Assembly: GCF_030273315.1 (NCBI RefSeq)
Contig: NZ_CP127174.1
Span: 1,302,001 to 1,366,000, forward strand
From: Natrialbaceae archaeon AArc-T1-2
GTDB lineage: Archaea > Halobacteriota > Halobacteria > Halobacteriales > Natrialbaceae
DNA: 64,000 bases
Reading direction: 5' to 3'
Shown: one piece after another, positions 1-64,000 of the stretch
Layout: every line of letters begins with the position of its first letter
Numbering within the stretch: the stretch's first letter is position 1
Position numbers and translations under genes: made by a program
Notes under the pieces: generated by a model
Seen by the model: only the letters and a program-made list of their open reading frames with translations
Databases searched by the model: none
Told to the model about the DNA's origin: nothing

Positions 1-949
1 TTTCGTCCGGATCGTGCTGGAAGACGAACGCGTCGCGGTTCGTGCCGTTTCGGGTGAGCCAGTCGGGCAGGAAACCGGCCGGCTCGAGGCCGCTGCTTTC
101 GAGGGCTCCATACAGCGACCACAGCTCCTGGGCGTTCGCGTCGATCGGGACCATCATGTGGGTGTCGTTTCGTTCCATCGCGGCCAGGATCTCCCGTTCG
201 GATTCGGCCCACGACTCGTCGCCGGCTGCGGTCACCTCCCAGAGGAACTCGCGGCTGTGTTCGAGGCCGATTTCGAGCCACTCGAGGGCGACGCCCGGGG
301 AGGTCGTTCCCTCGGTGATCTCGAGGTCTCGCCCGAGGAGATCGAGCGATGCCTGCGCGAGCGTTCGCTCGACGACGTGGCGGTAGGCCTCGGGGACGTA
401 GACGGTCCGTTCGTCGTACGCGATGCTGTCGGTGTAGAGCATGATGATCTCGCTTTCGTTCGCGACGCCGAAGTATCGGCCCTGGAAGTGTCGCTGGAAC
501 GAAAACGGGGCGAATCCGCGCGCGACGAGGTTGTGCTGGGAGGCGGGATGGGAGGTGACGGCGCCGGCGTAGATCAGCCCCCGAAAGGAGTCGTCGGTCT
601 CGAGGACGTTCACCCGGTGTTTCAACAGCGCACGGCCAAGCCCCTTCCCGCGAAACGGCGGTTTGACCGCGAGCTTTCCGATCTGTGCGTTTCCCGTCTC
701 GAGCGAGTCGTACTCGATCGCCGCGGCCGCGACGACGTCCTCGCCGTGTTCGACGACGAACGGGCGGGTTCGTTCGTCCGCGAGGAGGTCCGTCCGGACG
801 GCTCGTTCCGAGACGAGCGGGTACTCGGTTCCGTCGGGATACGCGTCTGCGTACACGCTCGCGACGTCCGCCGCGTCGCCCGCGGCGGCCTCGCGGACGG
901 CGTACCCGTCCGGCAGGTCGAGTACGAACGGGGCGTCCCGGTTTCCCAT
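1..949 (-). CDS. GNAT-family N-acetyltransferase, C-terminus cut by window edge
   Basis: Acetyl-CoA-dependent N-acetyltransferase of unknown substrate. The frame reads from ATG at 949 (starting MGNRDAPFVL) and stays open to the left edge of the window, so at least 316 residues are present and the C-terminus is missing. The first 150 residues form a GNAT domain; the acetyl-CoA-binding signature is visible as the run FRGKGLGRALL near residue 105. The following 160 residues look like a second, degenerate GNAT-like half. It is transcribed divergently from nothing and lies just downstream of the zinc-ribbon gene on the same strand. Family assignment is firm; the acetylated substrate cannot be read from the sequence. 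Confidence 0.75.
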   Translation of the reverse strand, partial: MGNRDAPFVLDLPDGYAVREAAAGDAADVASVYADAYPDGTEYPLVSERAVRTDLLADERTRPFVVEHGEDVVAAAAIEYDSLETGNAQIGKLAVKPPFRGKGLGRALLKHRVNVLETDDSFRGLIYAGAVTSHPASQHNLVARGFAPFSFQRHFQGRYFGVANESEIIMLYTDSIAYDERTVYVPEAYRHVVERTLAQASLDLLGRDLEITEGTTSPGVALEWLEIGLEHSREFLWEVTAAGDESWAESEREILAAMERNDTHMMVPIDANAQELWSLYGALESSGLEPAGFLPDWLTRNGTNRDAFVFQHDPDE

Positions 950-997
950 GGGCTCGATTCGACGCGGCCAGCCATGTCGGTTTCGGACGGGCAGACG

Positions 998-1978
998 CTA
1001 CGACCGGGAGGCCGAAGACTCGAGAGCGGAGACGAACCGATCGAGCAGCGAGTTCGGCTCGCGCGGACGCTCGGTGATTTCGTACTCGCTGGTCAACTCG
1101 TCGTCGCGCTCGCTCAGGACCGTCACCCCCTCGGCGTCGATCAGGTCCGCGACCCGTTCGTCGACCGTTCCGTCGGTCGCGAGGACGACCGGGCGGGCAT
1201 CGACCTCGCGTGCGGCCTCGCACAATCGGGAAACGTCGTCTTCCGTCGGCGACTCGTGGACGTCCGCGACGATGCAGTCCTCGAGGAGGCCGTCCTCGGC
1301 GTAGACGTGGACCGGAATCTCGCCGTCTGCCGTCGTGATCGTCGTATCGACGCTCGTTTCGTACCGGCGCGCGTCGAAGGCGTCCGCGAGCGATCGACGG
1401 CCTTCGAGCTGGGCGACGGTCCACTCCTCGCCGGCGACGGTCAGGTGGTAGTGATAGAGCGGCTCCTCGCGTGTTTCCGCCGGCGGGTAGATCCCGTCAC
1501 AGTCCCGACACCAGAGTCGATGCGTCGGATCGTCGAACGACGACCCGCAGTCGTGACACCGATACCGGCGCTGGCGCTCGAGGTCGGCTTCCGTGACGTC
1601 CTCGCTACAGCCCGGACACGTCGCGTCGTCGCCGTCCTCGAACGAATCGGACTCGAGCGTTCCGCCACACGTCGCGTGGACGATCACGGGCTCTCGCGTC
1701 GCGTGCACCGAGCCACAGCTTGGACAGCCGCTGCTGTATTGCATCCCTTCGCCGGCACAGTCCGGGCAGATGTACACCTTGTACTCGAACGCCGGGCGCA
1801 ACAGCTCGCGATCGGTCATCGCCTCGAGGAACGCCTCGGGGTCGCCGTCCCGATCGTCGAGCTGTTGTTCGACGAACGGGTACGTAACCGCACCCGTCTT
1901 CGCGACCGTCGGCTCGATCACGTCCCGATCGCTCTCCCGTAGCTCGGCCAGCACGCGGAGCGTACCCGGTGATACCAT
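998..1978 (-). CDS. zinc-ribbon protein, possibly TackOD1-like
   Basis: A 326-residue cytosolic protein of unknown function. Residues about 70-175 carry a dense set of Cys pairs: CPDC, CPSC, an isolated C, CPGC, CHDC and CRDC, indicating at least two or three zinc ribbons in a row. The C-terminal 130 residues contain an alpha/beta region (motifs DCIVADVHE and PVVLATDG) that recalls a restriction-endonuclease-like or Rossmann-type fold, but no catalytic set is certain. The zinc-ribbon arrangement resembles the archaeal TackOD1 output domain; that match is from memory and unverified. It sits upstream of, and on the same strand as, the GNAT gene with a 48-base gap, so the two may be co-transcribed. 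Confidence 0.65.
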   Translation of the reverse strand: MVSPGTLRVLAELRESDRDVIEPTVAKTGAVTYPFVEQQLDDRDGDPEAFLEAMTDRELLRPAFEYKVYICPDCAGEGMQYSSGCPSCGSVHATREPVIVHATCGGTLESDSFEDGDDATCPGCSEDVTEADLERQRRYRCHDCGSSFDDPTHRLWCRDCDGIYPPAETREEPLYHYHLTVAGEEWTVAQLEGRRSLADAFDARRYETSVDTTITTADGEIPVHVYAEDGLLEDCIVADVHESPTEDDVSRLCEAAREVDARPVVLATDGTVDERVADLIDAEGVTVLSERDDELTSEYEITERPREPNSLLDRFVSALESSASRS

Positions 1979-2175
1979 CGAATAGACACCTACTCGACAC
2001 CGTGGAGTCGGAGCGGCTTTAGTATGATTCGGCTACAGAGACGGTGGTGTGAGACGCGATACTCGTGAACCGCCGAACCGCCCGACCGCCGCCACCGACC
2101 ACGGGATCCATCAGTTCTATCAATAGTTCGAATCGTAGGGAACGCTTATTGCCGGCAGGCCATTCAACCGGCACA

Positions 2176-4164
<1,989 letters not shown>

Positions 4165-4219
4165 CGGAGTTCGGCAAGAACACTTTTTGCTATCAGGGCT
4201 GAACATCGTCCGAGAGAGT

Positions 4220-5023
4220 ATGACCGTCCGTCCTCCAGACGCAGGTAGCTCGCTACTCGGGACGATCGACAGCCGGGTGTCGTTTCTCTCGTCTCTCGAG
4301 GACGGGCCACGGGACAAACGAGCGCTCGTCGGGGAGCTCGAGTGCTCGCGGTCGACGGTCGACCGGGCGATCCGCGAACTCGAGACGCTCGCGCTGGTCG
4401 AGCGCGTCGATGACGCGTACCGGCTCACGATCGTGGGCCGGCTCGCACTCGAGGAGTACCGCCGGAGCCGGGACCGACTCGAGGCAATCGCGGGGCTTGG
4501 CGAGTATCTCGGGACGGTTCCACAGACTGTGCCGCTTTCTCCCAGCGTGCTCGAGGGGGCGACCGTCCACGAACCGGAGCCACACGCGCCACACGAACCG
4601 CTCGCACACCTCCTCGAGCGGATCGACGACGCCGATCGGTTTCGCGGGTTCGACGGGACGGAACGGATCCCACAGATCCGGACGCGACTCTACGAGCGCA
4701 CCGTCGAGGGCTCGCTGACAGGTGAGCTCGTTCTCGCCGACGATCTCGTCACGTTTCTGCTCGAGCGTCATCCGGACCAGGTCCGTGACGTCCTCGACGG
4801 CGGTTTCGACTTCTATACGGTCTCGTCGGTCCCGTACGGGCTCGTTCGCCTCGATACGCCGTCGCAGTCCGAGACGGTGCTCGTGTTCACGAGCGACGTC
4901 GGCGACGTCGTCGTCCGGAACGACTCGGACGCCGCCTGCGAGTGGGGTGACGCCGTCTACCGACGCTACCGGGCGAGGGCACAGCGACTCGAGCCGCCGG
5001 AAGACGGCGTCCGGGACCGATAA
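4220..5023 (+). CDS. winged-helix regulator with FilR1-like C-terminal domain
   Basis: A 267-residue transcriptional regulator. Residues 10-75 form an ArsR/MarR-like winged helix (SRSTVDRAIRELETLALVE contains the recognition helix), and residues about 125-260 resemble the middle domain of the archaeal FilR1 family (DUF1724), thought to bind a small ligand. ATG at 4220 follows an AT-rich stretch near 4180. It lies 55 bases after the ABC transporter on the same strand, so it may control that gene, but no operator could be defined. Such HTH-FilR1 proteins are abundant in haloarchaea and mostly uncharacterised. Confidence 0.8.
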   Translation: MTVRPPDAGSSLLGTIDSRVSFLSSLEDGPRDKRALVGELECSRSTVDRAIRELETLALVERVDDAYRLTIVGRLALEEYRRSRDRLEAIAGLGEYLGTVPQTVPLSPSVLEGATVHEPEPHAPHEPLAHLLERIDDADRFRGFDGTERIPQIRTRLYERTVEGSLTGELVLADDLVTFLLERHPDQVRDVLDGGFDFYTVSSVPYGLVRLDTPSQSETVLVFTSDVGDVVVRNDSDAACEWGDAVYRRYRARAQRLEPPEDGVRDR

Positions 5024-5074
5024 GTTCCGTCCGCCCGCACCACCGGACATGTGCGCTCACGGAGGGTGGTCGGC

Positions 5075-5983
5075 GTGACGGTACAACTCCCCAGCGAGAT
5101 CGTCGTCGAACGGGTCCTGCCGACGATTCGCTCGAGTCTGGCCGTCGCGCTCGAGCAGCGAGGGTTCACCCAGCGCGAGATCGCCGACCGCCTCGGCGTC
5201 TCGCAGGCGGCCGTAAGCCAGTACTTAAGCGGCGATCGGACCGGCGACGACCGCTTCGCGCGGGAGCGTCGGCTCCAGGAGACCGTCGAGCGGATCGCCG
5301 ACGGCTTCGCCGACGGGACGATGGACGACTACGAGGCGCTCGCCGAACTGCTCGCGATGATCCGGGCCTTCGAGGACCGGGGACCGATCTGTGCCGTCCA
5401 CGAAGAGGAGATGCCGGCTCTCCAGGGACTGGGCTGTGACCTCTGTGTGCGCGGCCAGGACAGGCGGCTCCAGGCCGAACGGGACGTCCTCGAGAACGTC
5501 CGCCGGGCGGTTCGGACGATCTCGAACGCGCCGGCGATCGTCGATCACGTCCCGAACGTGGGGACGAACGTCGCGATGGCGCTGCCCGACGCCGCGGACG
5601 CGACCGACGTCGCGGCGGTTCCCGGCCGCATCCACGCGATGCGGGGCCAGCTCAACGTTCCGGCAAACCCCGAGTTCGGGGCCTCCCAGCACGTCGCGAC
5701 GACCGTGCTCGCGGCCGCAGCCATCGACCCGTCCGTCCGGGCTGGGATCAACCTCGCTACGTCCGACTCGCTGCTCGAGGCCGCCCGCGAGCGCGGTCTC
5801 GACCCCCTCGAGTTCGACCCGGACTACGAGGACCGACACGAGCGACTCCGGTCGCTGTTTTCCGAGTCGGACGTCCCGCGCGTGCTCTATCACGACGGTG
5901 CGTTCGGGATCGAACCGATCACGTACGTGCTCGGCGAGACCGCGGTCGACGCCGTCGAGACAGCGGTAGCGCTGACGGCCTGA
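5075..5983 (+). CDS. thiR: ThiN-domain transcriptional regulator, ThiR type
   Basis: A protein of about 302 residues with an N-terminal helix-turn-helix (motif RGFTQREIADRLGVSQAAV, residues about 28-46) and a C-terminal ThiN-like domain (about 125-300). ThiN is otherwise the thiamine-phosphate synthase module; fused to an HTH it is known in archaea as ThiR, a repressor sensing thiamine phosphate and controlling thiamine genes. No thiamine genes lie next to it here, so it would act in trans. GTG at 5075 gives the start MTVQLPSEIVVE expected for the family; GTG at 5051 would add 8 residues. A nine-codon ORF (ATG 5049) ends on the overlapping GTGA. Confidence 0.8.
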   Translation: MTVQLPSEIVVERVLPTIRSSLAVALEQRGFTQREIADRLGVSQAAVSQYLSGDRTGDDRFARERRLQETVERIADGFADGTMDDYEALAELLAMIRAFEDRGPICAVHEEEMPALQGLGCDLCVRGQDRRLQAERDVLENVRRAVRTISNAPAIVDHVPNVGTNVAMALPDAADATDVAAVPGRIHAMRGQLNVPANPEFGASQHVATTVLAAAAIDPSVRAGINLATSDSLLEAARERGLDPLEFDPDYEDRHERLRSLFSESDVPRVLYHDGAFGIEPITYVLGETAVDAVETAVALTA

Positions 5984-5993
5984 CGGACTCGGG

Positions 5994-6950
5994 TTACGGC
6001 TCGGACGAGAGCGAGACAGGAAGTCGATCGGAGATCACGGACAGCGTCTCGAGGCCGTGGACTTCGCGTTCGGTTTCGGGCAGGGTCACGACCTCGAGGT
6101 CGGGAACCGTCTCGCGGATCTCGGCGACGCGTCGCTCGTGGCGTTTCGTGCGCGAGCGACAGCGCGAACAGTCCTCGCCCGGGTCCTCAAGGACGCGGTT
6201 GACGACGATCGTCCGGACCGACACGCTGGCCTCGCGCAGTCGCTCGAGTAAACGTTCGGATTCGGCAATCGCCATCCGTTCGGGGACGGTGACGATCCGG
6301 AACTCGGTGCGGTCGGGATCGACCATGAGCGCGCGGGCTCGTTCCATCCGGGCCTGGAGATGTTCGAGGTCGTCCGCGTCGTCGTCCCGACCGGAGACGT
6401 ACGACAGGGGGCCAAGCGTCATCCGTCGGGCGGTGTCGCCGATCCGCCGGACCTGGCCCCGCAACGAGCGGGTCGTCTCGAGGGTGCGACCCATCACGTC
6501 GGGCAGGTCGAACAGTCGAAGCGTGTGACCGGTGGGTGCGGTGTCGAAGACGACGACCTCCCACGCGTCGGCGTCGACGTACTCGACCAGCAGGTCGAGG
6601 GCGGCCAGTTCGTCGCCGCCCGCGGGCGTACCCGCGGCGAAGATTCGTTCGACGTCCTCGTCGGCGAGTCGGATGCCGGCCGACCGGAGGTCGGAAGCGA
6701 GCGCGGTCGCGATCCGCTCGTATCGATCGGCGCGTGAGTCGGTATCGATTTCGACGGCCTGGAGGCCGGGACGGATCCGACTGGGATCGGAGCCGAGGTC
6801 GATCTCGAAGGCGTCCGACAGCGAGTGAGCGGGATCGGTCGAGACGACGAGCGTCTCCCGACCGGCGTCGGCGAGTGCCAGTCCGGTGGCGGCCGCACAC
6901 GTGGTCTTGCCGACGCCGCCTTTCCCGCCGTAGAAGATACACTCGGTCAC
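5994..6950 (-). CDS. ArsA/GET3 (TRC40) family ATPase
   Basis: A 318-residue soluble P-loop ATPase. The deviant Walker A FYGGKGGVGKTT occupies residues 6-17, the switch region STDPAHSLSDAF follows near 38-49, and DTAPTGHTLRL lies near 145. These are the marks of the ArsA/GET3 family, which either energises arsenite efflux or targets tail-anchored membrane proteins. A CSRC pair near residue 255 matches the zinc-binding Cys pair of GET3-type proteins, and no arsenic genes are nearby, which favours a targeting role (inference). A TATA-like gttttagga at about 6974-6983 lies 25-33 bases before the ATG at 6950. It converges on the thiR-like gene with a 10-base gap. Confidence 0.88.
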   Translation of the reverse strand: MTECIFYGGKGGVGKTTCAAATGLALADAGRETLVVSTDPAHSLSDAFEIDLGSDPSRIRPGLQAVEIDTDSRADRYERIATALASDLRSAGIRLADEDVERIFAAGTPAGGDELAALDLLVEYVDADAWEVVVFDTAPTGHTLRLFDLPDVMGRTLETTRSLRGQVRRIGDTARRMTLGPLSYVSGRDDDADDLEHLQARMERARALMVDPDRTEFRIVTVPERMAIAESERLLERLREASVSVRTIVVNRVLEDPGEDCSRCRSRTKRHERRVAEIRETVPDLEVVTLPETEREVHGLETLSVISDRLPVSLSSEP

Positions 6951-7022
6951 GGGCGTGGCTACGTCGCGGGTCGTCCTAAAACGATCCCCGGTCCCGGACT
7001 CGGACCCGACGGCAGTCGGTCG

Positions 7023-7415
7023 CTACGCGTCGGCTTCGTGATCGACGACCTCGAACAGCGCGTCGTACTCCTCGGGCAGCCCGTTGCGGACCTTCTCGAG
7101 GTTGCCCGGCGGAACGACCTCGGCGACGACGGCGACGATCTGCTGGGCGTGGTGGTTCGCGTCCGCGCGGTCGACGCCCTCGCGGTCGGCGACGCGATCG
7201 AGGAACTCGTCGTAGTCAAATCGCGTGACGCCCTCGTGCTCGGTGAGATAGCGGTCGATCTCCATCGGGAGCGGACTCGCGAGGTCGGTCGCCTCCCCCT
7301 CGTGGAGCCGTTCGCCAAGCGTCGTAAGCGTTGCCCGCGTCGCCCGGACGGCCTCGCCGAACGTACCGAGTTCGAGTCTGTGCTGGACCTGTCCGACGAA
7401 CTCCTTGTAATTCAT
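7023..7415 (-). CDS. DUF2267 domain protein
   Basis: A 130-residue all-helical protein of the DUF2267 family (motif MNYKEFVGQVQHRLELG at the start, GERLHEGEATDLASPLP in the middle). Its molecular role is unknown; family members are often found with stress or chloride/phosphate genes. ATG at 7415 is chosen because earlier in-frame codons add an unconserved MCATTCS extension inside the promoter. A TATA-like agtataagt (plus coordinates about 7443-7451) is about 30 bases upstream, and a perfect 17-base palindrome covers the predicted transcription start and touches the ATG, which suggests tight repression. Confidence 0.8.
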   Translation of the reverse strand: MNYKEFVGQVQHRLELGTFGEAVRATRATLTTLGERLHEGEATDLASPLPMEIDRYLTEHEGVTRFDYDEFLDRVADREGVDRADANHHAQQIVAVVAEVVPPGNLEKVRNGLPEEYDALFEVVDHEADA

Positions 7416-7431
7416 GCTACAAGTTGTAGCA
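7415..7431. promoter_or_regulatory. perfect 17-base palindrome at the DUF2267 start, candidate operator
   Basis: The sequence tgctacaagttgtagca reads the same on both strands around a central base. It overlaps the first base of the DUF2267 start codon and lies about 12-28 bases downstream of the TATA-like box on the minus strand, just where a bound repressor would block initiation. The binding protein is not identifiable from the window. Confidence 0.6.
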
Positions 7432-7470
7432 CACATGGCGACTTATACTGCCGGGCAACCCACGCACATT

Positions 7471-8838
7471 TCATCCCGGTTCGCCCGTCGCCTCCTCTTC
7501 GTGTGGCCACGTCGTGATCTCGTCGTAGTCGGCGGGCGGGACGGGGCCGTCGAGTAACGGATCGTCGGTCGTCTCCATCCACTCCCGGAGCTGTCGTGAG
7601 AGGTCGATGCGGACGTCCTGGTAGCCGGGCTCGTAGACCACGTTGTCGGACTCCTGGGGATCGGCCTCGAGGTCGTACAGCTCCTCGGCGGGACGAAGCG
7701 GCACACCGTAGGATTCACGCACCTCGCGACCGGCCTCGCTCGCGAAGATGTCAGTAGAGAGGTATACCGTCGGCAGGTGCCAGAGATTTCTCACGTACTT
7801 GTAGCGGTCGGTGCGGATCGCCCGGACCGGGTTGTACATGTCGTGCCAAGTCATCTCCGCGAACACGCGGTCGCGCTCGTCGTAGCCGTCGTCGACCAGC
7901 AACGGATGGAAGCTCCGACCGTTCAGGTCGTCGGGGACGTCGATGTCGAGACACTCGAGCAGCGTCGGCAACACGTCGACGTTGCTCACGAGTTCGTCGT
8001 ATCGGACGCCGTCGTCGACGACCCCGGGCCACCGGACGAGCAATACCGCCTCGATGCCCGCATCGTAGGGACTGCCTTTCGCCCGGGGGAAGGCGATGCC
8101 GTGTTCGGTGGTGAAGACGACGATCGTCTCCGACTCGAGGTCGGCCGCTGCCAGCGCGTCGAGGATCGTCCCGACGCCGTCGTCGAGCGCCGACACCATG
8201 CCCCGAAACTCCCCAAGATCACGTCGGATACCCCGCCGGTCGGGCAGATACGGCAGCGGGCGCACCTCGTCGGGATCGTCGGAATCGTAGAAGTCGGCGT
8301 CGAAGCCGAACCGGCCGTTTTCCTCCTCGACGCGGTGACACTCGAAGAAGCCGACCGAGGCGAAAAACGGCGCGTCGTAGGCCTCCTTCTCGAGGAACGT
8401 CGCGACGACGTCTGAGACGTTTCGTGCCCGGTTGACCTGGTGAACTTCGGGCGAGACGCCGGGGTAGAGGTTTCCTTCGGAGTGGACGTGATCGAAGCCG
8501 AGCCGGTCGGTGTCGCCCGTGACGTGCTGGAGTCCGAAGAGGTGTGTCTCGTAACCCGCGTCGCTCAGGTACTGCGGCAGGATCCGTTCGCCCTCGTCGA
8601 GTTCCCAGTTTCCGTGTGCGAGCCCCATCAGCCCGTTGATGTGAGGATACCGGCCCGTCAGCAGACTCCCCCGCGAGGGCGAACACTGTGGCGCGGTAAC
8701 GAAGTGATTCTCGAACAGCGCACCCTCGTTCGCGAGCTCGTCGATCCGCGGCGTTTCGACGTCGACGCCGTAACAGCCGAGATACTGTCCCAGATCGTGA
8801 CAGTGCACGAGAAGGACGTTCGGGTGAGAGGCCGCCAT
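7471..8838 (-). CDS. sulfatase-family hydrolase (arylsulfatase type)
   Basis: A 455-residue alkaline-phosphatase-superfamily enzyme cleaving sulfate esters or a related ester. Asp residues in VHCHDLGQ (about 11-18) bind the metal, and CSPSR at 52-56 is the formylglycine signature in which the Cys is oxidised to the catalytic residue. TTEHG near 265 supplies further metal ligands. The C-terminal part has ELYDLEADPQE, typical of sulfatases. No signal peptide is evident, so a cytoplasmic location is likely. ATG at 8838 is preferred because upstream sequence is out of frame with the neighbouring hydrolase. Substrate unknown. Confidence 0.88.
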   Translation of the reverse strand: MAASHPNVLLVHCHDLGQYLGCYGVDVETPRIDELANEGALFENHFVTAPQCSPSRGSLLTGRYPHINGLMGLAHGNWELDEGERILPQYLSDAGYETHLFGLQHVTGDTDRLGFDHVHSEGNLYPGVSPEVHQVNRARNVSDVVATFLEKEAYDAPFFASVGFFECHRVEEENGRFGFDADFYDSDDPDEVRPLPYLPDRRGIRRDLGEFRGMVSALDDGVGTILDALAAADLESETIVVFTTEHGIAFPRAKGSPYDAGIEAVLLVRWPGVVDDGVRYDELVSNVDVLPTLLECLDIDVPDDLNGRSFHPLLVDDGYDERDRVFAEMTWHDMYNPVRAIRTDRYKYVRNLWHLPTVYLSTDIFASEAGREVRESYGVPLRPAEELYDLEADPQESDNVVYEPGYQDVRIDLSRQLREWMETTDDPLLDGPVPPADYDEITTWPHEEEATGEPG

Positions 8839-8887
8839 AGGAACGCCACCACGACGCGTGAAATAACGCTTGGGTGTCGTTTCATAG

Positions 8888-9517
8888 TCACTCGAGTGCG
8901 TCCGCCAGGAACGACGCGACCTCGTCGGCGATCGTCTCTTGCTGGCCGACGAAGAAGTGATCGCCCGACAGCGCGACCGTCTCGTAACCGAGTTCGCGCG
9001 CTCGCTCGGTGATCGGTTCCCAGTCGGCGGTCGTGTCGCGTTCGCCGTACAACACCTGGACGGGACAGTCGAGTTCGCCGAGCGCGGGGACGACCGCGAG
9101 GCTCTCGCCGAGGCTCGCAGTCGGTGCGAGTGCTGTGACTCCCTCGACCGGCCTGTCGACGGTCGCACTCGCGAGGATCGCCTGGGACGCGCCGAAACTG
9201 TAGCCGAAGACACCCACGTGGTCGTGCCGGTCGCTCGCCCAGCGAATCGCGTTCCGAACGTCCTCGCGTTCGCCGTAGCCCTCGTCCCACGGGCCGTAGT
9301 CGAATCTGAGGGAAGCAACGTCGCGCTCGAGAAGCGCCTCGGCGACCGCGAGGAGCCGGCGGTCGCCGCGGTGGCCGCCGTGTCGGGGATGGGGGGGACA
9401 GGCGACGACGATCGCGTCCGTCTCCTCGGGCGTCTCGGGCGTCTCGAGCGTCCCCCGGACGTCGCGCCCGCCGGGAATCGGTACGTCGGTCACGCCGTCC
9501 GGTTCGTTCTCGACCAC
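8888..9517 (-). CDS. alpha/beta hydrolase (dienelactone-hydrolase-like)
   Basis: A protein of about 209 residues with the alpha/beta hydrolase fold: an oxyanion-region CPPHPRHGGHRGD near residue 40, nucleophile elbow GYSFGAS near 105-111 (Ser 107), an Asp in ERDTTADW and the catalytic-type His in SGDHFF. It resembles the archaeal CocE/NonD-type or YqiA-like hydrolases. The start is uncertain: no ATG is available; GTG at 9517 begins VVENEPDG, while a TTG at 9553 would lie inside a strong hairpin and is less likely. The sulfatase lies 49 bases downstream on the same strand, so the pair may be co-transcribed. Confidence 0.75.
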   Translation of the reverse strand: MVENEPDGVTDVPIPGGRDVRGTLETPETPEETDAIVVACPPHPRHGGHRGDRRLLAVAEALLERDVASLRFDYGPWDEGYGEREDVRNAIRWASDRHDHVGVFGYSFGASQAILASATVDRPVEGVTALAPTASLGESLAVVPALGELDCPVQVLYGERDTTADWEPITERARELGYETVALSGDHFFVGQQETIADEVASFLADALE

Positions 9518-9544
9518 TATGATACTGACTGCTGTACGTCCTTT

Positions 9545-9580
9545 CCGGGGCAACCGCGACTCGTCTTGCGGTTGCCCCGG
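9545..9580. promoter_or_regulatory. 13-base-pair hairpin upstream of the hydrolase
   Basis: Arms ccggggcaaccgc (9545-9557) and gcggttgccccgg (9568-9580) are perfectly complementary around a 10-base loop. It lies 28 bases upstream of the hydrolase GTG and 113 bases upstream of the pspA ATG, in a divergent intergenic region. It could be an operator for either gene or a 5' untranslated structure of the hydrolase mRNA. Confidence 0.55.
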
Positions 9581-9693
9581 TAAATGGTTACAGCAATCCG
9601 TAGAATCGTCCGCGTCGGCCGATTCCGATCCGTCGTTTCGGCGCGTGTTGCCGATGTGAGGTTTTTAAGGGCTCCGAGGCCCACGGTACTCGT

Positions 9694-10482
9694 ATGGGCA
9701 TCCTCTCTCGGACTTCGTACGTCATCCGGTCGAAGATCAACTCGGTGCTCAACCGGGCCGAGGACCCGACGGAGACGCTCGATTACTCCTACGAGCAGAT
9801 GCGCGACCAGCTCCAGCAGGTCAAACGCGGCATCGCCGATCTCACGACGCAGAAAAAACGCCTCGAGATGCAGAAACGCCGCCTCGAGGAGAACGTCGAG
9901 AAACACAACGAGCAGGCTCGCACGGCCGTCAAGCAAGACCGCGAGGACCTCGCGCGACAGGCCTTAGAGAAGAAAAAGACGAAGATGAGCCAGATCGAGG
10001 ACCTGGAACGCCAGATCGCGGAGTTACAGGACCAGCAGGATCAGCTCATCGAGCAGAAAAACGAACTCCAGAGCCGCATCGAGGAGTTCCGCACCAAGAA
10101 AGAGACGATGAAAGCCCGCTACGAGGCCGCCGAGGCGAGTTCGACGGTTTCGGAGGCGATGACGGCCACGGGCGAGGAGTTCGAGGACGTCGGCCGCGCG
10201 ATCGACCGCGCCGAGGAGAAAACCGAGGACATGGAAGCTCGTGCCGCTGCGCTCGACGAACTCCACCAGTCGGGTGCGTTCGAGGACGTTCTCTCCGATA
10301 AAGACCGGATCGATCGCGAACTCGAGGAGCTGTCGGCCGGAAGCGGCGTCGAGGCCGAACTCGAGACGCTCAAAGCCGAGATGGGTGAGAGCGAAGGAGA
10401 GACCGAAACCGACGACCTCGAGGACGAACTCGACGAGGACGTCGAAGCAGAGCTATCCGAGCTTCGAGAAGAAGAACAGTGA
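9694..10482 (+). CDS. pspA: PspA/IM30 family membrane-stress protein
   Basis: A 262-residue, almost entirely coiled-coil protein (residues about 25-215) with the PspA/IM30/Vipp1 pattern: a short amphipathic N-terminus (MGILSRTSYVIRSKINSVL) followed by long charged helices. PspA proteins polymerise on damaged membranes and preserve the ion gradient. The tail after residue 220 is very acidic and probably disordered. ATG at 9694 lies about 28 bases after a TATA-like gtttttaag. The TGA stop is the first three bases of a 113-base repeat element. Confidence 0.88.
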   Translation: MGILSRTSYVIRSKINSVLNRAEDPTETLDYSYEQMRDQLQQVKRGIADLTTQKKRLEMQKRRLEENVEKHNEQARTAVKQDREDLARQALEKKKTKMSQIEDLERQIAELQDQQDQLIEQKNELQSRIEEFRTKKETMKARYEAAEASSTVSEAMTATGEEFEDVGRAIDRAEEKTEDMEARAAALDELHQSGAFEDVLSDKDRIDRELEELSAGSGVEAELETLKAEMGESEGETETDDLEDELDEDVEAELSELREEEQ

Positions 10483-10592
10483 TACTGTCGGTCATACCGA
10501 CGTGAACACGGCTGGTGACAGCACGGCCAGACACACGGTCAACGGCCGGATCAACCGGACACCAGTTCACCGGTCCATGACCGACAGTATGA
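10480..10592. repeat. 113-base terminally inverted repeat element, copy 1
   Basis: Starts tgatactgtcggtcat and ends atgaccgacagtatga, so the two ends are inverted copies. A second element at 12699-12811 has the same ends, the same 113-base length, and, when copy 1 is reverse-complemented, about 35 matching bases from one end inwards (tggaccggtgaactggtgt). The middle differs. No ORF is present. It abuts the pspA stop codon. It looks like a MITE or a mobile intergenic repeat. Confidence 0.7.
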
Positions 10593-10738
10593 GCCCCGCT
10601 CGGGGTCACCTGGTGTAACACCGATCCTACGAGCTGTCGCGCAGGTTCGCCAGGCGATCGACTCGTATTACGACACTCGATGGCGTCTGCCGATCGGTGA
10701 ACCGAAAGAACTTACAGATCGTCAATGAACGATCATGT

Positions 10739-11089
10739 ATGACGGATCGAACAGATCTCGAGTCGACGTCGCTGACCGACCGGCTCGTCTTGCTCGGTCT
10801 GACCGAGTTACGCCAGCGCGGGGAGACGCCGGCACAGACTCACGACCTCCGTGAGATCTGTCGGAAACAGCTTCCAGACGAGTCTGAAGCGGTCGTCGGC
10901 AGCGTCGCCGAACCTGACGTCATGCGCTCGCTTTACACTCTCGAGTCGGCAGGACTGGTCGAGGAGACCGAGCCGGAGTCGACCTCACCCGTCGGGAAGG
11001 GCCGACCCGCCTACGCACTCGCCGTCGACCCCGACGCCGTCGTCGACGCCGTCGCGGACTCGCCGCTCGAACCGGCGCTCGAGGAGTGA
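10739..11089 (+). CDS. small winged-helix-like protein
   Basis: A 116-residue cytosolic protein, not firmly recognised. Residues 12-105 look like a winged helix: RLVLLGLTELRQRGETPAQTHDL, a central helix, then LYTLESAGLVEETE and a wing with a GKGRPAYAL hairpin, as in transcription regulators that read DNA through an HTH. ATG at 10739 follows TATA-like sequence cttaca near 10711 by about 28 bases. It stands alone between the repeat element and a membrane-protein gene on the same strand. No ligand domain is visible. Confidence 0.6.
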   Translation: MTDRTDLESTSLTDRLVLLGLTELRQRGETPAQTHDLREICRKQLPDESEAVVGSVAEPDVMRSLYTLESAGLVEETEPESTSPVGKGRPAYALAVDPDAVVDAVADSPLEPALEE

Positions 11090-11159
11090 GCGGAACGGAA
11101 TCGCATCCGGCGAACGGGCAGGGGCTTTTACCGACCGGCGTCGTTGTCGTGGACGACCG

Positions 11160-12194
11160 ATGGTCGATTCGGAGCCGGATCCCGGCGGCGACACGACGAG
11201 CGAACGGGGCAGACCGAGCGGTCGCTGGTCGTACCTGTTGCTCCGCGTGAATCGCTGGCTGTTCACGGCGGCCGTACTGGCGGCCGTATTCGTCGCACTC
11301 GTCGCATTGAGCCAGGTCGGACTCTCCCCGTTGCGACGGATCGTCGAGGCCCAGGACGGCCTCGAGTTTCTCTTCTCGGCGTTCATCGGCGCGATCATCA
11401 CGGGCACCTCGATCGTCGTCACCATCAACCAGCTCGTCCTCTCCCAGGAACTCGGCGCCGTCGGCGACCAGCGAGAGCGGATGCAACAGTCGATGGCGTT
11501 TCGACAGAACGTCGAGAACGCGATCGACACGGCGGTTACCCCACCCGAACCCGCGGCGTTTCTCCACGAACTCGTCAGTGGTATCCGGACACAGGCCAAT
11601 CAGCTCGCGGCGACGGTCGACGCCGGCGTCGACGAGGACGCACGATCGGCCGTCGGGGCCTACGTCGACGACCTCGCCGAGAACGCCCGGGTCGTCGAGG
11701 GGAACCTCGAGGACGCCCAGTTCGGAACGTTCGAGGTAATCTGGAACGCGCTCGCGTTCAACTACTCCCGGAAGATCTACGACGCACGTAAGCTCCAGGC
11801 CGACTACGCTGAAGCGCTCTCGGACGACGCACACGAGGAGCTCGAGGGGACGATCGAGACGTTGCAGCTTTTCGGTCCCGCTCGAGAGCACTTCAAGACG
11901 CTTTACTTCCAGTGGGAACTGATCAACCTCTCGCGGGCGCTACTCTATATCTCGGTTCCTGCACTCGCGGTGATGGCGACGATGATCATGTACGTCGACG
12001 CGGGCGCACTTCCCGGAACGACGGCCGGCGTCGACAACCTCGTCTGGGTGACAAGCGCCGGGTTCGTCGTCGGCATCGCCCCGTTCGTCGTCTTCACGGC
12101 GTTCATCCTCCGGATCGCCACCGTCGCGAAACGAACGCTCGCGATGGGACCGTTCATCCTCCGGGAGTCAGAACGCGACGAGGACCTGGGGTGA
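11160..12194 (+). CDS. four-helix integral membrane protein, function unknown
   Basis: A 344-residue protein with two membrane segments near residues 35-58 and 72-98, a long cytoplasmic or external helical domain (about 100-260) and two more membrane segments near 268-290 and 300-325. No catalytic motif was recognised; similar proteins are common in haloarchaea as uncharacterised membrane proteins. ATG at 11160 is the first Met after the upstream stop, with a gctttta TATA-like stretch about 25 bases earlier. A kinase-like gene follows after 10 bases, suggesting co-transcription. Confidence 0.7.
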   Translation: MVDSEPDPGGDTTSERGRPSGRWSYLLLRVNRWLFTAAVLAAVFVALVALSQVGLSPLRRIVEAQDGLEFLFSAFIGAIITGTSIVVTINQLVLSQELGAVGDQRERMQQSMAFRQNVENAIDTAVTPPEPAAFLHELVSGIRTQANQLAATVDAGVDEDARSAVGAYVDDLAENARVVEGNLEDAQFGTFEVIWNALAFNYSRKIYDARKLQADYAEALSDDAHEELEGTIETLQLFGPAREHFKTLYFQWELINLSRALLYISVPALAVMATMIMYVDAGALPGTTAGVDNLVWVTSAGFVVGIAPFVVFTAFILRIATVAKRTLAMGPFILRESERDEDLG

Positions 12195-12204
12195 ACCTGA
12201 ACCC

Positions 12205-12669
12205 GTGATCGTCGTCGTCTGTGGACCACCGGCTGCGGGCAAGACGACGATCGCACGCGGTGTCCGGAACGCCCTCGACGAGCAGGATATAGACGTCCGA
12301 CTCTTTCACTCCGAGGACGTCTCGAGCCCGACCTACGAGCGGTTGTACCGGCTCGCTGACGCCGCCGCCGACACCGACGCTGACGTCGTGATGATCGACG
12401 GCACCGTCTACAAACGCGAGTGGCAGACCCAGTTTCGCACCCTCGACCTCGAGGACGTCCGGTTCGTCTACGTGACCGCGAGCCTCGAGACCTGCCTCGA
12501 GCGAAACCGTTGCCGGGCGGAGCCGATCGACGAGAGCGGTGTTCACGTGATCTACCGGGAGTTTCACGAGCCAGACGCCGACCTCGTGATCGACACCGAC
12601 AAACTGTCGGCGTCGACGGCGGTCGACCGGATCGTCGACGCGATCGACCGGTGGATGGAACCGTCGTAG
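12205..12669 (+). CDS. P-loop kinase-like protein (adenylylsulfate/tRNA kinase type)
   Basis: A 154-residue P-loop NTPase with Walker A GPPAAGKTT at residues 7-15 and a lid region with RNRCRAEPI near 92. The fold resembles adenylylsulfate kinase and the archaeal PSTK/Zeta-toxin-like small-molecule kinases; a Walker B-like DVVMIDG lies near 62. The phosphorylated substrate is unknown. The start is GTG at 12205, which reads directly into the P-loop strand MIVVVCG. It is 10 bases after the membrane protein and 29 bases before repeat copy 2. Confidence 0.7.
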   Translation: MIVVVCGPPAAGKTTIARGVRNALDEQDIDVRLFHSEDVSSPTYERLYRLADAAADTDADVVMIDGTVYKREWQTQFRTLDLEDVRFVYVTASLETCLERNRCRAEPIDESGVHVIYREFHEPDADLVIDTDKLSASTAVDRIVDAIDRWMEPS

Positions 12670-12698
12670 GCGTGACGATCCTCGCCGTTACGGGGTAG

Positions 12699-12811
12699 TG
12701 ATACTGTCGGTCGTGGACCGGTGAACTGGTGTGTGCCAGAACCGGCGTTGCAGCGCATGTCAGCCCGTCCGCTCTCACGGATGGGTTACGTATGTATGAC
12801 CGACAGTATGA
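12699..12811. repeat. 113-base terminally inverted repeat element, copy 2
   Basis: Begins tgatactgtcggtcgtgg and ends tatgaccgacagtatga. It has the same length and ends as the element at 10480-10592 but lies in the opposite orientation. It sits between convergent genes. A further end-like fragment, ccgatagtatgag, follows at about 12832-12844, as if another copy had been partly lost there. Confidence 0.7.
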
Positions 12812-12860
12812 GAACCGTCACACAGTTACAGCCGATAGTATGAGGATCTCCCACGACGTA

Positions 12861-13301
12861 TCAGCTGTCGGTCTCGTCCGTCGCGGTCGGTAACGCGATC
12901 ACCGGTCGGTCGGCTCTCGTGACGAGTTTCAGCGAATGATCGCCCGAGAGAAAGCGGACGATCCGCCCGCCCTCGCGGGGTCGGTAGGCGACCGCGCTCG
13001 CGTCGACCTCGTCTGCTGCCTCGAGGATTGCGCTGACGACGTCTCTGGCGTAGGCGGTGTGATCGTCGGCGTCGGGAAACGTCTCCCGGACGGCGGCATA
13101 AGACTCGGCTGCGACCTCTCTCGATTTCTCGACGGGCGTCTTGTCGGGAACGCCGTCGCCCTTCTCGACGACGTGTAGCACCGTCACCCGGTCAGGGTCG
13201 TACGGCGAGAGCGCGCGTGCGCTCTCGCGGGCGTCTGCCTCGTGTGCGACCGGCAAGAGGACGTGTGCGAGCAACTCGCCGTCCGCAGTCGGTTCGGTCA
13301 T
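12861..13301 (-). CDS. universal stress protein (UspA family)
   Basis: A 146-residue cytosolic UspA-fold protein: MTEPTADGELLAHVLLPVAHE at the N-terminus gives the first strand, and VDASAVAYRPREGGRIVRFLSGDHSLKLV has the pattern G-x2-R-x-x-x-G-(8-10)-S of ATP-binding Usps in weakened form. Usps modulate survival under stress; the partner is unknown. ATG at 13301 is preferred because a TATA-like tagctttat (plus coordinates about 13328-13336) lies 27-35 bases upstream. It is divergent from argS. Confidence 0.82.
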   Translation of the reverse strand: MTEPTADGELLAHVLLPVAHEADARESARALSPYDPDRVTVLHVVEKGDGVPDKTPVEKSREVAAESYAAVRETFPDADDHTAYARDVVSAILEAADEVDASAVAYRPREGGRIVRFLSGDHSLKLVTRADRPVIALPTATDETDS

Positions 13302-13405
13302 ACGTGGTACGTGGTTCATCGACGACATAAAGCTACACGTGACGTGACGTGGAGCGCTCGTCGGAACCCGACACCCCTTTACTCCCCGCCGAAATACGGG
13401 CGGGT

Positions 13406-15187
13406 ATGTTCCTTGCCTTACGCAGCGAGGTCGAAGACGCCCTCGAGGGGGCGCTCTCTCGCCTGGAACTCCCGACCGACGACCTCGGGCTCGAAGAGCC
13501 ACCCGAGGACGTCGACAGCGTCCTCGCCTCGAGCGTCGCCTTCCGGCTTTCCGGCGAACTCGGTGTCGCGCCGCCGGAGGCAGCCACGGAGGTGGCCGAG
13601 GAGATCGACGACGACGAGTTGACCTACGTGTCCGAGGTGCAGACACAGGGGCCGTATCTCAACTTCCTGCCGAGCGAGACGTATTACGGGACGACGCTCG
13701 CAAACGGCACCGACGCCGAGTACGGCCGGTTGCCCGACCGCGAGGAGTCGATCGTCGTCGAACACACGAGCGCGAACCCGACGGGACCGGTCCACGTCGG
13801 CCGCGCCCGGAACCCGATCATCGGCGACGCCGTCGCGAACGTCCTCGAGTTTGCCGGCTACGACGTCTCCCGTCACTACTACGTCAACGACGCTGGTCGC
13901 CAGATCGCGACGTTCACCTGGGCCTACGAGACCTTCGACGAGGAAGACCTCGAGGGAGAGCCCGAACGCGACCGGGCCGACTACGACCTCGTTCGCTACT
14001 ACCGCACGGGCAACGAGTTCCTCGAGCACGGCCCCGAGGCCGAGGTCGAGGCCGCCGAGGCCGAGATCGAGGCGATCATGCAGGGACTCGAGGACGGCGA
14101 CGAAGAGACCTACGAGCGGGTCAGCGAGGTCGTCGATCAGGTGCTCGGCGGGATGCAGGCCTGTCTCTCCCGCCTACCCGCCGAGTTCGACGAGTTCGTC
14201 AAGGAGACCCGGTTCATGTTCGACGGCTCGACCGACGACCTCGTCGCCCGCCTCAAGGAGCTCGACGAGGCCGTCTACGAGGACGACGCCTGGCAACTGG
14301 ACCTCTCGGCCCACGGCATCGAGAAGAACCTCGTCTTCCTCCGGTCGGACGGCACCTCGCTGTATCCCACCCGCGACCTGGCCCACCACGAGTGGAAGTT
14401 CGACGAGTACGACCGCGCCGTGACGGTGCTTGGCGAGGACCACAAGCTTCAGGCCCGCCAGCTCCGGACCGCCCTCGAGTTGCTCGGCACCGACACCGAC
14501 GGCCTCGAGCAGGTGCTGTATTCGTACGTCAACCTGCCGGAAGGGAAGATGTCGACCCGGCGTGGCACGGGTGTCGACTTAGACGACCTGTTGGACGAGG
14601 CCATCGACCGCGCCCGCGAGGAGGTCGAGACCCGGCTCGACGATCGCATCCGCGACGACGAACTCGAGGAGGACGACATCGAGCGCATCGCCCACCAGGT
14701 CGGCATCGGCGCGGTTCGTTACGACATCGTCGCCAAACAGCCGACGAAGGCGATCACCTTCGAGTGGGAGCGGGCACTCGACTTCGAGGCCCAGTCCGCG
14801 CCGTACGTCCAGTACGTCCACGCTCGCTGCTGTGGCATCTTAGAGGAGGCTGGACTCGACCCCGAGGCGGCGTTCGAGACCGAGGCCGGCGAGGACATCG
14901 ACGCCACCGTCCTCGAGGCCGAGGCCGAACGGGACCTGCTCGAGACGATCGCTCGCTTCCCGGGCGTCGTCGAGACGGCCGCCGACGACCTCGAGCCCCA
15001 CCGGGTCGCGACCTACACCCGCGAGTTCGCCGAGCGGTTCAACGCTTTCTACCGGGAGTGTCCGGTGCTCGCCGACGACGTCGACCCCGAGCTTCGAGAC
15101 GCACGACTCGCGCTCGTGGCCGGCTCGCGACACACGATCGCGAACGCCCTCTCGCTTTTGGGCGTCGAGGCCCCGCGGTCGATGTAG
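13406..15187 (+). CDS. argS: arginyl-tRNA synthetase
   Basis: A 593-residue class I aminoacyl-tRNA synthetase charging tRNA-Arg. The N-terminal additional domain is followed by the HIGH-type motif in [13 protein letters not shown] near residue 125 and the KMSKS counterpart KMSTRRG near 382; the anticodon-binding helical domain (DALR-type) occupies the last 120 residues. ATG at 13406 ([13 protein letters not shown]) fits the family; an upstream in-frame codon would only add an untypical extension. Expected length and all core motifs are present. It is divergent from the Usp gene. Confidence 0.95.
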
Positions 15188-15208
15188 GCGCGGGACCCGC
15201 CTCGAGGA

Positions 15209-16018
15209 TCAGCCGAGATCCGATTCGGCCTCCGTGATCGCACTCGAGACCTCGTCGTGAGACGTCGTCGTGTCGTCGTCACCGTCGTCGGTGTCGGCGA
15301 CCGCCACCTCGAGATCGGCGAGCTCTGCAGCGAGGCGTCGGTAGGCCGTCGCCGCGGGACTGTCGGAGTCGTAGACGACCAGTGGCGTCCCGGCGTAGAC
15401 GCTGTCACGGACGGTCGGATCCTCGGGGACCGTTCCGAGCAGGGACACCTCGAGTCGGTCGGCGATCTCTTCATAGGAGACGTCAGAGGCCGGTCGGGTT
15501 CGGTTGATGACGAGCCCTTCGATCGTCCCGCCGGCGCGGTCGGTCAGCTCGATCGTCTTTTTCGTGTCGTGGACGGCTGCGGGTTCGGGCGTCGAGACGA
15601 GGACGACGGCGTCGGCGAGTCCGAGTGGCAACACGGTCTCGTGGCTCACACCAGCTCCGACGTCGAGCAACACGTAGTCGAACTCCGAACGGAGGCCGTC
15701 GACGACCTCCCGGAGTTTCTCCGGCGCAGTCGCCGCGTACTCGGTGAGGTCGGTGCCGCTCGGGACGGCGACGATGTCGTCCGTGAGCGTATACGTCGCC
15801 TCCGCGATCGGGACCTCGCCGGCCAGGACGTCGTGGAGGGTGTGCGAGTCTGGACGCAAACTGACGAACCCGGCGAGGTTTGCCATCCCGAGGTCGGTAT
15901 CGACGACGGCGACGCGCTCGCCTGCCTGTGCGATGGCCGTGCCGATGTTCACCGTCGCCGTCGTCTTTCCGACACCGCCTTTGCCACTCGCGATGGCGTA
16001 CACCGTCTGCTGGGACAT
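15209..16018 (-). CDS. minD: MinD/ParA-type P-loop ATPase
   Basis: A 269-residue membrane-associating ATPase of the MinD branch. The deviant Walker A SGKGGVGKTT occupies 11-20, switch I DTDLGMANL is near 40-48, and DVGAGVSHETVLPL is near 119. Haloarchaea carry several MinD paralogues that place chemoreceptor arrays, archaella and pili rather than the Z ring, so the exact role is open. The acidic tail (TDDGDDDTTTSHDE) is unusual for the helix that would bind membrane. It converges with argS with a 22-base gap. Confidence 0.85.
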   Translation of the reverse strand: MSQQTVYAIASGKGGVGKTTATVNIGTAIAQAGERVAVVDTDLGMANLAGFVSLRPDSHTLHDVLAGEVPIAEATYTLTDDIVAVPSGTDLTEYAATAPEKLREVVDGLRSEFDYVLLDVGAGVSHETVLPLGLADAVVLVSTPEPAAVHDTKKTIELTDRAGGTIEGLVINRTRPASDVSYEEIADRLEVSLLGTVPEDPTVRDSVYAGTPLVVYDSDSPAATAYRRLAAELADLEVAVADTDDGDDDTTTSHDEVSSAITEAESDLG

Positions 16019-16171
16019 ATTCGTTGTCTGGACAGTGTGACGGGAACACCTTAACTTCTTACAGGCGGTGTCGACTCGCTCGAGCGGCGCTGCACGCGTA
16101 CCGATTCCGGAAACTCCACTGCAGTCGGCGTGTCAAAGGATACTTACACGCAGCACCGTTTTGTTTACTCG

Positions 16172-17431
16172 ATGAGCCAGGAGGGCGAGCAGGACCACTC
16201 CGACCGGAAGAAATACGAGTTTCGGAAGGTCATCGAGGACTTAAAGAGCTACGAGGGGTCGGGGACACAGCTGGTCACGATCTACGTGCCCGAGGATCGC
16301 CAGGTCAGCGACGTCGTCGCCCACGTCACCCAGGAACACAGCGAAGCGGCCAACATCAAGTCCAAACAGACCCGGACGAACGTCCAGGACGCGCTGACGA
16401 GCATCAAAGACCGGCTCCGGTACTACGACACCTATCCGCCCGAGAACGGTATGGTGCTGTTCTCGGGTGCCGTCGACTCAGGCGGCGGTCGGACCGAGAT
16501 GGTGACCAAGGTACTCGAGAACCCGCCCCAACCCGTCGAGTCGTTCCGCTATCACTGCGACTCGGATTTTCTCACCGAGCCGCTCGAGGAGATGCTCGCC
16601 GACAAGGGTCTGTACGGCTTGGTCGTGCTGGATCGGCGCGAGGCGAACGTCGGCTGGCTCCGTGGCAAGCGGGTCGAACCCGTCAAATCCGCCTCTTCGC
16701 TCGTCCCCGGCAAACAGCGAAAAGGTGGCCAGTCCGCACAGCGATTCGCCCGCCTGCGCCTCGAGGCGATCGACAACTTCTACCAGGAGGTCGCCGGGAT
16801 GGCAAACGACCTGTTCGTCCCCGAACGCCACGACTTAGATGGCGTCCTCGTCGGCGGTCCCTCGCCCACCAAAGACGAGTTCCTAGACGGCGACTACCTC
16901 CATCACGAACTCCAGGACAAAGTGATCGGCAAGTTCGACGTCGCCTACACCGACGAATCCGGCCTCTACGACCTCGTCGACGCGGCCGAGGACGCCTTAG
17001 CCGACGCCGAGGTGATGAAAGACAAACGGGAGATGGAGGAGTTCTTCGAGGAACTCAACGCCGGCAATCTCGCGACCTACGGCTTCGAGCAGACCCGTCA
17101 GAACCTCGTGATGGGATCGGTCGACCGCCTGCTGATCAGCGAAGACCTGCGCGAGGACGTCGTCGTCTACGACTGTCCCGACTGTTCGAACACGGACTAC
17201 GTGACGATCGATCGTCGCAAGTCGACGCCAGAACACACCTGCAGCGAGTGCGGAGCCGAAATCGAAGCCGACGAGGACGACCGCGAGGACGCCATCGACC
17301 ACCTCATCGAGATCGCCGAACAGCGAGGGACCGAAACGAAGTTCATCTCGACGGACTTCGAGAAGGGCGAACAGCTCTACAACGCCTTCGGCGGCGTCGC
17401 GGGTATCCTCCGGTACTCGACCGGCGTCTAG
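16172..17431 (+). CDS. prf1: peptide chain release factor aRF1
   Basis: A 419-residue translation termination factor recognising all three stop codons. The stop-codon-reading NIKS motif is at residues 61-64 and the peptidyl-hydrolysis motif GGQ at 185-187. The C-terminal domain has a zinc ribbon, with CPDC near 350 and CSEC near 372. ATG at 16172 is chosen over an upstream codon because the extra MSKDTYTQHRFVYS is unconserved; a TATA-like gatacttac lies about 30 bases before it. The gene ends before a strong hairpin. Haloarchaeal aRF1 normally has this length. Confidence 0.96.
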   Translation: MSQEGEQDHSDRKKYEFRKVIEDLKSYEGSGTQLVTIYVPEDRQVSDVVAHVTQEHSEAANIKSKQTRTNVQDALTSIKDRLRYYDTYPPENGMVLFSGAVDSGGGRTEMVTKVLENPPQPVESFRYHCDSDFLTEPLEEMLADKGLYGLVVLDRREANVGWLRGKRVEPVKSASSLVPGKQRKGGQSAQRFARLRLEAIDNFYQEVAGMANDLFVPERHDLDGVLVGGPSPTKDEFLDGDYLHHELQDKVIGKFDVAYTDESGLYDLVDAAEDALADAEVMKDKREMEEFFEELNAGNLATYGFEQTRQNLVMGSVDRLLISEDLREDVVVYDCPDCSNTDYVTIDRRKSTPEHTCSECGAEIEADEDDREDAIDHLIEIAEQRGTETKFISTDFEKGEQLYNAFGGVAGILRYSTGV

Positions 17432-17455
17432 GGCTAGTACCGTTCCAAGCGTCGA

Positions 17456-17499
17456 CTGATGAGTGAAACCGAGTGCGGTTGACCGGTTTCACTCATCAG
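17456..17499. terminator. 16-base-pair hairpin between convergent genes
   Basis: Arms ctgatgagtgaaaccg (17456-17471) and cggtttcactcatcag (17484-17499) match perfectly around a 12-base loop. It lies 24 bases after the prf1 stop and 18 bases before the stop of the convergent gene, so it may end or protect both transcripts. No run of T follows, so it is not a classical archaeal terminator. Confidence 0.55.
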
Positions 17500-17517
17500 T
17501 TCAGGCTTTGAACGCCA

Positions 17518-17862
17518 CTAGAACGACTCCTGATCGCCCTGTCCCTTCTGTCCCGGTGCGCCCTCTTCCTGTCGACTCTCACCCAGTGCCGGAGAATCCC
17601 GGTCGCTGTAGTTCTTGCGCCCGATTGCCTCGTCGCCGACCATGTTCATGATCGCCCCCTCGACTTCGTCGTATGATCTGTACTCCTCCTCGTTCAGCGG
17701 TCCGATGAGTTCCTCGAGCGTCGTCGTCTCCTCGGCTACCTCGAGCTCTCGATCCCCGTACGCCGAGAGCAGTTCGTCCTGGCTCGCGGGGTAGTCGTGG
17801 TCTCGCAGCTGCGTGGCGAGGTCGCCCAGTTCGACGCCGAGTTCGCGGTTCTCGTCGCTCAT
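17518..17862 (-). CDS. small conserved haloarchaeal protein (DUF2795/DUF5789-like)
   Basis: A 114-residue acidic cytosolic protein. The pattern PASQDELLSAYGDRELEV..., LEELIGPLNEEEYRSYDEVEGAIMNMV resembles small haloarchaeal DUF2795/DUF5789-type proteins, in which a Tyr-Pro-Ala start leads into helices. The C-terminal 30 residues (NYSDRDSPALGESRQEEG) look disordered. No catalytic residues were seen. It is divergent from the creatininase gene and converges on prf1. Confidence 0.6.
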   Translation of the reverse strand: MSDENRELGVELGDLATQLRDHDYPASQDELLSAYGDRELEVAEETTTLEELIGPLNEEEYRSYDEVEGAIMNMVGDEAIGRKNYSDRDSPALGESRQEEGAPGQKGQGDQESF

Positions 17863-17969
17863 ACGGGAGTCGTACTCGGACGAGCAGATAGCGGTTGGGC
17901 CTGCGTTCGCGGGGCGGCTCGGTCGCGTCGAACGCCGTTTACAAGTCGGCGGGAACCGTCGCCGACGGT

Positions 17970-18716
17970 ATGGAACTCGCTCGCGCTACCTGGACCGAGG
18001 TGGCGACACTCGAGACCGACCTCGCAGTCCTTCCGGTGGGCAGTACGGAACAGCACGGGCCACACGCCCCGCTCGGAACGGACGCGATCGCCGCCGAGGC
18101 GGTCGCCGAGGCCGGCGTCGACGCCTTCGACGGCGAGGTCGCCGTCGCACCGACCGTTTCGATCGGCGTCGCCGAGGAACACCGCCACTTTCCGGGGACG
18201 ATGTGGGTCTCGCCCGACACCTTTCGGGCGTACGTCCGGGACGCCGTGGAGAGTCTGGCCTCCCACGGGTTCGATCGGGTCGTCCTCGTCAACGGCCACG
18301 GCGGCAACGTCGGCCCGCTCCGGGAGGTCGCCGGGACGATTTCTCGTCACGACGACGCCTACGCCGTCCCGTTCACCTGGTTCGACGCGATCGGCGAACA
18401 CGGCACCGAGATGGGCCACGGCGGACCCCTAGAGACCGCGATGATGAAACGAATCGATCCCGACCTCGTTCGGGAGGACCGACTCGAGGACGCCCGTGAG
18501 GGCGCAAGCGACGGCTGGGGAGCGTGGACGAGCGGAACGAATCTCGCGTACGACTCGGCTGCGTTTACCGAAAACGGCGTCGTCGGCGATCCGACGGCGG
18601 GAGACGCCGAACTGGGCGCAGAGCTACTCGAGCTCGCGGCCGACGCGCTGGCGGAGCTGCTCGAGGCGGTCGCGGACCGAGACCGCTCGGAGCCTACGTA
18701 TCGGGCCAACGAGTAG
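17970..18716 (+). CDS. creatininase-family amidohydrolase (possible ArfB)
   Basis: A 248-residue metal-dependent amidohydrolase. The family signature EQHGPHAPLGTDA (about 27-39) and NGHGGN near 110 supply the metal ligands. In archaea this family includes ArfB, the formylamide hydrolase of riboflavin and F420 synthesis, which is a reasonable role for a haloarchaeon, but mycofactocin-type or creatininase activity cannot be excluded. ATG at 17970 follows a TATA-like gtttaca by about 30 bases. It converges with the DUF5790 gene. Confidence 0.8.
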   Translation: MELARATWTEVATLETDLAVLPVGSTEQHGPHAPLGTDAIAAEAVAEAGVDAFDGEVAVAPTVSIGVAEEHRHFPGTMWVSPDTFRAYVRDAVESLASHGFDRVVLVNGHGGNVGPLREVAGTISRHDDAYAVPFTWFDAIGEHGTEMGHGGPLETAMMKRIDPDLVREDRLEDAREGASDGWGAWTSGTNLAYDSAAFTENGVVGDPTAGDAELGAELLELAADALAELLEAVADRDRSEPTYRANE

Positions 18717-18727
18717 GATAGCTAGTA

Positions 18728-19168
18728 CTACTCTGTGGCGTCTGCATCGCACTCGTCGTCGACGTCGACACCGTCGTCTCCGGCGTTCTCGAGGCTGCTT
18801 CGCAACGCGGGAACCGTGGTGGTGAGGTCGCCGACCTGTTCGCTCGCCGTCTCGAGATCCGCGATCGTCTCCTCGAGTTCGTCGATCTCGGCTTCGAGAT
18901 CCGCGGCGTCCTCGAAGGCGTCGGCACGTTCGCCCATCGTGTACCACTTCTTTGCGTCCCGGAGGTGCTCGGCGGCGTCGCCGGCGTCCAGTGCCGTCTT
19001 CAGTCCGTTGAGCACGCCCAACACGTTGTCGGCGTCGGTCTCCCAGACGTCGTCGGCTGCCGGCAGCGCGTCCCAGGCGTCGGCCAGCGAGGATTCGACG
19101 TCCGCACGCATCTCGGTTGCCGCCTCGCCGAACAGTTCGTCGTCGTCGCCGAGCGTCGCTTGGCTCAT
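18728..19168 (-). CDS. DUF5790-like haloarchaeal coiled-coil protein
   Basis: A 146-residue very acidic protein. The first 75 residues (ELFGEAATEMRADVESSLADA) are helical and conserved in haloarchaea (DUF5790 in my recollection); residues 75-125 form a heptad-rich coiled coil (DLEAEIDELEETIADLETASEQV). Function unknown. The promoter is clear on the minus strand: a TATA-like ttttaacc around 19190-19197, preceded by a tandem tttcac repeat at 19205-19219. It overlaps nothing and converges with the creatininase gene. Confidence 0.65.
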   Translation of the reverse strand: MSQATLGDDDELFGEAATEMRADVESSLADAWDALPAADDVWETDADNVLGVLNGLKTALDAGDAAEHLRDAKKWYTMGERADAFEDAADLEAEIDELEETIADLETASEQVGDLTTTVPALRSSLENAGDDGVDVDDECDADATE

Positions 19169-19282
19169 GTCATCTCCTTCACGCTCACCGTGGTTAAAAG
19201 ATCGCCCGAAAGTGAAAGTGAAATCTCGACTCTGAGGCGACTTGCCGCGAAAGTAGCCGATCGATTCCGAAAGAGATGTCCT

Positions 19283-19645
19283 CTATCGATTGGTCCTCCG
19301 GACCGAGACGATTCGCATCAGCGGGTAGCCGTCGTCCATCTCCATGCGGGTGTGGACCGTCCGGCCCTCGTAGTCGACGTCGATCTCGACCTCGAGAAAC
19401 CGGCCCGTCAGTTCGGTGTAGTCGGCGCTCGAATCCTCCAGAGCGTCCGCGAGTTCCTCGCGCAGGATGTCGACGCGAACCGCCTCGCAGTGGGGCTGGT
19501 TCTCGATCGCCTCCTCGATCGCCGTCTCGAGACTCGCCGCACTCGCCGGCGAGACCGGGGTGCCGGCGAACTGGTGGTACAGCGAGCCGAACTTGATACC
19601 CGCCTCGAAGCAGGCGCGTTCGGCACCCGTCGGATCGTCTGCCAT
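19283..19645 (-). CDS. mptD: archaeal dihydroneopterin aldolase (MptD family)
   Basis: A 120-residue enzyme of the archaeal-type 7,8-dihydroneopterin aldolase family (formerly DUF381), which splits dihydroneopterin into 6-hydroxymethyl-dihydropterin and glycolaldehyde in pterin or folate synthesis. Family features visible are ERACFEAGIKFGSLYHQF at the N-terminus and the pattern YTELTGRFLEVEI followed by DDGYPLMRI. The length matches the family. It is divergent from azf. No other pterin gene is adjacent. Confidence 0.82.
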   Translation of the reverse strand: MADDPTGAERACFEAGIKFGSLYHQFAGTPVSPASAASLETAIEEAIENQPHCEAVRVDILREELADALEDSSADYTELTGRFLEVEIDVDYEGRTVHTRMEMDDGYPLMRIVSVRRTNR

Positions 19646-19757
19646 GATCGGCTCGAGGTCGGCGACCGGAATGGGCGTTGCGGTCGGTGGACGGCCACGA
19701 CGGCGGCGACCGGAATCGCACGTTACTTATTGGCGCTGTCCGTTCTTTCGACCGAGA

Positions 19758-20519
19758 ATGGCACAGTCGGTTCTGCTCACCGGGGCGGAAGGACACGTCG
19801 GGGAGGCGATCCTCGACGGGCTCGCCGACGCCTACGAGTGGCGGTTGCTCGATCGCGATCCCCCGACGGGCGACCCGCCGGGAGAGTTCGTCGTCGCGGA
19901 CATCACCGATGAGGCAGCCGTCCGCCAGGCGATGGAAGGCGTCGACGCGGTGCTTCACGTCGCAGGTGACCCCCGTAAGACCGCACCCTGGGAGAGCGTG
20001 CTCCCGAACAACATCGACGGCACCAAGGTCGTCTACGACGCCGCGGTCGACGCTGGCATCGAGAAGGTCGCGTTCGCCTCCTCGAACCACGCCGTCGGTC
20101 ACTACGAGACCGACGAGCGCACGCCAGAGATGTACCGCACGGACGACGAGTTCCGCCTCGATGGCACCGAACTCCCCCGGCCGGGCAACCTCTACGGCGT
20201 CTCGAAGGTCACCGGCGAAGCACTCGGGCGGTACTACCACGACGAATACGGCCTCTCGGTCGTCAACGTCCGCATCGGCAACTTGACGAAGGGTCATCCG
20301 CCGATCGACTACGAGCGCGGGCAAGCGATGTGGCTCTCCTATCGCGACTGTGCTCACCTGTTCGATCGCTGTATCAAGGCCGACTACGACTACGAGATCG
20401 TCTACGGTATCTCCGACAACGACCGGAAATACTACTCCCTCGAGCGCGCGAAAGAGGTCCTCGGCTACGAACCGCGGGATAACTCCGCAGAGTGGGACGG
20501 CGACGAGATGGTGGCGTAG
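19758..20519 (+). CDS. azf: NAD-dependent glucose-6-phosphate dehydrogenase Azf
   Basis: A 253-residue extended short-chain dehydrogenase. Rossmann motif TGAEGHVG lies at residues 8-15, the catalytic YGVSK is near 150-154, and SSNHAVGHYE near 107 is characteristic. From memory the sequence follows Haloferax volcanii Azf, the archaeal zwischenferment that starts an oxidative pentose phosphate pathway using NAD, closely, including the ending YYSLERAKEVLGYEPRDNSAE. ATG at 19758 lies about 30 bases after a TATA-like acttatt. It reads as a single gene. Confidence 0.88.
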   Translation: MAQSVLLTGAEGHVGEAILDGLADAYEWRLLDRDPPTGDPPGEFVVADITDEAAVRQAMEGVDAVLHVAGDPRKTAPWESVLPNNIDGTKVVYDAAVDAGIEKVAFASSNHAVGHYETDERTPEMYRTDDEFRLDGTELPRPGNLYGVSKVTGEALGRYYHDEYGLSVVNVRIGNLTKGHPPIDYERGQAMWLSYRDCAHLFDRCIKADYDYEIVYGISDNDRKYYSLERAKEVLGYEPRDNSAEWDGDEMVA

Positions 20520-20560
20520 ATGCGTCCAGTCCGCGTTCAACACGCTGACTGCCGTCCCCT

Positions 20561-20755
20561 CTACAGCCGATCGAGTAACCAGAGCACGATCAGGACCGCG
20601 ATCATCAGCTGGACGAGAACGAAAAACGGGCCAAGCAGTGCCGCGATACCGCTTATCAACGTCTGGAGAACGCGGAGAACGAGCAACACGGCGACTAACA
20701 CCAGGATGATCTTCAACAGGGTCTCGACCTCGAGTTCACCACGCAGACCGGGCAT
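20561..20755 (-). CDS. small two-segment membrane protein
   Basis: A 64-residue hydrophobic protein with membrane segments at about 12-33 and 38-62, beginning MPGLRGELEVETLLKIIL and ending WLLDRL. Similar short proteins are widespread in haloarchaea (DUF7554 in my recollection). Function unknown. It is transcribed away from the membrane-bound HTH gene at 20840. Confidence 0.6.
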   Translation of the reverse strand: MPGLRGELEVETLLKIILVLVAVLLVLRVLQTLISGIAALLGPFFVLVQLMIAVLIVLWLLDRL

Positions 20756-20839
20756 ACGTTCACGTACGTGTGACTGTTTGAAAAATATCCGGTTCGCACT
20801 CGGAAAGATCTATTTGGGCGGACACACCATCACTGTGTA

Positions 20840-21928
20840 ATGGACGAACGGGGGCTTGGGGTGTTGCTGTGCTGTCTCGTGGTCCTTGGTGGCCTGCTCG
20901 CAGCAGCCCCGGCGATCGCCGCCGACGAGCGCGGAGCCAACACGCCGAATGCGATCTTTCAGACGGAAGACGAGCCCTCACTCGAGGGATACGACGATCT
21001 AGAGTACCGGATCGAACTCCACGAGAACGGCTCCGCATCGTGGACGGTCGAGTACCAGTACCGACTCGACGACGACAACGACACCGTCGACTGGGAGAGA
21101 CTGGAAGCAGACGTCAACGAGAACCGGGAGGCGTACCTCGCGGCGTTCGAGGAGCGCTGGGATGAAACGCTCACCGAGGCCGAGAACGAAACCGACCGAG
21201 AGATGCAGGCTACGGACTTCTCGCTCGAAACCGACGAGAGCGCGGCGGCTCACGAGTACGGCTACGTCCGCTTTACGTTCGAGTGGGATTCGTTCGCCCA
21301 CGTCGAGGTCAACCGGATCGAAGCCGGCGACGCGCTCGTCGGATTCGAACTCGACGAGCGGATCAAACTCGACGTCTCTTGGCCCGAGGCGTACAACGAC
21401 AGCGCGATCGAACCCCAGCCGGACGACCGCCGCGAGACGGCCGCGATCTGGGACGGCGAGGAGACCGACTTCCGCGAGGACGAACCTCGAGTCGAGGTGA
21501 TCGAGACGGGCGGAGCGCCGGTTGAATCGCCCGATGAGTCCGAATCACTCGTGTCGCTGCCGTTGCTCGCCGCCATCGGCGTCGCCGTTGTCGCGCTGAT
21601 CGGCGCAGCGGGGTGGCTGGTCACGAGAAACGGCCGCACCGAGATCGACGCGGAGACGTCCTCGAGCGACGACCCCGATGCGACCGATGCGACGCCACCT
21701 CCGGAGCTGTTGAGCAACGAGGAGCGAGTCCTGCGCTTGCTCGAGCAACACGGCGGTCGGATCAAACAACAGGACGTCGTCTCAGAGCTAGAGTGGACCG
21801 AGGCGAAGACGAGCCAGGTCGTCGGCGAACTCCGGGAGGCAGGTGAGATCGACGTCTTCCGGATCGGCCGCGAGAACGTGTTGACGTTACCCGACAACGA
21901 AGTGACGGTGCCGGACGACGAGGAGTGA
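20840..21928 (+). CDS. membrane-anchored winged-helix protein with external sensor domain
   Basis: A 362-residue protein: signal peptide (about 1-27, ending near AIAADE), an external acidic beta-rich domain (about 45-230), one membrane segment (about 240-262), then a linker and a cytoplasmic winged helix (about 290-350; LSNEERVLRLLEQHGGRIKQQDVV... with recognition helix EAKTSQVVGELREAG). This is the haloarchaeal arrangement in which an external signal could move a DNA-binding domain tied to the membrane. ATG at 20840 follows TATA-like tatttgggc by about 26 bases. Targets unknown. Confidence 0.75.
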   Translation: MDERGLGVLLCCLVVLGGLLAAAPAIAADERGANTPNAIFQTEDEPSLEGYDDLEYRIELHENGSASWTVEYQYRLDDDNDTVDWERLEADVNENREAYLAAFEERWDETLTEAENETDREMQATDFSLETDESAAAHEYGYVRFTFEWDSFAHVEVNRIEAGDALVGFELDERIKLDVSWPEAYNDSAIEPQPDDRRETAAIWDGEETDFREDEPRVEVIETGGAPVESPDESESLVSLPLLAAIGVAVVALIGAAGWLVTRNGRTEIDAETSSSDDPDATDATPPPELLSNEERVLRLLEQHGGRIKQQDVVSELEWTEAKTSQVVGELREAGEIDVFRIGRENVLTLPDNEVTVPDDEE

Positions 21929-22002
21929 ACCGGGTGCGGAATCGATCTGGCGAACGCCGTTCCGACAGACTTTAATAACGACGCCGTAGTACGGCCGTAC
22001 AG

Positions 22003-22086
22003 ATGCATTTGACCGCGTCCACCGCCGCTGGCGACGTCGATAGCGACGCGGCCCGAACTCTGCGACGACTGCGACGGGGCCGATAG
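22003..22086 (+). CDS. 27-codon Arg-rich ORF in the 303-base gap before argG, candidate leader peptide
   Basis: ATG at 22003 opens a 27-codon frame ending in tag at 22084-22086. Six of its last ten codons are Arg (five of them cga), ending RRLRRGR. A TATA-like tttaataac at 21971-21979 lies about 30 bases upstream, so a leaderless transcript could begin at this ATG. The next gene, 146 bases on, is argG, for arginine synthesis. The remaining gap (21929-22231) holds only a second TATA-like box (acttaagt, about 22197) for argG. Whether the ORF is translated is unknown. Confidence 0.35.
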   Translation: MHLTASTAAGDVDSDAARTLRRLRRGR

Positions 22087-22231
22087 GCCCACACTATCCT
22101 CCACTCCGTTTCCCGTCGTTCGTTCCTCACAGAAATCCACTGATTCTGTAGGTAGCTCCTGCTTCGAATAAAAATTACGTGGCTGAAATCAGTGAACTTA
22201 AGTCCGTACGGGAACTGGATTCGAGTACGAC

Positions 22232-23470
22232 ATGACACGCGTGGCACTTGCGTTCTCGGGCGGGCTGGACACGACTGTCTGTGTGCCGCTGCTCGAGGAA
22301 GAGTACGGATACGACGACGTGATCGGCGTCACCGTCGACGTCGGCCAGCCGGCCGCGGAGTTCGACGAAGCCGAAGCAACCGCCGAGGCACTCGGCCTCG
22401 AACACTACGTCGTCGACGCGCGAGCGGAGTTCGCTCAGCTCTGTCTCGAGAGCGTGCGCGCGAACGCGACCTACCAGGGCTACCCGCTTGGCACCGCACT
22501 TGCACGCCCGGTGATCGCCGAGGCGATCCTCGAGGTCGCGAAAGAACAGGACTGTGACGCCGTCGCCCACGGCTGTACGGGCAAGGGCAACGACCAGCTG
22601 CGCTTCGAGGCGATCTGGCGTGACTCGGATCTCGACGTCTACGCGCCCGTGCGCGAACTCGGACTCACCCGCGAGTGGGAACAGGAGTACGCCGACGAGA
22701 AAGACCTCCCCGTCGAAGGGGGCAGCGGCGGCGACTGGTCGATCGACACCAACCTCTGGAGTCGGTCGGTCGAGGGCGACGACTTAGAGGACCCGAGCTA
22801 CGTGCCGCCGGGGGACATCTACGACTGGACCGACGATCCCTCGGGTGAGACCGACGAGATCGAGATCAGCTTCGAGAACGGCTACCCCGTCGCCGTCGAT
22901 GGCGAGGAACTCGAACCCATCGCGCTCATCGAACAGCTGAACGAGGTCGCCGGGGCCTACGGCGTCGGTCGCACCGACATGATGGAAGACCGTATGCTCG
23001 GGCTGAAGGTCCGGGAGAACTACGAGCACCCCGCCGCGACGACGCTGCTTGCCGCCCACGAGGCCCTCGAGGGACTCGTTCTCACCCAGGAGGAACGCCA
23101 GTTCAAGACCCAGATCGACAATCAGTGGGCCCAGAAGGCCTACGAGGGACTGGTCGACGCGCCGCTCGTGTCCGCCCTCGATGGGTTCATCGCGGAGACC
23201 CAGAAACGCGTCACGGGAACGGTGACGATCCGCTTCGAGGGCGGCCGGGCCCGCCCGGTCGCTCGCGACAGCGAGTACGCCGCCTACTCCGCCGCCCACG
23301 CTTCCTTCGACACCGAGACGGTCGGGAAGATCGAACAGGAAGACGCCACCGGCGTCGCCAAGTACCACGGCTTCCAGCGTCGCCTGGCCAACGAGTCGAT
23401 CGCGGCACTCGGCGGCGAGGACGAGACGACCGACGTGGCAACCGACGGCGGCGACGCCGACGAGGACTAA
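22232..23470 (+). CDS. argG: argininosuccinate synthase
   Basis: A 412-residue cytosolic enzyme joining citrulline and aspartate with ATP to make argininosuccinate, the penultimate arginine step. The N-type ATP-pyrophosphatase motif AFSGGLDTT is at residues 6-14; GCTGKGNDQLRF near 112-123 is the second family signature. The acidic C-terminus (last 20 residues) is a halophilic tail. ATG at 22232 fits the family start MTRVALAFSGG; a TATA-like acttaagt is about 30 bases upstream. argH follows after one base, so the two are an operon. Confidence 0.96.
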   Translation: MTRVALAFSGGLDTTVCVPLLEEEYGYDDVIGVTVDVGQPAAEFDEAEATAEALGLEHYVVDARAEFAQLCLESVRANATYQGYPLGTALARPVIAEAILEVAKEQDCDAVAHGCTGKGNDQLRFEAIWRDSDLDVYAPVRELGLTREWEQEYADEKDLPVEGGSGGDWSIDTNLWSRSVEGDDLEDPSYVPPGDIYDWTDDPSGETDEIEISFENGYPVAVDGEELEPIALIEQLNEVAGAYGVGRTDMMEDRMLGLKVRENYEHPAATTLLAAHEALEGLVLTQEERQFKTQIDNQWAQKAYEGLVDAPLVSALDGFIAETQKRVTGTVTIRFEGGRARPVARDSEYAAYSAAHASFDTETVGKIEQEDATGVAKYHGFQRRLANESIAALGGEDETTDVATDGGDADED

Positions 23471-23471
23471 C

Positions 23472-24926
23472 ATGACCGACGAGGGGACAGACGAAAGCGT
23501 CGTTCGCCGCGATCGCTTCAGCGGCGGCCCCGCGCGCTCGTTTCTCTCCTCGCTTGCGGCCGACCGGCGGATCTTCGCGGCCGACCTCGCGGTCGACCGC
23601 GCCCACGTCGTGATGCTCGCGGAGTGTGACGTCATCGGCGACGACGTCGCCAGCGAGATCTTAGAGGCGCTCAAGGAGATCGAAGCGGCCGGCCACGACG
23701 ACCTCCCGGACGGCGAGGACGTCCACGAGGCGATCGAGACCGCCGTCATCGAGCGGATCGGTCCCGATGGTGGGAAGATGCACACCGCCCGCTCGAGAAA
23801 CGACGAGGTCGCGACCTGCATCCGCTACCGGCTGCGCGAGGACGTCCGCGAGGCCCTCGAGGCGACGCGTGGCCTGCGCGAGGCCTTGCTCGAGGTCGCC
23901 GACGAGAATCGAGAGACGATCATGCCTGGCTACACGCACCTCCAGCCCGCCCAGCCGACGACGGTCGCCCACTGGGCGCTGTCCTACGAGGCGGCCGTCC
24001 GGCGCGACACGGCCCGGCTGCTCGAGGCCTACGACCGGATCAATCAGTCGCCACTGGGCGGGGCGGCCTTTGCGGGCACCACCTTCGAGATCGACCGCGA
24101 GCGCACCGCCGAGTTGCTCGGCTTCGAGTCGGTCGTCGAGAACTCGATGGACGCCGCCTCGAGCCGGGACTTCTTGCTCGAGACGATCCAGGCGCTGTCG
24201 ACGCTCGCGACGACGCTGTCGGGACTCGCCGAGGACGTCATCATCTTCGCGAATCGCGGCTTCGTCTCCCTCTCCGACGACTACGCCTCGACGTCGTCGA
24301 TCATGCCCCAGAAGAAGAACCCGGACACGCTCGAACTCGTCCGTGCGGTCGCGGGCGACGCGGCCGGCGAGGTCCAGGGGCTGACCACGACGCTAAAAGG
24401 ATTGCCACGCGCGTACAACCGCGACCTCCAGCGTGCAACGGGCCACGCCTGGGAGACCGTCGACGCGGTGACGGAGGCGACCGAGGTCGCCGCGGGCGCG
24501 GTCGCGACGGCCGACTGGAACGAAGAAGTCCTGGCCGACGCCGCCGGCGAGGGCTTTGCGACGGCGACCGGTGTCGCGGATCTGCTCGCTGCCAACGGAG
24601 TGCCGTTCCGGACGGCTCACGAAGTGGTAGCATGGGCGGCGGAAAACGGCGCGGACTACGATGCCATCGAGGCAGCCGCCGCCGAGATCCTGGAAGACGA
24701 CCTCGAGAGCTGCGTCGAGCCCGCGGCCGTCGAGGCGGCGCTCGAGCCGGCCGAAAGCGTCGCCAGCCGGAACTCCCGTGGCGGCCCCGCACCCGCGGCC
24801 GTCGCGACGACGCTCGAGTCGGCCCGTGCGGACCTCGACGCCGACGAGGCGGCGCTTGCGGACCTCGCAGCCGACCTCGAGGACGCAGCCGAGACGCTTC
24901 GGTCGGAGGTGGCCGGGTATGTCTAA
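23472..24926 (+). CDS. argH: argininosuccinate lyase
   Basis: A 484-residue fumarase/aspartase-superfamily enzyme cleaving argininosuccinate to arginine and fumarate. The signature loop SSIMPQKKNPD lies near residues 274-284, with the conserved TARSRNDEVAT near 99-109 and PGYTHLQPAQPTT near 154. Length is normal. It begins one base after the argG stop, so it is translationally linked. A 249-base gap follows before lysW. Confidence 0.96.
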   Translation: MTDEGTDESVVRRDRFSGGPARSFLSSLAADRRIFAADLAVDRAHVVMLAECDVIGDDVASEILEALKEIEAAGHDDLPDGEDVHEAIETAVIERIGPDGGKMHTARSRNDEVATCIRYRLREDVREALEATRGLREALLEVADENRETIMPGYTHLQPAQPTTVAHWALSYEAAVRRDTARLLEAYDRINQSPLGGAAFAGTTFEIDRERTAELLGFESVVENSMDAASSRDFLLETIQALSTLATTLSGLAEDVIIFANRGFVSLSDDYASTSSIMPQKKNPDTLELVRAVAGDAAGEVQGLTTTLKGLPRAYNRDLQRATGHAWETVDAVTEATEVAAGAVATADWNEEVLADAAGEGFATATGVADLLAANGVPFRTAHEVVAWAAENGADYDAIEAAAAEILEDDLESCVEPAAVEAALEPAESVASRNSRGGPAPAAVATTLESARADLDADEAALADLAADLEDAAETLRSEVAGYV

Positions 24927-25033
24927 GCGCGTTCACGTCGGTTCCACGGGGAATACGGCGGGGAATCACGGCGAACACCGACCGAACGGGCCGGTTTCGT
25001 CGTATCGACCGCCGCCGCGATCCCCGCGAGGGG

Positions 25034-25099
25034 ATGAACTACCTACTGAATGATATACGGGATACAAACGGCCGCAAAGTTCGGTTGAAACACGCATAG
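25034..25099 (+). CDS. 21-codon ORF before lysW, candidate leader peptide
   Basis: ATG at 25034 opens 21 codons, ending RKVRLKHA then tag. Three Arg and three Lys lie in the last half. It lies in the 249-base argH-lysW gap. A short inverted repeat, atcccc/ggggat, spans the start codon. Codon use is more AT-rich than in the neighbours. A promoter for it is not clear, and it may simply be chance. Confidence 0.25.
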   Translation: MNYLLNDIRDTNGRKVRLKHA

Positions 25100-25175
25100 A
25101 GGATACTCCGGGTTCTATAAACTTCCTGGTAAGTTCGAAGGGTTTAAGGTCGATGCTCCCAGAGTTGGGAATACA

Positions 25176-25340
25176 ATGACCGAATGTCCCGAGTGTGGGG
25201 CCGACGTAACCCTGCACGACGACCTCGAAGTGGGAGAGATCGTCGACTGTACGACCTGCGGTGCAGAGCTGGAAGTCGTCGACGTCGAGCCACCAGTCCT
25301 CGAGCGAGCGCCGGAGCTCGAAGAGGACTGGGGTGAGTAA
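25176..25340 (+). CDS. lysW: LysW amino-group carrier protein
   Basis: A 54-residue acidic carrier protein. CPEC (4-7) and CTTC (25-28) bind zinc, and the C-terminal EEDWGE carries the terminal Glu to whose gamma-carboxyl the substrate amino group is ligated. In haloarchaea the carrier serves arginine (ornithine) synthesis. The frame runs ATG at 25176 to taa at 25338-25340. A TATA-like gtttaaggt lies about 27-35 bases upstream, making this the first gene of the lysW-argF operon. Confidence 0.92.
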   Translation: MTECPECGADVTLHDDLEVGEIVDCTTCGAELEVVDVEPPVLERAPELEEDWGE

Positions 25341-25398
25341 CCTTGACCGCGGTCGCGACACAGTCGCTTTCCGCTGATCCCGACCAGGGGTGGTTCGC

Positions 25399-26271
25399 AT
25401 GAACGTCGGCGTACTCTATTCCCGGATCCGCAAAGACGAGAAACTCCTGCTCAACGAGCTGCGCGAGCGGGGCCACGACGTCGAGAAGATCGACGTCCGC
25501 AAGGAGACGTTCAGCATCTCCGAGCCGCCGGCGGCGTTCGCCGACCTCGATATCGTCGTCGACCGCTGTCTGGCGACGAGCCGGAGTCTCTACGCCACGC
25601 GGTTCTGTGAGGCCTACGGCGTTCCCGTCGTCAACAGCAACGGGACCGCCGAGGTCTGTGCGGACAAAGTAAAGAACAGCTTAGCGCTCGAGGAGGCGGG
25701 TGTGCCCACGCCCGAGACGGAGGTCGCGTTCACGAAGGAGTCGGCCATGGAGGCCATCGAGAGCTTCGGCTACCCCTGCGTGCTCAAACCCGTCGTCGGC
25801 TCGTGGGGGCGGCTGATGGCCAAGATCGACTCCCGGGACGCCGCCGAGGCCATCCTAGAGCACAAGGCGACGCTCGGCCACTACGAGCACAAGGTGTTCT
25901 ACGTCCAGGAGTTCGTCGAGAAACCCGGCCGCGACATCCGCGTACTCGCCATCGACGGCGAGCCCGTCGCGGCGATGGCCCGCTCGTCCGAGCACTGGCT
26001 CACCAACGCGGCCCAGGGAGCCGAGACCGACGTCTTCGAGCTCGACGACGAGGCGAAAGCGCTCGTCCAGCAGGCAAGCGACGCCGTCGGCGGCGGTCTG
26101 CTCGGCGTCGACCTCATGGAAAGCGGTGACGGATACACCGTCCACGAGGTCAACCACACCGTCGAGTTCAAGGCCTTAAACGACGCCGTCGAGGCGGACG
26201 TGCCAGGTCAGATCGTCGACTGGCTCGAGACGAAAGTCGAGACCGAGGACACCGCGGAGGTGACCGCCTGA
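25399..26271 (+). CDS. argX: LysW-glutamate ligase ArgX (LysX/RimK family)
   Basis: A 290-residue ATP-grasp ligase that attaches the amino group of glutamate (or alpha-aminoadipate for lysine) to the C-terminal Glu of LysW. The RimK-type pattern is seen: N-terminal NVGVLYSRIRKDEKLLLNEL, an ATP-grasp region (CVLKPVVGSWGRLMAK) and the metal-binding HEVNHTVEFK near 262. The substrate-selecting motif GTAEVCADKVKN cannot by itself decide lysine or arginine here; the adjacent argF implies arginine. ATG at 25399 is preferred to GTG at 25390. Its TGA overlaps the argC ATG. Confidence 0.93.
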   Translation: MNVGVLYSRIRKDEKLLLNELRERGHDVEKIDVRKETFSISEPPAAFADLDIVVDRCLATSRSLYATRFCEAYGVPVVNSNGTAEVCADKVKNSLALEEAGVPTPETEVAFTKESAMEAIESFGYPCVLKPVVGSWGRLMAKIDSRDAAEAILEHKATLGHYEHKVFYVQEFVEKPGRDIRVLAIDGEPVAAMARSSEHWLTNAAQGAETDVFELDDEAKALVQQASDAVGGGLLGVDLMESGDGYTVHEVNHTVEFKALNDAVEADVPGQIVDWLETKVETEDTAEVTA

Positions 26272-27314
26272 TGGGCGAGACCGTCACCGCCTCCGTCGTC
26301 GGCGGCAGCGGCTTCACCGGCGGCGAGCTGCTCCGGCTGCTCGATGGCCACCCGAACGTCGAACTCGCACAGGCCACCAGCCGGAGCTACGCCGGCAAGA
26401 GCGTCGGCTCGAAACATCCGCCGCTGCGCGGCGAGGACCTGCGGTTTACGCAGCCGGACGAGTTAGAAAGCGTCGACGTCCTCTTTACGGCGACGCCTCA
26501 CGGCGTCTCGATGGAACAGATCGACGACTTTCTCGAGATCGCCGACACCGTCGTCGACCTGTCGGCGGACTTCCGGCTCGACACCGAGGCCCAGTACGAC
26601 GAGTGGTACGACGGCCACGACGCACCCGAATACTTAGAGCAGGCCGAGTACGCCCTGCCGGAGATCAACCGCGAGAACCTCCCCGGGGCCGACCTGATCG
26701 CAAGCGGCGGCTGTAACGCCACCGCGACGATCCTCGGGCTCTACCCACTCGTCGAGGCCGGCATCGTCGACGGGGACCAGCAGATCGTCGTCGACGTGAA
26801 AGTCGGCTCCTCGGAGGGTGGCGCGGGTGGCGGCGAGGCCTCCTCGCATCCGGAACGGTCGGGCATCGTCCGACCGTACGCGCCGACTGGCCACCGTCAC
26901 GAAGCCGAGATCGAGCAGTTCCTCGAGACTTCGGTCTCGTTCACCTGCCACGCCGTCGATATGACCCGTGGCGCGAGTGCGACGAGTCACGTCTTCCCGT
27001 CGGGGCCGGTCTCGAAGGGCGACCTCTGGCAAGCCTACCGTGGCGCATACGAGGACGAGCCGTTCGTCCGGATGGCCGCCGGCGGCTCCGGGGTCTATCG
27101 CTATCCCGAACCGAAGGCCGTCGCGGGCACGAACTACGCCGAGGTCGGCTTCGAACTCGATCCCTCGAACAAACGCGTCGTGGTCTTTTCGGCGATCGAC
27201 AACATGATGAAGGGATCGGCCGGCCAGGCCGTCCACGCGGCAAACGTCGCGCTGGGCTTCGAGGAGACGGCCGGCCTCGAGTTTACGGGACTGCACCCGG
27301 TGGGAGCACCATGA
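26271..27314 (+). CDS. argC: LysW-glutamyl-phosphate reductase
   Basis: A 347-residue NADPH-dependent reductase converting the LysW-bound acyl phosphate to the semialdehyde. GGSGFTGGELLRLL at 12-25 is the Rossmann dinucleotide motif, and the catalytic Cys lies in ASGGCNATA near residue 148, the family signature. ATG overlaps the argX stop (tgatg). Its TGA overlaps the ATG of a 27-codon ORF. Length fits ArgC/LysY. Confidence 0.95.
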   Translation: MGETVTASVVGGSGFTGGELLRLLDGHPNVELAQATSRSYAGKSVGSKHPPLRGEDLRFTQPDELESVDVLFTATPHGVSMEQIDDFLEIADTVVDLSADFRLDTEAQYDEWYDGHDAPEYLEQAEYALPEINRENLPGADLIASGGCNATATILGLYPLVEAGIVDGDQQIVVDVKVGSSEGGAGGGEASSHPERSGIVRPYAPTGHRHEAEIEQFLETSVSFTCHAVDMTRGASATSHVFPSGPVSKGDLWQAYRGAYEDEPFVRMAAGGSGVYRYPEPKAVAGTNYAEVGFELDPSNKRVVVFSAIDNMMKGSAGQAVHAANVALGFEETAGLEFTGLHPVGAP

Positions 27315-27394
27315 ACTCGCTTCGCTCGTTCGTGATGATTCGAGGGAGCCGCATCGCTTCTCTCAGCGCTCGCCACCGGAGGTGGCTCGCGTGA
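27311..27394 (+). CDS. 27-codon Arg-rich ORF exactly bridging argC and argB
   Basis: ATG at 27311 overlaps the argC stop (atga), and its own TGA (27392-27394) overlaps the argB GTG (gtga). It fills the only real gap in this part of the operon. Of 27 residues six are Arg, including the run ARHRRW. The overlap at both ends makes coupled translation mechanically possible. A small inverted repeat, gccacc/ggtggc, lies near its end with an SD-like ggaggtg before argB. Confidence 0.4.
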   Translation: MNSLRSFVMIRGSRIASLSARHRRWLA

Positions 27395-28263
27395 CTGTCG
27401 TCGTGAAAATCGGCGGCGCACGCGCCGTCGATCCCGAAGGTGCGCTCGCGGACGTCGCCTCCCTGGTCGACGAGGGTGAAGACGTCGTCCTCACTCACGG
27501 CGGCTCGACTGCCGTCGACGAGATCCTAGAAGAGCTCGGCGAGGAGCCCACCTACGTCGAGACGCCCGGCGGCGTCGTCGGCCGCTTCACCGACGAGGAG
27601 ACGATGGACGTCTTCAAGATGGTAATGCCGGGCAAGCTCAACACCGACCTCGTCGAGAGCCTCCAGAACGAGGGCGTGAACGCGGTCGGCCTCTCGGGGA
27701 CCGACGGCAAGCTGCTCGAGGGCAAGCGCAAATCGGCCGTCCGGATCAAAGAGGACGGCAAGAAGAAGATCAAACGCGGCGACCACTCGGGCAAAATCGA
27801 GTCCGTCAACGCGGACCTGCTCGAGACCGTCCTCGCTGGCGGCTACACCCCCGTCGTCTCCGTCCCGATGCTCGGGAAAGAGAAGTCCGGCGGCTACACC
27901 GCGGTCAACGCCGACGCCGACCGCGCCGCGGCCGCGATCGCGGGCGCACTCGAGGCCGACCTCGTTCTCCTGACCGACGTCTCGGGGATCTACGAGGACC
28001 CCGACGACGAGTCGACGAAGATCGACGCGGCGTCGACCCCCGCGGAGTTCGAGACGGTCAAATCCGCCGCGGAGGGGTTCATGACGAAGAAGGTCATGGC
28101 CGCCGAGGAAGCCCTCGAGGACGGCGCGAGTTCGGTCGTCGTCGCCGACGCCAATAGCGAGGAACCGATCTCGAGTGCACTCGCGGGTGAGGGGACGACC
28201 CTCGAGCCCGGGGTGCTCGCGGACGAAACGGAAACGGAAACGGAAACGGAGGCTGCAGAATGA
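27391..28263 (+). CDS. argB: LysW-glutamate kinase
   Basis: A 290-residue amino-acid kinase phosphorylating the gamma-carboxyl of LysW-bound glutamate. Family marks: VVVKIGGA at 2-9, THGGSTAVDE near 34-43, and VNADADRAAAAIAGAL near 173 with the ATP-binding LTDVSGIYEDP near 195. GTG at 27391 preceded by ggaggtg is preferred over an earlier GTG at 27382. The C-terminus ends in a simple TETETETE repeat coded by tandem acggaa. Its TGA overlaps the argD ATG. Confidence 0.94.
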   Translation: MTVVVKIGGARAVDPEGALADVASLVDEGEDVVLTHGGSTAVDEILEELGEEPTYVETPGGVVGRFTDEETMDVFKMVMPGKLNTDLVESLQNEGVNAVGLSGTDGKLLEGKRKSAVRIKEDGKKKIKRGDHSGKIESVNADLLETVLAGGYTPVVSVPMLGKEKSGGYTAVNADADRAAAAIAGALEADLVLLTDVSGIYEDPDDESTKIDAASTPAEFETVKSAAEGFMTKKVMAAEEALEDGASSVVVADANSEEPISSALAGEGTTLEPGVLADETETETETEAAE

Positions 28264-29420
28264 GCGACCACGACTTCGTCTCCGGCAGCAAGCCGATCGG
28301 AATCGAACGCGGCGACGGGCCGTATCTCTACAGCACCGACGGGACGGCGTACGTAGACGCGGGCGCGAGTTTCGCCTGCACACCGCTTGGACACAGCCAT
28401 CCGGCTGTCGTCGACGCGGTACAGGAACAGGTCGGCAGGCTGACGTTCGTCGACTCCTCGTTCCCGGTCCAGTCCCGCGAGGACGCCTACGCCGCGTTCG
28501 TCGCGTCGACGCCCGAAGGCCTCGAGTCGGCCTGGTTCTGTAACTCCGGCACCGAGGCAAACGAGGCCGCGCTGAAGTTCGCCCGCTCGGCGACCGGCGA
28601 CTCGACGATCGTCGCCGCGACCCGTGCGTTCCACGGCCGAACGATGGGTGCGCTCGCGGCGACCTGGAAGGACACGTACAAGAAGCCGTTCGAGCCTCTG
28701 GCCGGCGACGTCGAGTTCGTCCCCTACGGCGATAGCGAGGAACTCACGGCGGCCGTCGACGACGAGACGGCGGCCGTCATCCTCGAGCCGATCCAGGGCG
28801 AAGGCGGGATCAACGTCCCGCCCACGGGCTACCTCGAGACCGCCCGCGAACTCACCGAGGAAGCAGACGCGGCGCTGGTCTTCGACGAGGTCCAGACCGG
28901 GATGGGCCGGACGGGTTCGATGTGGGCCTGTCAAAACGTCGGCGTCACGCCCGACATCCTCACGACGGCGAAAGGCCTCGGTAACGGTCTGCCCGTCGGC
29001 GGCGTCGCCGTTCGGGACTGGATCGCAGACGGCGCGGGCTCGCACAACGCCACCTTCAGCGGCGGCCCCGTCGTCACCGCGGCGGTCCACGCGACGATCT
29101 CGACGCTGGTCGAAGAGGAGTGGCCCGCCCACGCCGCCGGGATGGGCGACTATCTCGCGGGCGAACTCGAGGCGACCCTCGGTGACGAGGTCCGCGAGGT
29201 CCGCGGCGAGGGACTGCTCGTCGGCATCGAGTTGAAACGGGGGGCCAACCGCGTCGCTCGTGACCTGGCGATGAACCACCAGGTGCTCGCGCTGCCGGCG
29301 GGTCGGACCGTCCTGCGCCTGCTGCCGCCGCTGGTGATCGACCGGGAAGAGGCCGATCAGCTCGTGGACGCGTTAGGCGCGGTCGTCGCACCAGAGACGG
29401 ACGCCGAAACCGAATCATGA
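28260..29420 (+). CDS. argD: LysW-aminosemialdehyde aminotransferase
   Basis: A 386-residue class III PLP aminotransferase forming LysW-ornithine (or LysW-lysine) from the semialdehyde with glutamate as donor. The PLP Lys lies in TTAKGLGNG near residue 237, VFDEVQTGMGRTG near 206-218 and the substrate-binding CNSGTEANE near 94 are the family signatures. ATG overlaps the argB stop, and its TGA overlaps the argE start. No change from the normal length. Confidence 0.94.
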   Translation: MSDHDFVSGSKPIGIERGDGPYLYSTDGTAYVDAGASFACTPLGHSHPAVVDAVQEQVGRLTFVDSSFPVQSREDAYAAFVASTPEGLESAWFCNSGTEANEAALKFARSATGDSTIVAATRAFHGRTMGALAATWKDTYKKPFEPLAGDVEFVPYGDSEELTAAVDDETAAVILEPIQGEGGINVPPTGYLETARELTEEADAALVFDEVQTGMGRTGSMWACQNVGVTPDILTTAKGLGNGLPVGGVAVRDWIADGAGSHNATFSGGPVVTAAVHATISTLVEEEWPAHAAGMGDYLAGELEATLGDEVREVRGEGLLVGIELKRGANRVARDLAMNHQVLALPAGRTVLRLLPPLVIDREEADQLVDALGAVVAPETDAETES

Positions 29421-30481
29421 ACGCGAGCACGAGCGACCCGACGAACGTCTCACTCGAGGCGGCCCGGGAGCTCCTCGTCGATCTCGTCTCGACCCCCTCG
29501 CCCTCCGGCGAGGAACGCGAGGCGGCGAAACGGCTCGTCGACTTCTTCGAGGCCCACGACCGGGAGGCCAGGATCGACGGGATCGGCAACGTCCGTGCGC
29601 CAGCCGACGATGCCGTTCTCCTCACCTCGCACATCGACACCGTGCCGGGTGACATCCCGGTCGAGGTCGAGGAAAGCGGCGACGACGAGATCCTCTGGGG
29701 TCGTGGCAGCGTCGACGCGACGGGGCCACTCGCCGCGATGGCGGTCGCCGCCGTCCGCACGGGGGTCTCGTTCGTCGGCGTCGTCGGCGAGGAGGTCGAC
29801 TCCCGTGGCGCACGCTACCTGGTCGAGAACCGCGAGGAGCCTGCGGCCGTCGTCAACGGGGAGCCCTCCGGCGTCAACGGCATCACGCTCGGCTATCGCG
29901 GACTGCTCGCCGGAACCTACGTCGCGACCAGCGAGTCCGGGCACACCTCCCGTCCCGACCCGAACGCGATCCAGCACGCGATCCGGTGGTGGACCGCCGT
30001 CGAGGAGACCTTCGAGGCCGACGAGTACGACCCCATCTTCGAGCAGGTGACGACCAAGCCGGTCGAGATCGACGGCGGCACCAGCACGGACGGCCTCTCC
30101 GTTGAGACGACGATGGACGTCCAGTTGCGGGTCCCGCCCGAACTCGACACTGATGCGGTCCGCGAGACCGCCGAAGCCGAACTCGAGGTCGGCACCGTGA
30201 CCTGGAAAGACGCCGTCGAGCCGGTGATGACGAGTCCACGCACCGAGGTCGCACGGGCGTTCCGGGTCGCCATCCGCGAGGTCGGCGACGAACCGCGTCT
30301 GCTCCGAAAGACCGGCACCAGCGACATGAACGTCTACGCCGGCGCGTGGGACTGTCCGATGGTCACCTACGGCCCGGGCAACTCAGAGCTCGATCACGCA
30401 CCCGACGAACGCCTGTCGCTGTCGGCGTACGACCGCTCGATCGCCGTCCTCGAGCACGTTTCGAAGACGCTTCAGGAGTAA
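29417..30481 (+). CDS. argE: LysW-ornithine/lysine hydrolase (LysK/ArgE type)
   Basis: A 354-residue M20 metallopeptidase releasing ornithine from LysW. The metal-binding set is present: LTSHIDTVPGD (His near 71), a bridging Asp in GRGSVDATGPL near 97, and GEEVDSRGA near 121 with the catalytic Glu. A C-terminal metal ligand His lies in SELDHAPDE. It is called LysK in lysine-making archaea. Start ATG overlaps the argD stop by four bases. Confidence 0.92.
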   Translation: MNASTSDPTNVSLEAARELLVDLVSTPSPSGEEREAAKRLVDFFEAHDREARIDGIGNVRAPADDAVLLTSHIDTVPGDIPVEVEESGDDEILWGRGSVDATGPLAAMAVAAVRTGVSFVGVVGEEVDSRGARYLVENREEPAAVVNGEPSGVNGITLGYRGLLAGTYVATSESGHTSRPDPNAIQHAIRWWTAVEETFEADEYDPIFEQVTTKPVEIDGGTSTDGLSVETTMDVQLRVPPELDTDAVRETAEAELEVGTVTWKDAVEPVMTSPRTEVARAFRVAIREVGDEPRLLRKTGTSDMNVYAGAWDCPMVTYGPGNSELDHAPDERLSLSAYDRSIAVLEHVSKTLQE

Positions 30482-30499
30482 TACGATCCGATACGATAC

Positions 30500-31417
30500 A
30501 TGACCGAACCACGACACTTTCTCACCGTCGACGACCTCTCGCAACCGGAACTGCTGTCGGTACTCGACCGCGCCGAGGAGTACAGAACCGCCGTCGCAAA
30601 CGACGAAGACCACCACGAGCTCGCCGGACAGACGCTCGGGATGCTCTTTCAGAAACCGAGCACCCGTACCCGGGTCTCGTTCGAGACGGGGATGACCCAA
30701 CTCGGCGGCCACGCCGTCTTTCTCGGCAAAGACGACATCCAACTCGGTCGCGGCGAGCCGCTGAAAGACACCGCACGGACGCTCTCGCGGTACGTCGACG
30801 GCGTGATGGCCAGACTGTTCGAACACGAGAACGTCGAGATCCTGGCCGAGTACGCCGACGTCCCCGTCGTCAACGGACTCACCGACGACGCTCATCCCTG
30901 TCAGATCCTCGCGGACCTGCTGACGATCCGCCAGCAGTTCGGCGACCTCGAGGACGTCTCTGCGACCTGGATCGGCGACGGCAACAACGTCGCCCAGTCG
31001 TTCGTGCTGGGCTGTGCGATCGCCGACATCGACCTCACCGTCGCGACTCCGCCCGAACACACCGTCGACGACGCCGTCCTCGAGCGAGCGGCCGAACTCG
31101 GAGCCGAACCGGAGACGACGACTGATCCCGTCGAGGCGGTCGCGGGCACGGACGTCGTCTACACCGACGTCTGGGTGAGCATGGGTCAGGAGGACGAACG
31201 CGAGATCCGTCTGCGTCGCTTCGACGGCTTCCAGGTCAACCAGGAGTTGCTCTCGAACGCTCCGGAAGCCGTCGTCATGCACTGTCTGCCCGCCCACCGC
31301 GGCGAGGAGGTCACCGACACCGTCTTGGAGGGTGATCGCTCGATCGTCTTCGACCAGGCCGAGAACCGGCTGCACGCACAGAAAGCGTTGCTCGTCGAAC
31401 TGCTCGGTGACGACTGA
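30500..31417 (+). CDS. argF: ornithine carbamoyltransferase
   Basis: A 305-residue transcarbamylase making citrulline from ornithine and carbamoyl phosphate. The carbamoyl-phosphate loop KPSTRTRVSFE is near residues 52-62, HPCQILADLL near 133-142, and the ornithine-site HCLPAHRGEE near 258-267. It lies 18 bases after argE and is the last gene of the operon. This gene, with argG and argH upstream, shows that the LysW system here serves arginine. Confidence 0.96.
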   Translation: MTEPRHFLTVDDLSQPELLSVLDRAEEYRTAVANDEDHHELAGQTLGMLFQKPSTRTRVSFETGMTQLGGHAVFLGKDDIQLGRGEPLKDTARTLSRYVDGVMARLFEHENVEILAEYADVPVVNGLTDDAHPCQILADLLTIRQQFGDLEDVSATWIGDGNNVAQSFVLGCAIADIDLTVATPPEHTVDDAVLERAAELGAEPETTTDPVEAVAGTDVVYTDVWVSMGQEDEREIRLRRFDGFQVNQELLSNAPEAVVMHCLPAHRGEEVTDTVLEGDRSIVFDQAENRLHAQKALLVELLGDD

Positions 31418-31504
31418 TCCGGACTTTCGAACGCGGGTCCATGTCCGTCCCGTCTCGAGTCGAACCCACCCCACTTTTCTCTCTCGACCCCCTCCCCGGG
31501 GACA

Positions 31505-32764
31505 ATGAGTCTTCGTCTATCCGCGACGACGCCGGAGACGCCGACCGAGGCGACCGACGGCACCTGGCTCGAGTGTATCGAGTGTGCCGAGAGCTACGCC
31601 CCCTTCGAGGACGTCCGCTACACCTGCGACGAGTGCAACGGCCTGCTCGAGGTCCGCTACGACGAGCCCCCGACGTTCGACGAGTTCGAGGGCGAGGGCG
31701 TCTGGCGCTACGACGCGGCCCTGCCACTCGAGTCCGGCGTGACGACCCAGGAGGGTGCGACGCCGCTTTACGAGGTCCCTCGCCTCGAGGAATCGGTCGG
31801 CGTCGAGGCCCTGCGGATCAAACACGAGGGGATGAACCCAACGGGGTCGTTCAAAGACCGCGGGATGACCGTCGGCGTCGCCGTCGCTCGTAAACTCGGC
31901 GTCGACCGGCTGGCCTGTGCCTCGACGGGCAACACGAGTGCCGCGCTCGCGGCGTACGGTTCCCGGGCCGACATGGAGACGCTCGTCCTCTTGCCCGCCG
32001 GGAAAGTCGCCGCCGGGAAGGTCGCCCAGGCGAGTCTCCACGGCGCTCGCATCTTGGAGGTCGACGGCAACTTCGACGCCTGTCTCGACGTCGTCCAGGA
32101 ACTCGCCGAACGCGGCGAGGCTTACCTGCTGAACTCGCTGAATCCGTTCCGGCTCGAGGGCCAGAAGACGATCGGGCTGGAGATCCTCGAGGGGTTCCAG
32201 GCCGACTACGGCGTTTGGCCCGACCGAATCGTCCTCCCGGTCGGCAACGCCGGCAACACGGCGGCGCTGTACAAGGCCTTTCGCGAACTCGTCCAGGCAG
32301 ACGAACTCGAACCCGAGGACGTACCTAAACTCACGGGCGTCCAGGCCGAGGGCGCAGCGCCGATGGTCGAAGCGATCGAGAACGACGCCGACGAGGTCCG
32401 TCGCTGGGAGGAGGTCGAAACCCGCGCAACCGCGATCCGAATCGGCAACCCCGTGAACGCGCCGAAAGCGCTGCCGGGCATCCGCGAGACCGGCGGCACC
32501 GCAGTCAGCGTCACGGACGGGGAGATCACCGAAGCCCAGCGCGACCTCGCCACGGAAGGCGTCGGCGTCGAACCCGCCTCTGCCGCCTCGGTCGCCGGGC
32601 TCCGGAAACTCCGCACCGAGGGCGTCGTCGGCGACGACGAACGCGTCGCCTGCCTGACGACGGGCCACCTGCTGAAAGACCCCGACGCCGCCGCCGCGGC
32701 CGGCAACGATCCCGAGCCCGTGCCCGCTGATACGAAAGGCGTGCTCGAGCACCTCGAGAACTGA
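31505..32764 (+). CDS. thrC: threonine synthase
   Basis: A 419-residue PLP enzyme converting O-phosphohomoserine to threonine. N-terminal Cys pairs CIEC (near 22) and CDEC (near 42) form a small zinc ribbon common to archaeal threonine synthases. The PLP Lys is in NPTGSFKDRGM near residue 118, CASTGNTSAALAAYG near 138-152, and GNAGNTAALY near 248. A TATA-like cttttct is about 25-30 bases before the ATG. It is followed by a terminator-like palindrome and T run. Confidence 0.94.
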   Translation: MSLRLSATTPETPTEATDGTWLECIECAESYAPFEDVRYTCDECNGLLEVRYDEPPTFDEFEGEGVWRYDAALPLESGVTTQEGATPLYEVPRLEESVGVEALRIKHEGMNPTGSFKDRGMTVGVAVARKLGVDRLACASTGNTSAALAAYGSRADMETLVLLPAGKVAAGKVAQASLHGARILEVDGNFDACLDVVQELAERGEAYLLNSLNPFRLEGQKTIGLEILEGFQADYGVWPDRIVLPVGNAGNTAALYKAFRELVQADELEPEDVPKLTGVQAEGAAPMVEAIENDADEVRRWEEVETRATAIRIGNPVNAPKALPGIRETGGTAVSVTDGEITEAQRDLATEGVGVEPASAASVAGLRKLRTEGVVGDDERVACLTTGHLLKDPDAAAAAGNDPEPVPADTKGVLEHLEN

Positions 32765-32784
32765 GTCGGCGGCCGAACGACGCG

Positions 32785-32822
32785 CGTCAGACGCGTCTGA
32801 CGTCAGACTGACTGACTTTTTT
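32785..32822 (+). terminator. palindrome plus T run after thrC
   Basis: The perfect palindrome cgtcagacgcgtctgacg (32785-32802) overlaps a second one, gtctgacgtcagac (32795-32808), and six T follow at 32817-32822. This is a likely end for the thrC transcript. The T run may also act as the TATA-like element of the next gene, whose ATG is 29 bases downstream. Confidence 0.6.
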
Positions 32823-32850
32823 GGTCGACCACACAGTACGTTCGTCCGCG

Positions 32851-33177
32851 ATGTCCATCGATCCCCGAGCTCACGGCTACACCGCAGCCACACCGTCGGC
32901 GCACTCTCCCGGTCACGGGTTCGACTCCGGCCCGCGAATCCGCCACCATAGCCCCCCAGGTACTCGTCAACCGCTTGCCGACCGCATCGAACGTCTGCAG
33001 TTGCGCGCACGGGTCGCTGCCCTCGAGTACGCACTCGCCGAGAGCGAGCGCCAACGACAGGCGATCATCGACCAGTACGAACTGCTCCTCGAGACCGACG
33101 ACGAGTCGACCGTCAGCGAATCAGACGACGGCCTGCTGGCCCGCGTGTGCCAAGCGTCGGTCACACTCGGCCGGTAG
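32851..33177 (+). CDS. small protein with coiled coil, unknown
   Basis: A 108-residue protein not recognised. The first 45 residues are Pro/His/Gly-rich and probably disordered; residues 45-82 form a helix with heptads (ADRIERLQLRARVAALEYAL), and the C-terminus is acidic. ATG at 32851 lies 29 bases after a T-rich TATA-like element. The downstream gap (33178-33353) is AT-rich near its end and serves as the promoter of the TFB gene. Confidence 0.55.
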   Translation: MSIDPRAHGYTAATPSAHSPGHGFDSGPRIRHHSPPGTRQPLADRIERLQLRARVAALEYALAESERQRQAIIDQYELLLETDDESTVSESDDGLLARVCQASVTLGR

Positions 33178-33353
33178 CCGTCCGGATCGTCCGCGGTCGT
33201 GTACCGAATCGACCTCGTACGCACCTCTTATGAGGTCGTGAGAGCGAGTTCCCCAGCCGCGCAAGGTACCGTTACCAGATATATCATTCAGATACATGGA
33301 AGCATTTTAATAATACTATAGTTTAAGTTAGATGGTGTGCGGAAGAATTACCG

Positions 33354-34238
33354 ATGAGCGAACCTGATACGATTCCTGTCTGTGCCGAGTGCGGCGGGCG
33401 CTTGCGGACGCTGGCGACCGAAACCGTCTGCGAGGAGTGTGGACTCGTCACCGCGAGGGATACGATCGATCGCGGTCCCGAGTGGCGGACGTTCGACGAC
33501 GAAGACGAAGACCGGAAGCGAACCGGCGCGCCGCTGACTCGATCGCGTCACGATCGTGGACTTTCGACGGAGATCGGGTACGGATCAGCGGTGCGACTCA
33601 CCGGTCGCAAGCGCCGCCAGCTCGCGCGAATGCGCCGAGAGCACGACCGTGCGCGGATCCCCTCGACAGCCGACTCGAACAGAGTGTGTGGCTTCACCGA
33701 GATCCGGCGCGTCGTCTCGCAACTGTCGTTGCCGATCGACGTGCGGGAGCAAGCCTGTGCGCTGTTCGAGTCCGCTCAGTCTGCGGATCTACTCCGTGGT
33801 CGCTCCATCGAAGGCTTTGCCGCCGCGGCGATCTATGCGATCTGTCGAACGCTCTCGATCGCCCGAACGGTCGACGAGATCGTCGCCATCGCACGGGCAG
33901 ACGAGGGCGAGCTCGTGGCTGCGTACGATGCGCTCAACCGTGAGCTCGGGTTGCCGACGGGCCCGATCGATCCCGCCGAGTACCTCGCTCGGTACGCGTC
34001 GAAACTCGAACTCGAGACGGCCGTCGAACGCCGCGCACGCGAACACGTGGCGGCGCTTCGCGACGCCGAACGTATCGGCGGCAAGAACCCAAGCGGCGTC
34101 GCCGCGGCCTGTCTCTACGCCGCTGCCGGCGACGACGACGCGACACGAACCGTCACGCAGGCCGACGCGGCGGCCGTCGCCGACGTCGCTCCGGTGACGA
34201 TTCGATCGACCGTCGACGATCTCCGGAGTCTCTTCTGA
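33354..34238 (+). CDS. tfb: transcription initiation factor TFB paralogue
   Basis: A 294-residue TFIIB homologue that binds the TBP-TATA complex and recruits RNA polymerase. The zinc ribbon uses C10, C13, C26 and C29; the B-reader/linker GPEWRTFDDEDE follows near 45-56; two cyclin folds span about 105-195 and 200-294. Haloarchaea carry many TFBs with different promoter preference. The upstream 80 bases are strikingly AT-rich, with TATA-like ttttaataat (33304) and gtttaagtt (33320). The C-terminal end lacks an obvious extension. Confidence 0.92.
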   Translation: MSEPDTIPVCAECGGRLRTLATETVCEECGLVTARDTIDRGPEWRTFDDEDEDRKRTGAPLTRSRHDRGLSTEIGYGSAVRLTGRKRRQLARMRREHDRARIPSTADSNRVCGFTEIRRVVSQLSLPIDVREQACALFESAQSADLLRGRSIEGFAAAAIYAICRTLSIARTVDEIVAIARADEGELVAAYDALNRELGLPTGPIDPAEYLARYASKLELETAVERRAREHVAALRDAERIGGKNPSGVAAACLYAAAGDDDATRTVTQADAAAVADVAPVTIRSTVDDLRSLF

Positions 34239-34321
34239 GACGGACCGCTGCCAGTGCCGGCACGAGCAGATCGCGGCTGTGCCAGGACGTCGGTACGGCA
34301 ACCGTTGGCGGGCCGGGCTGG

Positions 34322-34696
34322 CTACTCGTCGTCGAACAGCACCCGATCGCGCATCTCCGGCGGCATCGGATGGTCCGTTCCGGCCGCGAATTTCGGATAC
34401 GGCGTGTGCTCGTTCTCGCGTTCCTCGAACGCGACGGCCGCCTCGTAGGCCCGCCGATAGTCCGGCCGATCCACATCGACCGGCTGGACGCGTCGCACCT
34501 GCACTGACTCCCCGTGTTTGACACGCAGGCGAAACGCGAGAAACGCCCCGAACTCGGTCGCCTCGAGCAGGACAGCTCGACCGAACCGCCTGCTGACGGT
34601 CTCTTCGTGTGCGTTACAGATGTTTCGAAGCGTCTGGCGTGCCCCCGGTGTGTCGGCAATGACGAGAAACGCCGCCCGGCTCCCATCCACAACCAT
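34322..34696 (-). CDS. uncharacterised haloarchaeal protein next to mcm (DUF7855-like)
   Basis: A 124-residue cytosolic protein of unknown function. Conserved-looking segments are SRAAFLVIADTPGARQTLRNICNAHEETV, RRFGRAVLLEATEFGAFLAFRLR and ERENEHTPYPKFAAGTDHP. From memory it is regularly found downstream of mcm in haloarchaea, which hints at a replication-linked role, but nothing in the sequence proves one. ATG at 34696 is preferred to a codon 15 bases earlier; an AT-rich tttaatta lies about 20-28 bases upstream. Confidence 0.65.
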   Translation of the reverse strand: MVVDGSRAAFLVIADTPGARQTLRNICNAHEETVSRRFGRAVLLEATEFGAFLAFRLRVKHGESVQVRRVQPVDVDRPDYRRAYEAAVAFEERENEHTPYPKFAAGTDHPMPPEMRDRVLFDDE

Positions 34697-34819
34697 GGTT
34701 AGTGGTAGCAATAACTAATTAAAATTCTTTACTGTTCCCGTTGACACGAGCGCGGCGGCGTCGCGCCGTGTGGCTCGTCCCATCCGGAACGATCGCGGAC
34801 GTGCCGACACCGACCGGTC

Positions 34820-37800
34820 TCAGGTCGTCCGCAGCGTATCCGTGCTCGGCTCGTACACCTCGCCTTTCTGTTTGAGCTTCTCGATCTCGTGTTCGGCTTT
34901 CGAGCGGTCCAGACCGACCTCGTCGGCTCGCTCGAGCACCACGTCGGTCGGCGCGCCGTCGTCGTACTCCTCCTCGACGTCGCTGATGAGCTGTTTGAGG
35001 TTCTTGATCCGATCGCGCTGGGATTTGGAGGTCCCGGCCTCGACGATGTCGGCGTCGAACTCGCCCGTCTCGGGGTCGACGCCGATGTCCTGGAGACACG
35101 ACCGGACGATCTCGATCACTCGTTCGGCGTCGGCTTGCTCGACCGTATCCGACAGCCGCACCCGGGCGCTGGCCTCGGAGAGCCGAACCAGCGCCTCGAG
35201 TTTCCGGGCCGTGACCGGCACCGGCGCGTCCTCGTCGGTGCCTTTCGCACGCAGGTCGACGTAGAAGTCCCGGATCGCCTCCCGGGCCTCCTCGGTCATC
35301 CGCGGGTGACAGTTCTGTTTCGCGTAGGCGACGTACTTGCGCAACAGTTCGGCGTCGATCACCGGATCGACCTGGTCGGTCATCTCCTCGATCTCCTCGG
35401 CGGAGACCTCGAGCGAGGGCATCTCCTCGCGCTGGGTCGTCAACTCGCCCGCGTAGTTCGTCGTCAGAATGTGCTCTGCGAGGTCGCGATCTTTCTCCTC
35501 GTCGGGCTGGTCGGTGACCGTAAAGATCAGGTCGAACCGCGAGATCAACGCCGGCTCGAGGTCGATCTGCTCGCCGATGGGCTCGTACTGGTCGAACCGG
35601 CCGTACTTGGGGTTTGCCGCGCCCAGCAGCGAACAGCGCGACTGCAGCGTCGCGTTGATGCCAGCTTTCGAGACCGAAATCTTCTGTTGCTCGAGCGCTT
35701 CGTGCATGGCACTGCGGTCCTCGGAGTTGTGGACGACCATCCCGTTCGCGACGAAGTTGTGCGTGCCCTCGACAGTGAGGTCGTAGACGAACTCGAACGT
35801 GTCGCCGTCGATCCGGCGAACGTCGGTGATCTCTCGCGGTTCGACGTCACGAAGACCCGAGTCCGCGGACGATTCGACGAGTACGGCACCACCATCGGTC
35901 ACAACGGTGGACTGGTTGCAGGGCGCGAGCGTCTCGTCTCCTGGCTCGAGGTCCGCCGCGGCCCGCTCGGTGACGTCCCCGTTCTCGTGAACGAAAAACG
36001 GATGATCGGGTGTCGACCGAACCCAGTTCCCGTCTTCCGTGACGACCTCGACCAGTTCCGACGGCGCGTCGTACTGGTGGATGGCGGTCACCGGGCGTTC
36101 GACGATCGTTCCGTCGTCAGCCATCGTGCGAACGGAGCGGTCCACGTCGCGAATTGTTCGCCCGTTCTCGAGCTCTTCAACGGTTCCCTCGGCTATCGCG
36201 TCGTGGGCCAGTTCGCGGATTTCCACCTCTCCACCGGATGTCGAGACGGTCGAATCGCCGGTGACACACCGCATCTTATCGAGCTCGTCGACTGCGGCGA
36301 TCCCCTGGTCGGCGAGCACCAGCGCGCCGGCCTCTAAGGTCCACTGCTGGCCGTCGCCGAAGTCGTCGCGAACGGCCGCGGCCGTGTTGTGCGTGACGAC
36401 CCCGTTCGCGAGGAAGTTGTGCGTCTCCGGAACGGTGAGGTCGAACACCTCTTTCTCACCGGTATCGACCGCCGCGACGACCTCGTCCCAGCGGAGGTCG
36501 GCCTCGACCGCTTCCTCGACGATCGACTCGGCGTCGCCAAGGTCCCGATCCTCGAGCATTCGGCGGGCTCGCTCCCGACCGGGGTTGTCACCCCGATTGA
36601 AGTTCATGTAGTATTCGCCTCCCGCAGCGTCGACGGCGGTCAGAACGCTCCCGACCGGAATCGTCTCGCCGCGCCGCTTTGCGTCGCCGACGACGCGCTC
36701 GAGCGCGGCCTGCTTCGTCGGACAGCCGAACCCGATCGCGTCCGCGAACCGATCGATGTCCGTCCCGTAGCATTCGAGGTGGTACTGGACGTGGTTCGAC
36801 TCGATCTCGTACCCGTTCTCGAGGACGGAGACGCCACGCCGGTCGCGTTCGCGGACGCGAGCGCGGACGCCGTAGGTCTCGAGCATGAGCTGTACCTGCC
36901 GGGCGAACGTCTCGCTGATCGTCGAGAGGTGGATGCTCGAGCCGCCGTTCGTCCGTGCCGAGACGGAGCCGTCGGCATCCATCAGGCCACGAAGGAACGC
37001 GTCGGCGTGTTCCGCGGTCGCCAGTGCCGGATCGAGTTCGAGGTGGGCTTTCGGCGTCTCCATCCCGACGTTGGAGACGAACCTGGCGATCGTGGCGCTG
37101 TGGACCCGGATACACGGGACCCTGTCGTCCTGGTACTCGATCACGGGGCGCTTGTCGAACGTCTCGTCGAAAATGTCGACGGCGCGCTCCAGGATCGCCT
37201 CGTCGCCGTTCGAGATCCGGACGTGACCGCGATTCTCCCCGCGCCGGGAAAGCATAATATCGCCGTCACCGAAGACGAGTCCGAGCAGGTAACACAGGTC
37301 CTCATCGAACTCGTCAGGGATGCGAACGCTGTCGCCGTGTCGGAGCATCGCCCGGTCGATCGACAGCTCCTCGAGGTCGACGTCGATCGCCTCGAGTATT
37401 CGTCCGAGTCGATCCAGCGGGACGTGCCGGTTCGGAACCGTGTCATAGAGGAAATCCTCGGTGAGATCGAGTGCGGCCGCCGCGTCCCGGAGCGTCCCGA
37501 ACTCCTCGCACAACCGCCGGCGAATCAGGGCGACCGACTCGTCGTCGAGTTTCAGCTTCTCGTTCGTGAACTCGAAGTAGTCCTCGATCGGAGGCGTCGA
37601 TCGGTCGACCCCGTCGTATCTGGGGGCTGCGACGTACTCGCCGGCCTCGACGTCAGCGATCGGTTTCCACTCGAGGCCGTCGTTGCCACATGTCAGGACC
37701 GGCGTGTTTCGCGAGGCCTCGAGTTCCTTGCCGCGTGCCGTCTCGATACGGCGACACTGCTTCGGCGGCATTCGCCAGACGTGTGACGTCGATGCGGTCT

Positions 37801-39034
37801 CGAGCGTTCCGCCGTCGCGATCGAACGTGTAGAGTTCGATCTCGTCCTCGACGGCGGTTTCGGCGTCGACCGGTTCCGGGAGCCGTCGTTCGACGACGTT
37901 CCGGATCTCCGCGAACCCGTTCTCCGTGTGGACCAGGGTGTCACCCGTGACACAGAGACCGGCCGAGGACGAGCCCTTCCCAGAGGTGTAGACGGACCTG
38001 GGCGCGATGTTCTGGATGTAGCCCAGCATCTGCGACTTGCCCGTACCCGGATCCCCGATCAGCAGCATGTGCAGGTCCCCGCGAATCCGCGAGCCGTCGG
38101 GTAACTGCTTCGTCACACCCGAGAACAGCTGCAGGATCATCGCGAGCTTCTCCTGGTCGTAGCCGTAGATCGAGGGCGCGACGGAGCCGATCATCTGCTC
38201 GTAGATGTCCGACGACTCCGAGAGGCGGACGATCTCCGCTTTGTCCTCGTCGGTGATGTCCATGTCCTCGAACTGCTCTTCTTCGATCTCGACCGCGACC
38301 CCCTCCATGTAGAAATCGAAGATGGGCGACTTCTCGCCCTGGTTGGTCTGTTGCTCGAGTCGCAAGACGCCGGTCGCGGAGACGTGGTCGCCAGGGGTGA
38401 CCTCCCCGGTGATATCGTCTTCGACGTGGACGTCGATCGACTGGGGGGTCTCCCCGCCTCTAAGCCCTTCGGGACTTTCTTGGATGCGAAGCTTCTGGGC
38501 GTCGACGAACTCGGACTGGTCGAAGTTGACCTGGAATGGTCCCTGGCGTTCACAGCCCTGGCACTCGTGAGGCTCCTGGAAGTCACCGGTCGACTGGGGA
38601 ACACGGTTCAGGGTGCCACAGAGCTGGCATTCGAAGGCTGCTTCCTCGATTTTTGGGCGGACGTCGGTGGCCTTGCGGACGATCCCCCGGACCTCGACGA
38701 GCTGGTTCATGTGGCGCGCGCGGATGTCCCGAATCTCGGGCGACTCCGTCTCGGGGAGGTTCCGCACGCGGACGTGTGCCTGACCGAGGCTCACGTCGAT
38801 CGGTAAGTCGTACAGCCGGAGCGCTTCCTCGGCGTAGCGCTGGAGCTGCTCGGGTTTGTTGAGATAGTCGTCGGCGAGGTCGGGATCGTACCGATAGAGG
38901 TCCTGCCAGTCGACGTACAGCGAGCGCTGTTCGGTCGGATATCGCTGCGCAAGCTGCTTGATCCCGTTGTCGTAGTAACTCCGGAAGAACTGCTCGAACG
39001 CATCGACGAGCTCGGAGGTTCCCGCTTGCGCCAT
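34820..39034 (-). CDS. mcm: replicative helicase MCM with two inteins
   Basis: A 1404-residue precursor; removing two inteins (523 and 181 residues) leaves a mature MCM of 700 residues, the usual haloarchaeal length. MCM unwinds DNA at the replication fork as a hexamer. N-terminal domain 1-255 with a zinc set at C136/C139 and C158/C161; Walker A GDPGTGKS near 327-334; Walker B DELDKM near 916-921 between the inteins; arginine finger region LISRFDLIF after intein 2; C-terminal winged helix (last 70 residues). A TATA-like ttttatgg lies about 27 bases before ATG at 39034. Confidence 0.95.
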   Translation of the reverse strand: MAQAGTSELVDAFEQFFRSYYDNGIKQLAQRYPTEQRSLYVDWQDLYRYDPDLADDYLNKPEQLQRYAEEALRLYDLPIDVSLGQAHVRVRNLPETESPEIRDIRARHMNQLVEVRGIVRKATDVRPKIEEAAFECQLCGTLNRVPQSTGDFQEPHECQGCERQGPFQVNFDQSEFVDAQKLRIQESPEGLRGGETPQSIDVHVEDDITGEVTPGDHVSATGVLRLEQQTNQGEKSPIFDFYMEGVAVEIEEEQFEDMDITDEDKAEIVRLSESSDIYEQMIGSVAPSIYGYDQEKLAMILQLFSGVTKQLPDGSRIRGDLHMLLIGDPGTGKSQMLGYIQNIAPRSVYTSGKGSSSAGLCVTGDTLVHTENGFAEIRNVVERRLPEPVDAETAVEDEIELYTFDRDGGTLETASTSHVWRMPPKQCRRIETARGKELEASRNTPVLTCGNDGLEWKPIADVEAGEYVAAPRYDGVDRSTPPIEDYFEFTNEKLKLDDESVALIRRRLCEEFGTLRDAAAALDLTEDFLYDTVPNRHVPLDRLGRILEAIDVDLEELSIDRAMLRHGDSVRIPDEFDEDLCYLLGLVFGDGDIMLSRRGENRGHVRISNGDEAILERAVDIFDETFDKRPVIEYQDDRVPCIRVHSATIARFVSNVGMETPKAHLELDPALATAEHADAFLRGLMDADGSVSARTNGGSSIHLSTISETFARQVQLMLETYGVRARVRERDRRGVSVLENGYEIESNHVQYHLECYGTDIDRFADAIGFGCPTKQAALERVVGDAKRRGETIPVGSVLTAVDAAGGEYYMNFNRGDNPGRERARRMLEDRDLGDAESIVEEAVEADLRWDEVVAAVDTGEKEVFDLTVPETHNFLANGVVTHNTAAAVRDDFGDGQQWTLEAGALVLADQGIAAVDELDKMRCVTGDSTVSTSGGEVEIRELAHDAIAEGTVEELENGRTIRDVDRSVRTMADDGTIVERPVTAIHQYDAPSELVEVVTEDGNWVRSTPDHPFFVHENGDVTERAAADLEPGDETLAPCNQSTVVTDGGAVLVESSADSGLRDVEPREITDVRRIDGDTFEFVYDLTVEGTHNFVANGMVVHNSEDRSAMHEALEQQKISVSKAGINATLQSRCSLLGAANPKYGRFDQYEPIGEQIDLEPALISRFDLIFTVTDQPDEEKDRDLAEHILTTNYAGELTTQREEMPSLEVSAEEIEEMTDQVDPVIDAELLRKYVAYAKQNCHPRMTEEAREAIRDFYVDLRAKGTDEDAPVPVTARKLEALVRLSEASARVRLSDTVEQADAERVIEIVRSCLQDIGVDPETGEFDADIVEAGTSKSQRDRIKNLKQLISDVEEEYDDGAPTDVVLERADEVGLDRSKAEHEIEKLKQKGEVYEPSTDTLRTT
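35726..36268 (-). other. intein 2 in MCM, mini-intein without endonuclease
   Basis: Precursor residues 923-1103 (181 residues), inserted directly after the Walker B segment DELDKMR and before SEDRSAMHEA. It starts CVTGDSTVST, has TPDHPFFV as block B and ends VEGTHNFVANGMVVHN, with a Ser at +1. No LAGLIDADG motif is present, so it depends on splicing only. Just 39 extein residues separate it from intein 1. Confidence 0.92.
36386..37954 (-). other. intein 1 in MCM with LAGLIDADG homing endonuclease
   Basis: Precursor residues 361-883 (523 residues), between extein ends SSSAGL and TAAAVRD. Splicing motifs: Cys1 in CVTGDTLV, block B-like TPVL, block F/G FDLTVPETHNFLANGVVTHN ending His-Asn, and +1 Thr. 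Two endonuclease dodecapeptides are present: LCYLLGLVFGDGD (about intein residue 220) and LRGLMDADG (about 321). It can therefore both splice and possibly spread by homing. It lies about 25 residues after Walker A. Confidence 0.92.
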
Positions 39035-39282
39035 TGCACTGGGTTAGGTGCGCCATCGGCCATAAAAGGTCGTATACCGCGCCGAAAGTGATCGTGGGAT
39101 CGCTCGGGTTGTGAACCACGGGCGGAGCACTCCTCCCTGGTTCAAATCCGTGTTCTTTCCAGCCTCGCTGCTCACGGGGTTGTTCGCAGCGAGAATGGGA
39201 CCGCGCGGTCTAGATCCGTTTCCTCTGGCGTTTTCTTGACTTGCTATTCTACTCGATCGGGACTTGTGATTCGGTGACATCG

Positions 39283-40305
39283 TTACTCGAAGGTCAGTTT
39301 CTGCAGGTGTGGTCGTCGGCACTGTTCCATCCGGTCGCGCTTGCTCGCCTTGTCGTAGTACTTCTCAATCACGTCCTGACTGGCGTCGACCCGCTCACGG
39401 ACGACTTCACGAGGAACGCCACAGTCTCGGTGCCAAGTGATTGAGCCGGTTCGAACGTGGTGGGGTGCTCGCGACGACGGGCACTGGCTCGAACTGCTGT
39501 GGTTGGTGAAGTCGCACGTCGGCCGGGAGTGGCCGTGCGGGCACGCCTGTCGGACACACGGGAACGTCGCCCGGTACATCCAACTCCGGAGGGTGTTGGT
39601 CGTCGGTCGTCCCTGAAGCGACGAGAAAAGGGGCTGGCGGCCGTACTCGTCGTGTCTGTCGGCTCGATTCGTTCGAATGTACGCCGATACCGACTTGGCG
39701 ACCGGTTCATCAATTCCGACGATTCGCTCGCCGTTGAGCTTGTTCTTGAGCGGGGTATCCGTTTCCGGACGGTGCGCGAATTCGATCGACTGCTCGCCGG
39801 CGTCGAAATCCCGGAGATCGAGCGCACGAATCCCACCGAGTCTGGCACCGGTGTTCCAGGCGACTTCCAGCAGCGCGTGATACTTCGAGCCGTATCGATC
39901 ACTGCTCCGGTAGTGCTGGAGCAGCTGGATTGCTCGCTCGGCGTCGAGTTTCGTCTCGCGGGATTGCTCGTCTTCGGGAACGTCGGGGACGTGGACCTTT
40001 TCGGCCAGCCCACCGCCCACCGCTTCAATCCGTTCGAGGTACGCGATGAATGCCTGCAGCGTATCCATCTCGTTGTGAAGAGTGTACGAAGCCACGTTCT
40101 GACCCGATCGGACGGACTCGAACTGATCGAGAATCCAGCCGTCGAGTTCGTCGACAGTCTCGATCTCCTGGCGTTCACACCACTCCACGAACAACTTCAG
40201 CCGATACCGGTACGTGACGAGCGTTTCGTCCGTCAGTTCGGTCTTGCGAGCGTTTAGATACCGCTCGAATCCCTCGCGGGGTGAAAGGTCGGTCGGCCGC
40301 TTCAT
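39283..40305 (-). CDS. tyrosine integrase/recombinase
   Basis: A 340-residue site-specific recombinase. The N-terminal core-binding (SAM-like) domain spans about 10-95; the catalytic domain has R155 in ARLGG, the H-x-x-R box at 282-285 (HHVR) and the nucleophile Tyr at 316 or 317 in EKYYDKAS. The Cys/His-containing loop CPHGHSRPTC before the HxxR box resembles integrases of haloviruses and plasmids. Its ATG overlaps the stop of a small upstream gene (atga), so they are co-transcribed. It likely moved the element now ending at tRNA-Pro. Confidence 0.85.
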   Translation of the reverse strand: MKRPTDLSPREGFERYLNARKTELTDETLVTYRYRLKLFVEWCERQEIETVDELDGWILDQFESVRSGQNVASYTLHNEMDTLQAFIAYLERIEAVGGGLAEKVHVPDVPEDEQSRETKLDAERAIQLLQHYRSSDRYGSKYHALLEVAWNTGARLGGIRALDLRDFDAGEQSIEFAHRPETDTPLKNKLNGERIVGIDEPVAKSVSAYIRTNRADRHDEYGRQPLFSSLQGRPTTNTLRSWMYRATFPCVRQACPHGHSRPTCDFTNHSSSSQCPSSRAPHHVRTGSITWHRDCGVPREVVRERVDASQDVIEKYYDKASKRDRMEQCRRPHLQKLTFE

Positions 40306-40508
40306 TGCCCACCCTGGCTGACTGGGGAGCGATTCGCCGTCGGTTCGGCCGTCAGTGCGGGACGTTCAAGGCCCCGCCGGTGGTTCTCCAACATGGCTTC
40401 GGTAGCTTGGTTACCGGAGCCGCCGCGGATCCAGTGCCCTAACACTGGTCCGCATTTTACTGCCGGACCCGACGGACAGTCAGATCCGCGTGAGTCTCCG
40501 GTTAGCAA
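40302..40508 (-). CDS. small protein upstream of integrase, start uncertain
   Basis: A frame of 68 codons from TTG at 40508, ending on the TGA that overlaps the integrase ATG. The core, CGPVLGHWIRGGSGNQATEAMLENHRRG, looks conserved rather than random, and a TATA-like tttata (minus strand, plus coordinates 40529-40534) sits 21-26 bases before the TTG. GTG or ATG codons inside the frame would give shorter products. A role with the integrase (excision factor?) is only suggested by position. The open frame extends upstream antisense to the repressor, but that part is not believed. Confidence 0.5.
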   Translation of the reverse strand: MLTGDSRGSDCPSGPAVKCGPVLGHWIRGGSGNQATEAMLENHRRGLERPALTAEPTANRSPVSQGGQ

Positions 40509-40541
40509 ACCAGTCTCTACCGAGAGAGTATAAATGTTCAC

Positions 40542-40573
40542 ATGGATTCGTGTGCTTGACCACACGTATCCAT
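40542..40573. promoter_or_regulatory. 32-base near-perfect palindrome between repressor and integrase operons
   Basis: Left arm atggattcgtgtg and right arm cacacgtatccat pair at 12 of 13 positions around the six-base centre cttgac. It sits upstream of the integrase-side TATA box and about 56 bases before the repressor gene, where an operator for the wHTH repressor would be expected. Confidence 0.6.
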
Positions 40574-40589
40574 TATCCAAATGTGATAT

Positions 40590-40607
40590 GTTCGTCGCGT
40601 AACGAAC
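40590..40607. promoter_or_regulatory. second palindrome, 6-6-6 layout
   Basis: gttcgt and acgaac flank a six-base centre cgcgta, the same arm-spacer-arm layout as the inner part of the 40542-40573 palindrome. It lies 22 bases before the repressor start and could be an autoregulatory operator. Confidence 0.4.
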
Positions 40608-40628
40608 GAGTTGTAGGTGTGACTGAGA

Positions 40629-40892
40629 GTGCGAAAAAGCGCTGACTGGATGCAACTCCCGATTGATGAGAGAATTCTTGAAGCCTTCTCTACCTCCGGT
40701 ATGATCCTGTCTCCGGCAGTTATCGCGAAGAACATCGACAAGAGTCGAGACGAAGTAAACCGTCGCCTTTCGGTCCTTGTCGAGTACGGTGTTGTCACGC
40801 GCGTCGAGCGTGGGTACTACGAGATCACCGAGCTCGGCGAGCAGTACCTCGCTGGCGAGATTGACGCCAACAGTATCGAACCGGACAGCTAA
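40629..40892 (+). CDS. PhiH1-type winged-helix repressor
   Basis: An 87-residue DNA-binding protein made of one winged helix: RKSADWMQLPIDERILEAFSTSG, recognition region AKNIDKSRDEVNRRLSVLVEYGVV and wing RVERGYYEITELGEQYL. This pattern is that of the repressor of halophage PhiH1 and relatives, which hold proviruses silent. GTG at 40629 gives the family start MRKSADWM. The gene is divergent from the integrase unit and faces two palindromes, its likely operators. Confidence 0.8.
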   Translation: MRKSADWMQLPIDERILEAFSTSGMILSPAVIAKNIDKSRDEVNRRLSVLVEYGVVTRVERGYYEITELGEQYLAGEIDANSIEPDS

Positions 40893-40894
40893 CC

Positions 40895-41125
40895 TCACGC
40901 CTCACCTCCCCGGAGCGTGAGCGCAAGCCGATCGCGTGGGATCAGCGCCCCAGTCTTCCGGTCACGCAGTTCGTCGAACTCCGGTTCAGCGTTTGCGTAT
41001 CCAGTCGCACATTGCTGACACCAGAAGTGGTTATTCGTTACTTCCCAGGACCGATGCCCCTTCGGGCAGGTGTATCGCCACCTGTCGGCGGGCGAACGCA
41101 GCCGTATCAACTGTTTTGAAGACAT
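40895..41125 (-). CDS. small zinc-ribbon-like protein
   Basis: A 76-residue protein. CPKGH (about 20-24) and CQQC (about 36-39) would bind one zinc, within SPADRWRYTCPKGHRSWEVTN. Similar single-zinc proteins accompany PhiH1-type repressors in haloarchaeal proviruses. It converges with the repressor (2-base gap). A TATA-like cttttacac (plus coordinates about 41148-41156) precedes the ATG at 41125 by about 25 bases. Function unknown. Confidence 0.65.
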   Translation of the reverse strand: MSSKQLIRLRSPADRWRYTCPKGHRSWEVTNNHFWCQQCATGYANAEPEFDELRDRKTGALIPRDRLALTLRGGEA

Positions 41126-41248
41126 TCAGGCAAACCGACAGTCGAGAGTGTAAAAGTGAATGCCCTAAGCCGGTTAGTGAAAGTGAAAGTGATTTACCGA
41201 AATTTCCGATTATCAAGACTGATACCTACGCCAAGGATGAAATATATT

Positions 41249-42690
41249 GGTCGTGTCCCAAACTCGTCTAGAGTCGTAACTGACTCCTGTGGAAACAGGG
41301 TCACCTCTGGTACCTACCCCGAAGTGACCCATGCACGCCACAATCGACGCGCAAGTCACGGTTAGCATCGACTTAGACAAAACGCTACCGCTTGCCACTC
41401 TCGCTGAATCTCTCACAGAGCTTCACCTCGAGGCGACGATCCTCGAGGAGCTTGTCAAAAGCCTCGACGAGCGCCTCGTCGAGGCGTACTGTGGGGAGAA
41501 ACACGCGCGCGGAAACGGCGATCGCCGTTTCCAGCGCGCCGGAACCACAACACGAACAGCTGTGACAACCGCAGGAGAGCACGAATTTTCCCTTCATCAC
41601 GTCAAAGACACCGCTGCCACCGGTGACGATCCTACCTACTTCCGCCCTCTCGAAGATCTCATCAAATTCGACGGGCAGCGCATCTATCAAGAGGATATTT
41701 CGCTCCAGAGTACCGAACTCGCTACGTCGCTCAGCTTTCGTGATGCCGTTGCCCACGGCGACGGCTTCACTCCGATGCCTTCGAGAACCACGATCAACCG
41801 CCGAGTCCGTGAGTACGGCAGCAAACTCGGTGACTTCGTTCGTGATCGGCTTCCTGGGACGAATGCAGACACTGTCGTTCCTGACGGAACGAAGTGTCAT
41901 AGCCAGGACGATCACTGCACGTACCACGACGTCAACGTCACTCTCGGACAGATCACCGAAGACAACGCGGAAACCACGCTCTTAGACGTCAATGTCAACG
42001 AACCGTGGGACGATACAGCAGAAGATCTCGAAGAGAACGAGGCGATCACTGACGACGCGACGGTCGTCAGTGACGCCGAGGAATCCCTCGTCGACGCCTT
42101 CGAGACCAGCTATCGATCTCATCAGCTCGATCTCGTTCATGTCGGTCGAACGCTTGGATACAAGCTGTGGAAGGACGGTACCTTTTCGCTCAAAACGCGG
42201 AAAGCGATCGCCTCAGACGTCACAAACGACTTGTTCCATCTGAAAAACTCGGTTGCGCTCCATGCACCGAGGAATGAGCGTTTGGCGATCCGCGAGCGGA
42301 TCGACCAAACGCTCGAGAACCTCACGAAGGAGGCGTGGCGCTTAGAGCAACAGGACTCTCCAAAAGCAGCGGCGTACCTCCGAAAATGGGCACAAGCAAC
42401 CGTCACATTCGCCGAACTCGCACTCGAGGGACAAGAGGTTCTGTGGACATCGAACGTGGTTGAACGAGCCATGGGCGAAATCTCGAAGCGGTGTAAAAAC
42501 CAGTGGATGAGATGGACAGAGTCCGGCTTAGAATCGCTCCTCTGGCTCAATCTCGTGAGATATGCCGATTCCGAGCAGTTCGCGGCGTTCGCCGACGAAC
42601 TGCTCGAGCGTTCAGCCAAAACAGCCATGACATTGGAGGTGTCAGTTGACGCTACCAGAGGCGAACTCTAGACGAGTTTGTGACGGGACC
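41249..42690 (+). mobile_element. ISH6-family insertion sequence
   Basis: A 1442-base element. The terminal inverted repeats are 26 bases and agree at 23 positions (left starts ggtcgtgtcccaaactcgtc at 41249; right complement starts ggtcccgtcacaaactcgtc at 42690). It encodes one transposase. The 8-base duplication expected for ISH6 is absent: left flank aatatatt, right flank agaaaatg. The missing duplication suggests recombination or deletion after insertion, consistent with the truncated gene on its right. Confidence 0.85.
41331..42671 (+). CDS. ISH6-family transposase
   Basis: A 446-residue DDE-type transposase that fills the IS from just inside the left repeat to the right repeat; its stop lies within the right inverted repeat. 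Length and sequence (RGNGDRRFQRAGTTTRTAVTT near the N-terminus, VVPDGTKCHSQDDH in the catalytic region, WTSNVVERAMGEISKRCKNQWM near the C-terminus with the catalytic-type Glu) fit the ISH6 family. The frame is intact, so the element could be active. Codon use is less GC-biased than in the core genes. Confidence 0.88.
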   Translation: MHATIDAQVTVSIDLDKTLPLATLAESLTELHLEATILEELVKSLDERLVEAYCGEKHARGNGDRRFQRAGTTTRTAVTTAGEHEFSLHHVKDTAATGDDPTYFRPLEDLIKFDGQRIYQEDISLQSTELATSLSFRDAVAHGDGFTPMPSRTTINRRVREYGSKLGDFVRDRLPGTNADTVVPDGTKCHSQDDHCTYHDVNVTLGQITEDNAETTLLDVNVNEPWDDTAEDLEENEAITDDATVVSDAEESLVDAFETSYRSHQLDLVHVGRTLGYKLWKDGTFSLKTRKAIASDVTNDLFHLKNSVALHAPRNERLAIRERIDQTLENLTKEAWRLEQQDSPKAAAYLRKWAQATVTFAELALEGQEVLWTSNVVERAMGEISKRCKNQWMRWTESGLESLLWLNLVRYADSEQFAAFADELLERSAKTAMTLEVSVDATRGEL

Positions 42691-43169
42691 AGAAAATGGG
42701 ACCACTCGTCTACAAAATCCGGAAGTACGGCGGATCGCTCATCATCATCGGACACGATGGCGGGGACGTTCACCCGATGGTTCGCGAGCAGTCGAAAGTA
42801 GTCAAGAAAGACACCAAGAAAGAGGCGACAATCTACGACTCTATCCGGAATCGCAAGCCCCAGGGCCAGATTGCACGCATCAGCGGAATTCCACCGACTG
42901 ACTGGCGATTCGACACGCACGAAGCGACGGCGTGGAGTTGGCAGGATCTCCGGACCACCGACGAGGACGACGGACTAAGCGAGTCCGAAGCGGTCGAACA
43001 GGCGGCGATCTACACCGTTATCCGGGCGAAACAACAGGGTTTGAGCAATCGACAAGTGGCGAATTTCGTCCCCTGGAGTCACGAGACCGTGCGCAAGCGA
43101 TGGAACGAATTCGAGAACGACGGACTGCACACCGACACGGTTGCCAACGTCGAGGGCGTGATCGCATGA
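42691..43169 (+). pseudogene. 5'-truncated gene resembling a viral/plasmid packaging ATPase
   Basis: The frame starts one base after the ISH6 right end (first ATG 42696) and gives 157 residues. PLVYKIRKYGGSLIIIGHDGGDVHPMVRE resembles the last part of the P-loop core of FtsK/HerA-like ATPases of haloviruses; no Walker A is present because the 5' part is gone. The remaining tail has a helix-turn-helix-like stretch (LSNRQVANFVPWSHETVRKRWNE). ISH6 insertion followed by deletion most likely removed the start; the left flank of the IS carries no matching fragment. Confidence 0.6.
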
Positions 43170-43324
43170 CCGCACGACGGTGGCAGGGTGTCAACGTCAA
43201 CCGACACCCTGCATATAGGGCCGCGGTCCTCCCCAAACGGATCGACCATTGCGGCCCACGGCCAGCAACCAGACCGGCGGAGGAGTCGATATATAAAACG
43301 CGTGACGTGCGTGATGCGGTGTGA
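43166..43324 (+). CDS. 52-residue basic protein in provirus operon
   Basis: ATG at 43166 overlaps the previous stop (atga), and its stop overlaps the following GTG (gtga). The product is basic (MTARRWQGVNVNRHPAYRAA...), with no recognised domain. Tight overlaps at both ends support translation, although codon use is poor and chance cannot be excluded. Confidence 0.45.
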   Translation: MTARRWQGVNVNRHPAYRAAVLPKRIDHCGPRPATRPAEESIYKTRDVRDAV

Positions 43325-43704
43325 ATCGCTCGAAGCGAGCGAATCACTTCGGCACGATCTGCGAGAAGCGGATGGCAGCCAAACGACGGTTCGACCTGGA
43401 ACGATCGAGCTGGCACGACGCAACGTTCCAAAACGGCACACCGGTCGAGATCAAGTCGACGATGCTCGAACACGCGGACGGCCAACCAGGAACGTTCAAA
43501 ATCTATCGTCGGTATCACGAGAAGCTTCGTCGGGTGGACGGCTGGTACTGTTTCGTCGTCTATCGGCCACACGGATGCTCAGGCCTGACGATCATCAAAG
43601 ATCGAATGATGAAATCAGCGAACTTGCCACTACTCCGATGGCACGGTGGTGGCGATCACAGGGACACACAACAAGCGAAACTGGCGATCAGTGAGGTTTT
43701 CTAA
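43321..43704 (+). CDS. possible PD-(D/E)XK nuclease-like protein
   Basis: A 127-residue protein from GTG at 43321. The segment RSSWHDATFQNGTPVEIKSTM has an Asp followed, about ten residues later, by Glu-Ile-Lys, the D-(n)-E-x-K layout of PD-(D/E)XK nucleases and Holliday-junction resolvases. The following strands (FKIYRRYHEKLRR, WYCFVVYRPHG) fit such a fold. It ends the small provirus operon. Nuclease activity is a guess from the motif. Confidence 0.5.
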   Translation: MNRSKRANHFGTICEKRMAAKRRFDLERSSWHDATFQNGTPVEIKSTMLEHADGQPGTFKIYRRYHEKLRRVDGWYCFVVYRPHGCSGLTIIKDRMMKSANLPLLRWHGGGDHRDTQQAKLAISEVF

Positions 43705-44119
43705 TGGCCCCAGTGGAACTCATTTTGAGAGATATGTTTCAGCGATTGTGATGGATACAGGGCGCGTATCTTGGACAAGGGATGTACAGATATCAGCTAT
43801 TGAATCAATCAGTCCAAGTGAAAAACGTAACGTACCGTTCTCGGTCTGAAAGATCGGCAATATTCTATAACTACAATTATAATTCCACCATCACTACAGC
43901 ACCATCCGCAACTACGCTTTCGCTTAACGATGTGTTTGCGGTATTGGGAGCGAAACATTCACCTGAATCTGCACCATCACCTCCTACCCGCTTAATCGAT
44001 TGTGAAGTCTGTCGGAATGATCCTGTTAATCGATGGAAGATAGTACCAAACAGAAGCGTAGTCTTTCCACATAGAAGTAACTCTTCATAAACAATAACAC
44101 CCACCAATGTTTTTCAGAT
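43705..44119. other. 415-base AT-rich gap with no convincing gene
   Basis: The stretch is markedly lower in GC than the rest of the window. Short open frames on both strands have no recognisable product or codon bias. The last 35 bases (cataaacaataac at about 44087) supply a plausible TATA box for the lipoprotein gene at 44120. It probably represents degraded element DNA. Confidence 0.5.
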
Positions 44120-46867
44120 ATGGTTTACAGACCTTCCAGAAGGGCAGTCATCACATCGAGTGGGTTACTCGCCACTGGCCTCGCCGGCTGTCTGGGCACC
44201 GCCCAGGAAGAAGACGATTCGCCTTCAAACCCGAACCAACTCCAACAAAACCAACTCCAACAAGCCGACGGCCCAGCACCGGTCGATCTTGGGACTGCCT
44301 GTGACTTTTCGATCCTAGCAAAATCCGGGATTTCGAGCGTCCCCAATTCCGACGTGGCGGGGGACATTGGCGTGAGTCCGATTGCGGCAACCGCCATAAC
44401 CGGGTTCGATTTGACCCTGGATGCAACCGGCGTCTATTCGACATCGACTCAGGTGGGCGGACGGGTGTACGCGGCCGATTATTCGGATCCGACCCCGTCC
44501 AGATTGACCACGGCCGTGAGCGATATGGAATCCGCGTTCACCGACGCTATGGGTCGCGTTCCGCCAGACGATACGGAAATAGGTGCCGGAAATATCGGCG
44601 GCGAGACATTCACTCCAGGGATCTACAACTGGAGTTCGGACGTGTTAATCGACGGCGATATCACCCTCGAAGGTGGGCCAGACGACACGTGGATCTTCCA
44701 GATCGCGGGGGATCTCACCGCGGCTAGCGGGACCACTGTCAATCTAGAAGGTGGCGCGCAGGTCGAAAACATAGTCTGGGTGGTCGCCGGCGGTGCCGGT
44801 GTCGAGATTGGGACGGACGCGAACTTCGCAGGAATTGTGCTGGCCCAGACGGGAATTAACGTGCTCACCAATGCAACGGTGGACGGCTGTTTGTATGCCC
44901 AAACCGACGTCAATCTGCAGATGGCGACGGTTACTGGATGTGACTGTGATCTTGTAGACCTGAAAGTGGACTCGGACTGTGTTGATGAGCAAGGGCAAAT
45001 CACGGTAACGAACCCTAACGACGTCTCGGTGATGGTGACCGTCACCGGTCCCGACGGGTACGAGGAGACGATGGAGGTTCCCGCAGGCGGTTCGACAGTG
45101 TGGGGGACTCTCGCAGATGGAACGTATTCACTCGAAACCGACCATATCGTAATCGGTCTCGATATCACGACGCTCGACATTGTTTGCGATACTTCCGTGC
45201 CTACCGTCGTCACGACCCCGGCGACGGACGTCAACGAGTCGACGGCGACGCTCAACGGCGAACTAACGGACCTTGGTGACTTTGACGCCGTTGACGTCTT
45301 CTTCGAGTGGCGCGTCCTCGGCGAGGACGACTGGATCACCACCGAGTCTCAGACGCTCGTGGACCCTGGCGTCTTCAGCGCTGAGATCGAGGATCTCGAG
45401 CCCGGCACCACCTACGAATTTCGGGCGGTCGCTGTCGCCAATGATACCCGGGTGGAAGGCACCACGCTTCGAATCATCAAACCGGTTCCAGGTACACCGG
45501 ACGTGATTACCTCGCCGGCTACGGACGTCAACGAGTCGACGGCGACACTCAACGGCGAATTGACCGATCTCGGAGATTTCGATGACGTCGACGTCTTCTT
45601 CGAATGGCGTGAAGTCGGTGCGGAAGACTGGATCGCCACTGGATCCCAAACACTCGAAGAAACCGGCACCTTCAGCGCCGAAATCGAGGGGCTCGAGCCC
45701 GGCACCAGTTACGAGTTCCGGGCAGTCGCCGTCGCCAATGACACCCGGGTGGAAGGGGCGATTCTTTCGTTCACCAAAGCCGAACCCGGCGCTCCCATCG
45801 TCGAAACACAGTCAGCGACGGAAATCAACGGATCGACGGCGACGCTCAACGGTGAAGTGATCGACCTCGGTGACTTCGACACCGCCGACGTCTTCTTCGA
45901 GTGGCGCGTCCTCGGCGAGGACGACTGGAATACCACCGAGTCTCAGACGCTCGAAGAACCGGGTTCCTTCAACGCCGAAATTGAGGGCCTCGAGCCCGAG
46001 GTCACCTACGAGTTTCGGGCAATCGTGGTCGCTAATGACGATCGTCACGAAGGAACCATCGTCTCGTTCACCAAAGCCGAGCCCGGCGTCCCCAGCGTCG
46101 AGACACAGCCAGCGACGGATATCAACGGATCGACGGCGACGCTCAACGGTGAAGTGATCGACCTCGGTGACTTCGACACCGCCGACGTCTTCTTCGAGTG
46201 GCGTGTCCTTGGCGAGGAAGACTGGATTGCTACCGAGTCCCAGACACTCGAAGAAGCCGGCACCTTCAACGCCGAGATCGCTGGCCTAGAGCCCGGTACC
46301 ACCTACGAGTTCCGGGCTGTCATGGGGGCGAATGACGAACGGTTCGAAGGCGCCACACTATCGTTCACCAAAGCGGTCCCAGCTGCGTTGGAAGTCGAGA
46401 CAGGGCCAGCGACGGATATCAACGAATCGACAGCGACGCTCAACGGCGAACTACTTTCCCTCGGTAGTGCAGAAGAAGTTACCGTCTACTTCCTGTACCG
46501 CGTCAAGGGGACGGCAGTGTGGATGTTTACCGACGAAGAGATCCTCACCGAACCCGGCCCATTCAGCGGAACGGCGACGAACCTCGAGACTGGCACAGTC
46601 TACGAGTTCAAGGCTGTCGCCCAGGTGGGCAGTGCGGTGGTATACGGTGAGACTCTGAAGTTCACGAAGGAAGCCGTTGACGAGAAGGAAAAGAAGGCCA
46701 AGAAAAAGCGCAAATACGAACGCGCAAAGCGCGAGTATGAGAAGTACAAGAAGAAATACGAGAAAGAGCGGGTGACGAAAAAGCAACTGAGAAAGAAGAG
46801 ACGCGCCTACGAGCGCGCAAAGCGCGAGTACCAAAAGTATACAACGCATTGTAATAACAGCACCTGA
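44120..46867 (+). CDS. Tat lipoprotein: DUF3494 ice-binding-like domain, five FN3-like repeats, basic tail
   Basis: A 915-residue surface protein. Twin Arg (RR at 7-8) and lipobox LAGC with Cys 24 mark Tat export and lipid anchoring. A Gln-rich linker precedes a DUF3494 domain (about 56-275: DFSILAKSGISS..., VAGDIGVSP, TFTPGIYNWSSDV, IFQIAGDLTAASG, GIVLAQTGINV), the beta-solenoid of ice-binding proteins. A Cys-containing beta domain (276-359) and five FN3-like repeats of 98-99 residues (360-853) follow. The last 62 residues are extremely Lys/Arg-rich. DUF3494 proteins bind ice in polar microbes, but many relatives look like adhesins; an attachment role is my inference. Confidence 0.85.
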   Translation: MVYRPSRRAVITSSGLLATGLAGCLGTAQEEDDSPSNPNQLQQNQLQQADGPAPVDLGTACDFSILAKSGISSVPNSDVAGDIGVSPIAATAITGFDLTLDATGVYSTSTQVGGRVYAADYSDPTPSRLTTAVSDMESAFTDAMGRVPPDDTEIGAGNIGGETFTPGIYNWSSDVLIDGDITLEGGPDDTWIFQIAGDLTAASGTTVNLEGGAQVENIVWVVAGGAGVEIGTDANFAGIVLAQTGINVLTNATVDGCLYAQTDVNLQMATVTGCDCDLVDLKVDSDCVDEQGQITVTNPNDVSVMVTVTGPDGYEETMEVPAGGSTVWGTLADGTYSLETDHIVIGLDITTLDIVCDTSVPTVVTTPATDVNESTATLNGELTDLGDFDAVDVFFEWRVLGEDDWITTESQTLVDPGVFSAEIEDLEPGTTYEFRAVAVANDTRVEGTTLRIIKPVPGTPDVITSPATDVNESTATLNGELTDLGDFDDVDVFFEWREVGAEDWIATGSQTLEETGTFSAEIEGLEPGTSYEFRAVAVANDTRVEGAILSFTKAEPGAPIVETQSATEINGSTATLNGEVIDLGDFDTADVFFEWRVLGEDDWNTTESQTLEEPGSFNAEIEGLEPEVTYEFRAIVVANDDRHEGTIVSFTKAEPGVPSVETQPATDINGSTATLNGEVIDLGDFDTADVFFEWRVLGEEDWIATESQTLEEAGTFNAEIAGLEPGTTYEFRAVMGANDERFEGATLSFTKAVPAALEVETGPATDINESTATLNGELLSLGSAEEVTVYFLYRVKGTAVWMFTDEEILTEPGPFSGTATNLETGTVYEFKAVAQVGSAVVYGETLKFTKEAVDEKEKKAKKKRKYERAKREYEKYKKKYEKERVTKKQLRKKRRAYERAKREYQKYTTHCNNST
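45197..46678 (+). repeat. five tandem about 297-base repeats encoding FN3-like domains
   Basis: Unit boundaries are near 45197, 45494, 45791, 46088 and 46385. Each starts around PATDVNESTATLNGEL and ends at FTKAEPG. Units 3 and 4 share long identical stretches (for example gtgatcgacctcggtgactt), while unit 5 is most divergent. The nucleotide identity implies recent duplication or conversion. Confidence 0.85.
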
Positions 46868-47034
46868 TCCGGTCGGACGACCGGTTCCAGGCCGCATTTG
46901 GTCGCGGTGGTCGTGGCGCTTATATACCGAATGATCGGGGCTACGGAGAGAAATGAACCGAGCTGTTGTGCTGCATCCATCCTCTGTATTCAGCACTGAG
47001 TTGTTGTCTGATCATATGTAATACTATAAAAATT

Positions 47035-47960
47035 GCTTTGTTGAATAGCTGCTGAACGATGGTTAGAGTGGCTCACAGAGCTTTTCTATGTTGATGATGG
47101 CGAACATGAGGACAATTTCACGGAACTGTCGATACCAGCCCAGCGCTCGCACGGCATCGCCGAGCGAGCGCTTCGTTGTCGAGTACGACGTTTCGGCCAT
47201 CCAGCGCTGAGCGTAGCCTTTTGTCCGGATAAGCGTGTTGTTCCCTGTCGTGAGTGGTTTCGATCCACGCTGTAAGATCAGTGGTTCGACACCGAGGGCG
47301 TAGAACTCGTATTTGGTGTGCCAGTTGTGGAAGGCTTTGTCAGCAGCGACGGAAAGCAGGTCGTCCGCGTTCCGGCGGACGACCTGCGGCCCTGTCTTCG
47401 TATCGTGTTTCCACCGGGCTGAGATATGAACGTCAAGAACTGCAAGAGACTCTACATCGGTTAATGTGGTCACTTTCAGCGTCTGCACGCTATTCCCGGA
47501 TCGCTGACGGTAATACGATGATGCAGCGTGTCGGTCGAAGAACGTACTGTCGAGAGCGACGTGTCCAGACTGCGGGTGTTGCTGCGCTGAAACGCGCAGC
47601 AACGCCCGCCACACCCACATTTTCAGCCGATCGAACGACTTGTAGATCGTGCTGTAATCCGGCAACTCGTCCTGATCGAGGCCAAGTACGTCACGAACCT
47701 CAGACATGTACTTCAGCCGGTTCGGCGTTTCACGGTAGCTATGGCCCTCTTCGAGCCGAAAACAGTGCAAAACGACATGTACCCAGCGGGCGAACCCGCC
47801 GCTGGCGGGCTCGCCCGCGTGCTTCCCCAACGCTTGTTTGGCTAGGTCTCGACACTGCTCAACGAAGTCGAGGATATCGATTTCCATACCAACCTCGATT
47901 TCCTCGACTTCATCCTTCTAACCCGTGATATCAGCTGATTAGATCGCTCTTCAACAGAGC
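47035..47960 (-). mobile_element. IS5-family insertion sequence
   Basis: About 926 bases. The ends are gctttgttgaatagc (47035) and, complemented from 47960, gctctgttgaagagc, matching at 13 of 15 positions; the right end is itself almost palindromic. One transposase lies between. The stop codon of the neighbouring truncated gene falls inside the right end, which shows that insertion broke that gene. Confidence 0.75.
47063..47887 (-). CDS. IS5-family transposase
   Basis: A 274-residue DDE transposase. The three catalytic regions are ALDSTFFDRH (first Asp near 113), SVAADKAFHNWH (second Asp near 188) and RWMAETSYSTTKRSLGD (Glu near 236, with the family Y/S-x-x-K spacing). N-terminal SYRETPNRLKYMSEVR matches the usual DNA-binding region. 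The frame is intact. Sequence resembles haloarchaeal IS5-group elements; the exact IS name was not determined. Confidence 0.85.
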   Translation of the reverse strand: MEIDILDFVEQCRDLAKQALGKHAGEPASGGFARWVHVVLHCFRLEEGHSYRETPNRLKYMSEVRDVLGLDQDELPDYSTIYKSFDRLKMWVWRALLRVSAQQHPQSGHVALDSTFFDRHAASSYYRQRSGNSVQTLKVTTLTDVESLAVLDVHISARWKHDTKTGPQVVRRNADDLLSVAADKAFHNWHTKYEFYALGVEPLILQRGSKPLTTGNNTLIRTKGYAQRWMAETSYSTTKRSLGDAVRALGWYRQFREIVLMFAIINIEKLCEPL

Positions 47961-48382
47961 AGAATACGGCAGTTGATACCCTCCTGAAGCGTCGGCGGGA
48001 TCGAAATCTTCGTCTCCTCGCCGTCGCCCGTTTCACCCCGAAGCCCTTGCCACCTGGGAGCCATGTGAACGGAAAAGTCCTGTTCACCGGTCGGGTCCTC
48101 GTCGGGGTGTCGCTCGATCGTAAGGCGTGGCTCGCGGATCGTCTCGAACGCGATCGGCGTATCGCCGGGCGTCTCACCGCCGTCTGGAGGTAACAGATTC
48201 CCGTCGGTGTACCAGAGTGTCACCTCCCACCGCTCACCACGGCGTTGGAACTCACCGGCCTTGCTCCCACCAGCCTGGTCGATGAGCTTGTTTGCGGCGA
48301 TCCACGGCCCGAGCGTCGGAAAGATAGCGTTCCCATCGAACTCGTGCGGGGCGGGCTCGACGGCGCGAATCGGGCCCGTCAC
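47951..48382 (-). pseudogene. C-terminally truncated provirus protein (DUF7845-like)
   Basis: 143 residues from GTG at 48382. The N-terminal EPAPHEFDGNAIFPTLGPWIAANKLID, central GERWEVTLWYTDGNLLPPD and APRWQGLRGETGDGEE recall a haloarchaeal virus/plasmid family (DUF7845 in my recollection). The last residues, INCRILLC and the stop, come from the IS5 end, so the true C-terminus is lost. Its GTG overlaps the stop of the small zinc-finger gene before it. Confidence 0.6.
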
Positions 48383-48573
48383 ACCAACCCCTCACGATCG
48401 ACGAAACACGCCGTGCACAACTCGACGGACTGACCGAGTCGTGCCGACACCTCCGGCCCACGATACTCGCAGTCGGCACACGCCGGCCAGAGTGGTTCGT
48501 CTGTTTCGTCGTCTGTCTCGTCTGGCTCTGACGGGTCCTGTGGCTCGACACCGAAGGCGGACAAGTCCGTCAT
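48379..48573 (-). CDS. 64-residue zinc-ribbon protein
   Basis: Cys pairs CADC (32-35 region) and CTAC (53-56 region) in PACADCEYRGPEVSARLGQSVELCTACFVD form one zinc ribbon after an acidic, disordered N-terminus. ATG at 48573 follows the preceding stop by three bases; the TGA overlaps the next GTG (gtga). Part of a seven-gene chain of very small Cys-rich proteins. Function unknown; DNA binding is possible. Confidence 0.65.
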   Translation of the reverse strand: MTDLSAFGVEPQDPSEPDETDDETDEPLWPACADCEYRGPEVSARLGQSVELCTACFVDREGLV

Positions 48574-48576
48574 CGG

Positions 48577-48690
48577 CTACTCCCTCCCTCCGAGATCGGC
48601 GTCGCAGTACGGACAACGCGCCCGTCTTGACGGGTTGAACTTCGCGAGCGTGGCCGACACTGTGGCCCCGCAGGTGCACCGGTAGGTCAC
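48577..48690 (-). CDS. 37-residue zinc-ribbon protein
   Basis: GTG at 48690 overlaps the stop of the preceding gene (gtga). Product VTYRCTCGATVSATLAKF...RARCPYCDADLGGRE has a C-x-C and a C-x2-C pair, enough for one zinc knuckle. Ends tag at 48577-48579, three bases before the next ATG. Too short for most gene finders, but the overlap pattern and the Cys pattern support it. Confidence 0.6.
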   Translation of the reverse strand: MTYRCTCGATVSATLAKFNPSRRARCPYCDADLGGRE

Positions 48691-48905
48691 CCTGACTCAC
48701 CCCCGTGATCGACGAGCGTGGTCTGGTCGTCCCCGAAGGGTGCGAACAGCGTCGGCTGACTCCGGAACAGGTCAACCACTTCGTCGTAGTCGTCGGGCTC
48801 GCGGCCGGTGAGTGACCGAAACCGGTTCTTGTGCTTGTTCGCGTGGGCGACGATCCCATTCGGAGACTCCGATTCGAAGCCACAGACGCGACAGGTGAAC
48901 GTCAC
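48687..48905 (-). CDS. 72-residue C2H2 zinc-finger protein
   Basis: TCRVCGFESESPNGIVAHANKHKNRF gives a C-x2-C-(12)-H-x3-H finger (residues about 5-24) followed by a helical tail (DDYDEVVDLFRSQPTLFAPFG). GTG at 48905 overlaps the previous stop; TGA overlaps the next GTG. Single C2H2 fingers of this kind occur in haloviruses, where they may bind DNA or recruit other proteins. Confidence 0.7.
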   Translation of the reverse strand: MTFTCRVCGFESESPNGIVAHANKHKNRFRSLTGREPDDYDEVVDLFRSQPTLFAPFGDDQTTLVDHGGESG

Positions 48906-49021
48906 AGCACATCACCTCGGACTCGGCGGATTTCGCGAGCACACTCCGGGCACAGTCGTCGAGTAGCGGCGACGGTAGTCTCGCACTGCTCGCACTCGCC
49001 GGAGTCGACGATCCGGCTCAC
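48902..49021 (-). CDS. 39-residue zinc-ribbon protein
   Basis: GTG at 49021 overlaps the previous stop. The product MSRIVDSGECEQCETTVAATRRLCPECAREIRRV... has CEQC and CPEC pairs, spaced as in rubredoxin-like knuckles, and a basic tail. Its TGA (48902-48904) overlaps the next GTG. Supported by the regular overlaps and the paired Cys rather than by homology. Confidence 0.6.
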   Translation of the reverse strand: MSRIVDSGECEQCETTVAATRRLCPECAREIRRVRGDVL

Positions 49022-49146
49022 GCCGACTCACCTCGCGTATCGCTATGGGTGTGGGCCAGCCCGCGCATCACCGCCACTCGGTAGGTGGTCCGGTGACCGC
49101 TCGAAACGTCGTACAGGTCCGACGCCGGAACGAACTCGGCGGTCAT
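49018..49146 (-). CDS. 42-residue protein in zinc-finger operon
   Basis: ATG at 49146 overlaps the previous stop (atga), and its TGA overlaps the next GTG (gtga). Sequence MTAEFVPASDLYDVSSGHRTTYRVAVMRGLAHTHSD; no Cys pairs, four His or so. No recognised domain. Its existence rests on the perfectly nested overlaps. Confidence 0.5.
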   Translation of the reverse strand: MTAEFVPASDLYDVSSGHRTTYRVAVMRGLAHTHSDTRGESA

Positions 49147-49433
49147 CGTTCCACCCCTCCGCCGTCAGTCGCGACGGTCTGACAGAGTGACCGAACGGCC
49201 GGATTCAGCTCGTCGAACGGCACACCGAACCGATCAGGACTGTCGAGCGGGTCGACGCTTCCAACGTCGAGACCGGCGGCGCTCCCGTTGGCGAGTCGAC
49301 CGTAGTTATCGCACTCGGTGCAGCGTTGGGCGCGGTCATCGGCGTCACCAAAGCCTCGTCGGAACTCGGGGGTGACGTGTGAGCCACAGGTTAGGCAACG
49401 ATTCGCCCGACTGGTGGGCTGCCATCGCTGCAT
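49143..49433 (-). CDS. 96-residue zinc-finger protein, first gene of the micro-operon
   Basis: CLTC (13-16) and CTEC (38-41) enclose SHVTPEFRRGFGDADDRAQR, the layout of a haloarchaeal single zinc-ribbon family (DUF7563-like from memory). The C-terminal half is less conserved. ATG at 49433 is preceded by the inverted repeat cagcgatc/gatcgctg (49434-49464) and a TATA-like ttttaacc (plus coordinates about 49475-49482), which could place a regulated promoter here. The gene starts 83 bases from tRNA-Pro, read in the same direction. Confidence 0.65.
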   Translation of the reverse strand: MQRWQPTSRANRCLTCGSHVTPEFRRGFGDADDRAQRCTECDNYGRLANGSAAGLDVGSVDPLDSPDRFGVPFDELNPAVRSLCQTVATDGGGVER

Positions 49434-49515
49434 CAGCGATCGCCTCCGAGAAAGCGGATCGCTGTTCTCAGGTGGTTAAAACCGGCAAAAACGCCCGGTT
49501 TGTTTTTATACGCAG

Positions 49516-49588
49516 TGGGACCGCCCGGATTTGAACCGGGGTCACGGGCACCCAAGGCCCGAAGTATACCAGGCTAACCCACGGTCCC
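49516..49588 (-). tRNA. tRNA-Pro (anticodon TGG)
   Basis: On the minus strand the acceptor strands gggaccg and cggtccc pair, the anticodon stem cgggc/gcccg closes the loop cttgggt with anticodon TGG, and the T arm is cccgg-ttcaaat-ccggg. Discriminator is A; CCA is not encoded. A hairpin with a T run (gtttttgcc) lies about 30 bases downstream. The 3' end faces the integrated element, as at a tRNA attachment site. Confidence 0.95.
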
Positions 49589-49689
49589 GTATCTCCACTT
49601 TCGGGCGGACTCCATAAAGGGTTTCGTTCTACGGCGGTCGCTGTGTCACGGCGGAACCGATTTGGGACTCGAGTCCTTCCTCACGAGAC

Positions 49690-49938
49690 ATGACCGGCCT
49701 CGGCGTCGTCTTGCTGCTCGTTCTCCTCGCGTTGGTCGTCGGCGCCGTCGCGATAATCCGCGCCGTCACGCCATTTATCGTCAACGCGGTCGTGGGGCTC
49801 GTCGTCCTCGTCCTCGCCGAAGTGCTGTTCGGTCTCGAGGTCGCCGTAACGGGGCTGACGCTGCTCGTCGTCGCCGTCGCCGGCGTGCCGGGTGCGGTGC
49901 TCGTGGTCCTGCTATCGGTCTTCGGCGTCGCCTTCTAG
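49690..49938 (+). CDS. BofA-like small membrane protein
   Basis: 82 residues and almost wholly hydrophobic, with three membrane segments (about 5-27, 30-48 and 52-80). The stretch VNAVVGLVVLVLAEVLFGLEVAVTG and the ending PGAVLVVLLSVFGVAF match the BofA family (pro-sigma-K processing inhibitor in Bacillus); in archaea its role is unknown. ATG at 49690. It converges on the helicase with a 21-base gap. Confidence 0.7.
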   Translation: MTGLGVVLLLVLLALVVGAVAIIRAVTPFIVNAVVGLVVLVLAEVLFGLEVAVTGLTLLVVAVAGVPGAVLVVLLSVFGVAF

Positions 49939-49959
49939 ACGCCGGCACGTCGCGCCAGG

Positions 49960-52020
49960 TCACAGTTCGGCGTCGCGCAGTTCGATGTCCGCGACGAGGT
50001 CGTAGGGATGGGCGTCCTTGCGGATGCCGTCGACGAGCGTGAACGCCTCGCCGGGCGAGAGGAAGTGTTCGGTGACGACCCGACCCAGCGGCGTCGGCTC
50101 GAAGCCGTCGATGAAGTCGTACTCGAGGAGTTTTCCGAGGGCGTGTTTGGTCGGCACATCGCCGAGCATCCGGTCGTTGAGTGCCTTCGCGGCTCTGCCG
50201 CCGACGGTGACGTTCGCTAAGGTCTCCTCGATGGCCGCGTCCTCGTCGTAGCGCGTCATTACCGGCTCCATCTCGCCTTTCAACAGCTTGAACGCGACCT
50301 CGTCTTCGGTCATCTCCATCGAGTTGTGGTACGCACAGTCGGGTTCGACCAGCACGTACACTTTCCCCTCGTCGTGGTAGTCGGGCCGGCCCGCCCGGCC
50401 GAGCATCTGGTGAAACTCCTGGACCGAGAGCCACTCGATGCCCATCGCCAGCGAGTCGAAGACCACCTGCGAGGCCGGGAAGTCGACGCCCGCCGCGAGT
50501 GCAGCCGTGGTGACGACCGCGGCCAGCTCCTGGTCTCCGAACTTCCGTTCGACCGTCTTCCGGCGCTTGTAATCGAGCCCGGCGTGGTAGGCGGCAGCGT
50601 CGTACTCGAGTTTCCGGCTGATCTCGTGACACCGCCGCCGGGAGTTGGTGAAGATGATCGTCTGGCCGCGATACCCCTTCGAGGACTCGGTGTCGAACTC
50701 GCGTTTGACGAGTTTGTTCTCGACGCGAACCTTCTCGCGGCCGTCCGCGAAGGTGACGTGGCGTTCGATCGGGACGGGCCGTTCCTCGAACTCGATGAGC
50801 GTCGCCTCGAGTGCGTTCGTGAGCTGTTCGGGGTTGCCGACGGTCGCGGAGAGATAGACCCACTGGGCCCCGTCGTACTCGTCGCGGCGTTCGGCACGTT
50901 GCTCGCAGGTGTACTTGAGCCGCGAGATGAGCCCGTCCAGCCGGTGGCCCCGGTCGTCCTCTTTGAGCGTGTGGACCTCGTCGATGACGACGGTGCCGAT
51001 GTCGCCCATGTGCTTGCCCGTCCGCAGGGCGTGGTCGATCCCCTCGTAGGTGCCGACGATGACGTCCGCGTTGGGGTCGAACTGCTGGCCGTCGTCGTTG
51101 ATCCGGCTCGCACCCACCCGGAGGGTGACGTCGACGAGGTGGCCGTATTCGTCCTGGAAGTCCTCGTACTTCTGGTTCGCGAGCGCGACCAGCGGGACGA
51201 GAAAGAGCATCGTCCCCTTGCCGTTTAAGACGCGGTCGATGCCCGCCATCTCGCCGACCAGCGTCTTCCCGGTCGCCGTCGCCGAGACGACGAGCTGGTC
51301 CTCGCCCTCGAAGAGGCCGTTCTCGACCGAGAGGCTCTGGACCGGCAGCAGGGTGTCGAAGCGGTCCTCGAGCAGGTCCTGAAGGCCGGGGTGGAGGTTC
51401 AGCGTGTCGACGGGGACGGGATCGACCTCGTCGGTCGTCGCCGAGATCGTGTCGAACTTCGTCAGGTCCGGGTCGAGTCGCCCCTTGAGCAGGTTGACGA
51501 TCCGTTCTAAGTCCTGGACCTCGAGCATGAGCTCCTCGAGGCGGTCTTTGGCGGCTCCGGTGACCTCGCCGCCGCCGGCGTAGGTGAGCTGGCGCTCGAG
51601 TTCCTCGCGGGCACAGTCCGTACAGATCCAGTCGTCCCCGTCTTTGACCGCGGTGTCGGTGGTAATCGGCGAGTACCGGCCCGCAGAGGCACAGTACCGG
51701 CAGGTCCGGACGGTTTTGGCCTCGAGCTGGTAGCCATCGAGCATCTCCTGGAGTTCACGACGGCTCTCGGGGTCGGTCTGTTCGGAGATGCGGATGCGCT
51801 TTGCGCGACGGGCGAGTTCGACGAACTCGTCGGGCTGGCGTGGCTCCTCGCTCGAGCCCCGCTTGAGTCGGAATTTCGCGGGACGGGGGCCGGCCGACGT
51901 TTCGGCGAGCTCGAGTCTCGCACGGAACAGTCGCTCGCCATCCCTGTTGACGACAACGAGGTAGTCGTCGCCGATCCCGTGACAGAACAGTGTCTCGACG
52001 TCCTGGACCTGCTGTGACAC
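49960..52020 (-). CDS. Ski2-type DEAD/DEAH helicase with N-terminal zinc region
   Basis: A 686-residue superfamily 2 helicase. The N-terminal 200 residues (DUF5814-like, from memory) contain CRYC near 107 and CTDC near 138, a zinc ribbon. The helicase core has Walker A-like SATATGKT near 262, Walker B IDEVH near 360, SAT near 409, and the RecA2 motifs IIFTNSRRRC near 460, TTAALAAGVDFPA near 515 and QMLGRAGRP near 546. A Sec63/wHTH-like tail follows. It probably unwinds DNA or RNA in repair or RNA turnover. Upstream in the same direction lies the HTH protein. Confidence 0.85.
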   Translation of the reverse strand: MSQQVQDVETLFCHGIGDDYLVVVNRDGERLFRARLELAETSAGPRPAKFRLKRGSSEEPRQPDEFVELARRAKRIRISEQTDPESRRELQEMLDGYQLEAKTVRTCRYCASAGRYSPITTDTAVKDGDDWICTDCAREELERQLTYAGGGEVTGAAKDRLEELMLEVQDLERIVNLLKGRLDPDLTKFDTISATTDEVDPVPVDTLNLHPGLQDLLEDRFDTLLPVQSLSVENGLFEGEDQLVVSATATGKTLVGEMAGIDRVLNGKGTMLFLVPLVALANQKYEDFQDEYGHLVDVTLRVGASRINDDGQQFDPNADVIVGTYEGIDHALRTGKHMGDIGTVVIDEVHTLKEDDRGHRLDGLISRLKYTCEQRAERRDEYDGAQWVYLSATVGNPEQLTNALEATLIEFEERPVPIERHVTFADGREKVRVENKLVKREFDTESSKGYRGQTIIFTNSRRRCHEISRKLEYDAAAYHAGLDYKRRKTVERKFGDQELAAVVTTAALAAGVDFPASQVVFDSLAMGIEWLSVQEFHQMLGRAGRPDYHDEGKVYVLVEPDCAYHNSMEMTEDEVAFKLLKGEMEPVMTRYDEDAAIEETLANVTVGGRAAKALNDRMLGDVPTKHALGKLLEYDFIDGFEPTPLGRVVTEHFLSPGEAFTLVDGIRKDAHPYDLVADIELRDAEL

Positions 52021-52070
52021 TGATCAATCGTAGTCGGTCGGCGTACTTGAGCGGTTCGAAACAGCGACCG

Positions 52071-52610
52071 TCATCCCTCGGAGCGGCTGTCGTCGAGTAT
52101 CCAGCCGCCGGTCCGGCCGTTTTCGCGATCGTCGTCCCCCTCCTCGTCCCCGTCGCCGGGTGCAACGGTCTCGGCCCGAGGTGACCGTCGGTCCGAATAC
52201 GACAAACCGAGGTTCCGGAGGAACGTCCCGAGGTAATCGGGGTGGTACTCGACGTCGAACTCCCGTTTGAGGAGCTGGCGAATCTCTCGTGAGGTCCAGG
52301 GCTCGCCGTCCCGAAGCAGTTCCAGCAGGTCCTGGCGTTCTTCCTCGTCGAGCTTCGGGGGTCGTCCGCCCCCGAAATCGGGCATCAACGCCTCGAGTCC
52401 GCCCTCGTTCCAGGCGTCGGCCCAGCGATCGCCGGTCGATTCGGACCGACCTTCTCGATCCGCCGCCTCGGCGACGGTATCGCCCTGATAGAGGTTCTTG
52501 ATGAATCCGATCCGGCGAAGCCGGTGTTCGTCGTCCGCTTCGCGTAGCTTCTCGTCGAGTTCGTCCTCGGTGAGGTGAAACTCGATCTCCTTGCGACGGT
52601 CCCCGCTCAT
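52071..52610 (-). CDS. transposase-derived HTH protein without catalytic domain (IS630-like N-terminus)
   Basis: A 179-residue protein. Residues 20-72 (HRLRRIGFIKNLYQGDTVAEAADREGRS, GDRWADAWNEGGLEALMPD) and 75-140 (GGGRPPKLDEEERQDLLELL, PWTSREIRQLLKREFDVEYHPDYLGTFLRNLGL) are the paired HTH modules that open IS630/Tc1-type transposases. The DDE domain is absent; an acidic Gly/Asp tail replaces it. No inverted repeats were seen nearby. It is likely a domesticated regulator. ATG at 52610. Confidence 0.7.
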   Translation of the reverse strand: MSGDRRKEIEFHLTEDELDEKLREADDEHRLRRIGFIKNLYQGDTVAEAADREGRSESTGDRWADAWNEGGLEALMPDFGGGRPPKLDEEERQDLLELLRDGEPWTSREIRQLLKREFDVEYHPDYLGTFLRNLGLSYSDRRSPRAETVAPGDGDEEGDDDRENGRTGGWILDDSRSEG

Positions 52611-52681
52611 CTCGTCGGTACCATCGAACGCAACTCCAAAATTCCCGTCGTTTCGACGGGAGAGCGGAGACACGTCGTCGA

Positions 52682-53323
52682 TCAGCCCGCTTTCCGCGCC
52701 GTCGTCGCGATCACGAGCCCCGGACTCCAGACCGGACCGGTGATCTCGTGATCGAGATCGGTCCAGCCTGCCTCGCGAAAGAGTCGCGTCCCTTCCTCGG
52801 GATCGTACCGGAAAAACAACGTCGAGGCGACGCCGTCCTGGACGTTTCTGACCGGGTCCCACCACGAGAACGGACGCCGGTTGAATCCGAGCACGAGCAT
52901 TTCGCCGCCAGGCTTCGTGACCCGGCGGATCGCTCGCAACGTCTCGCACGGATCGGACCAGTAGAGGATCGAGCCGACAGAGACCACACAGTCGAACGTC
53001 CCGTCCGCGTACGGGAGGCTCCGGGCGTCTCCGCGGACGAAACGGACGTCCTCGAGCCCGTCCTTTTTCGCAGCCGTCTCGAGCTGTGGACGGCTCAGAT
53101 CGAGTCCGTGGACGGCCGAGACGTCCGGCTCGAGGTGTGCGATCGTCTCGCCGGTCCCACAGCCGACGTCGAGTACCCGGTCGGCGGCGGCGAGATCAAG
53201 ACGCTCGAGTGCGGCCCGCTGGAGCGACGGAGGCCAGAACAGCGACGGGACGACGGCGTCGTAGCCAGGTGCGAGAAACTCGAACCAGCGTCGGGCGGCC
53301 TCGCGGTCCTGCAGAACTCCCAT
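52682..53323 (-). CDS. SAM-dependent methyltransferase (UbiE/MenG-like)
   Basis: A 213-residue class I methyltransferase. SAM-binding motif I VLDVGCGTGETI is near residues 49-60, post I GLDLS near 73 and RGDARSLPYADGTFDCVVSVGSI near 92-114. The start MGVLQDREAARRWFEFLAPGYD matches haloarchaeal UbiE-like methyltransferases possibly acting on menaquinone or similar quinones. ATG at 53323 chosen since the upstream extension is unconserved. Substrate not determined. Confidence 0.8.
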   Translation of the reverse strand: MGVLQDREAARRWFEFLAPGYDAVVPSLFWPPSLQRAALERLDLAAADRVLDVGCGTGETIAHLEPDVSAVHGLDLSRPQLETAAKKDGLEDVRFVRGDARSLPYADGTFDCVVSVGSILYWSDPCETLRAIRRVTKPGGEMLVLGFNRRPFSWWDPVRNVQDGVASTLFFRYDPEEGTRLFREAGWTDLDHEITGPVWSPGLVIATTARKAG

Positions 53324-53421
53324 ACTGGGCGATGGACACGGCTCTGCATAACGGTTGGCCGGGCAAGTGCTCGTCTGGTCCGTCGACGGGCCGCACGAGA
53401 GTTCAGTGCCCACTCTCGCTC

Positions 53422-53787
53422 TCATTCAAGGACGGCGATCTCGTCGTCGCCGTGGGGGACGACACAGATGAACGCGGCGTCGTCGTCGCCGTCGTTGCGG
53501 TACCAGTGGACGGTACCTGCGGGGACGAACAGGGAATCGCCCGCGCTCACCTCGCGTTCCTCGTCTTCGATACCGACGGTGTACTCGCCGTCGAGTACGT
53601 ACTGCTCGTGTTCGAGCTCGTTCGTGTGTTTCGGCACCTCGCTACCCGCCTCGAGCGTGAACCGACGCATCGCGAAGTTCGGCGCGCCGTGGTCCTCGCC
53701 GATCAGGACGGCCTTCTCGAGGCCGTCGGCGGCGTCGACGGGTTCGTACTCGATCGCCTCGCCGTCACGGATCAGTGGTTCGGCCAT
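53422..53787 (-). CDS. cupin-domain protein
   Basis: A 121-residue single-domain cupin. Motif 1 is KHTNELEHEQYVLDGEY (about 53-69, with His-x-Glu/His metal ligands) and motif 2 DSLFVPAGTVHWYRN (about 83-97). Small cupins bind metal and sugars, or act as sensors or isomerases; the role is unknown. Preceding TATA not clear. The stop lies 98 bases upstream of the methyltransferase ATG, so the two could be one unit. Confidence 0.8.
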   Translation of the reverse strand: MAEPLIRDGEAIEYEPVDAADGLEKAVLIGEDHGAPNFAMRRFTLEAGSEVPKHTNELEHEQYVLDGEYTVGIEDEEREVSAGDSLFVPAGTVHWYRNDGDDDAAFICVVPHGDDEIAVLE

Positions 53788-53895
53788 GGGTGCCCGTGGA
53801 CGATGCAGCTACTAAACGTTGTACGGGACTATCCGGCGCTGGCGCTCTCGGGCGTAAAATACTGCAGTCAAGTGCCGATACGCTACGAAATCGCC

Positions 53896-54090
53896 TTACA
53901 GGCGCTCGACGTTCGTCGCGCGCGGGCCCTTGGGGGCCTGCTCGATGTCGAACTCGAGTTCCTGTCCTTCTTCGAGATCCGGGCCGCCGATGTCTTCCAT
54001 GTGGAAGAACACGTCGTCGTCCGCGTCCTCAGTTTCGATGAATCCGTAGCCGCCAGTGTCGTTGAAGAAATCAACGGTTCCTTTCGCCAT
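53896..54090 (-). CDS. cspA: cold-shock-domain protein CspA
   Basis: A 64-residue nucleic-acid chaperone. The RNP-1-like GGYGFIET (about 13-20) and RNP-2-like DVFFHMEDI (about 26-34) motifs of the CSD fold are present, and the length is typical. It binds single-stranded RNA and is often cold-induced and strongly expressed. ATG at 54090 gives the usual MAKGTVDFFND start. It is divergent from the phosphohexomutase gene. Confidence 0.92.
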   Translation of the reverse strand: MAKGTVDFFNDTGGYGFIETEDADDDVFFHMEDIGGPDLEEGQELEFDIEQAPKGPRATNVERL

Positions 54091-54203
54091 TGCCTCTGAA
54101 GAGAGCGTCCGCCCACTCATAACCCTTCCGGCTCGTCGGCGGAATCGAACGGGCGAGCGATCTCGGCGTCGCTTTTTTCGCACCCCGCGACGACGTGGGC
54201 TGT

Positions 54204-55583
54204 ATGGAGGCGATTACGTTCGGGACCGACGGCTGGCGAGCGACACTCGAGGAGTTCACGACGCCCCGGGTACGGAAGGTGGGACAGGGGGTAGCCTCGT
54301 ATCTGCACGACGAGGGCATAGCGCGGCCGGTCGCAGTCGGTTACGACGCCCGCGAGAGCTCGCGGGGCTTTGCCGAGGAGCTCGCTCGCGTACTGTGTGC
54401 GAACGGGTTCGACGTGTTGCTCTCCGACCGCGATCGACCGACGCCGTGTATCGCTCACGCGATCGTCGATCGGGACCTCGCGGGCGCGCTGATCGTCACC
54501 GCCTCGCACAACCCCCCCGAGTACAACGGCGTGAAGTTCGTACCGGAAGACGGTGCACCCGCGCTCCCGTCGGTGACCGACGCCATCGCCAACCGCCTCG
54601 CCGAGCCGGATCCGCTACCCGAATCCGAACACGGGAGCATTCGGGAAGTCGACTTCGCCAGCGCCCACGCCGAGGCCGCACTCGAGCGCGTCGACGCTGA
54701 CCTCGACCTCGAGGGACTGACCGTGGCCTACGACGCCATGCACGGCAGCGGCCGCGGGACGACCGACGACCTGCTCGAGCGCGCCGGAGCCACGGTCGTC
54801 CGCCGACGCTGTGACCGCGACCCGACGTTTGGCGGCTCGCCACCGGAGCCGGCGGCCGAACATCTCGGGGAGTTGATCGAGACCGTCGAGTCGGGCGAGG
54901 CCGAACTGGGGATCGCGAACGACGGCGACGCCGATCGGCTCGCGGTCGTCACGCCCGAGCGGGGTCACCTCGACGAGAACCTGTTTTTCGCCGCGCTGTA
55001 CGACTACCTGCTCGAGTCCGGGTCGGGACCGGCGGTCCGGACCGTCTCGACGACGTACCTGATCGATCGAGTAGCCGAGGCAGACGGCGAATCCGTCCGG
55101 GAGGTGCCGGTCGGGTTCAAGTGGGTCGCCGAAGCCATGGCCGAGACCGACGCACTCGTCGGCGGCGAGGAGTCCGGCGGGTTCACGGTCCGGGGACACG
55201 TCCGGGAGAAAGACGGCGTCTTGCTGGCGCTCGTGGCAGCGGCGATGCACGCCGACGAGCCGATCGACGACCGGGTCGACCGGCTACTCGAGACCCACGG
55301 AACCATCGTCCAGGACAAGACGAGCGTCCCCTGTCCCGACGCCGAGAAGGGACGCGCCCTCGAGGCCCTCGAAGACGAGATCCCCGACGCCGTCGCGGGG
55401 ACGGCCGTCGAGGACGTGAACACGGCCGACGGCTTCAAGCTCCTGCTCGCCGACGGCTCGTGGCTGCTCGTTCGCCCGAGCGGGACGGAGCCGGTGTTGC
55501 GCGTCTACGCCGAGGCCGACGACGAGTCTCGCCTCGCGGAGCTGCTCGCGGCCGGCAAAGAGTTGGTCGACCCACTCGTGTAG
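54204..55583 (+). CDS. phosphoglucomutase/phosphomannomutase family enzyme
   Basis: A 459-residue alpha-D-phosphohexomutase moving phosphate between C1 and C6 of a hexose or hexosamine. The catalytic Ser loop TASHNPPEYNG is near residues 99-109, the metal loop NDGDADRL near 238-245, the sugar loop GGEESGG near 318 and the phosphate loop RPSGTEPV near 424. It may be a GlmM, ManB or Pgm; the sequence alone does not decide. ATG at 54204 (MEAITFGTDGW) is preferred to a GTG nine bases earlier. Confidence 0.9.
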   Translation: MEAITFGTDGWRATLEEFTTPRVRKVGQGVASYLHDEGIARPVAVGYDARESSRGFAEELARVLCANGFDVLLSDRDRPTPCIAHAIVDRDLAGALIVTASHNPPEYNGVKFVPEDGAPALPSVTDAIANRLAEPDPLPESEHGSIREVDFASAHAEAALERVDADLDLEGLTVAYDAMHGSGRGTTDDLLERAGATVVRRRCDRDPTFGGSPPEPAAEHLGELIETVESGEAELGIANDGDADRLAVVTPERGHLDENLFFAALYDYLLESGSGPAVRTVSTTYLIDRVAEADGESVREVPVGFKWVAEAMAETDALVGGEESGGFTVRGHVREKDGVLLALVAAAMHADEPIDDRVDRLLETHGTIVQDKTSVPCPDAEKGRALEALEDEIPDAVAGTAVEDVNTADGFKLLLADGSWLLVRPSGTEPVLRVYAEADDESRLAELLAAGKELVDPLV

Positions 55584-55676
55584 CTGCAACTGCGGTCACC
55601 GGAGCGTCCGGCGTCTACACTCGAGGTTGCGTGCTCCGGGCGGACGGTTATCCGCGACAGGCACGTCGTCCGGAGC

Positions 55677-55943
55677 ATGAGCGGTGACGACGCCGTACGC
55701 ATGGAACTGACGCCCGACGCCTGGCACCAGAACGACGAGGGTAACTACTACGTCGACTGCCCGGAGTGTGGGTCGGCCGCGTCGCTGATGAACGTCGTCA
55801 AACACGGCCGCTGTAACGGCTACCTCGACCAGCAGGAAGACGAGACCGAACTCGACGAGCAAGCGATGAGCTGTACCGCAAAGCTCTGGCTGGAACTCGG
55901 GTACACCGGCGGCTCCGGGACGGCATCGGACGACGCCGTCTGA
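55677..55943 (+). CDS. small zinc-binding protein, unknown
   Basis: An 88-residue acidic protein. The core YYVDCPECGSAASLMNVVKHGRCNGYLD..., with a late MSCTAKLWLELGY, has four Cys (CPEC, C and C) able to hold one zinc. No recognised family. ATG at 55677 with cggttatc about 30 bases upstream. It lies alone between the phosphohexomutase and a convergent GNAT gene. Confidence 0.6.
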   Translation: MSGDDAVRMELTPDAWHQNDEGNYYVDCPECGSAASLMNVVKHGRCNGYLDQQEDETELDEQAMSCTAKLWLELGYTGGSGTASDDAV

Positions 55944-55992
55944 TAACGAGGCTGTGAGTCCTTATGAGGGCGACGAGAGACCGAGATCGGTA

Positions 55993-56379
55993 TTACGAGG
56001 GCGTCGGCCGTCCCTCGCGTTCGCCCCGGTATCGCTCGTCGTCGATGGACTCGATCGAGAACCCGAGCGACTGGTAGAACGGCCGGACGCGCTCGTCGAA
56101 CCGCGCGGTGAGTCGACCCTCGCGTTCGAGGGCACACTCGACGAGTGCGGTGCCGATCCCGCGGTCGCGTCGCCGGCGGCTAACGGCGATCGCCGAGACG
56201 TACGCGCCGCGATCGCGCGGTTCGAGGACGATCGCGCCGACGAGTCGGTCGCCTTCGACCGCCACGAGGACGTCTCCCGCGTCGAGTCGTGCCTCGAGGT
56301 CGTCGATCTCGAGCATCGCGGCGTCCAAGAGTCGCCGAACCGATAGCGACTCCGCGGGCCGTGCCTGGCGGACGAGCAT
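55993..56379 (-). CDS. GNAT-family N-acetyltransferase
   Basis: A 128-residue single-domain acetyltransferase. Motif A is seen as AIAVSRRRRDRGIGTALVE (about 63-81), the acetyl-CoA pyrophosphate loop, and motif B as FYQSLGF near 104. Such short haloarchaeal GNATs are often RimI-like, but the substrate is unknown. It is divergent from cysE, 85 bases away. Confidence 0.82.
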   Translation of the reverse strand: MLVRQARPAESLSVRRLLDAAMLEIDDLEARLDAGDVLVAVEGDRLVGAIVLEPRDRGAYVSAIAVSRRRRDRGIGTALVECALEREGRLTARFDERVRPFYQSLGFSIESIDDERYRGEREGRPTPS

Positions 56380-56464
56380 ACGGTCAGTGGACGTCTTCGA
56401 GACGGCAAAACGTATCGGCTGCGGTCGTCGAACGTATTTGTCCCCCGGCCCAAGAGAACGTACG

Positions 56465-57325
56465 ATGGACTACAGCTACACCGGCGACGCACACCAGGTG
56501 CTCCGGGAGGCCTACGAGTCCGACGCGGAGCCGTTCCCGACTCGGTCGATGGCGTTTCCACAGCGCGATCCCCAGCGTGCGGAACTCGACGTCCTCGAAC
56601 GCCTGCTGTTCCCTCGGTGCTGGAACGCCGAGGCCCTGCTCGCGGACGAGGACGCGATCCTGGCCCTGCTCGAGGAACTCGGCGAACTCTTCCGTACCGG
56701 AATCGCACCCTACGCCGAACGCGATCCGACAGAGACAGTCGAGACGGTCTTGGATCGGTTGCCGGCGCTCAGGGAGACGCTGAAACGCGACGTCGAGGCC
56801 GCCTACAAGGGCGACCCAGCCGCGAAGAGCTACCTCGAGGTCATCCGGTCGTATCCCGGTGTGCGCGCCATCACGATGCAACGGATCGCACACGTCCTCT
56901 ACGAGACCGGCGAACCCGAGTTCGCTCGCGAACTCACCGAGTACGCAAAGCGGGTGACCGGCATCGACATCCATCCCGGCGCGGAGATTGGCGAGTACTT
57001 CTTCGTCGATCACGGTACCGGCGTCGTCATCGGTGAGACGGCGACGATCGGCGACTGGGTACGGATCTACCAGGACGTCACGCTCGGGGCCTTGCACTTC
57101 GAGGAGGAAGAAGACGACGAGCACACGCTAAAGAAGGGCTACAAGCGCCATCCGGACATCGGCGACCACGTCGTCATCGGCGCGGGAACGAAGGTGCTGG
57201 GAGCGATCACCGTCGGCGATCACGTCAGTATCGGTGCGAACTCGTGGGTGACCGACGATATCCCGGATCACACGAAGGTGTTCGTCGCCGAACACCCGGA
57301 TCAGGTGCGAACACGGACCGAGTAG
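56465..57325 (+). CDS. cysE: serine O-acetyltransferase
   Basis: A 286-residue hexapeptide-repeat acyltransferase making O-acetylserine for cysteine synthesis. The N-terminal 110 residues are helical; the left-handed beta-helix follows (TGIDIHPGAEIGEYFFVDHGTGVVIGETATIGD, about 165-198) with the catalytic His in VDHGTG. An acidic loop, EEEEDDEH, interrupts the helix as expected for this family. The C-terminus lacks the usual Cys-synthase-binding Ile but ends TRTE. ATG at 56465. Confidence 0.9.
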   Translation: MDYSYTGDAHQVLREAYESDAEPFPTRSMAFPQRDPQRAELDVLERLLFPRCWNAEALLADEDAILALLEELGELFRTGIAPYAERDPTETVETVLDRLPALRETLKRDVEAAYKGDPAAKSYLEVIRSYPGVRAITMQRIAHVLYETGEPEFARELTEYAKRVTGIDIHPGAEIGEYFFVDHGTGVVIGETATIGDWVRIYQDVTLGALHFEEEEDDEHTLKKGYKRHPDIGDHVVIGAGTKVLGAITVGDHVSIGANSWVTDDIPDHTKVFVAEHPDQVRTRTE

Positions 57326-57413
57326 CCGGACGGTTCCACGAGAGCGCGACCGATCCCGGTTCGGCGGGGCCGCCGGGAAAACGTTACGGCACCAGACACG
57401 AGACACTGACACG

Positions 57414-58004
57414 ATGGAGCTCACGCCGGCGACCGTCGACGAGCTGGCGGCCAACTACGAGACCGACCAGCCCCTGGCCGACGTCGAGGACGAACACCGC
57501 GAGTTGCTACCCGCGACGTTTTCGAGCGACTCCTACGGCTGGCGCGACGTCGAGTGGGTCGTCCAGTGGTACTTCCGGCGGTTTCTCGGCGCGTACCCCG
57601 ACGACGAGCGCCGCGAGACTGAGACGGCCATCCGCGAGAACGACTTCGAGGACGTACAGACGGCGATCGGCGACGCGATGGCAGCCGACGAAACGACGGC
57701 GAAACTCGAGTCGCTGACGTCGCTTTCCGGCGTCGAGGTCCCCGTCGCAAGCGCGTTCCTCGCGTTTCTCGAGCCCGAACGGTACCTGGTGGTGAGCCCC
57801 GCCGAGTGGCGCGTCCTCCGCGCGGCCGGCGAACTCGATGAACCCTATCCCGACCCGCCGTCGCCCGCGGACTACGAGCGATACCTGACCCGCTGTCGGG
57901 TCGTCGCCGACCGCTGTGAGTGCTCGCTTCGGACGCTGTATCGCGCGCTGTGGCAGGTGCGGAGGAACGACGCGAGCGGATCAGCCGCCTTTGATCAAGC
58001 GTAA
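57414..58004 (+). CDS. haloarchaeal protein with HhH-like region, unknown
   Basis: A 196-residue helical protein. LESLTSLSGVEVPVASAFLAFLEPERYLVVSPAEWRVL (about 99-136) resembles the helix-hairpin-helix and following segment of DNA glycosylases, but the catalytic Asp is not apparent. The N-terminal LAANYETDQPLADVE and the YGWRDVEWVVQWYFRRF stretch look conserved. It could be a non-enzymatic relative. Its last 24 bases overlap the convergent samp2 gene. Confidence 0.55.
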   Translation: MELTPATVDELAANYETDQPLADVEDEHRELLPATFSSDSYGWRDVEWVVQWYFRRFLGAYPDDERRETETAIRENDFEDVQTAIGDAMAADETTAKLESLTSLSGVEVPVASAFLAFLEPERYLVVSPAEWRVLRAAGELDEPYPDPPSPADYERYLTRCRVVADRCECSLRTLYRALWQVRRNDASGSAAFDQA

Positions 58005-58181
58005 GACGGTGACGTGGTCGGTCTCGACCGGCTGATCTTCCGGCACCGGTCGTCCGTCGACGAGGACGCTCACCTCGTGAGGGCTCAACTCGACGGCCTC
58101 GAGCAGGTCGGCATACGTCGAGGCGTCGCCGAGCTCGAGGTCGTGTGTCCCTTCACCCTTGACGTCGACGGTGACGTGCAT
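57981..58181 (-). CDS. samp2: small archaeal modifier protein SAMP2 (ubiquitin-like)
   Basis: A 66-residue beta-grasp protein ending in RLIKGG, the di-Gly tail attached to Lys of target proteins (sampylation) and used as a sulfur carrier for tRNA 2-thiolation. LSPHEVSVLVDGRPVPEDQPVE is characteristic of SAMP2. ATG at 58181 (MHVTVDVKGE) gives exactly 66 residues. The 3' end overlaps the convergent gene 57414-58004 by 24 bases. Confidence 0.9.
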   Translation of the reverse strand: MHVTVDVKGEGTHDLELGDASTYADLLEAVELSPHEVSVLVDGRPVPEDQPVETDHVTVLRLIKGG

Positions 58182-58294
58182 ACAGAGCGTTCCCGGCGGG
58201 AGAACTTGAGCCCGTCGCTCACGTCGGCCCGAGCAGGCCGACGTCTGACCCTGCCACGTGCGGGTTTTTGTGAGTCGCCGTCGACAGTCCGGAC

Positions 58295-58951
58295 ATGGCA
58301 CTCGTCGCGTTCGATTTCGACGGGACGCTCTCACAGTCGGATATGACCGTCCTCCTCGGGGAGGAAGCCGGTGTCGGCGACGAGATGAGCGGCCTCCTCG
58401 AGCAGGGACGTCGCGGCGACCTCGGCGTCGGGGAGAGCCTGCGCCAGCGTGTCGCCCTGCTCGAGGGAGTCCAGACGCGACAGGTCGACGCCGCCTTCGA
58501 TCGCATCTCGTTGCGTGCGGGCGCGGCCGACCTGATCGGCGATCTCCGACGATCCGGCCACCACGTGGCGATCCTCACGGGGAGTTTCGAACGCGGCGTC
58601 GAGCGAGCACTCGAGGCGGCGGGCATCGCGGTCGACGATATCGTAGCAAACCGGCTCGTCGTCGAAAACGACGCGCTTACGGGCGAACTCGAGGGACCGC
58701 TGCTCGAGGGCAAGAAGGACGGCCCGCTTGGCGAAATCGCGACGAGAGCGGGGATCGATCTCGGACGAGCGATCGCGGTCGGCGACACCCGGTCGGACCT
58801 GCCGATGCTTCAGGTCGCCGGCACGGCGATCGGGTTTGCTCCCGATTCAGTCGTCGAACAACACTGCGACGTCGTCGTGACCTCGATCCGTCGGCTCCGG
58901 CTGTACTTCGAACAGCACGAGATCGTCGACCTGCCGGAAGGAGAGCAGTAG
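58295..58951 (+). CDS. HAD-superfamily phosphatase, SerB-like
   Basis: A 218-residue HAD-IB phosphatase. Motif I is DFDGTLS at residues 7-13 (nucleophile Asp 7), motif II ILTGSF near 93, motif III K near 139 in EGKKDGP and motif IV GDTRSDLPML near 162. The closest match is phosphoserine phosphatase (serine synthesis), consistent with cysE close by, but other HAD substrates are possible. ATG at 58295. Confidence 0.82.
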   Translation: MALVAFDFDGTLSQSDMTVLLGEEAGVGDEMSGLLEQGRRGDLGVGESLRQRVALLEGVQTRQVDAAFDRISLRAGAADLIGDLRRSGHHVAILTGSFERGVERALEAAGIAVDDIVANRLVVENDALTGELEGPLLEGKKDGPLGEIATRAGIDLGRAIAVGDTRSDLPMLQVAGTAIGFAPDSVVEQHCDVVVTSIRRLRLYFEQHEIVDLPEGEQ

Positions 58952-58961
58952 TTCGTCGATC

Positions 58962-59735
58962 TCAATCGGTCTGTGGAATCGACCACGCGCCGACGGCAAA
59001 CGCGACGACGGCGATCGCCGCGAGAATTCCGAGGTTCGCAAGCGCCGGATCGACGCCGGCGACAGCGGGCGTCTCCGCGCCGGGGTAGGTCGCCGCCCGG
59101 ACCCCGCGGGCGAAGTAGGTCAGCGGCGAGAGGTTCACGAGCGGCGCGAACCAGCCGGGGAGTTGCTCGAGGGTGACGAACGTCTCCGAGAGAAACAGCA
59201 ACGGAAGCGCGATCGTGTTGCTCGCGGCGACGGCTCCGTCACGGGAGTCGGTGTAGCTGCCGAGCATGACACCGAACCCACAGAAGCAGACGACGCCGAC
59301 GACGACGTAGGCGACGAGCAGCGGGGAGAACGAAACCGCCGCCCCCGTCAACGCGAGCACGAGTCCGAGGATGAGCAGACTCGCCACGCCGATGATGACC
59401 GTGTTGACGATCGTCTGGGCGAACAGCCACTCGGTCTTCGAAAGCGGCGTCGTCGCGAGCTTCTCGAAGCGACTTCCCTCACGGTGACGAGCGACCTCGC
59501 TTCCCAGCCGCGACAGCGGCGTGAAGAGAACGACGGCCGCGATGTAGCCGGGAACGTAATAGCCCGGCGGCTCGGCGAAGAGCCCGCCGCCCGTCGGATC
59601 AGTTCGCACGAGCGCGCCGAAGATGACAACCAGGATGACGGGGAAGAAAAAGGTGAAAAAGACCGCCGTCCGCCGACGGGTAAACGATCGCCAGTCGGCC
59701 CCCGCCTCGGCACGAATCCGGGCGAGTCGGCTCAT
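58962..59735 (-). CDS. ABC-2 type permease
   Basis: A 257-residue membrane protein with six segments (about 22-45, 62-85, 104-130, 137-160, 170-190 and 228-252), typical of ABC-2 permeases. FFFPVILVVIFGALV is the first segment. It pairs with the ATPase encoded immediately upstream (its ATG overlaps the ATPase stop, atga) to form an exporter or a drug/ion efflux system. Substrate unknown. Confidence 0.85.
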   Translation of the reverse strand: MSRLARIRAEAGADWRSFTRRRTAVFFTFFFPVILVVIFGALVRTDPTGGGLFAEPPGYYVPGYIAAVVLFTPLSRLGSEVARHREGSRFEKLATTPLSKTEWLFAQTIVNTVIIGVASLLILGLVLALTGAAVSFSPLLVAYVVVGVVCFCGFGVMLGSYTDSRDGAVAASNTIALPLLFLSETFVTLEQLPGWFAPLVNLSPLTYFARGVRAATYPGAETPAVAGVDPALANLGILAAIAVVAFAVGAWSIPQTD

Positions 59736-60685
59736 CGCGTCTCACCCCCTGCCGGCGCGATCGGCGTCTCCACCCCGTCGCCCCGACGCGTGCGGGCACG
59801 TTCCGCGTCGTCCGCAAGTGCGAGGTAGACGTCCTCAAGATCGGGCTCGGACCACGCCAGCCCGGTGTAGGCGATGTCCCGATCTTCGAGGTAGTCGACG
59901 ACGCGTCCGATCTCGGCGGGCGTGACGCCCTCGACGAAGACGACACCGTCCCGTCTCGTGGTCGCCTGCGAGAGGTCGTCGAACGCGTCCGCTCCGGCGT
60001 CCGTCTCGACGGCGAGGCTGCTCTCGCCGCCGTGTGTCGCGACGAGCTCGTCGGGCGTGCCGACGGCCACGAGTTCGCCGTCGGCGAGCAGGCCGACGCG
60101 ATCGGCCAGTCGCTGGGCTTCGGCCATGTCGTGGGTCGTGAGAAAGACGGTCGTGCCGTCGGCGGCGAGCTCTTCGATCAGCCGCCAGACGGTTCGTCGG
60201 CCGGCGGGGTCGATACCGGTCGTCGGCTCGTCGAGAAAGAGCACGTCGGGATCGTTGACGAGCGCAGAACCGACACAGACTCGCCGCTTTTCTCCGCCCG
60301 AGAGGTCCTCGTACCACGTCCCGCCGACGTCGGCCAGTCCCACGTCGACGAGGACGGAGTCGGGATCCCGACTCTCTTCGTAGAGACCGGCGTAGTAGGT
60401 GAGCAGTTCGTGAGCGGTGAGTCGGTCCGGTGGCGCAAAGTTCTGTGGCAGTACGCCGAGGCGACCGCGGTCGACGTCGGCGGGTCGGTCGCCGAGCAGT
60501 CGGACGCGTCCCGAGTCGGGCTCGAGCGTGCCGGTGAGTCCCCGAACGAGCGTCGTCTTGCCGGCCCCGTTGGGACCGATGAGTCCGAACACTTCGCCGC
60601 GATCGACCGACAGCGAGACGCCGTCTACGGCGACGACATCGCCGTAGGTCTTGCGTACACCCTCCGCGGCGACGACGGCTTCCAT
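59732..60685 (-). CDS. ABC-2 transporter ATP-binding protein
   Basis: A 317-residue ATPase. Walker A GPNGAGKTT is near residues 38-46, signature LSGGEKRR near 138-145, Walker B VLFLDEPTTGID near 156-167 and switch His TTHD near 192. A C-terminal region of about 90 residues (SLAVETDAGADAFDDLSQ...) follows as in ABC-2 export ATPases. ATG at 60685 is chosen because upstream sequence is GC-shadow without homology. It forms one operon with the permease. Confidence 0.9.
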   Translation of the reverse strand: MEAVVAAEGVRKTYGDVVAVDGVSLSVDRGEVFGLIGPNGAGKTTLVRGLTGTLEPDSGRVRLLGDRPADVDRGRLGVLPQNFAPPDRLTAHELLTYYAGLYEESRDPDSVLVDVGLADVGGTWYEDLSGGEKRRVCVGSALVNDPDVLFLDEPTTGIDPAGRRTVWRLIEELAADGTTVFLTTHDMAEAQRLADRVGLLADGELVAVGTPDELVATHGGESSLAVETDAGADAFDDLSQATTRRDGVVFVEGVTPAEIGRVVDYLEDRDIAYTGLAWSEPDLEDVYLALADDAERARTRRGDGVETPIAPAGGETR

Positions 60686-60817
60686 GCGGGCGAGTTTCGG
60701 CCGACGGCGGGTAAGCCGTTCGGTTCCGTCCGCCGGAGTCACTCGAGCGCCGACGACCGGACGTCGGTCATCGATTGCAGGGCCAATCGTTACGCCGCCA
60801 GTTGCCCTCGAGCGTGT

Positions 60818-61774
60818 ATGGCGAAGATCGGCTACACCCTCTCGAGTGAGGAACACGGGCCGAACGCGCTCGTCGACAACGCCGTCCGCGCCGAGTCGGT
60901 CGGCTTCGAGTTCGTGTCGATCTCGGATCACTTTCATCCTTGGACCTCGACGCAGGGCGAGTCGCCGTTCGTCTGGAGCACGCTCGGAGCGATCGCACGG
61001 GCGACCGACGACCTCGAGGTCGGCGTCGGCGTCACCTGTCCGACGATCCGGATGCATCCGGCGATCCACGCCCAGGCCGTCGCGACCGTCGCCGCGATGT
61101 TCGAGGGACGGTTCACCTTCGGCGTCGGCACCGGCGAGAACTTAAACGAACACGTACTCGGCGATCGCTGGCCCGAACACGAGGTCCGTCTCGAGATGCT
61201 CGAGGAAGCGATGACGGTCATGGAGAAACTCTGGACTGGCGAGAACGTGAGCCACCATGGCGAGCATTACACGGTCGAAAACGCCAGACTGTACACGCTT
61301 CCCGAGGAGCCGCCGCCGGTCGTCGTGAGCGCGTTCGGGCCGAAGACCGCACGGATGGCCGCCGAGCACGGCGACGGGCTCTGGACCGTGGGTTCACAGG
61401 AGAAGATCCTCGAGGCCTACGAGGAGGCGGGCGGCGACGGACCGACCTACACCCAGCTCGACGTCTGTTACGCCGAGACCGAAGACGAAGCGGTAGACAC
61501 CGCCTACGAACACTGGCCCAACACCGCCTTACCAGGCGAACTCAGCCAGCAGCTCCCGACGCCGGCACACTTCGAGCAGGCGATCGAGATGGTCGACCGC
61601 GAGGACATCGCGGCGGGCTCGACCGTGACGAGTCCCGATCCCGAGGATCACAGAGAGCGCATTCGGGAAGCGATCGACGTCGGCTACGACTACGTCTACG
61701 TCCACCAGATCGGTCCCGACCAGTCGTCGTTTTTCGAGTGTTACGAGACGGACGTGGTGCCGGCATTCGAGTGA
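60818..61774 (+). CDS. F420-dependent LLM-class oxidoreductase (FGD-like)
   Basis: A 318-residue TIM-barrel, luciferase-like oxidoreductase using coenzyme F420. YTLSSEEHGPNALVDNA at the start, SISDHFHPW near 34-42 (the His and Trp that lie over the deazaflavin ring) and GTGENLNEHVLGDRWP near 104-119 are the FGD/TIGR03557 pattern. Haloarchaea make F420, so a redox role is plausible; glucose-6-phosphate itself may not be the substrate. ATG at 60818; divergent from the ABC ATPase. Confidence 0.85.
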   Translation: MAKIGYTLSSEEHGPNALVDNAVRAESVGFEFVSISDHFHPWTSTQGESPFVWSTLGAIARATDDLEVGVGVTCPTIRMHPAIHAQAVATVAAMFEGRFTFGVGTGENLNEHVLGDRWPEHEVRLEMLEEAMTVMEKLWTGENVSHHGEHYTVENARLYTLPEEPPPVVVSAFGPKTARMAAEHGDGLWTVGSQEKILEAYEEAGGDGPTYTQLDVCYAETEDEAVDTAYEHWPNTALPGELSQQLPTPAHFEQAIEMVDREDIAAGSTVTSPDPEDHRERIREAIDVGYDYVYVHQIGPDQSSFFECYETDVVPAFE

Positions 61775-61896
61775 CACCGCGGGTCGTACGTCGACTCCGG
61801 CGCACCCGTACGCCCTTCGGTTGCACGGGGACACGGGTACACCGCTGCGAGACCGGCTATCGCCAGCTTTTACTCGGTTAGCGCTCGAGCCACGGC

Positions 61897-62460
61897 ATGG
61901 ATCAGCTGGAAGCGTCCCTGCTCGAGGCACCGATCGTCGAGAAAGACGGCTATCACTACTTCGTCCACCCCATAAGCGACGGCATCCCCAGGGTCGATCC
62001 CCAGCTCCTGCGCGAGGTCGCCGTTCAGATCGTCCGCGTGGCAACGCTCGAGGATGTCGACCGGATCGTCACACCCGCGGCGATGGGCATTCACATCTCG
62101 ACGGCCGTCTCGCTGGCCACCGACATTCCGATGACGGTGATCCGCAAACGCGAGTACGGGCTCGACGGCGAGGTCGAGATCGCCCAGCAGACGGGCTACT
62201 CCGAGAACGAGATGTACATCAACGACGTCCGCGCGGGCGAACGCGTCCTCGTCATCGACGACGTGCTCTCGACCGGCGGGACGCTGGCGGCCGTCCTCGA
62301 GGCGCTCGAGGAGATCGGTGCCGAGGTCGTCGACACCGTCGCCGTCATCGAAAAAGTCGGCGACGAAAACGAAGTCGCTGACGCGGGCTACGACGTCGAG
62401 ACGCTGATCCAGGTCGACGTCGTCGACGGCGAGGTCGTCATCGTCGAGGACGAAGGGTGA
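61897..62460 (+). CDS. hpt: purine phosphoribosyltransferase (HGPRT-like, hpt)
   Basis: A 187-residue PRTase salvaging a purine base to its nucleotide with PRPP. The PRPP motif [13 protein letters not shown] (about 118-130) is complete. The N-terminal [29 protein letters not shown] and [11 protein letters not shown] fit the archaeal hypoxanthine/guanine PRTase group, in which some haloarchaeal members prefer adenine or hypoxanthine. ATG at 61897 follows gcttttactc by about 28 bases. Confidence 0.88.
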
Positions 62461-62471
62461 GACGGACCGTC

Positions 62472-62780
62472 TCAGGGCCGCGTCGTCGCCCAGACGGCGG
62501 TGACCGCCAGCAACGCCGCCGGTAGCAACGGAAAGATGAGCAACATGAAGAAGTAGTAGTCGCCGCCAAACGGCGGTAACAGCAGGATCGCAAGCGGCGC
62601 GACGATGAACGCGAGGATCATGACGCCGACCAGAACCCACCCCCGCCAGCCGAACTCGCGGTCGACCTCGGCCGGATGGGGAGCGTCGTGGTCGTCTATC
62701 GCATCGGCGTCGTCGGTGGACCCGTCGCCGTCGAACGCCGCCGGATCGTGGACGTAGCCGCCGTCGTCACTCGAGGTCAC
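62472..62780 (-). CDS. two-segment membrane protein, unknown
   Basis: A 102-residue protein with an acidic, disordered cytoplasmic or external N-terminus (1-42, SSDDGGYVHDPAAFDGDGS) and two membrane segments (about 46-70 and 75-98, LLPPFGGDYYFFMLLIFPLLP between). Not recognised. It converges with hpt and lies 48 bases before the stop of the dehydrogenase gene, on the same strand. Confidence 0.6.
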   Translation of the reverse strand: MTSSDDGGYVHDPAAFDGDGSTDDADAIDDHDAPHPAEVDREFGWRGWVLVGVMILAFIVAPLAILLLPPFGGDYYFFMLLIFPLLPAALLAVTAVWATTRP

Positions 62781-62827
62781 GCCTCGAGGTTACGGCTGCG
62801 CCGGCATAGCCCTCACGGTTCGCTCGG

Positions 62828-63853
62828 CTACAGTTCGCTGTCGGGACGGACGACGACCTTGCCAAAGCCCTCGCGCTCTTCGAGCATCTCGTGGGCGCGG
62901 GGCGTCTCGCTCATCGGGAAGACGTCACGGATCGCGGGCTCGAAGGTGCCGTCCCAGACGAGCTCGAGCACGTCGTCGACCTGTTCGGGCGTGGCCATCG
63001 TCGAGCCGATGATCTCGAGCTGGTTCCAGAAGATCCGTGGGATGTCGGTCTCGGGGTTGCCGCCGCCGGTGCCCCCACAGGTGACGAGTCGGCCGCCCTT
63101 GGCGAGGCTCTTGATCGAGTCCTGCCAGGTGGGTGCGCCGACGTGTTCGACGACGACGTCGACGCCCGCGCCGTCGGTCTCCGAGCGGACCCACTTCGCG
63201 AAGTTCTCCTCCTCGTAGTTACAGACGTAGTCAGCGCCGTGGTCTTTGGCGTACTCGAGTTTTTCCTCCGTGCTGCCGGTGGCGTACACTTCCGCACCCG
63301 CGTAGTCGGCGATCTGGAGGGCGGCGTGGCCGACCCCGCCGCTGGCTCCGAGGACCAGCACTTTTTCGCCGGCCTCTAGGTCCGCACGATCGATCAGCAT
63401 CCGCCAGGCGGTCTGGAAGACGAGCGCACACGAACCCGCGACCTCCCAGTCGACGTGTTCGGGCACCGGGATCAGGTTGTCCTCGGAGATGGCGGTGTAC
63501 TCGGAGTGGACGCCCGGGACGTGCTCGCCGATGATGTGGAAGTTCGGATCGAGCGTGGGGTCGTCCATCCGGAGGTCGCCGACGCCGGCCGAGACCGCCA
63601 CGTGGTCGCCTTCCGAAAAGCGGGTGACGTCCTCGCCGGTCTCGACGACGACGCCCGCGCCGTCGCTGCCCGGGATGTGGGGCATCTCGAGGTCGAGCGT
63701 CGGGAGCCCGCGTCGGGTCCAGACGTCGAGGTGGTTCAACGCCGCCGATTTGACGTCGACCAGTACCTCGTCCCGGCCGACCTCCGGATCGGGGTACTCG
63801 CCGTACTCGATGACGTCCGTGTCGCCGTGCTCGGTGATCTTGACGGCTTGCAT
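62828..63853 (-). CDS. zinc-type medium-chain dehydrogenase (quinone-oxidoreductase-like)
   Basis: A 341-residue MDR protein. The catalytic-domain start is MQAVKITEHGDTDVIEYGE..., with GSDGAGVVVETGEDVT near 61-76; the Rossmann fold is GASGGVGHAALQIA near 170-183. The catalytic zinc ligands of alcohol dehydrogenases are only partly present (Asn-His in ALNHLDVW at 38-45), which favours a quinone oxidoreductase-like role with NADPH. A TATA-like gcctatccg is not obvious; ATG at 63853. The remaining sequence to 64000 has no gene I can support. Confidence 0.85.
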   Translation of the reverse strand: MQAVKITEHGDTDVIEYGEYPDPEVGRDEVLVDVKSAALNHLDVWTRRGLPTLDLEMPHIPGSDGAGVVVETGEDVTRFSEGDHVAVSAGVGDLRMDDPTLDPNFHIIGEHVPGVHSEYTAISEDNLIPVPEHVDWEVAGSCALVFQTAWRMLIDRADLEAGEKVLVLGASGGVGHAALQIADYAGAEVYATGSTEEKLEYAKDHGADYVCNYEEENFAKWVRSETDGAGVDVVVEHVGAPTWQDSIKSLAKGGRLVTCGGTGGGNPETDIPRIFWNQLEIIGSTMATPEQVDDVLELVWDGTFEPAIRDVFPMSETPRAHEMLEEREGFGKVVVRPDSEL

Positions 63854-64000
63854 ACCAGCATCAACGGATAGGCCATACTAAACGGTGGTGCTAACGGCAG
63901 TAGCCGATCGTTTACTCGACAGTCGACGACAATGTACGCCATGTGGGGTCGTCGACGACCACTCGAGACGGGGTGGGGTGAGACGGACGGACCGTTTTTC

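Follow-up and report, generated by a model that had tools for sequence, protein, structure and literature searches.

Features of the arginine locus

What function could be performed by a short, arginine-rich reading frame that stands in front of the arginine genes of a haloarchaeon? In bacterial attenuators, such as the trp, his, leu and ilv leaders of enterobacteria, the ribosome stalls at codons for the end product of the pathway, and an earlier note on the window (the whole stretch of 64,000 nucleotides that was analysed) proposed a similar layout for the frame at 22003-22086. Judging from the sequence and its comparison with relatives, we consider it probable, at about 0.75, that the product of this frame is the leader peptide through which a ribosome-mediated attenuator controls the haloarchaeal arginine operon. 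The parts of the locus are the following.

21971-21977, plus strand: leader promoter P1, the TATA-like box TTTAATA, from sequence
22003-22086, plus strand: leader ORF of 27 codons with an Arg-rich tail and a TAG stop, probably leaderless; translation MHLTASTAAGDVDSDAARTLRRLRRGR, then the stop
22011-22019, plus strand: 5' arm of stem H1, GACCGCGTC, eight of nine positions paired with the 3' arm
22045-22053, plus strand: 3' arm of stem H1, GACGCGGCC, pairing with 22011-22019
22054-22083, plus strand: control codons, Arg at codons 18, 21, 22, 24, 25 and 27
22077-22090, plus strand: hairpin H2, GGGCC(GATA)GGCCC, with the leader stop codon in its loop
22092-22107, plus strand: G-free tract 3' of H2, from sequence
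22148-22179, plus strand: conserved block between the leader and P2, its conservation in the family judged by eye
22196-22203, plus strand: P2, a second TATA-like box (ACTTAAGT) just upstream of argG, from sequence
22232-23470, plus strand: first structural gene, starting at 22232, which we take to be argG (argininosuccinate synthase) from the earlier note and from family features
23472-24926, plus strand: next gene of the arginine cluster, presumably argH, as named from its signature

Translation bears out the frame as it had been described, with six Arg in the last ten codons (RTLRRLRRGR), five of them CGA and one CGG; the TATA-like box, which had been placed about 30 bases upstream, has its first base 32 nt before the leader ATG. 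Haloarchaeal transcripts with this spacing usually begin at or near the start codon, so the leader transcript is expected to start at the ATG or a few nucleotides upstream of it and hence to be leaderless. The second TATA-like box, the stop codon in the loop of H2, the 5' stem and the G-free tract add to the earlier description.

Two further observations concern the flanks of the leader. A perfect 12-base palindrome, GTACGGCCGTAC, lies at 21989-22000, near the expected transcript start, and ends three bases 5' of the leader ATG; it is not found at that place in the relatives compared. The block at 22148-22179, about -85 to -50 of argG, reads GGTTAGCAGCCGCTCT..TTAATTTACG in relatives and could serve P2 as a regulator site or be a terminator.

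Conservation of the leader among argG loci

The comparison covered 125 argG loci from 124 genomes of the family and 43 loci from other families. Among 125 family genomes, G118 gave only a weak match and G099 gave two copies, of which the divergent second one (L206) was kept as a miss. The 37 named loci L033-L069 of the same family were excluded, being of the same species as loci with G handles; L002 was dropped as not being argG, and L109 very probably comes from the same genome as L199. A leader was accepted if it had a start, at least three Arg in the last 14 codons and a stop in the loop of a GC hairpin.

This rule is satisfied by 153 of the 168 loci, that is, 117/125 in the family and 36/43 elsewhere, including Haloferax, Halorussus, Halobellus, Halovenus and Halorientalis; the earlier note had set the comparison with relatives as one test of its proposal, and the frame is kept. 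L105, which would have been the 37th of the 43 others, matched the rule by an artefact and is not counted. The 153 leaders comprise 142 distinct sequences, a pattern search finds a TATA-like box 5' of the ATG in 145 of all 153, and of the stops in the H2 loop 87 are TGA and 66 are TAG. Eleven of the leaders belong to Haloferax loci (L070, L077, L080, L084-L086, L089, L090, L093, L095 and L100), H. volcanii itself lying outside the sampled loci.

The 15 misses are mostly partial, as 12 of them keep both the Arg run and the hairpin. Seven in the family (L118, L140, L150, L155, L157, L159 and L161) have no in-frame stop in the loop and are read through the hairpin in frame, so the position of the stop in the loop is not indispensable, and in five loci from other families (L072, L082, L091, L104 and L106) the stop falls just past the hairpin. 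The other three are L206, L105 and L108, the last of which has no such hairpin stop. When the search was made blind to the frame, using only TATA, ATG and GC hairpin, the first in-frame stop fell inside the hairpin in 124 of the 142 distinct sequences, 14 loci being dropped for want of a landmark.

Two minor points emerged from the sample. The sequences of L155, L157, L159 and L161 recur in L042, L045 and L049, named Natronorubrum. The argG matches of G014, G015, G043, G051 and G106 came in two pieces, pointing to insertions in frame or to divergent sequence around residues 221-294.

A twin leader upstream of ilvB

Regions upstream of ilvB, trpC, trpD, hisG, carA, thrC and pheA were taken from the same genome and from 25 relatives. 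A leader precedes ilvB in 22 of 24 loci (20 found by the detector, L264 and L277 recognised in the printed sequence). All 22 carry at least three Ile, Leu or Val in the seven codons up to the GTA of a hairpin GTAGGGG..CCCC, with tails such as SASLIIV, LARIRIV and LLIVGIV, and their stop at the hairpin is TAG, TAA (L270) or TGA (L276), while in L264 it lies just past the hairpin. The copy in the genome of the window is the following.

G000:C1:82824-82912: ilvB leader; translation MTRRRPTVAHTAASGAFASLLIVGIVGAR, then the stop

Under the same rule the six control genes, taken irrespective of their position in an operon, gave 3 matches in 155 loci: trpC 1/26 (L298), trpD 0/23, hisG 0/25, carA 0/25, thrC 0/30 and pheA 2/26 (L429 and L437). 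These three are mutually unlike, and none is common to other loci; the upstream sequence was short in L328 (413 nt), L409 (4 nt) and L437 (401 nt). A looser first rule gave ilvB 18/24, trpC 1/26, trpD 1/23, hisG 0/25 and carA 0/25. The product of carA also feeds arginine synthesis, yet the gene has no such leader. A plasmid search gave no match.

The leader-peptide layout proposed in the earlier note is thus supported by the end-product codons, the hairpin at the stop, the conservation and the twin at ilvB. The proposal was right in kind and the phenomenon is larger than stated, extending over several haloarchaeal families and at least two operons; the comparison strongly suggests a function.

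A second small ORF (beginning ATGACA or ATGGCA) was seen by eye upstream of ilvB in several of the loci L260-L274, for example L267. Its end overlaps the start of ilvB in the sequence ATGA, so that its translation may be coupled to that of ilvB, and a CACCGTTTTCAGAGCGACCAGC-like block lies 5' of it.

Control codons and the peptide

Arg occupies the fourth codon before the stop in 135 of the 142 distinct argG leaders, and apart from its content of Arg and Pro and a Gly/Ala-Leu/Arg end, the peptide shows no conservation. The choice among Arg codons is unusual in comparison with the gene that follows: of 749 Arg codons in the leader tails 454 are CGA and 14 are CGC, whereas of 1050 in argG itself, from 60 distinct loci with enough sequence, 43 are CGA and 773 are CGC. 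The share of CGA is higher in the leader than in its own argG in 58 of these 60 loci. In the genome of the window, CGC accounts for 0.347 and CGA for 0.161 in 179 long frames, which were picked for high third-position GC and so favour codons ending in C or G. In the ilv leaders Ile is written ATT in 29 of 40 cases, compared with 0.087 in genes of the window's genome. Val is GTA in 26 of 35; in 22 of these 26 the codon served as the anchor of the search and belongs to the H2 stem, and outside the anchor GTA makes up 4 of 13, compared with 0.042 in the window's genome. The control codons tend to be those that the genes avoid, and the preference for CGA could partly be avoidance of structure.

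These data bear on the alternative that the leader is an arrest peptide sensing high arginine, with excess Arg stalling the ribosome at the H2 stop and blocking downstream expression. Its most constrained parts, the stop position and the tail, agree with this, and the polarity would also suit a biosynthetic gene. However, arrest peptides have a conserved sequence, and none is found here beyond the residues named above; the twin at ilvB is an unrelated peptide with the same layout, and under-used Arg codons fit the sensing of codons better than the sensing of a peptide. We therefore regard an arrest peptide as unlikely, and the attenuator, in which the codons themselves are sensed, as the preferred reading.

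Promoters of the leader and of the gene

Does the leader share its mRNA with the gene? Of the 117 family leaders, 109 (that of the window among them) are separated from argG by a stretch with a TATA-like match, as are 24 of the 36 others. In the family, where this second box is frequent, argG expression may be only partly under the leader's control. In 20 argG loci and in all 22 ilvB loci the stretch from leader to gene has no further TATA-like box, and there expression of the gene would hardly be possible by any route but the leader, unless it has a promoter that the pattern misses. The 20 argG loci consist of eight from the family, in two genera (L195-L200, L204 and L205), and 12 others, among them Halorussus, Halovenus, Halorientalis, Halobacterium and Haloarchaeobius (L109 probably repeating L199). 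The pattern search returns the same 20; ten Haloferax loci, in which the argG start was judged by eye to be misassigned, and L173, which has a TTAAT match, were removed from the list.

The same evidence bears on whether the leader could be an independent small protein gene, or a small RNA, that has its own promoter and merely adjoins argG. Its own TATA-like box and the frequent second box before argG are what such a gene would show, but the loci in which no other box precedes argG or ilvB, the lack of peptide conservation and the match of the codons to the end product in two operons speak against it, and we hold this explanation to be quite improbable.

Reading frame and RNA structure

Coding constraint was measured in 70 nearest-neighbour pairs over the ten codons 5' of H2. 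In the real frame the codon changes divide into 59 synonymous and 69 non-synonymous, compared with 13:108 and 25:97 in the other two frames. On this pattern the leader frame is to be regarded as a coding sequence under selection.

Hairpin H2 varies in sequence and keeps its pairing, with stems such as GGGCC/GGCCC, GGCCC/GGGCC, GGGGTC/GACCCC and CGGGCTC/GAGCCCG. Stem H1 pairs approximately codons 3-8 with codons 12-18 and differs in sequence between clades, the pairs changing on both sides. Among 112 distinct family leaders its share of Watson-Crick pairs is 0.65 at the shared geometry, compared with 0.12-0.37 when the arms are slid. Against 60 codon shuffles per locus, H1 scored above every shuffle in 44 of the 142 distinct leaders and was reached by at most three shuffles in 83. 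In the window alone H1 is not significant, its score being reached by 12 of 60 codon shuffles, so the evidence for H1 is its covariation across loci; the minimum-energy fold of the window leader contains H2 and lacks H1. In the ilv leaders H1 is not significant either, as only 2 of 22 have a score reached by five or fewer of 100 shuffles.

Directly after H2 there is no classical U-run of the kind that marks an intrinsic terminator, and a G-poor tract of C, A and T is found instead: the frequency of G at +11 to +20 after the stop is 0.00 in 116 distinct family sequences, 0.01 in 34 others and 0.03 in the 22 ilv leaders, where the position is approximate. T-runs farther downstream were considered as a terminator and rejected as too variable, TTTT occurring in 37, 29 and 40 of the 116 family sequences around +51 to +60, +61 to +70 and +81 to +90, respectively. 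A third hairpin before argG (H3), suspected by eye in lineages lacking P2, is not claimed; its folds in 15 of the 20 P2-lacking loci have mixed z-scores from -3.7 to +0.9. No conserved antiterminator pairing was found by eye or in single folds. Rfam gave no match at gathering score in L267, L260, L079 and L071, and on 21800-22400 of the window it gave two matches at E 3.7, far below threshold.

Could the locus be purely an RNA or DNA element, made up of hairpins or of a GC-rich operator, with only an incidental open frame? The conservation of H1 and H2 as structures in argG leaders is in line with this. Against it, the synonymous excess is limited to the real frame, the identity of the stop varies at both operons, and the residues encoded are Arg at one operon and Ile, Leu and Val at the other, which makes an incidental frame highly improbable.

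The role of chance

A total of 464 kb from the genome of the window, consisting of the window and 20 stretches of 20 kb, was scanned on both strands for ATG-started frames of 15-45 codons, nested starts being counted apart. Of the 1606 frames obtained, 21 are preceded by a TATA-like box, 132 have a stop-codon hairpin with four or more GC pairs, and 431 carry at least three Arg in the last 14 codons; box and hairpin occur together in two, and all three features in one, which is the leader at 22003-22086 itself. Chance Arg codons in GC-rich DNA, the serious alternative of the earlier note, can draw on those 431 Arg-rich tails and are nevertheless practically excluded by the single frame with all three features, by the conservation at 153 of 168 loci and by the coding constraint.

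Proposed mechanism of attenuation

Several properties of an attenuator are present in the sequence: a short ORF lies between a promoter-like box and a biosynthetic operon, its control codons specify the end product (Arg at argG, Ile/Leu/Val at ilvB), and its reading frame is under coding constraint. In the proposed mechanism, P1 would give a leaderless transcript, and a ribosome would translate the leader while RNA polymerase moves on. A shortage of charged Arg-tRNA would make the ribosome pause in the Arg run. The distance from the start of the last conserved Arg codon to the stop is 12 nt, so that the footprint of a ribosome paused at this codon would include the 5' arm of H2. H2 would then be kept open, and transcription would continue into argG or the downstream mRNA would stay exposed. 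If arginine is plentiful, the ribosome would finish at the stop inside H2 and leave, and H2 would close; H1 would re-form over the first codons and limit reloading, and expression would be cut between H2 and argG.

Since the paused ribosome would cover one arm of H2, the simplest model is a direct one, in which stalling keeps H2 open and completion closes it. As no U-run follows H2, this hairpin might act by factor-dependent termination, by causing a pause, or on the translation of the downstream mRNA. The comparison supports conservation of the coding frame, the agreement of the control codons with the end product at two operons, the structures H1 (in argG leaders) and H2, and the existence of lineages with no other promoter-like box before the gene. 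Stalling and its direction, the role of H2 as an 'off' element, and a control that acts on transcription and not on translation are inferences of the model.

A wider statement would be that Halobacteria possess a family of ribosome-mediated, amino-acid-sensing attenuators, with leaderless leaders, end-product codons and a stop within a terminator-like or pause-like hairpin, in which the ribosome directly blocks the hairpin with neither U-run nor antiterminator, and which control the arginine and branched-chain operons; for this whole statement we see the balance as even. Matched control codons at two operons across the class make the attenuator question directly testable. Confirmation would mean that leader peptides let translation control gene expression in archaea, and would offer a handle on archaeal termination.

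Relation to known leader peptides

With the attenuators of enterobacteria the haloarchaeal leaders share a short translated leader, a run of end-product codons, hairpins, and a position upstream of a biosynthetic operon; under-used control codons are also known from the enterobacterial leu leader. They differ in being archaeal and probably leaderless, in having the stop in a hairpin loop, and in having no U-run directly after the hairpin and no antiterminator that we could find. The arginine attenuator peptide of fungi, a uORF of conserved sequence that arrests ribosomes in high Arg, is likewise an arginine-responsive leader peptide upstream of an arginine gene, the response being a proposal in our case. 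Unlike the haloarchaeal leader, it is a conserved peptide and acts in a context of eukaryotic scanning.

Closer in arrangement are the ilvB leaders of Actinobacteria, in which, in the sections available, Ile, Val and Leu codons overlap a candidate terminator hairpin (PMC1262725). This overlap of codons and hairpin upstream of ilvB is shared with the haloarchaeal leaders, the actinobacterial leader peptides being bacterial (PMC1262725, PMC11857589, in the parts available); in Streptomyces coelicolor codon changes are described there as having no effect (PMC1262725). According to the same sections, the cys leaders of mycobacteria resemble ours in their end-product codons near the stop, no obvious intrinsic terminator and pyrimidine motifs thereafter, and differ in being bacterial, with candidate Rho sites and no conserved hairpins (PMC1262725).

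As for archaea, passages of a 2014 paper state that attenuators had no direct experimental support in vivo (PMC4247193), and the available parts of PMC12482152 and PMC12186497 contain nothing on such leaders. No archaeal amino-acid leader peptide was found in the literature covered, preprints and most subscription journals being outside that coverage. The leader-peptide attenuator proposed here looks like a bacterial kind long known, and as far as that literature goes it would be new to archaea.

The nearest archaeal material is a start-site map of Haloferax volcanii, which in the sections available lists 16 uORFs in long 5'-UTRs (PMC4983044). These uORFs are similar to our leaders in their length of 15-31 codons and their location in archaeal 5'-UTRs, and 7 of the 16 have a second start at the main gene; in contrast to our leaders, they have low isoelectric points, none is labelled argG or ilvB in those sections, and no attenuation is proposed there (PMC4983044). 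Two of them stand upstream of tryptophan tRNA ligase (23 amino acids) and pheS (26 amino acids) (PMC4983044, Table 2), and it is possible that these uORFs before tRNA ligase genes are further leader peptides.

Follow-up and report, generated by a model that had tools for sequence, protein, structure and literature searches.

A predicted DUF3494 lipoprotein with an FN3 stalk and a basic tail in a tRNA-Pro element of a haloarchaeon

The window analyzed here is the whole 64,000-nucleotide (nt) stretch of DNA from Natrialbaceae archaeon AArc-T1-2. The gene under study occupies positions 44120–46867 of its plus strand and, by ORF call and Pfam matches, codes for a 915–amino acid (aa) putative surface protein of the DUF3494-FN3 type. 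The gene is preceded by an IS element with 27–base pair (bp) terminal inverted repeats (41248–42691, plus strand; transposase, 41331–42671), of which the genome holds at least eight full copies. A second IS (~47034–47961, minus strand), present in six full copies and coding for a DDE transposase (47063–47887), starts ~167 bp after the gene. At its edge lies a truncated DUF7845 gene (47951–48382, minus strand) that covers profile positions 2 to 125 of 315. Farther out, a tyrosine-recombinase–like integrase gene (39283–40305, minus strand; Phage_int_SAM_1 over its cutoff, Phage_integrase under it) is found beside a degenerate copy of the tRNA-Pro 3′ end (39196–39218, minus strand), a putative att remnant. 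The integration target, tRNA-Pro(TGG), lies at 49515–49588 on the minus strand. In two relatives (loci L105 and L112), tRNA-Pro(TGG) lies immediately upstream of mcm, whereas in the window ~10 kb of additional DNA separates the two. The att copy matches at 18 of 23 bases, which is weak by itself; the element, spanning ~10.3 kb (~39196–49515), was called because of the position of this copy next to the integrase and the uninterrupted sites in relatives. The first-pass annotation had placed the gene between two IS elements near a tRNA, and the gene does lie in a tRNA-Pro element that has acquired IS copies.

Two successive degenerate copies of the tRNA-Pro 3′ end are apparently present between mcm and the integrase (39090–39218), the second of which, nearer to mcm, is only probable; they suggest that more than one integration event may have taken place at tRNA-Pro. 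The mcm replicative helicase gene itself (34820–39034, minus strand, 1404 aa) is interrupted by an intein with a LAGLIDADG endonuclease domain. At the locus of one homolog (L037, 10925–12373, minus strand), a longer DUF7845 copy adjoins the DUF3494 gene and a tRNA-Arg, but on the gene’s other side. A viral or phage origin was rejected for the collections searched: no relative appeared among viral contigs, nor in phages by tblastn.

The protein starts with a Tat signal peptide ending in a lipobox (residues 1 to 24; 44120–44191). Its N terminus reads SRRAVI...LAGC24, the lipobox (...SRRAVITSSGLLATGLAGC) ending at C24, the predicted site of lipid modification. The twin arginines, R7 and R8, are invariant in 17 of 17 sequences aligned at M1, and the lipobox cysteine is present in 14; these motifs predict a Tat-exported lipoprotein. 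In the other three (L031, L042, and L037), the cysteine is replaced by serine (two copies, one of them in Halovivax asiaticus) or deleted, while the remaining protein, tail included, is conserved. The signal peptide is followed by the DUF3494 head (residues 50 to 274; 44267–44941), a cysteine-containing β-sandwich domain seen in the model (residues 275 to 357, with C276, C287, and C356; 44942–45190), and a stalk of five FN3 repeats (residues 358 to 850; 45191–46669). The repeats were recognized by Pfam (PF00041, 62.5 bits against a cutoff of 25) and by their period of 99 aa, or 297 nt. The protein ends in a basic Tyr/Lys/Arg tail (residues 851 to 915; 46670–46864). All these features lie on the plus strand, and the chain of lipobox, DUF3494, cysteine-bearing domain, five FN3 repeats, and Lys/Arg-rich tail proposed at first pass is thus present in full. 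No Pfam family matched the cysteine-containing domain, and its best structural Z score, 8.8, is one that common Ig-like arrangements also reach, so assignment to a known family was rejected. C257 and C274 are found in nearly all haloarchaeal domains compared, while C61 and C276 are both present in all FN3-type and Halohasta-type proteins and both missing in the homologs at L029 and L045. This co-occurrence suggests disulfides C257-C274 and C61-C276, to which C287-C356 may be added in the next domain.

The Pfam Ice_binding profile (PF11999) matched residues 65 to 272 end to end (positions 1 to 208 of 208) with an E value of 1.5 × 10^−68 and 231 bits, compared to a gathering threshold of 28.7. 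A phmmer search of the PDB matched 25 DUF3494 chains, the best being 4nu3 (7.5 × 10^−67). The full-length AF2 model gave the tail as a helical hairpin but modeled the head poorly, with low confidence, because the alignment was shallow; it was replaced by a model of residues 50 to 357 built on a wider alignment (pLDDT of 86.9). The head of this model superimposes on 4nu3 with a Z score of 37.8 and a root mean square deviation of 1.2 Å over 223 residues (53% identity, TM score of 0.96). The structure 4nu3 is that of a head-swapped mutant of FfIBP; the wild-type protein (4nu2) superimposes with a Z score of 36.5, and other DUF3494 structures give 30 to 38. Prediction and homology thus agree that the head has the DUF3494 fold, a discontinuous β-solenoid with a long α helix alongside. 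Family and fold had both been claimed at first pass, to be given up should no DUF3494 match or another fold appear; the results fall on the other side by a wide margin. With NCBIfam, the IBP_CFB equivalog (NF045625) scored 224 bits, under its curated cutoff of 400; by this score, the head belongs to the same superfamily but not to that equivalog.

Rows of the b-face, which corresponds to the ice-binding face, were mapped by the inward residues that define the ice-binding rows of TisAFP7 (PMC7966756). The outward neighbors of these residues in the window protein are G70/S72, D174/L176, D198/T200, G225/E229, G245/N247, and D263/N265, compared to G/T, T/N, N/N, A/T, G/N, and A/T at the same aligned places of 4nu3 (FfIBP type). 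The first-pass annotation had proposed looking for a flat ice face. All rows are recognizable, but D174, D198, E229, and D263 occupy outward positions that usually bear no charge. E229 is present in 21 of 21 haloarchaeal domains and in none of the other sequences compared; 2 inserted residues precede its row, which makes its exact position alignment-dependent. Over the 12 outward positions, the mean acidic fraction is 0.25 in the 21 haloarchaeal domains and 0.33 in the window type, compared to 0.06 in methanogens, 0 in actinobacteria, and 0.06 in four solved ice-binding proteins (IBPs). When all IBS positions of TisAFP7 are considered, the acidic fraction is 0.09 for the face and 0.14 for the rest of the domain. 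Two haloarchaeal face types can be discerned, the window type (D174, D198, E229, and D263) and the L030 type (E229 only), with a few mixed cases; the L030-type subclade retains T-A-X-N rows that resemble the motif of FfIBP. Overall, acidic residues are more frequent in these rows than in the ice binders used for comparison. The carboxylates may reflect either general halophilic acidification or a new ligand, which sequence alone does not separate.

Full-length PF11999 genes were found in 19 of 391 sampled haloarchaeal genomes; the source genome has only one DUF3494 gene. Within Natrialbaceae, 17 of 125 genomes have a homolog, 16 of the 125 (~13%) with the FN3-type architecture, and a few more homologs occur in other haloarchaeal families. 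The architecture, tail included, which was called unusual at first pass, is thus recurrent rather than a one-off. Carriers include Natrinema zhouii, N. mahii, Halovivax asiaticus, Natronobiforma cellulositropha, Natrarchaeobius strain AArcht7, Natribaculum breve (on a plasmid), and Natronoglomus mannanivorans, all Natrialbaceae, as well as Halomicrococcus gelatinilyticus (on a plasmid, Haladaptataceae) and Halohasta litorea. Fourteen Natrialbaceae homologs align over nearly the whole window protein at 72 to 81% identity. Two of these (L032 and L034) reach ~1205 aa, being ~290 aa longer due to extra FN3 repeats, and the Halohasta-type proteins have one FN3 followed by an acidic linker. Other stalks were also seen: the head is carried on a low-complexity acidic stalk of TDTE repeats at L029 (3215–4816, minus strand) and on DPDDP repeats followed by PEEKEKKEKKSDEDC repeats at L045 (1423–3303, minus strand). 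A non-haloarchaeal genome of the same phylum (G444; loci L118 and L128) has seven DUF3494 matches and a gene with five tandem DUF3494 domains. One haloarchaeal homolog is already annotated by NCBI as “ice-binding family protein”; beyond this automatic naming, the collection of papers searched yielded none on DUF3494 in haloarchaea and no earlier description of the family.

In the domain tree, all 21 haloarchaeal domains group into a single clade (100/100) next to FfIBP, LeIBP, and TisAFP, of flavobacterial and fungal origin, while methanogen and actinobacterial DUF3494 domains are placed elsewhere; bacterial sampling is thin, so the tree does not fix the donor of the haloarchaeal clade. The synonymous distance of the head to the homolog in genome G046 is 0.44, while an mcm segment from these two genomes gives 0.77; the distance to the Haladaptataceae plasmid homolog is 0.59. 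These values make lateral movement of the gene likely. No neighbor gene was widely shared among 21 loci compared, where the flanking genes are unrelated (transposases, integrase, purK, uvrA, cobA, and others) and envelope genes show no consistent linkage. The only widely recurring frames are antisense or shifted versions of the gene itself, and a conserved operon partner was therefore rejected.

The IS flanks, the degenerate att, and the truncated DUF7845 gene could indicate a nonfunctional hitchhiker of a decaying mobile element, as could the homologous ORF in Natribaculum (L035), which ends before the tail. Yet the dN/dS ratio is low in every domain (0.05 to 0.14 in the head, 0.07 to 0.28 in the cysteine domain, 0.20 to 0.41 in FN3, and 0.06 to 0.34 in the tail), which points to purifying selection with the head most constrained, and the reading frame is intact across many genera, making a loss of function extremely unlikely. 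The gene family is real and well conserved, patchy and solitary in distribution.

The closest relatives of the haloarchaeal domains in the sampled tree, FfIBP, LeIBP, and TisAFP, are proven ice binders. Together with the 53% identity to 4nu3, this raises the alternative that the head binds ice, hydrohalite, mirabilite, or natron in winter-freezing continental salt lakes, protecting or anchoring the cell. Rows KSGIS and QTGIN, joined in one subclade by QTAVN, keep the T/S-A/G-X-T/S/N pattern, and the origin of some carriers is Xinjiang or the Kulunda steppe, where winters are cold (PMC12343721); both the tree position and these origins count against the non-ice reading favored below. However, the face carries carboxylates with E229 fixed, carriers with published data grow at 37° to 45°C, and the distribution tracks Natrialbaceae rather than cold habitats, as far as names show. 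Moreover, brine saturated with NaCl stays liquid down to about −21°C. We consider ice or hydrate binding of this kind quite unlikely. An antifreeze role appears improbable because of the four b-face carboxylates of this copy, the fixed E229 in the haloarchaeal clade, and the life of carriers with published data in warm, very salty brine; the protein is probably not an antifreeze.

The tail is the part that seems to be new here. With 28 Lys/Arg against 11 Asp/Glu and 7 Tyr, it differs from residues 27 to 850, which have 27 Lys/Arg against 150 Asp/Glu, and it is predicted to form a Tyr/Lys helical hairpin (helices 855 to 881 and 887 to 913). Proteins of halophiles are acidic and avoid lysine-rich sequences. 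A lysine-rich tail that is conserved on at least four exported architectures in one family of halophiles is thus a puzzle. A tail profile matched 20 of 391 haloarchaeal genomes, all Natrialbaceae, and 27 genomes in the set of 125 Natrialbaceae. To the first-pass question of whether relatives share the tail, the answer is yes for 15 of 16 FN3-type Natrialbaceae genes, the window included, and no for the Haladaptataceae and Halohasta-type homologs; in Natribaculum (L035), the tail is found in a separate frame after the ORF. Besides the DUF3494 type, the tail ends proteins with another β head (IQWGGQGSENATQ...), three FN3 repeats, and a longer tail (L158, L165, and L163; a lipobox is present in some); Cys-rich Tat-signal proteins with an FCGTF.PGPQ head and two Ig-like domains (L157, L160, L161, and L167); and a PQQ-propeller–like protein with DUF7282 domains (L159), architectures unrelated to one another. 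Searches of the tail alone against Pfam and of its profile against the PDB (E value of 0.001) gave no match, and a known identity was rejected. The nearby IS was also rejected as its source, since the IS begins ~167 bp past the gene and relatives conserve the tail. Retention at the cell surface would be the simplest function common to all these proteins.

Two potential binding ends, a tail common to other exported proteins, and a variable number of stalk repeats, typical of surface linkers, would also suit a structural protein of the envelope whose head and tail bind neighboring cells, the S-layer, or the matrix as a biofilm linker. But generic linking needs no conserved flat-solenoid head, and the 21 loci lack a consistently linked envelope gene; we regard this role as unlikely.

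The reading we favor, with a probability of roughly 60%, is that the protein is a Tat-exported adhesin, lipid-anchored and raised on an FN3 stalk, that binds a regular surface other than ice. A surface adhesin for something other than ice had been suggested at first pass, and this appears to be the best-supported function by sequence and model, with a mineral, a hydrate, and a polysaccharide as candidate ligands. The non-ice surface is favored because of warm-brine habitats and a family-level proposal of mineral-like substrates. AArcht7 was obtained from a trona crystallizer pond and has its maximum growth at 45°C (PMC12343721), and the carrier AArc-m2/3/4 grows at 37°C in 3.5 to 4 M sodium, forming aggregates with solid mannan (PMC10963439). 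DUF3494 outside polar settings, which had seemed surprising at first pass, is documented: the proteins occur in the tropics and in hot springs, and repeating substrates such as minerals have been proposed for them (PMC7783341), while a survey of 50,669 DUF3494 proteins draws on several environments, rock among them, and regards the family as binding ice and substrates (PMC12337378).

In such an adhesin, lipidation of C24 would tether the N terminus to the membrane, and the FN3 array would act as a spacer of evolvable length, with five repeats here and more in some homologs. The positively charged hairpin would probably dock the other end to a polyanionic component of the envelope or matrix and so aid retention, with the caveat that simple electrostatics is screened at 4 M salt. 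The gene would spread as single-gene cargo.

A narrower form of the favored reading is an adhesin for insoluble polysaccharide (cellulose, chitin, or mannan) that keeps degraders on their substrate. Three named carriers (Natronobiforma cellulositropha, Natrarchaeobius, and Natronoglomus mannanivorans) degrade insoluble polysaccharides, and the last grows in aggregates with solid mannan (PMC10963439). Natrialbaceae are, however, generally rich in degraders, no carbohydrate-active gene is found among the classified flanking genes, and the face positions have no row of exposed aromatic residues. Moreover, such degradation is, to our knowledge, not known for Halovivax, Natrinema, Halomicrococcus, or Halohasta. 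This narrower form is doubtful.

Most interesting in this family are the modified face, found in hosts from warm brine, and the basic tail common to several architectures. DUF3494 has so far been studied mostly as an antifreeze fold, and the haloarchaeal branch, monophyletic, laterally moving, with an altered face and hosts growing at 37° to 45°C, offers a clean natural experiment on whether the fold binds regular surfaces in general, ice binding being one specialization. A bolder proposal, to which we would give only a slim chance, is that the 62-residue hairpin tail is an unrecognized Natrialbaceae surface-retention module that keeps several unrelated exported proteins on a polyanionic envelope in saturated salt and that the DUF3494 face, now carboxylate-lined, has trona, gypsum, halite, or another salt-lake mineral as its ligand.

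Among named systems, the giant ice adhesin MpIBP of Marinomonas primoryensis (PMC5014055) is a functional analog, since it also holds an ice-binding domain off the cell by a very long multiregion protein; that domain is unrelated and the protein far larger (1.5 MDa). DUF3494 proteins of Actinomycetota are likewise probably surface-anchored, plasmid-borne, and in some cases from nonpolar sources, but identity is ~35%, they form a separate clade, and, in place of a lipobox, some have a class F sortase gene alongside. Closer in layout is SfIBP_1 of Shewanella frigidimarina, a proposed ice adhesin with tandem β-sandwich domains according to the account of Vance 2018 in PMC7783341. Both proteins join DUF3494 to a tandem Ig-like array, and the SfIBP_1 domain (6bg8) aligns with a Z score of 32, but its DUF3494 identity is only 32%, and the window protein has instead an FN3 array, a Tat lipobox anchor, and a basic tail. 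With type 1 IBPs (FfIBP, LeIBP, TisAFP, and Cryosericum IBP), the haloarchaeal protein shares the discontinuous β-solenoid plus helix, at 46 to 54% identity and Z scores of 36 to 38 to 4nu3, 5b5h, 9li0, and 3uyu. It differs from them in its acidic b-face with the invariant E229 and the 2-residue insertion before the E229 row, in conserved cysteines (257 with 274 and 61 with 276), and in being a predicted multidomain lipoprotein of warm-brine hosts.
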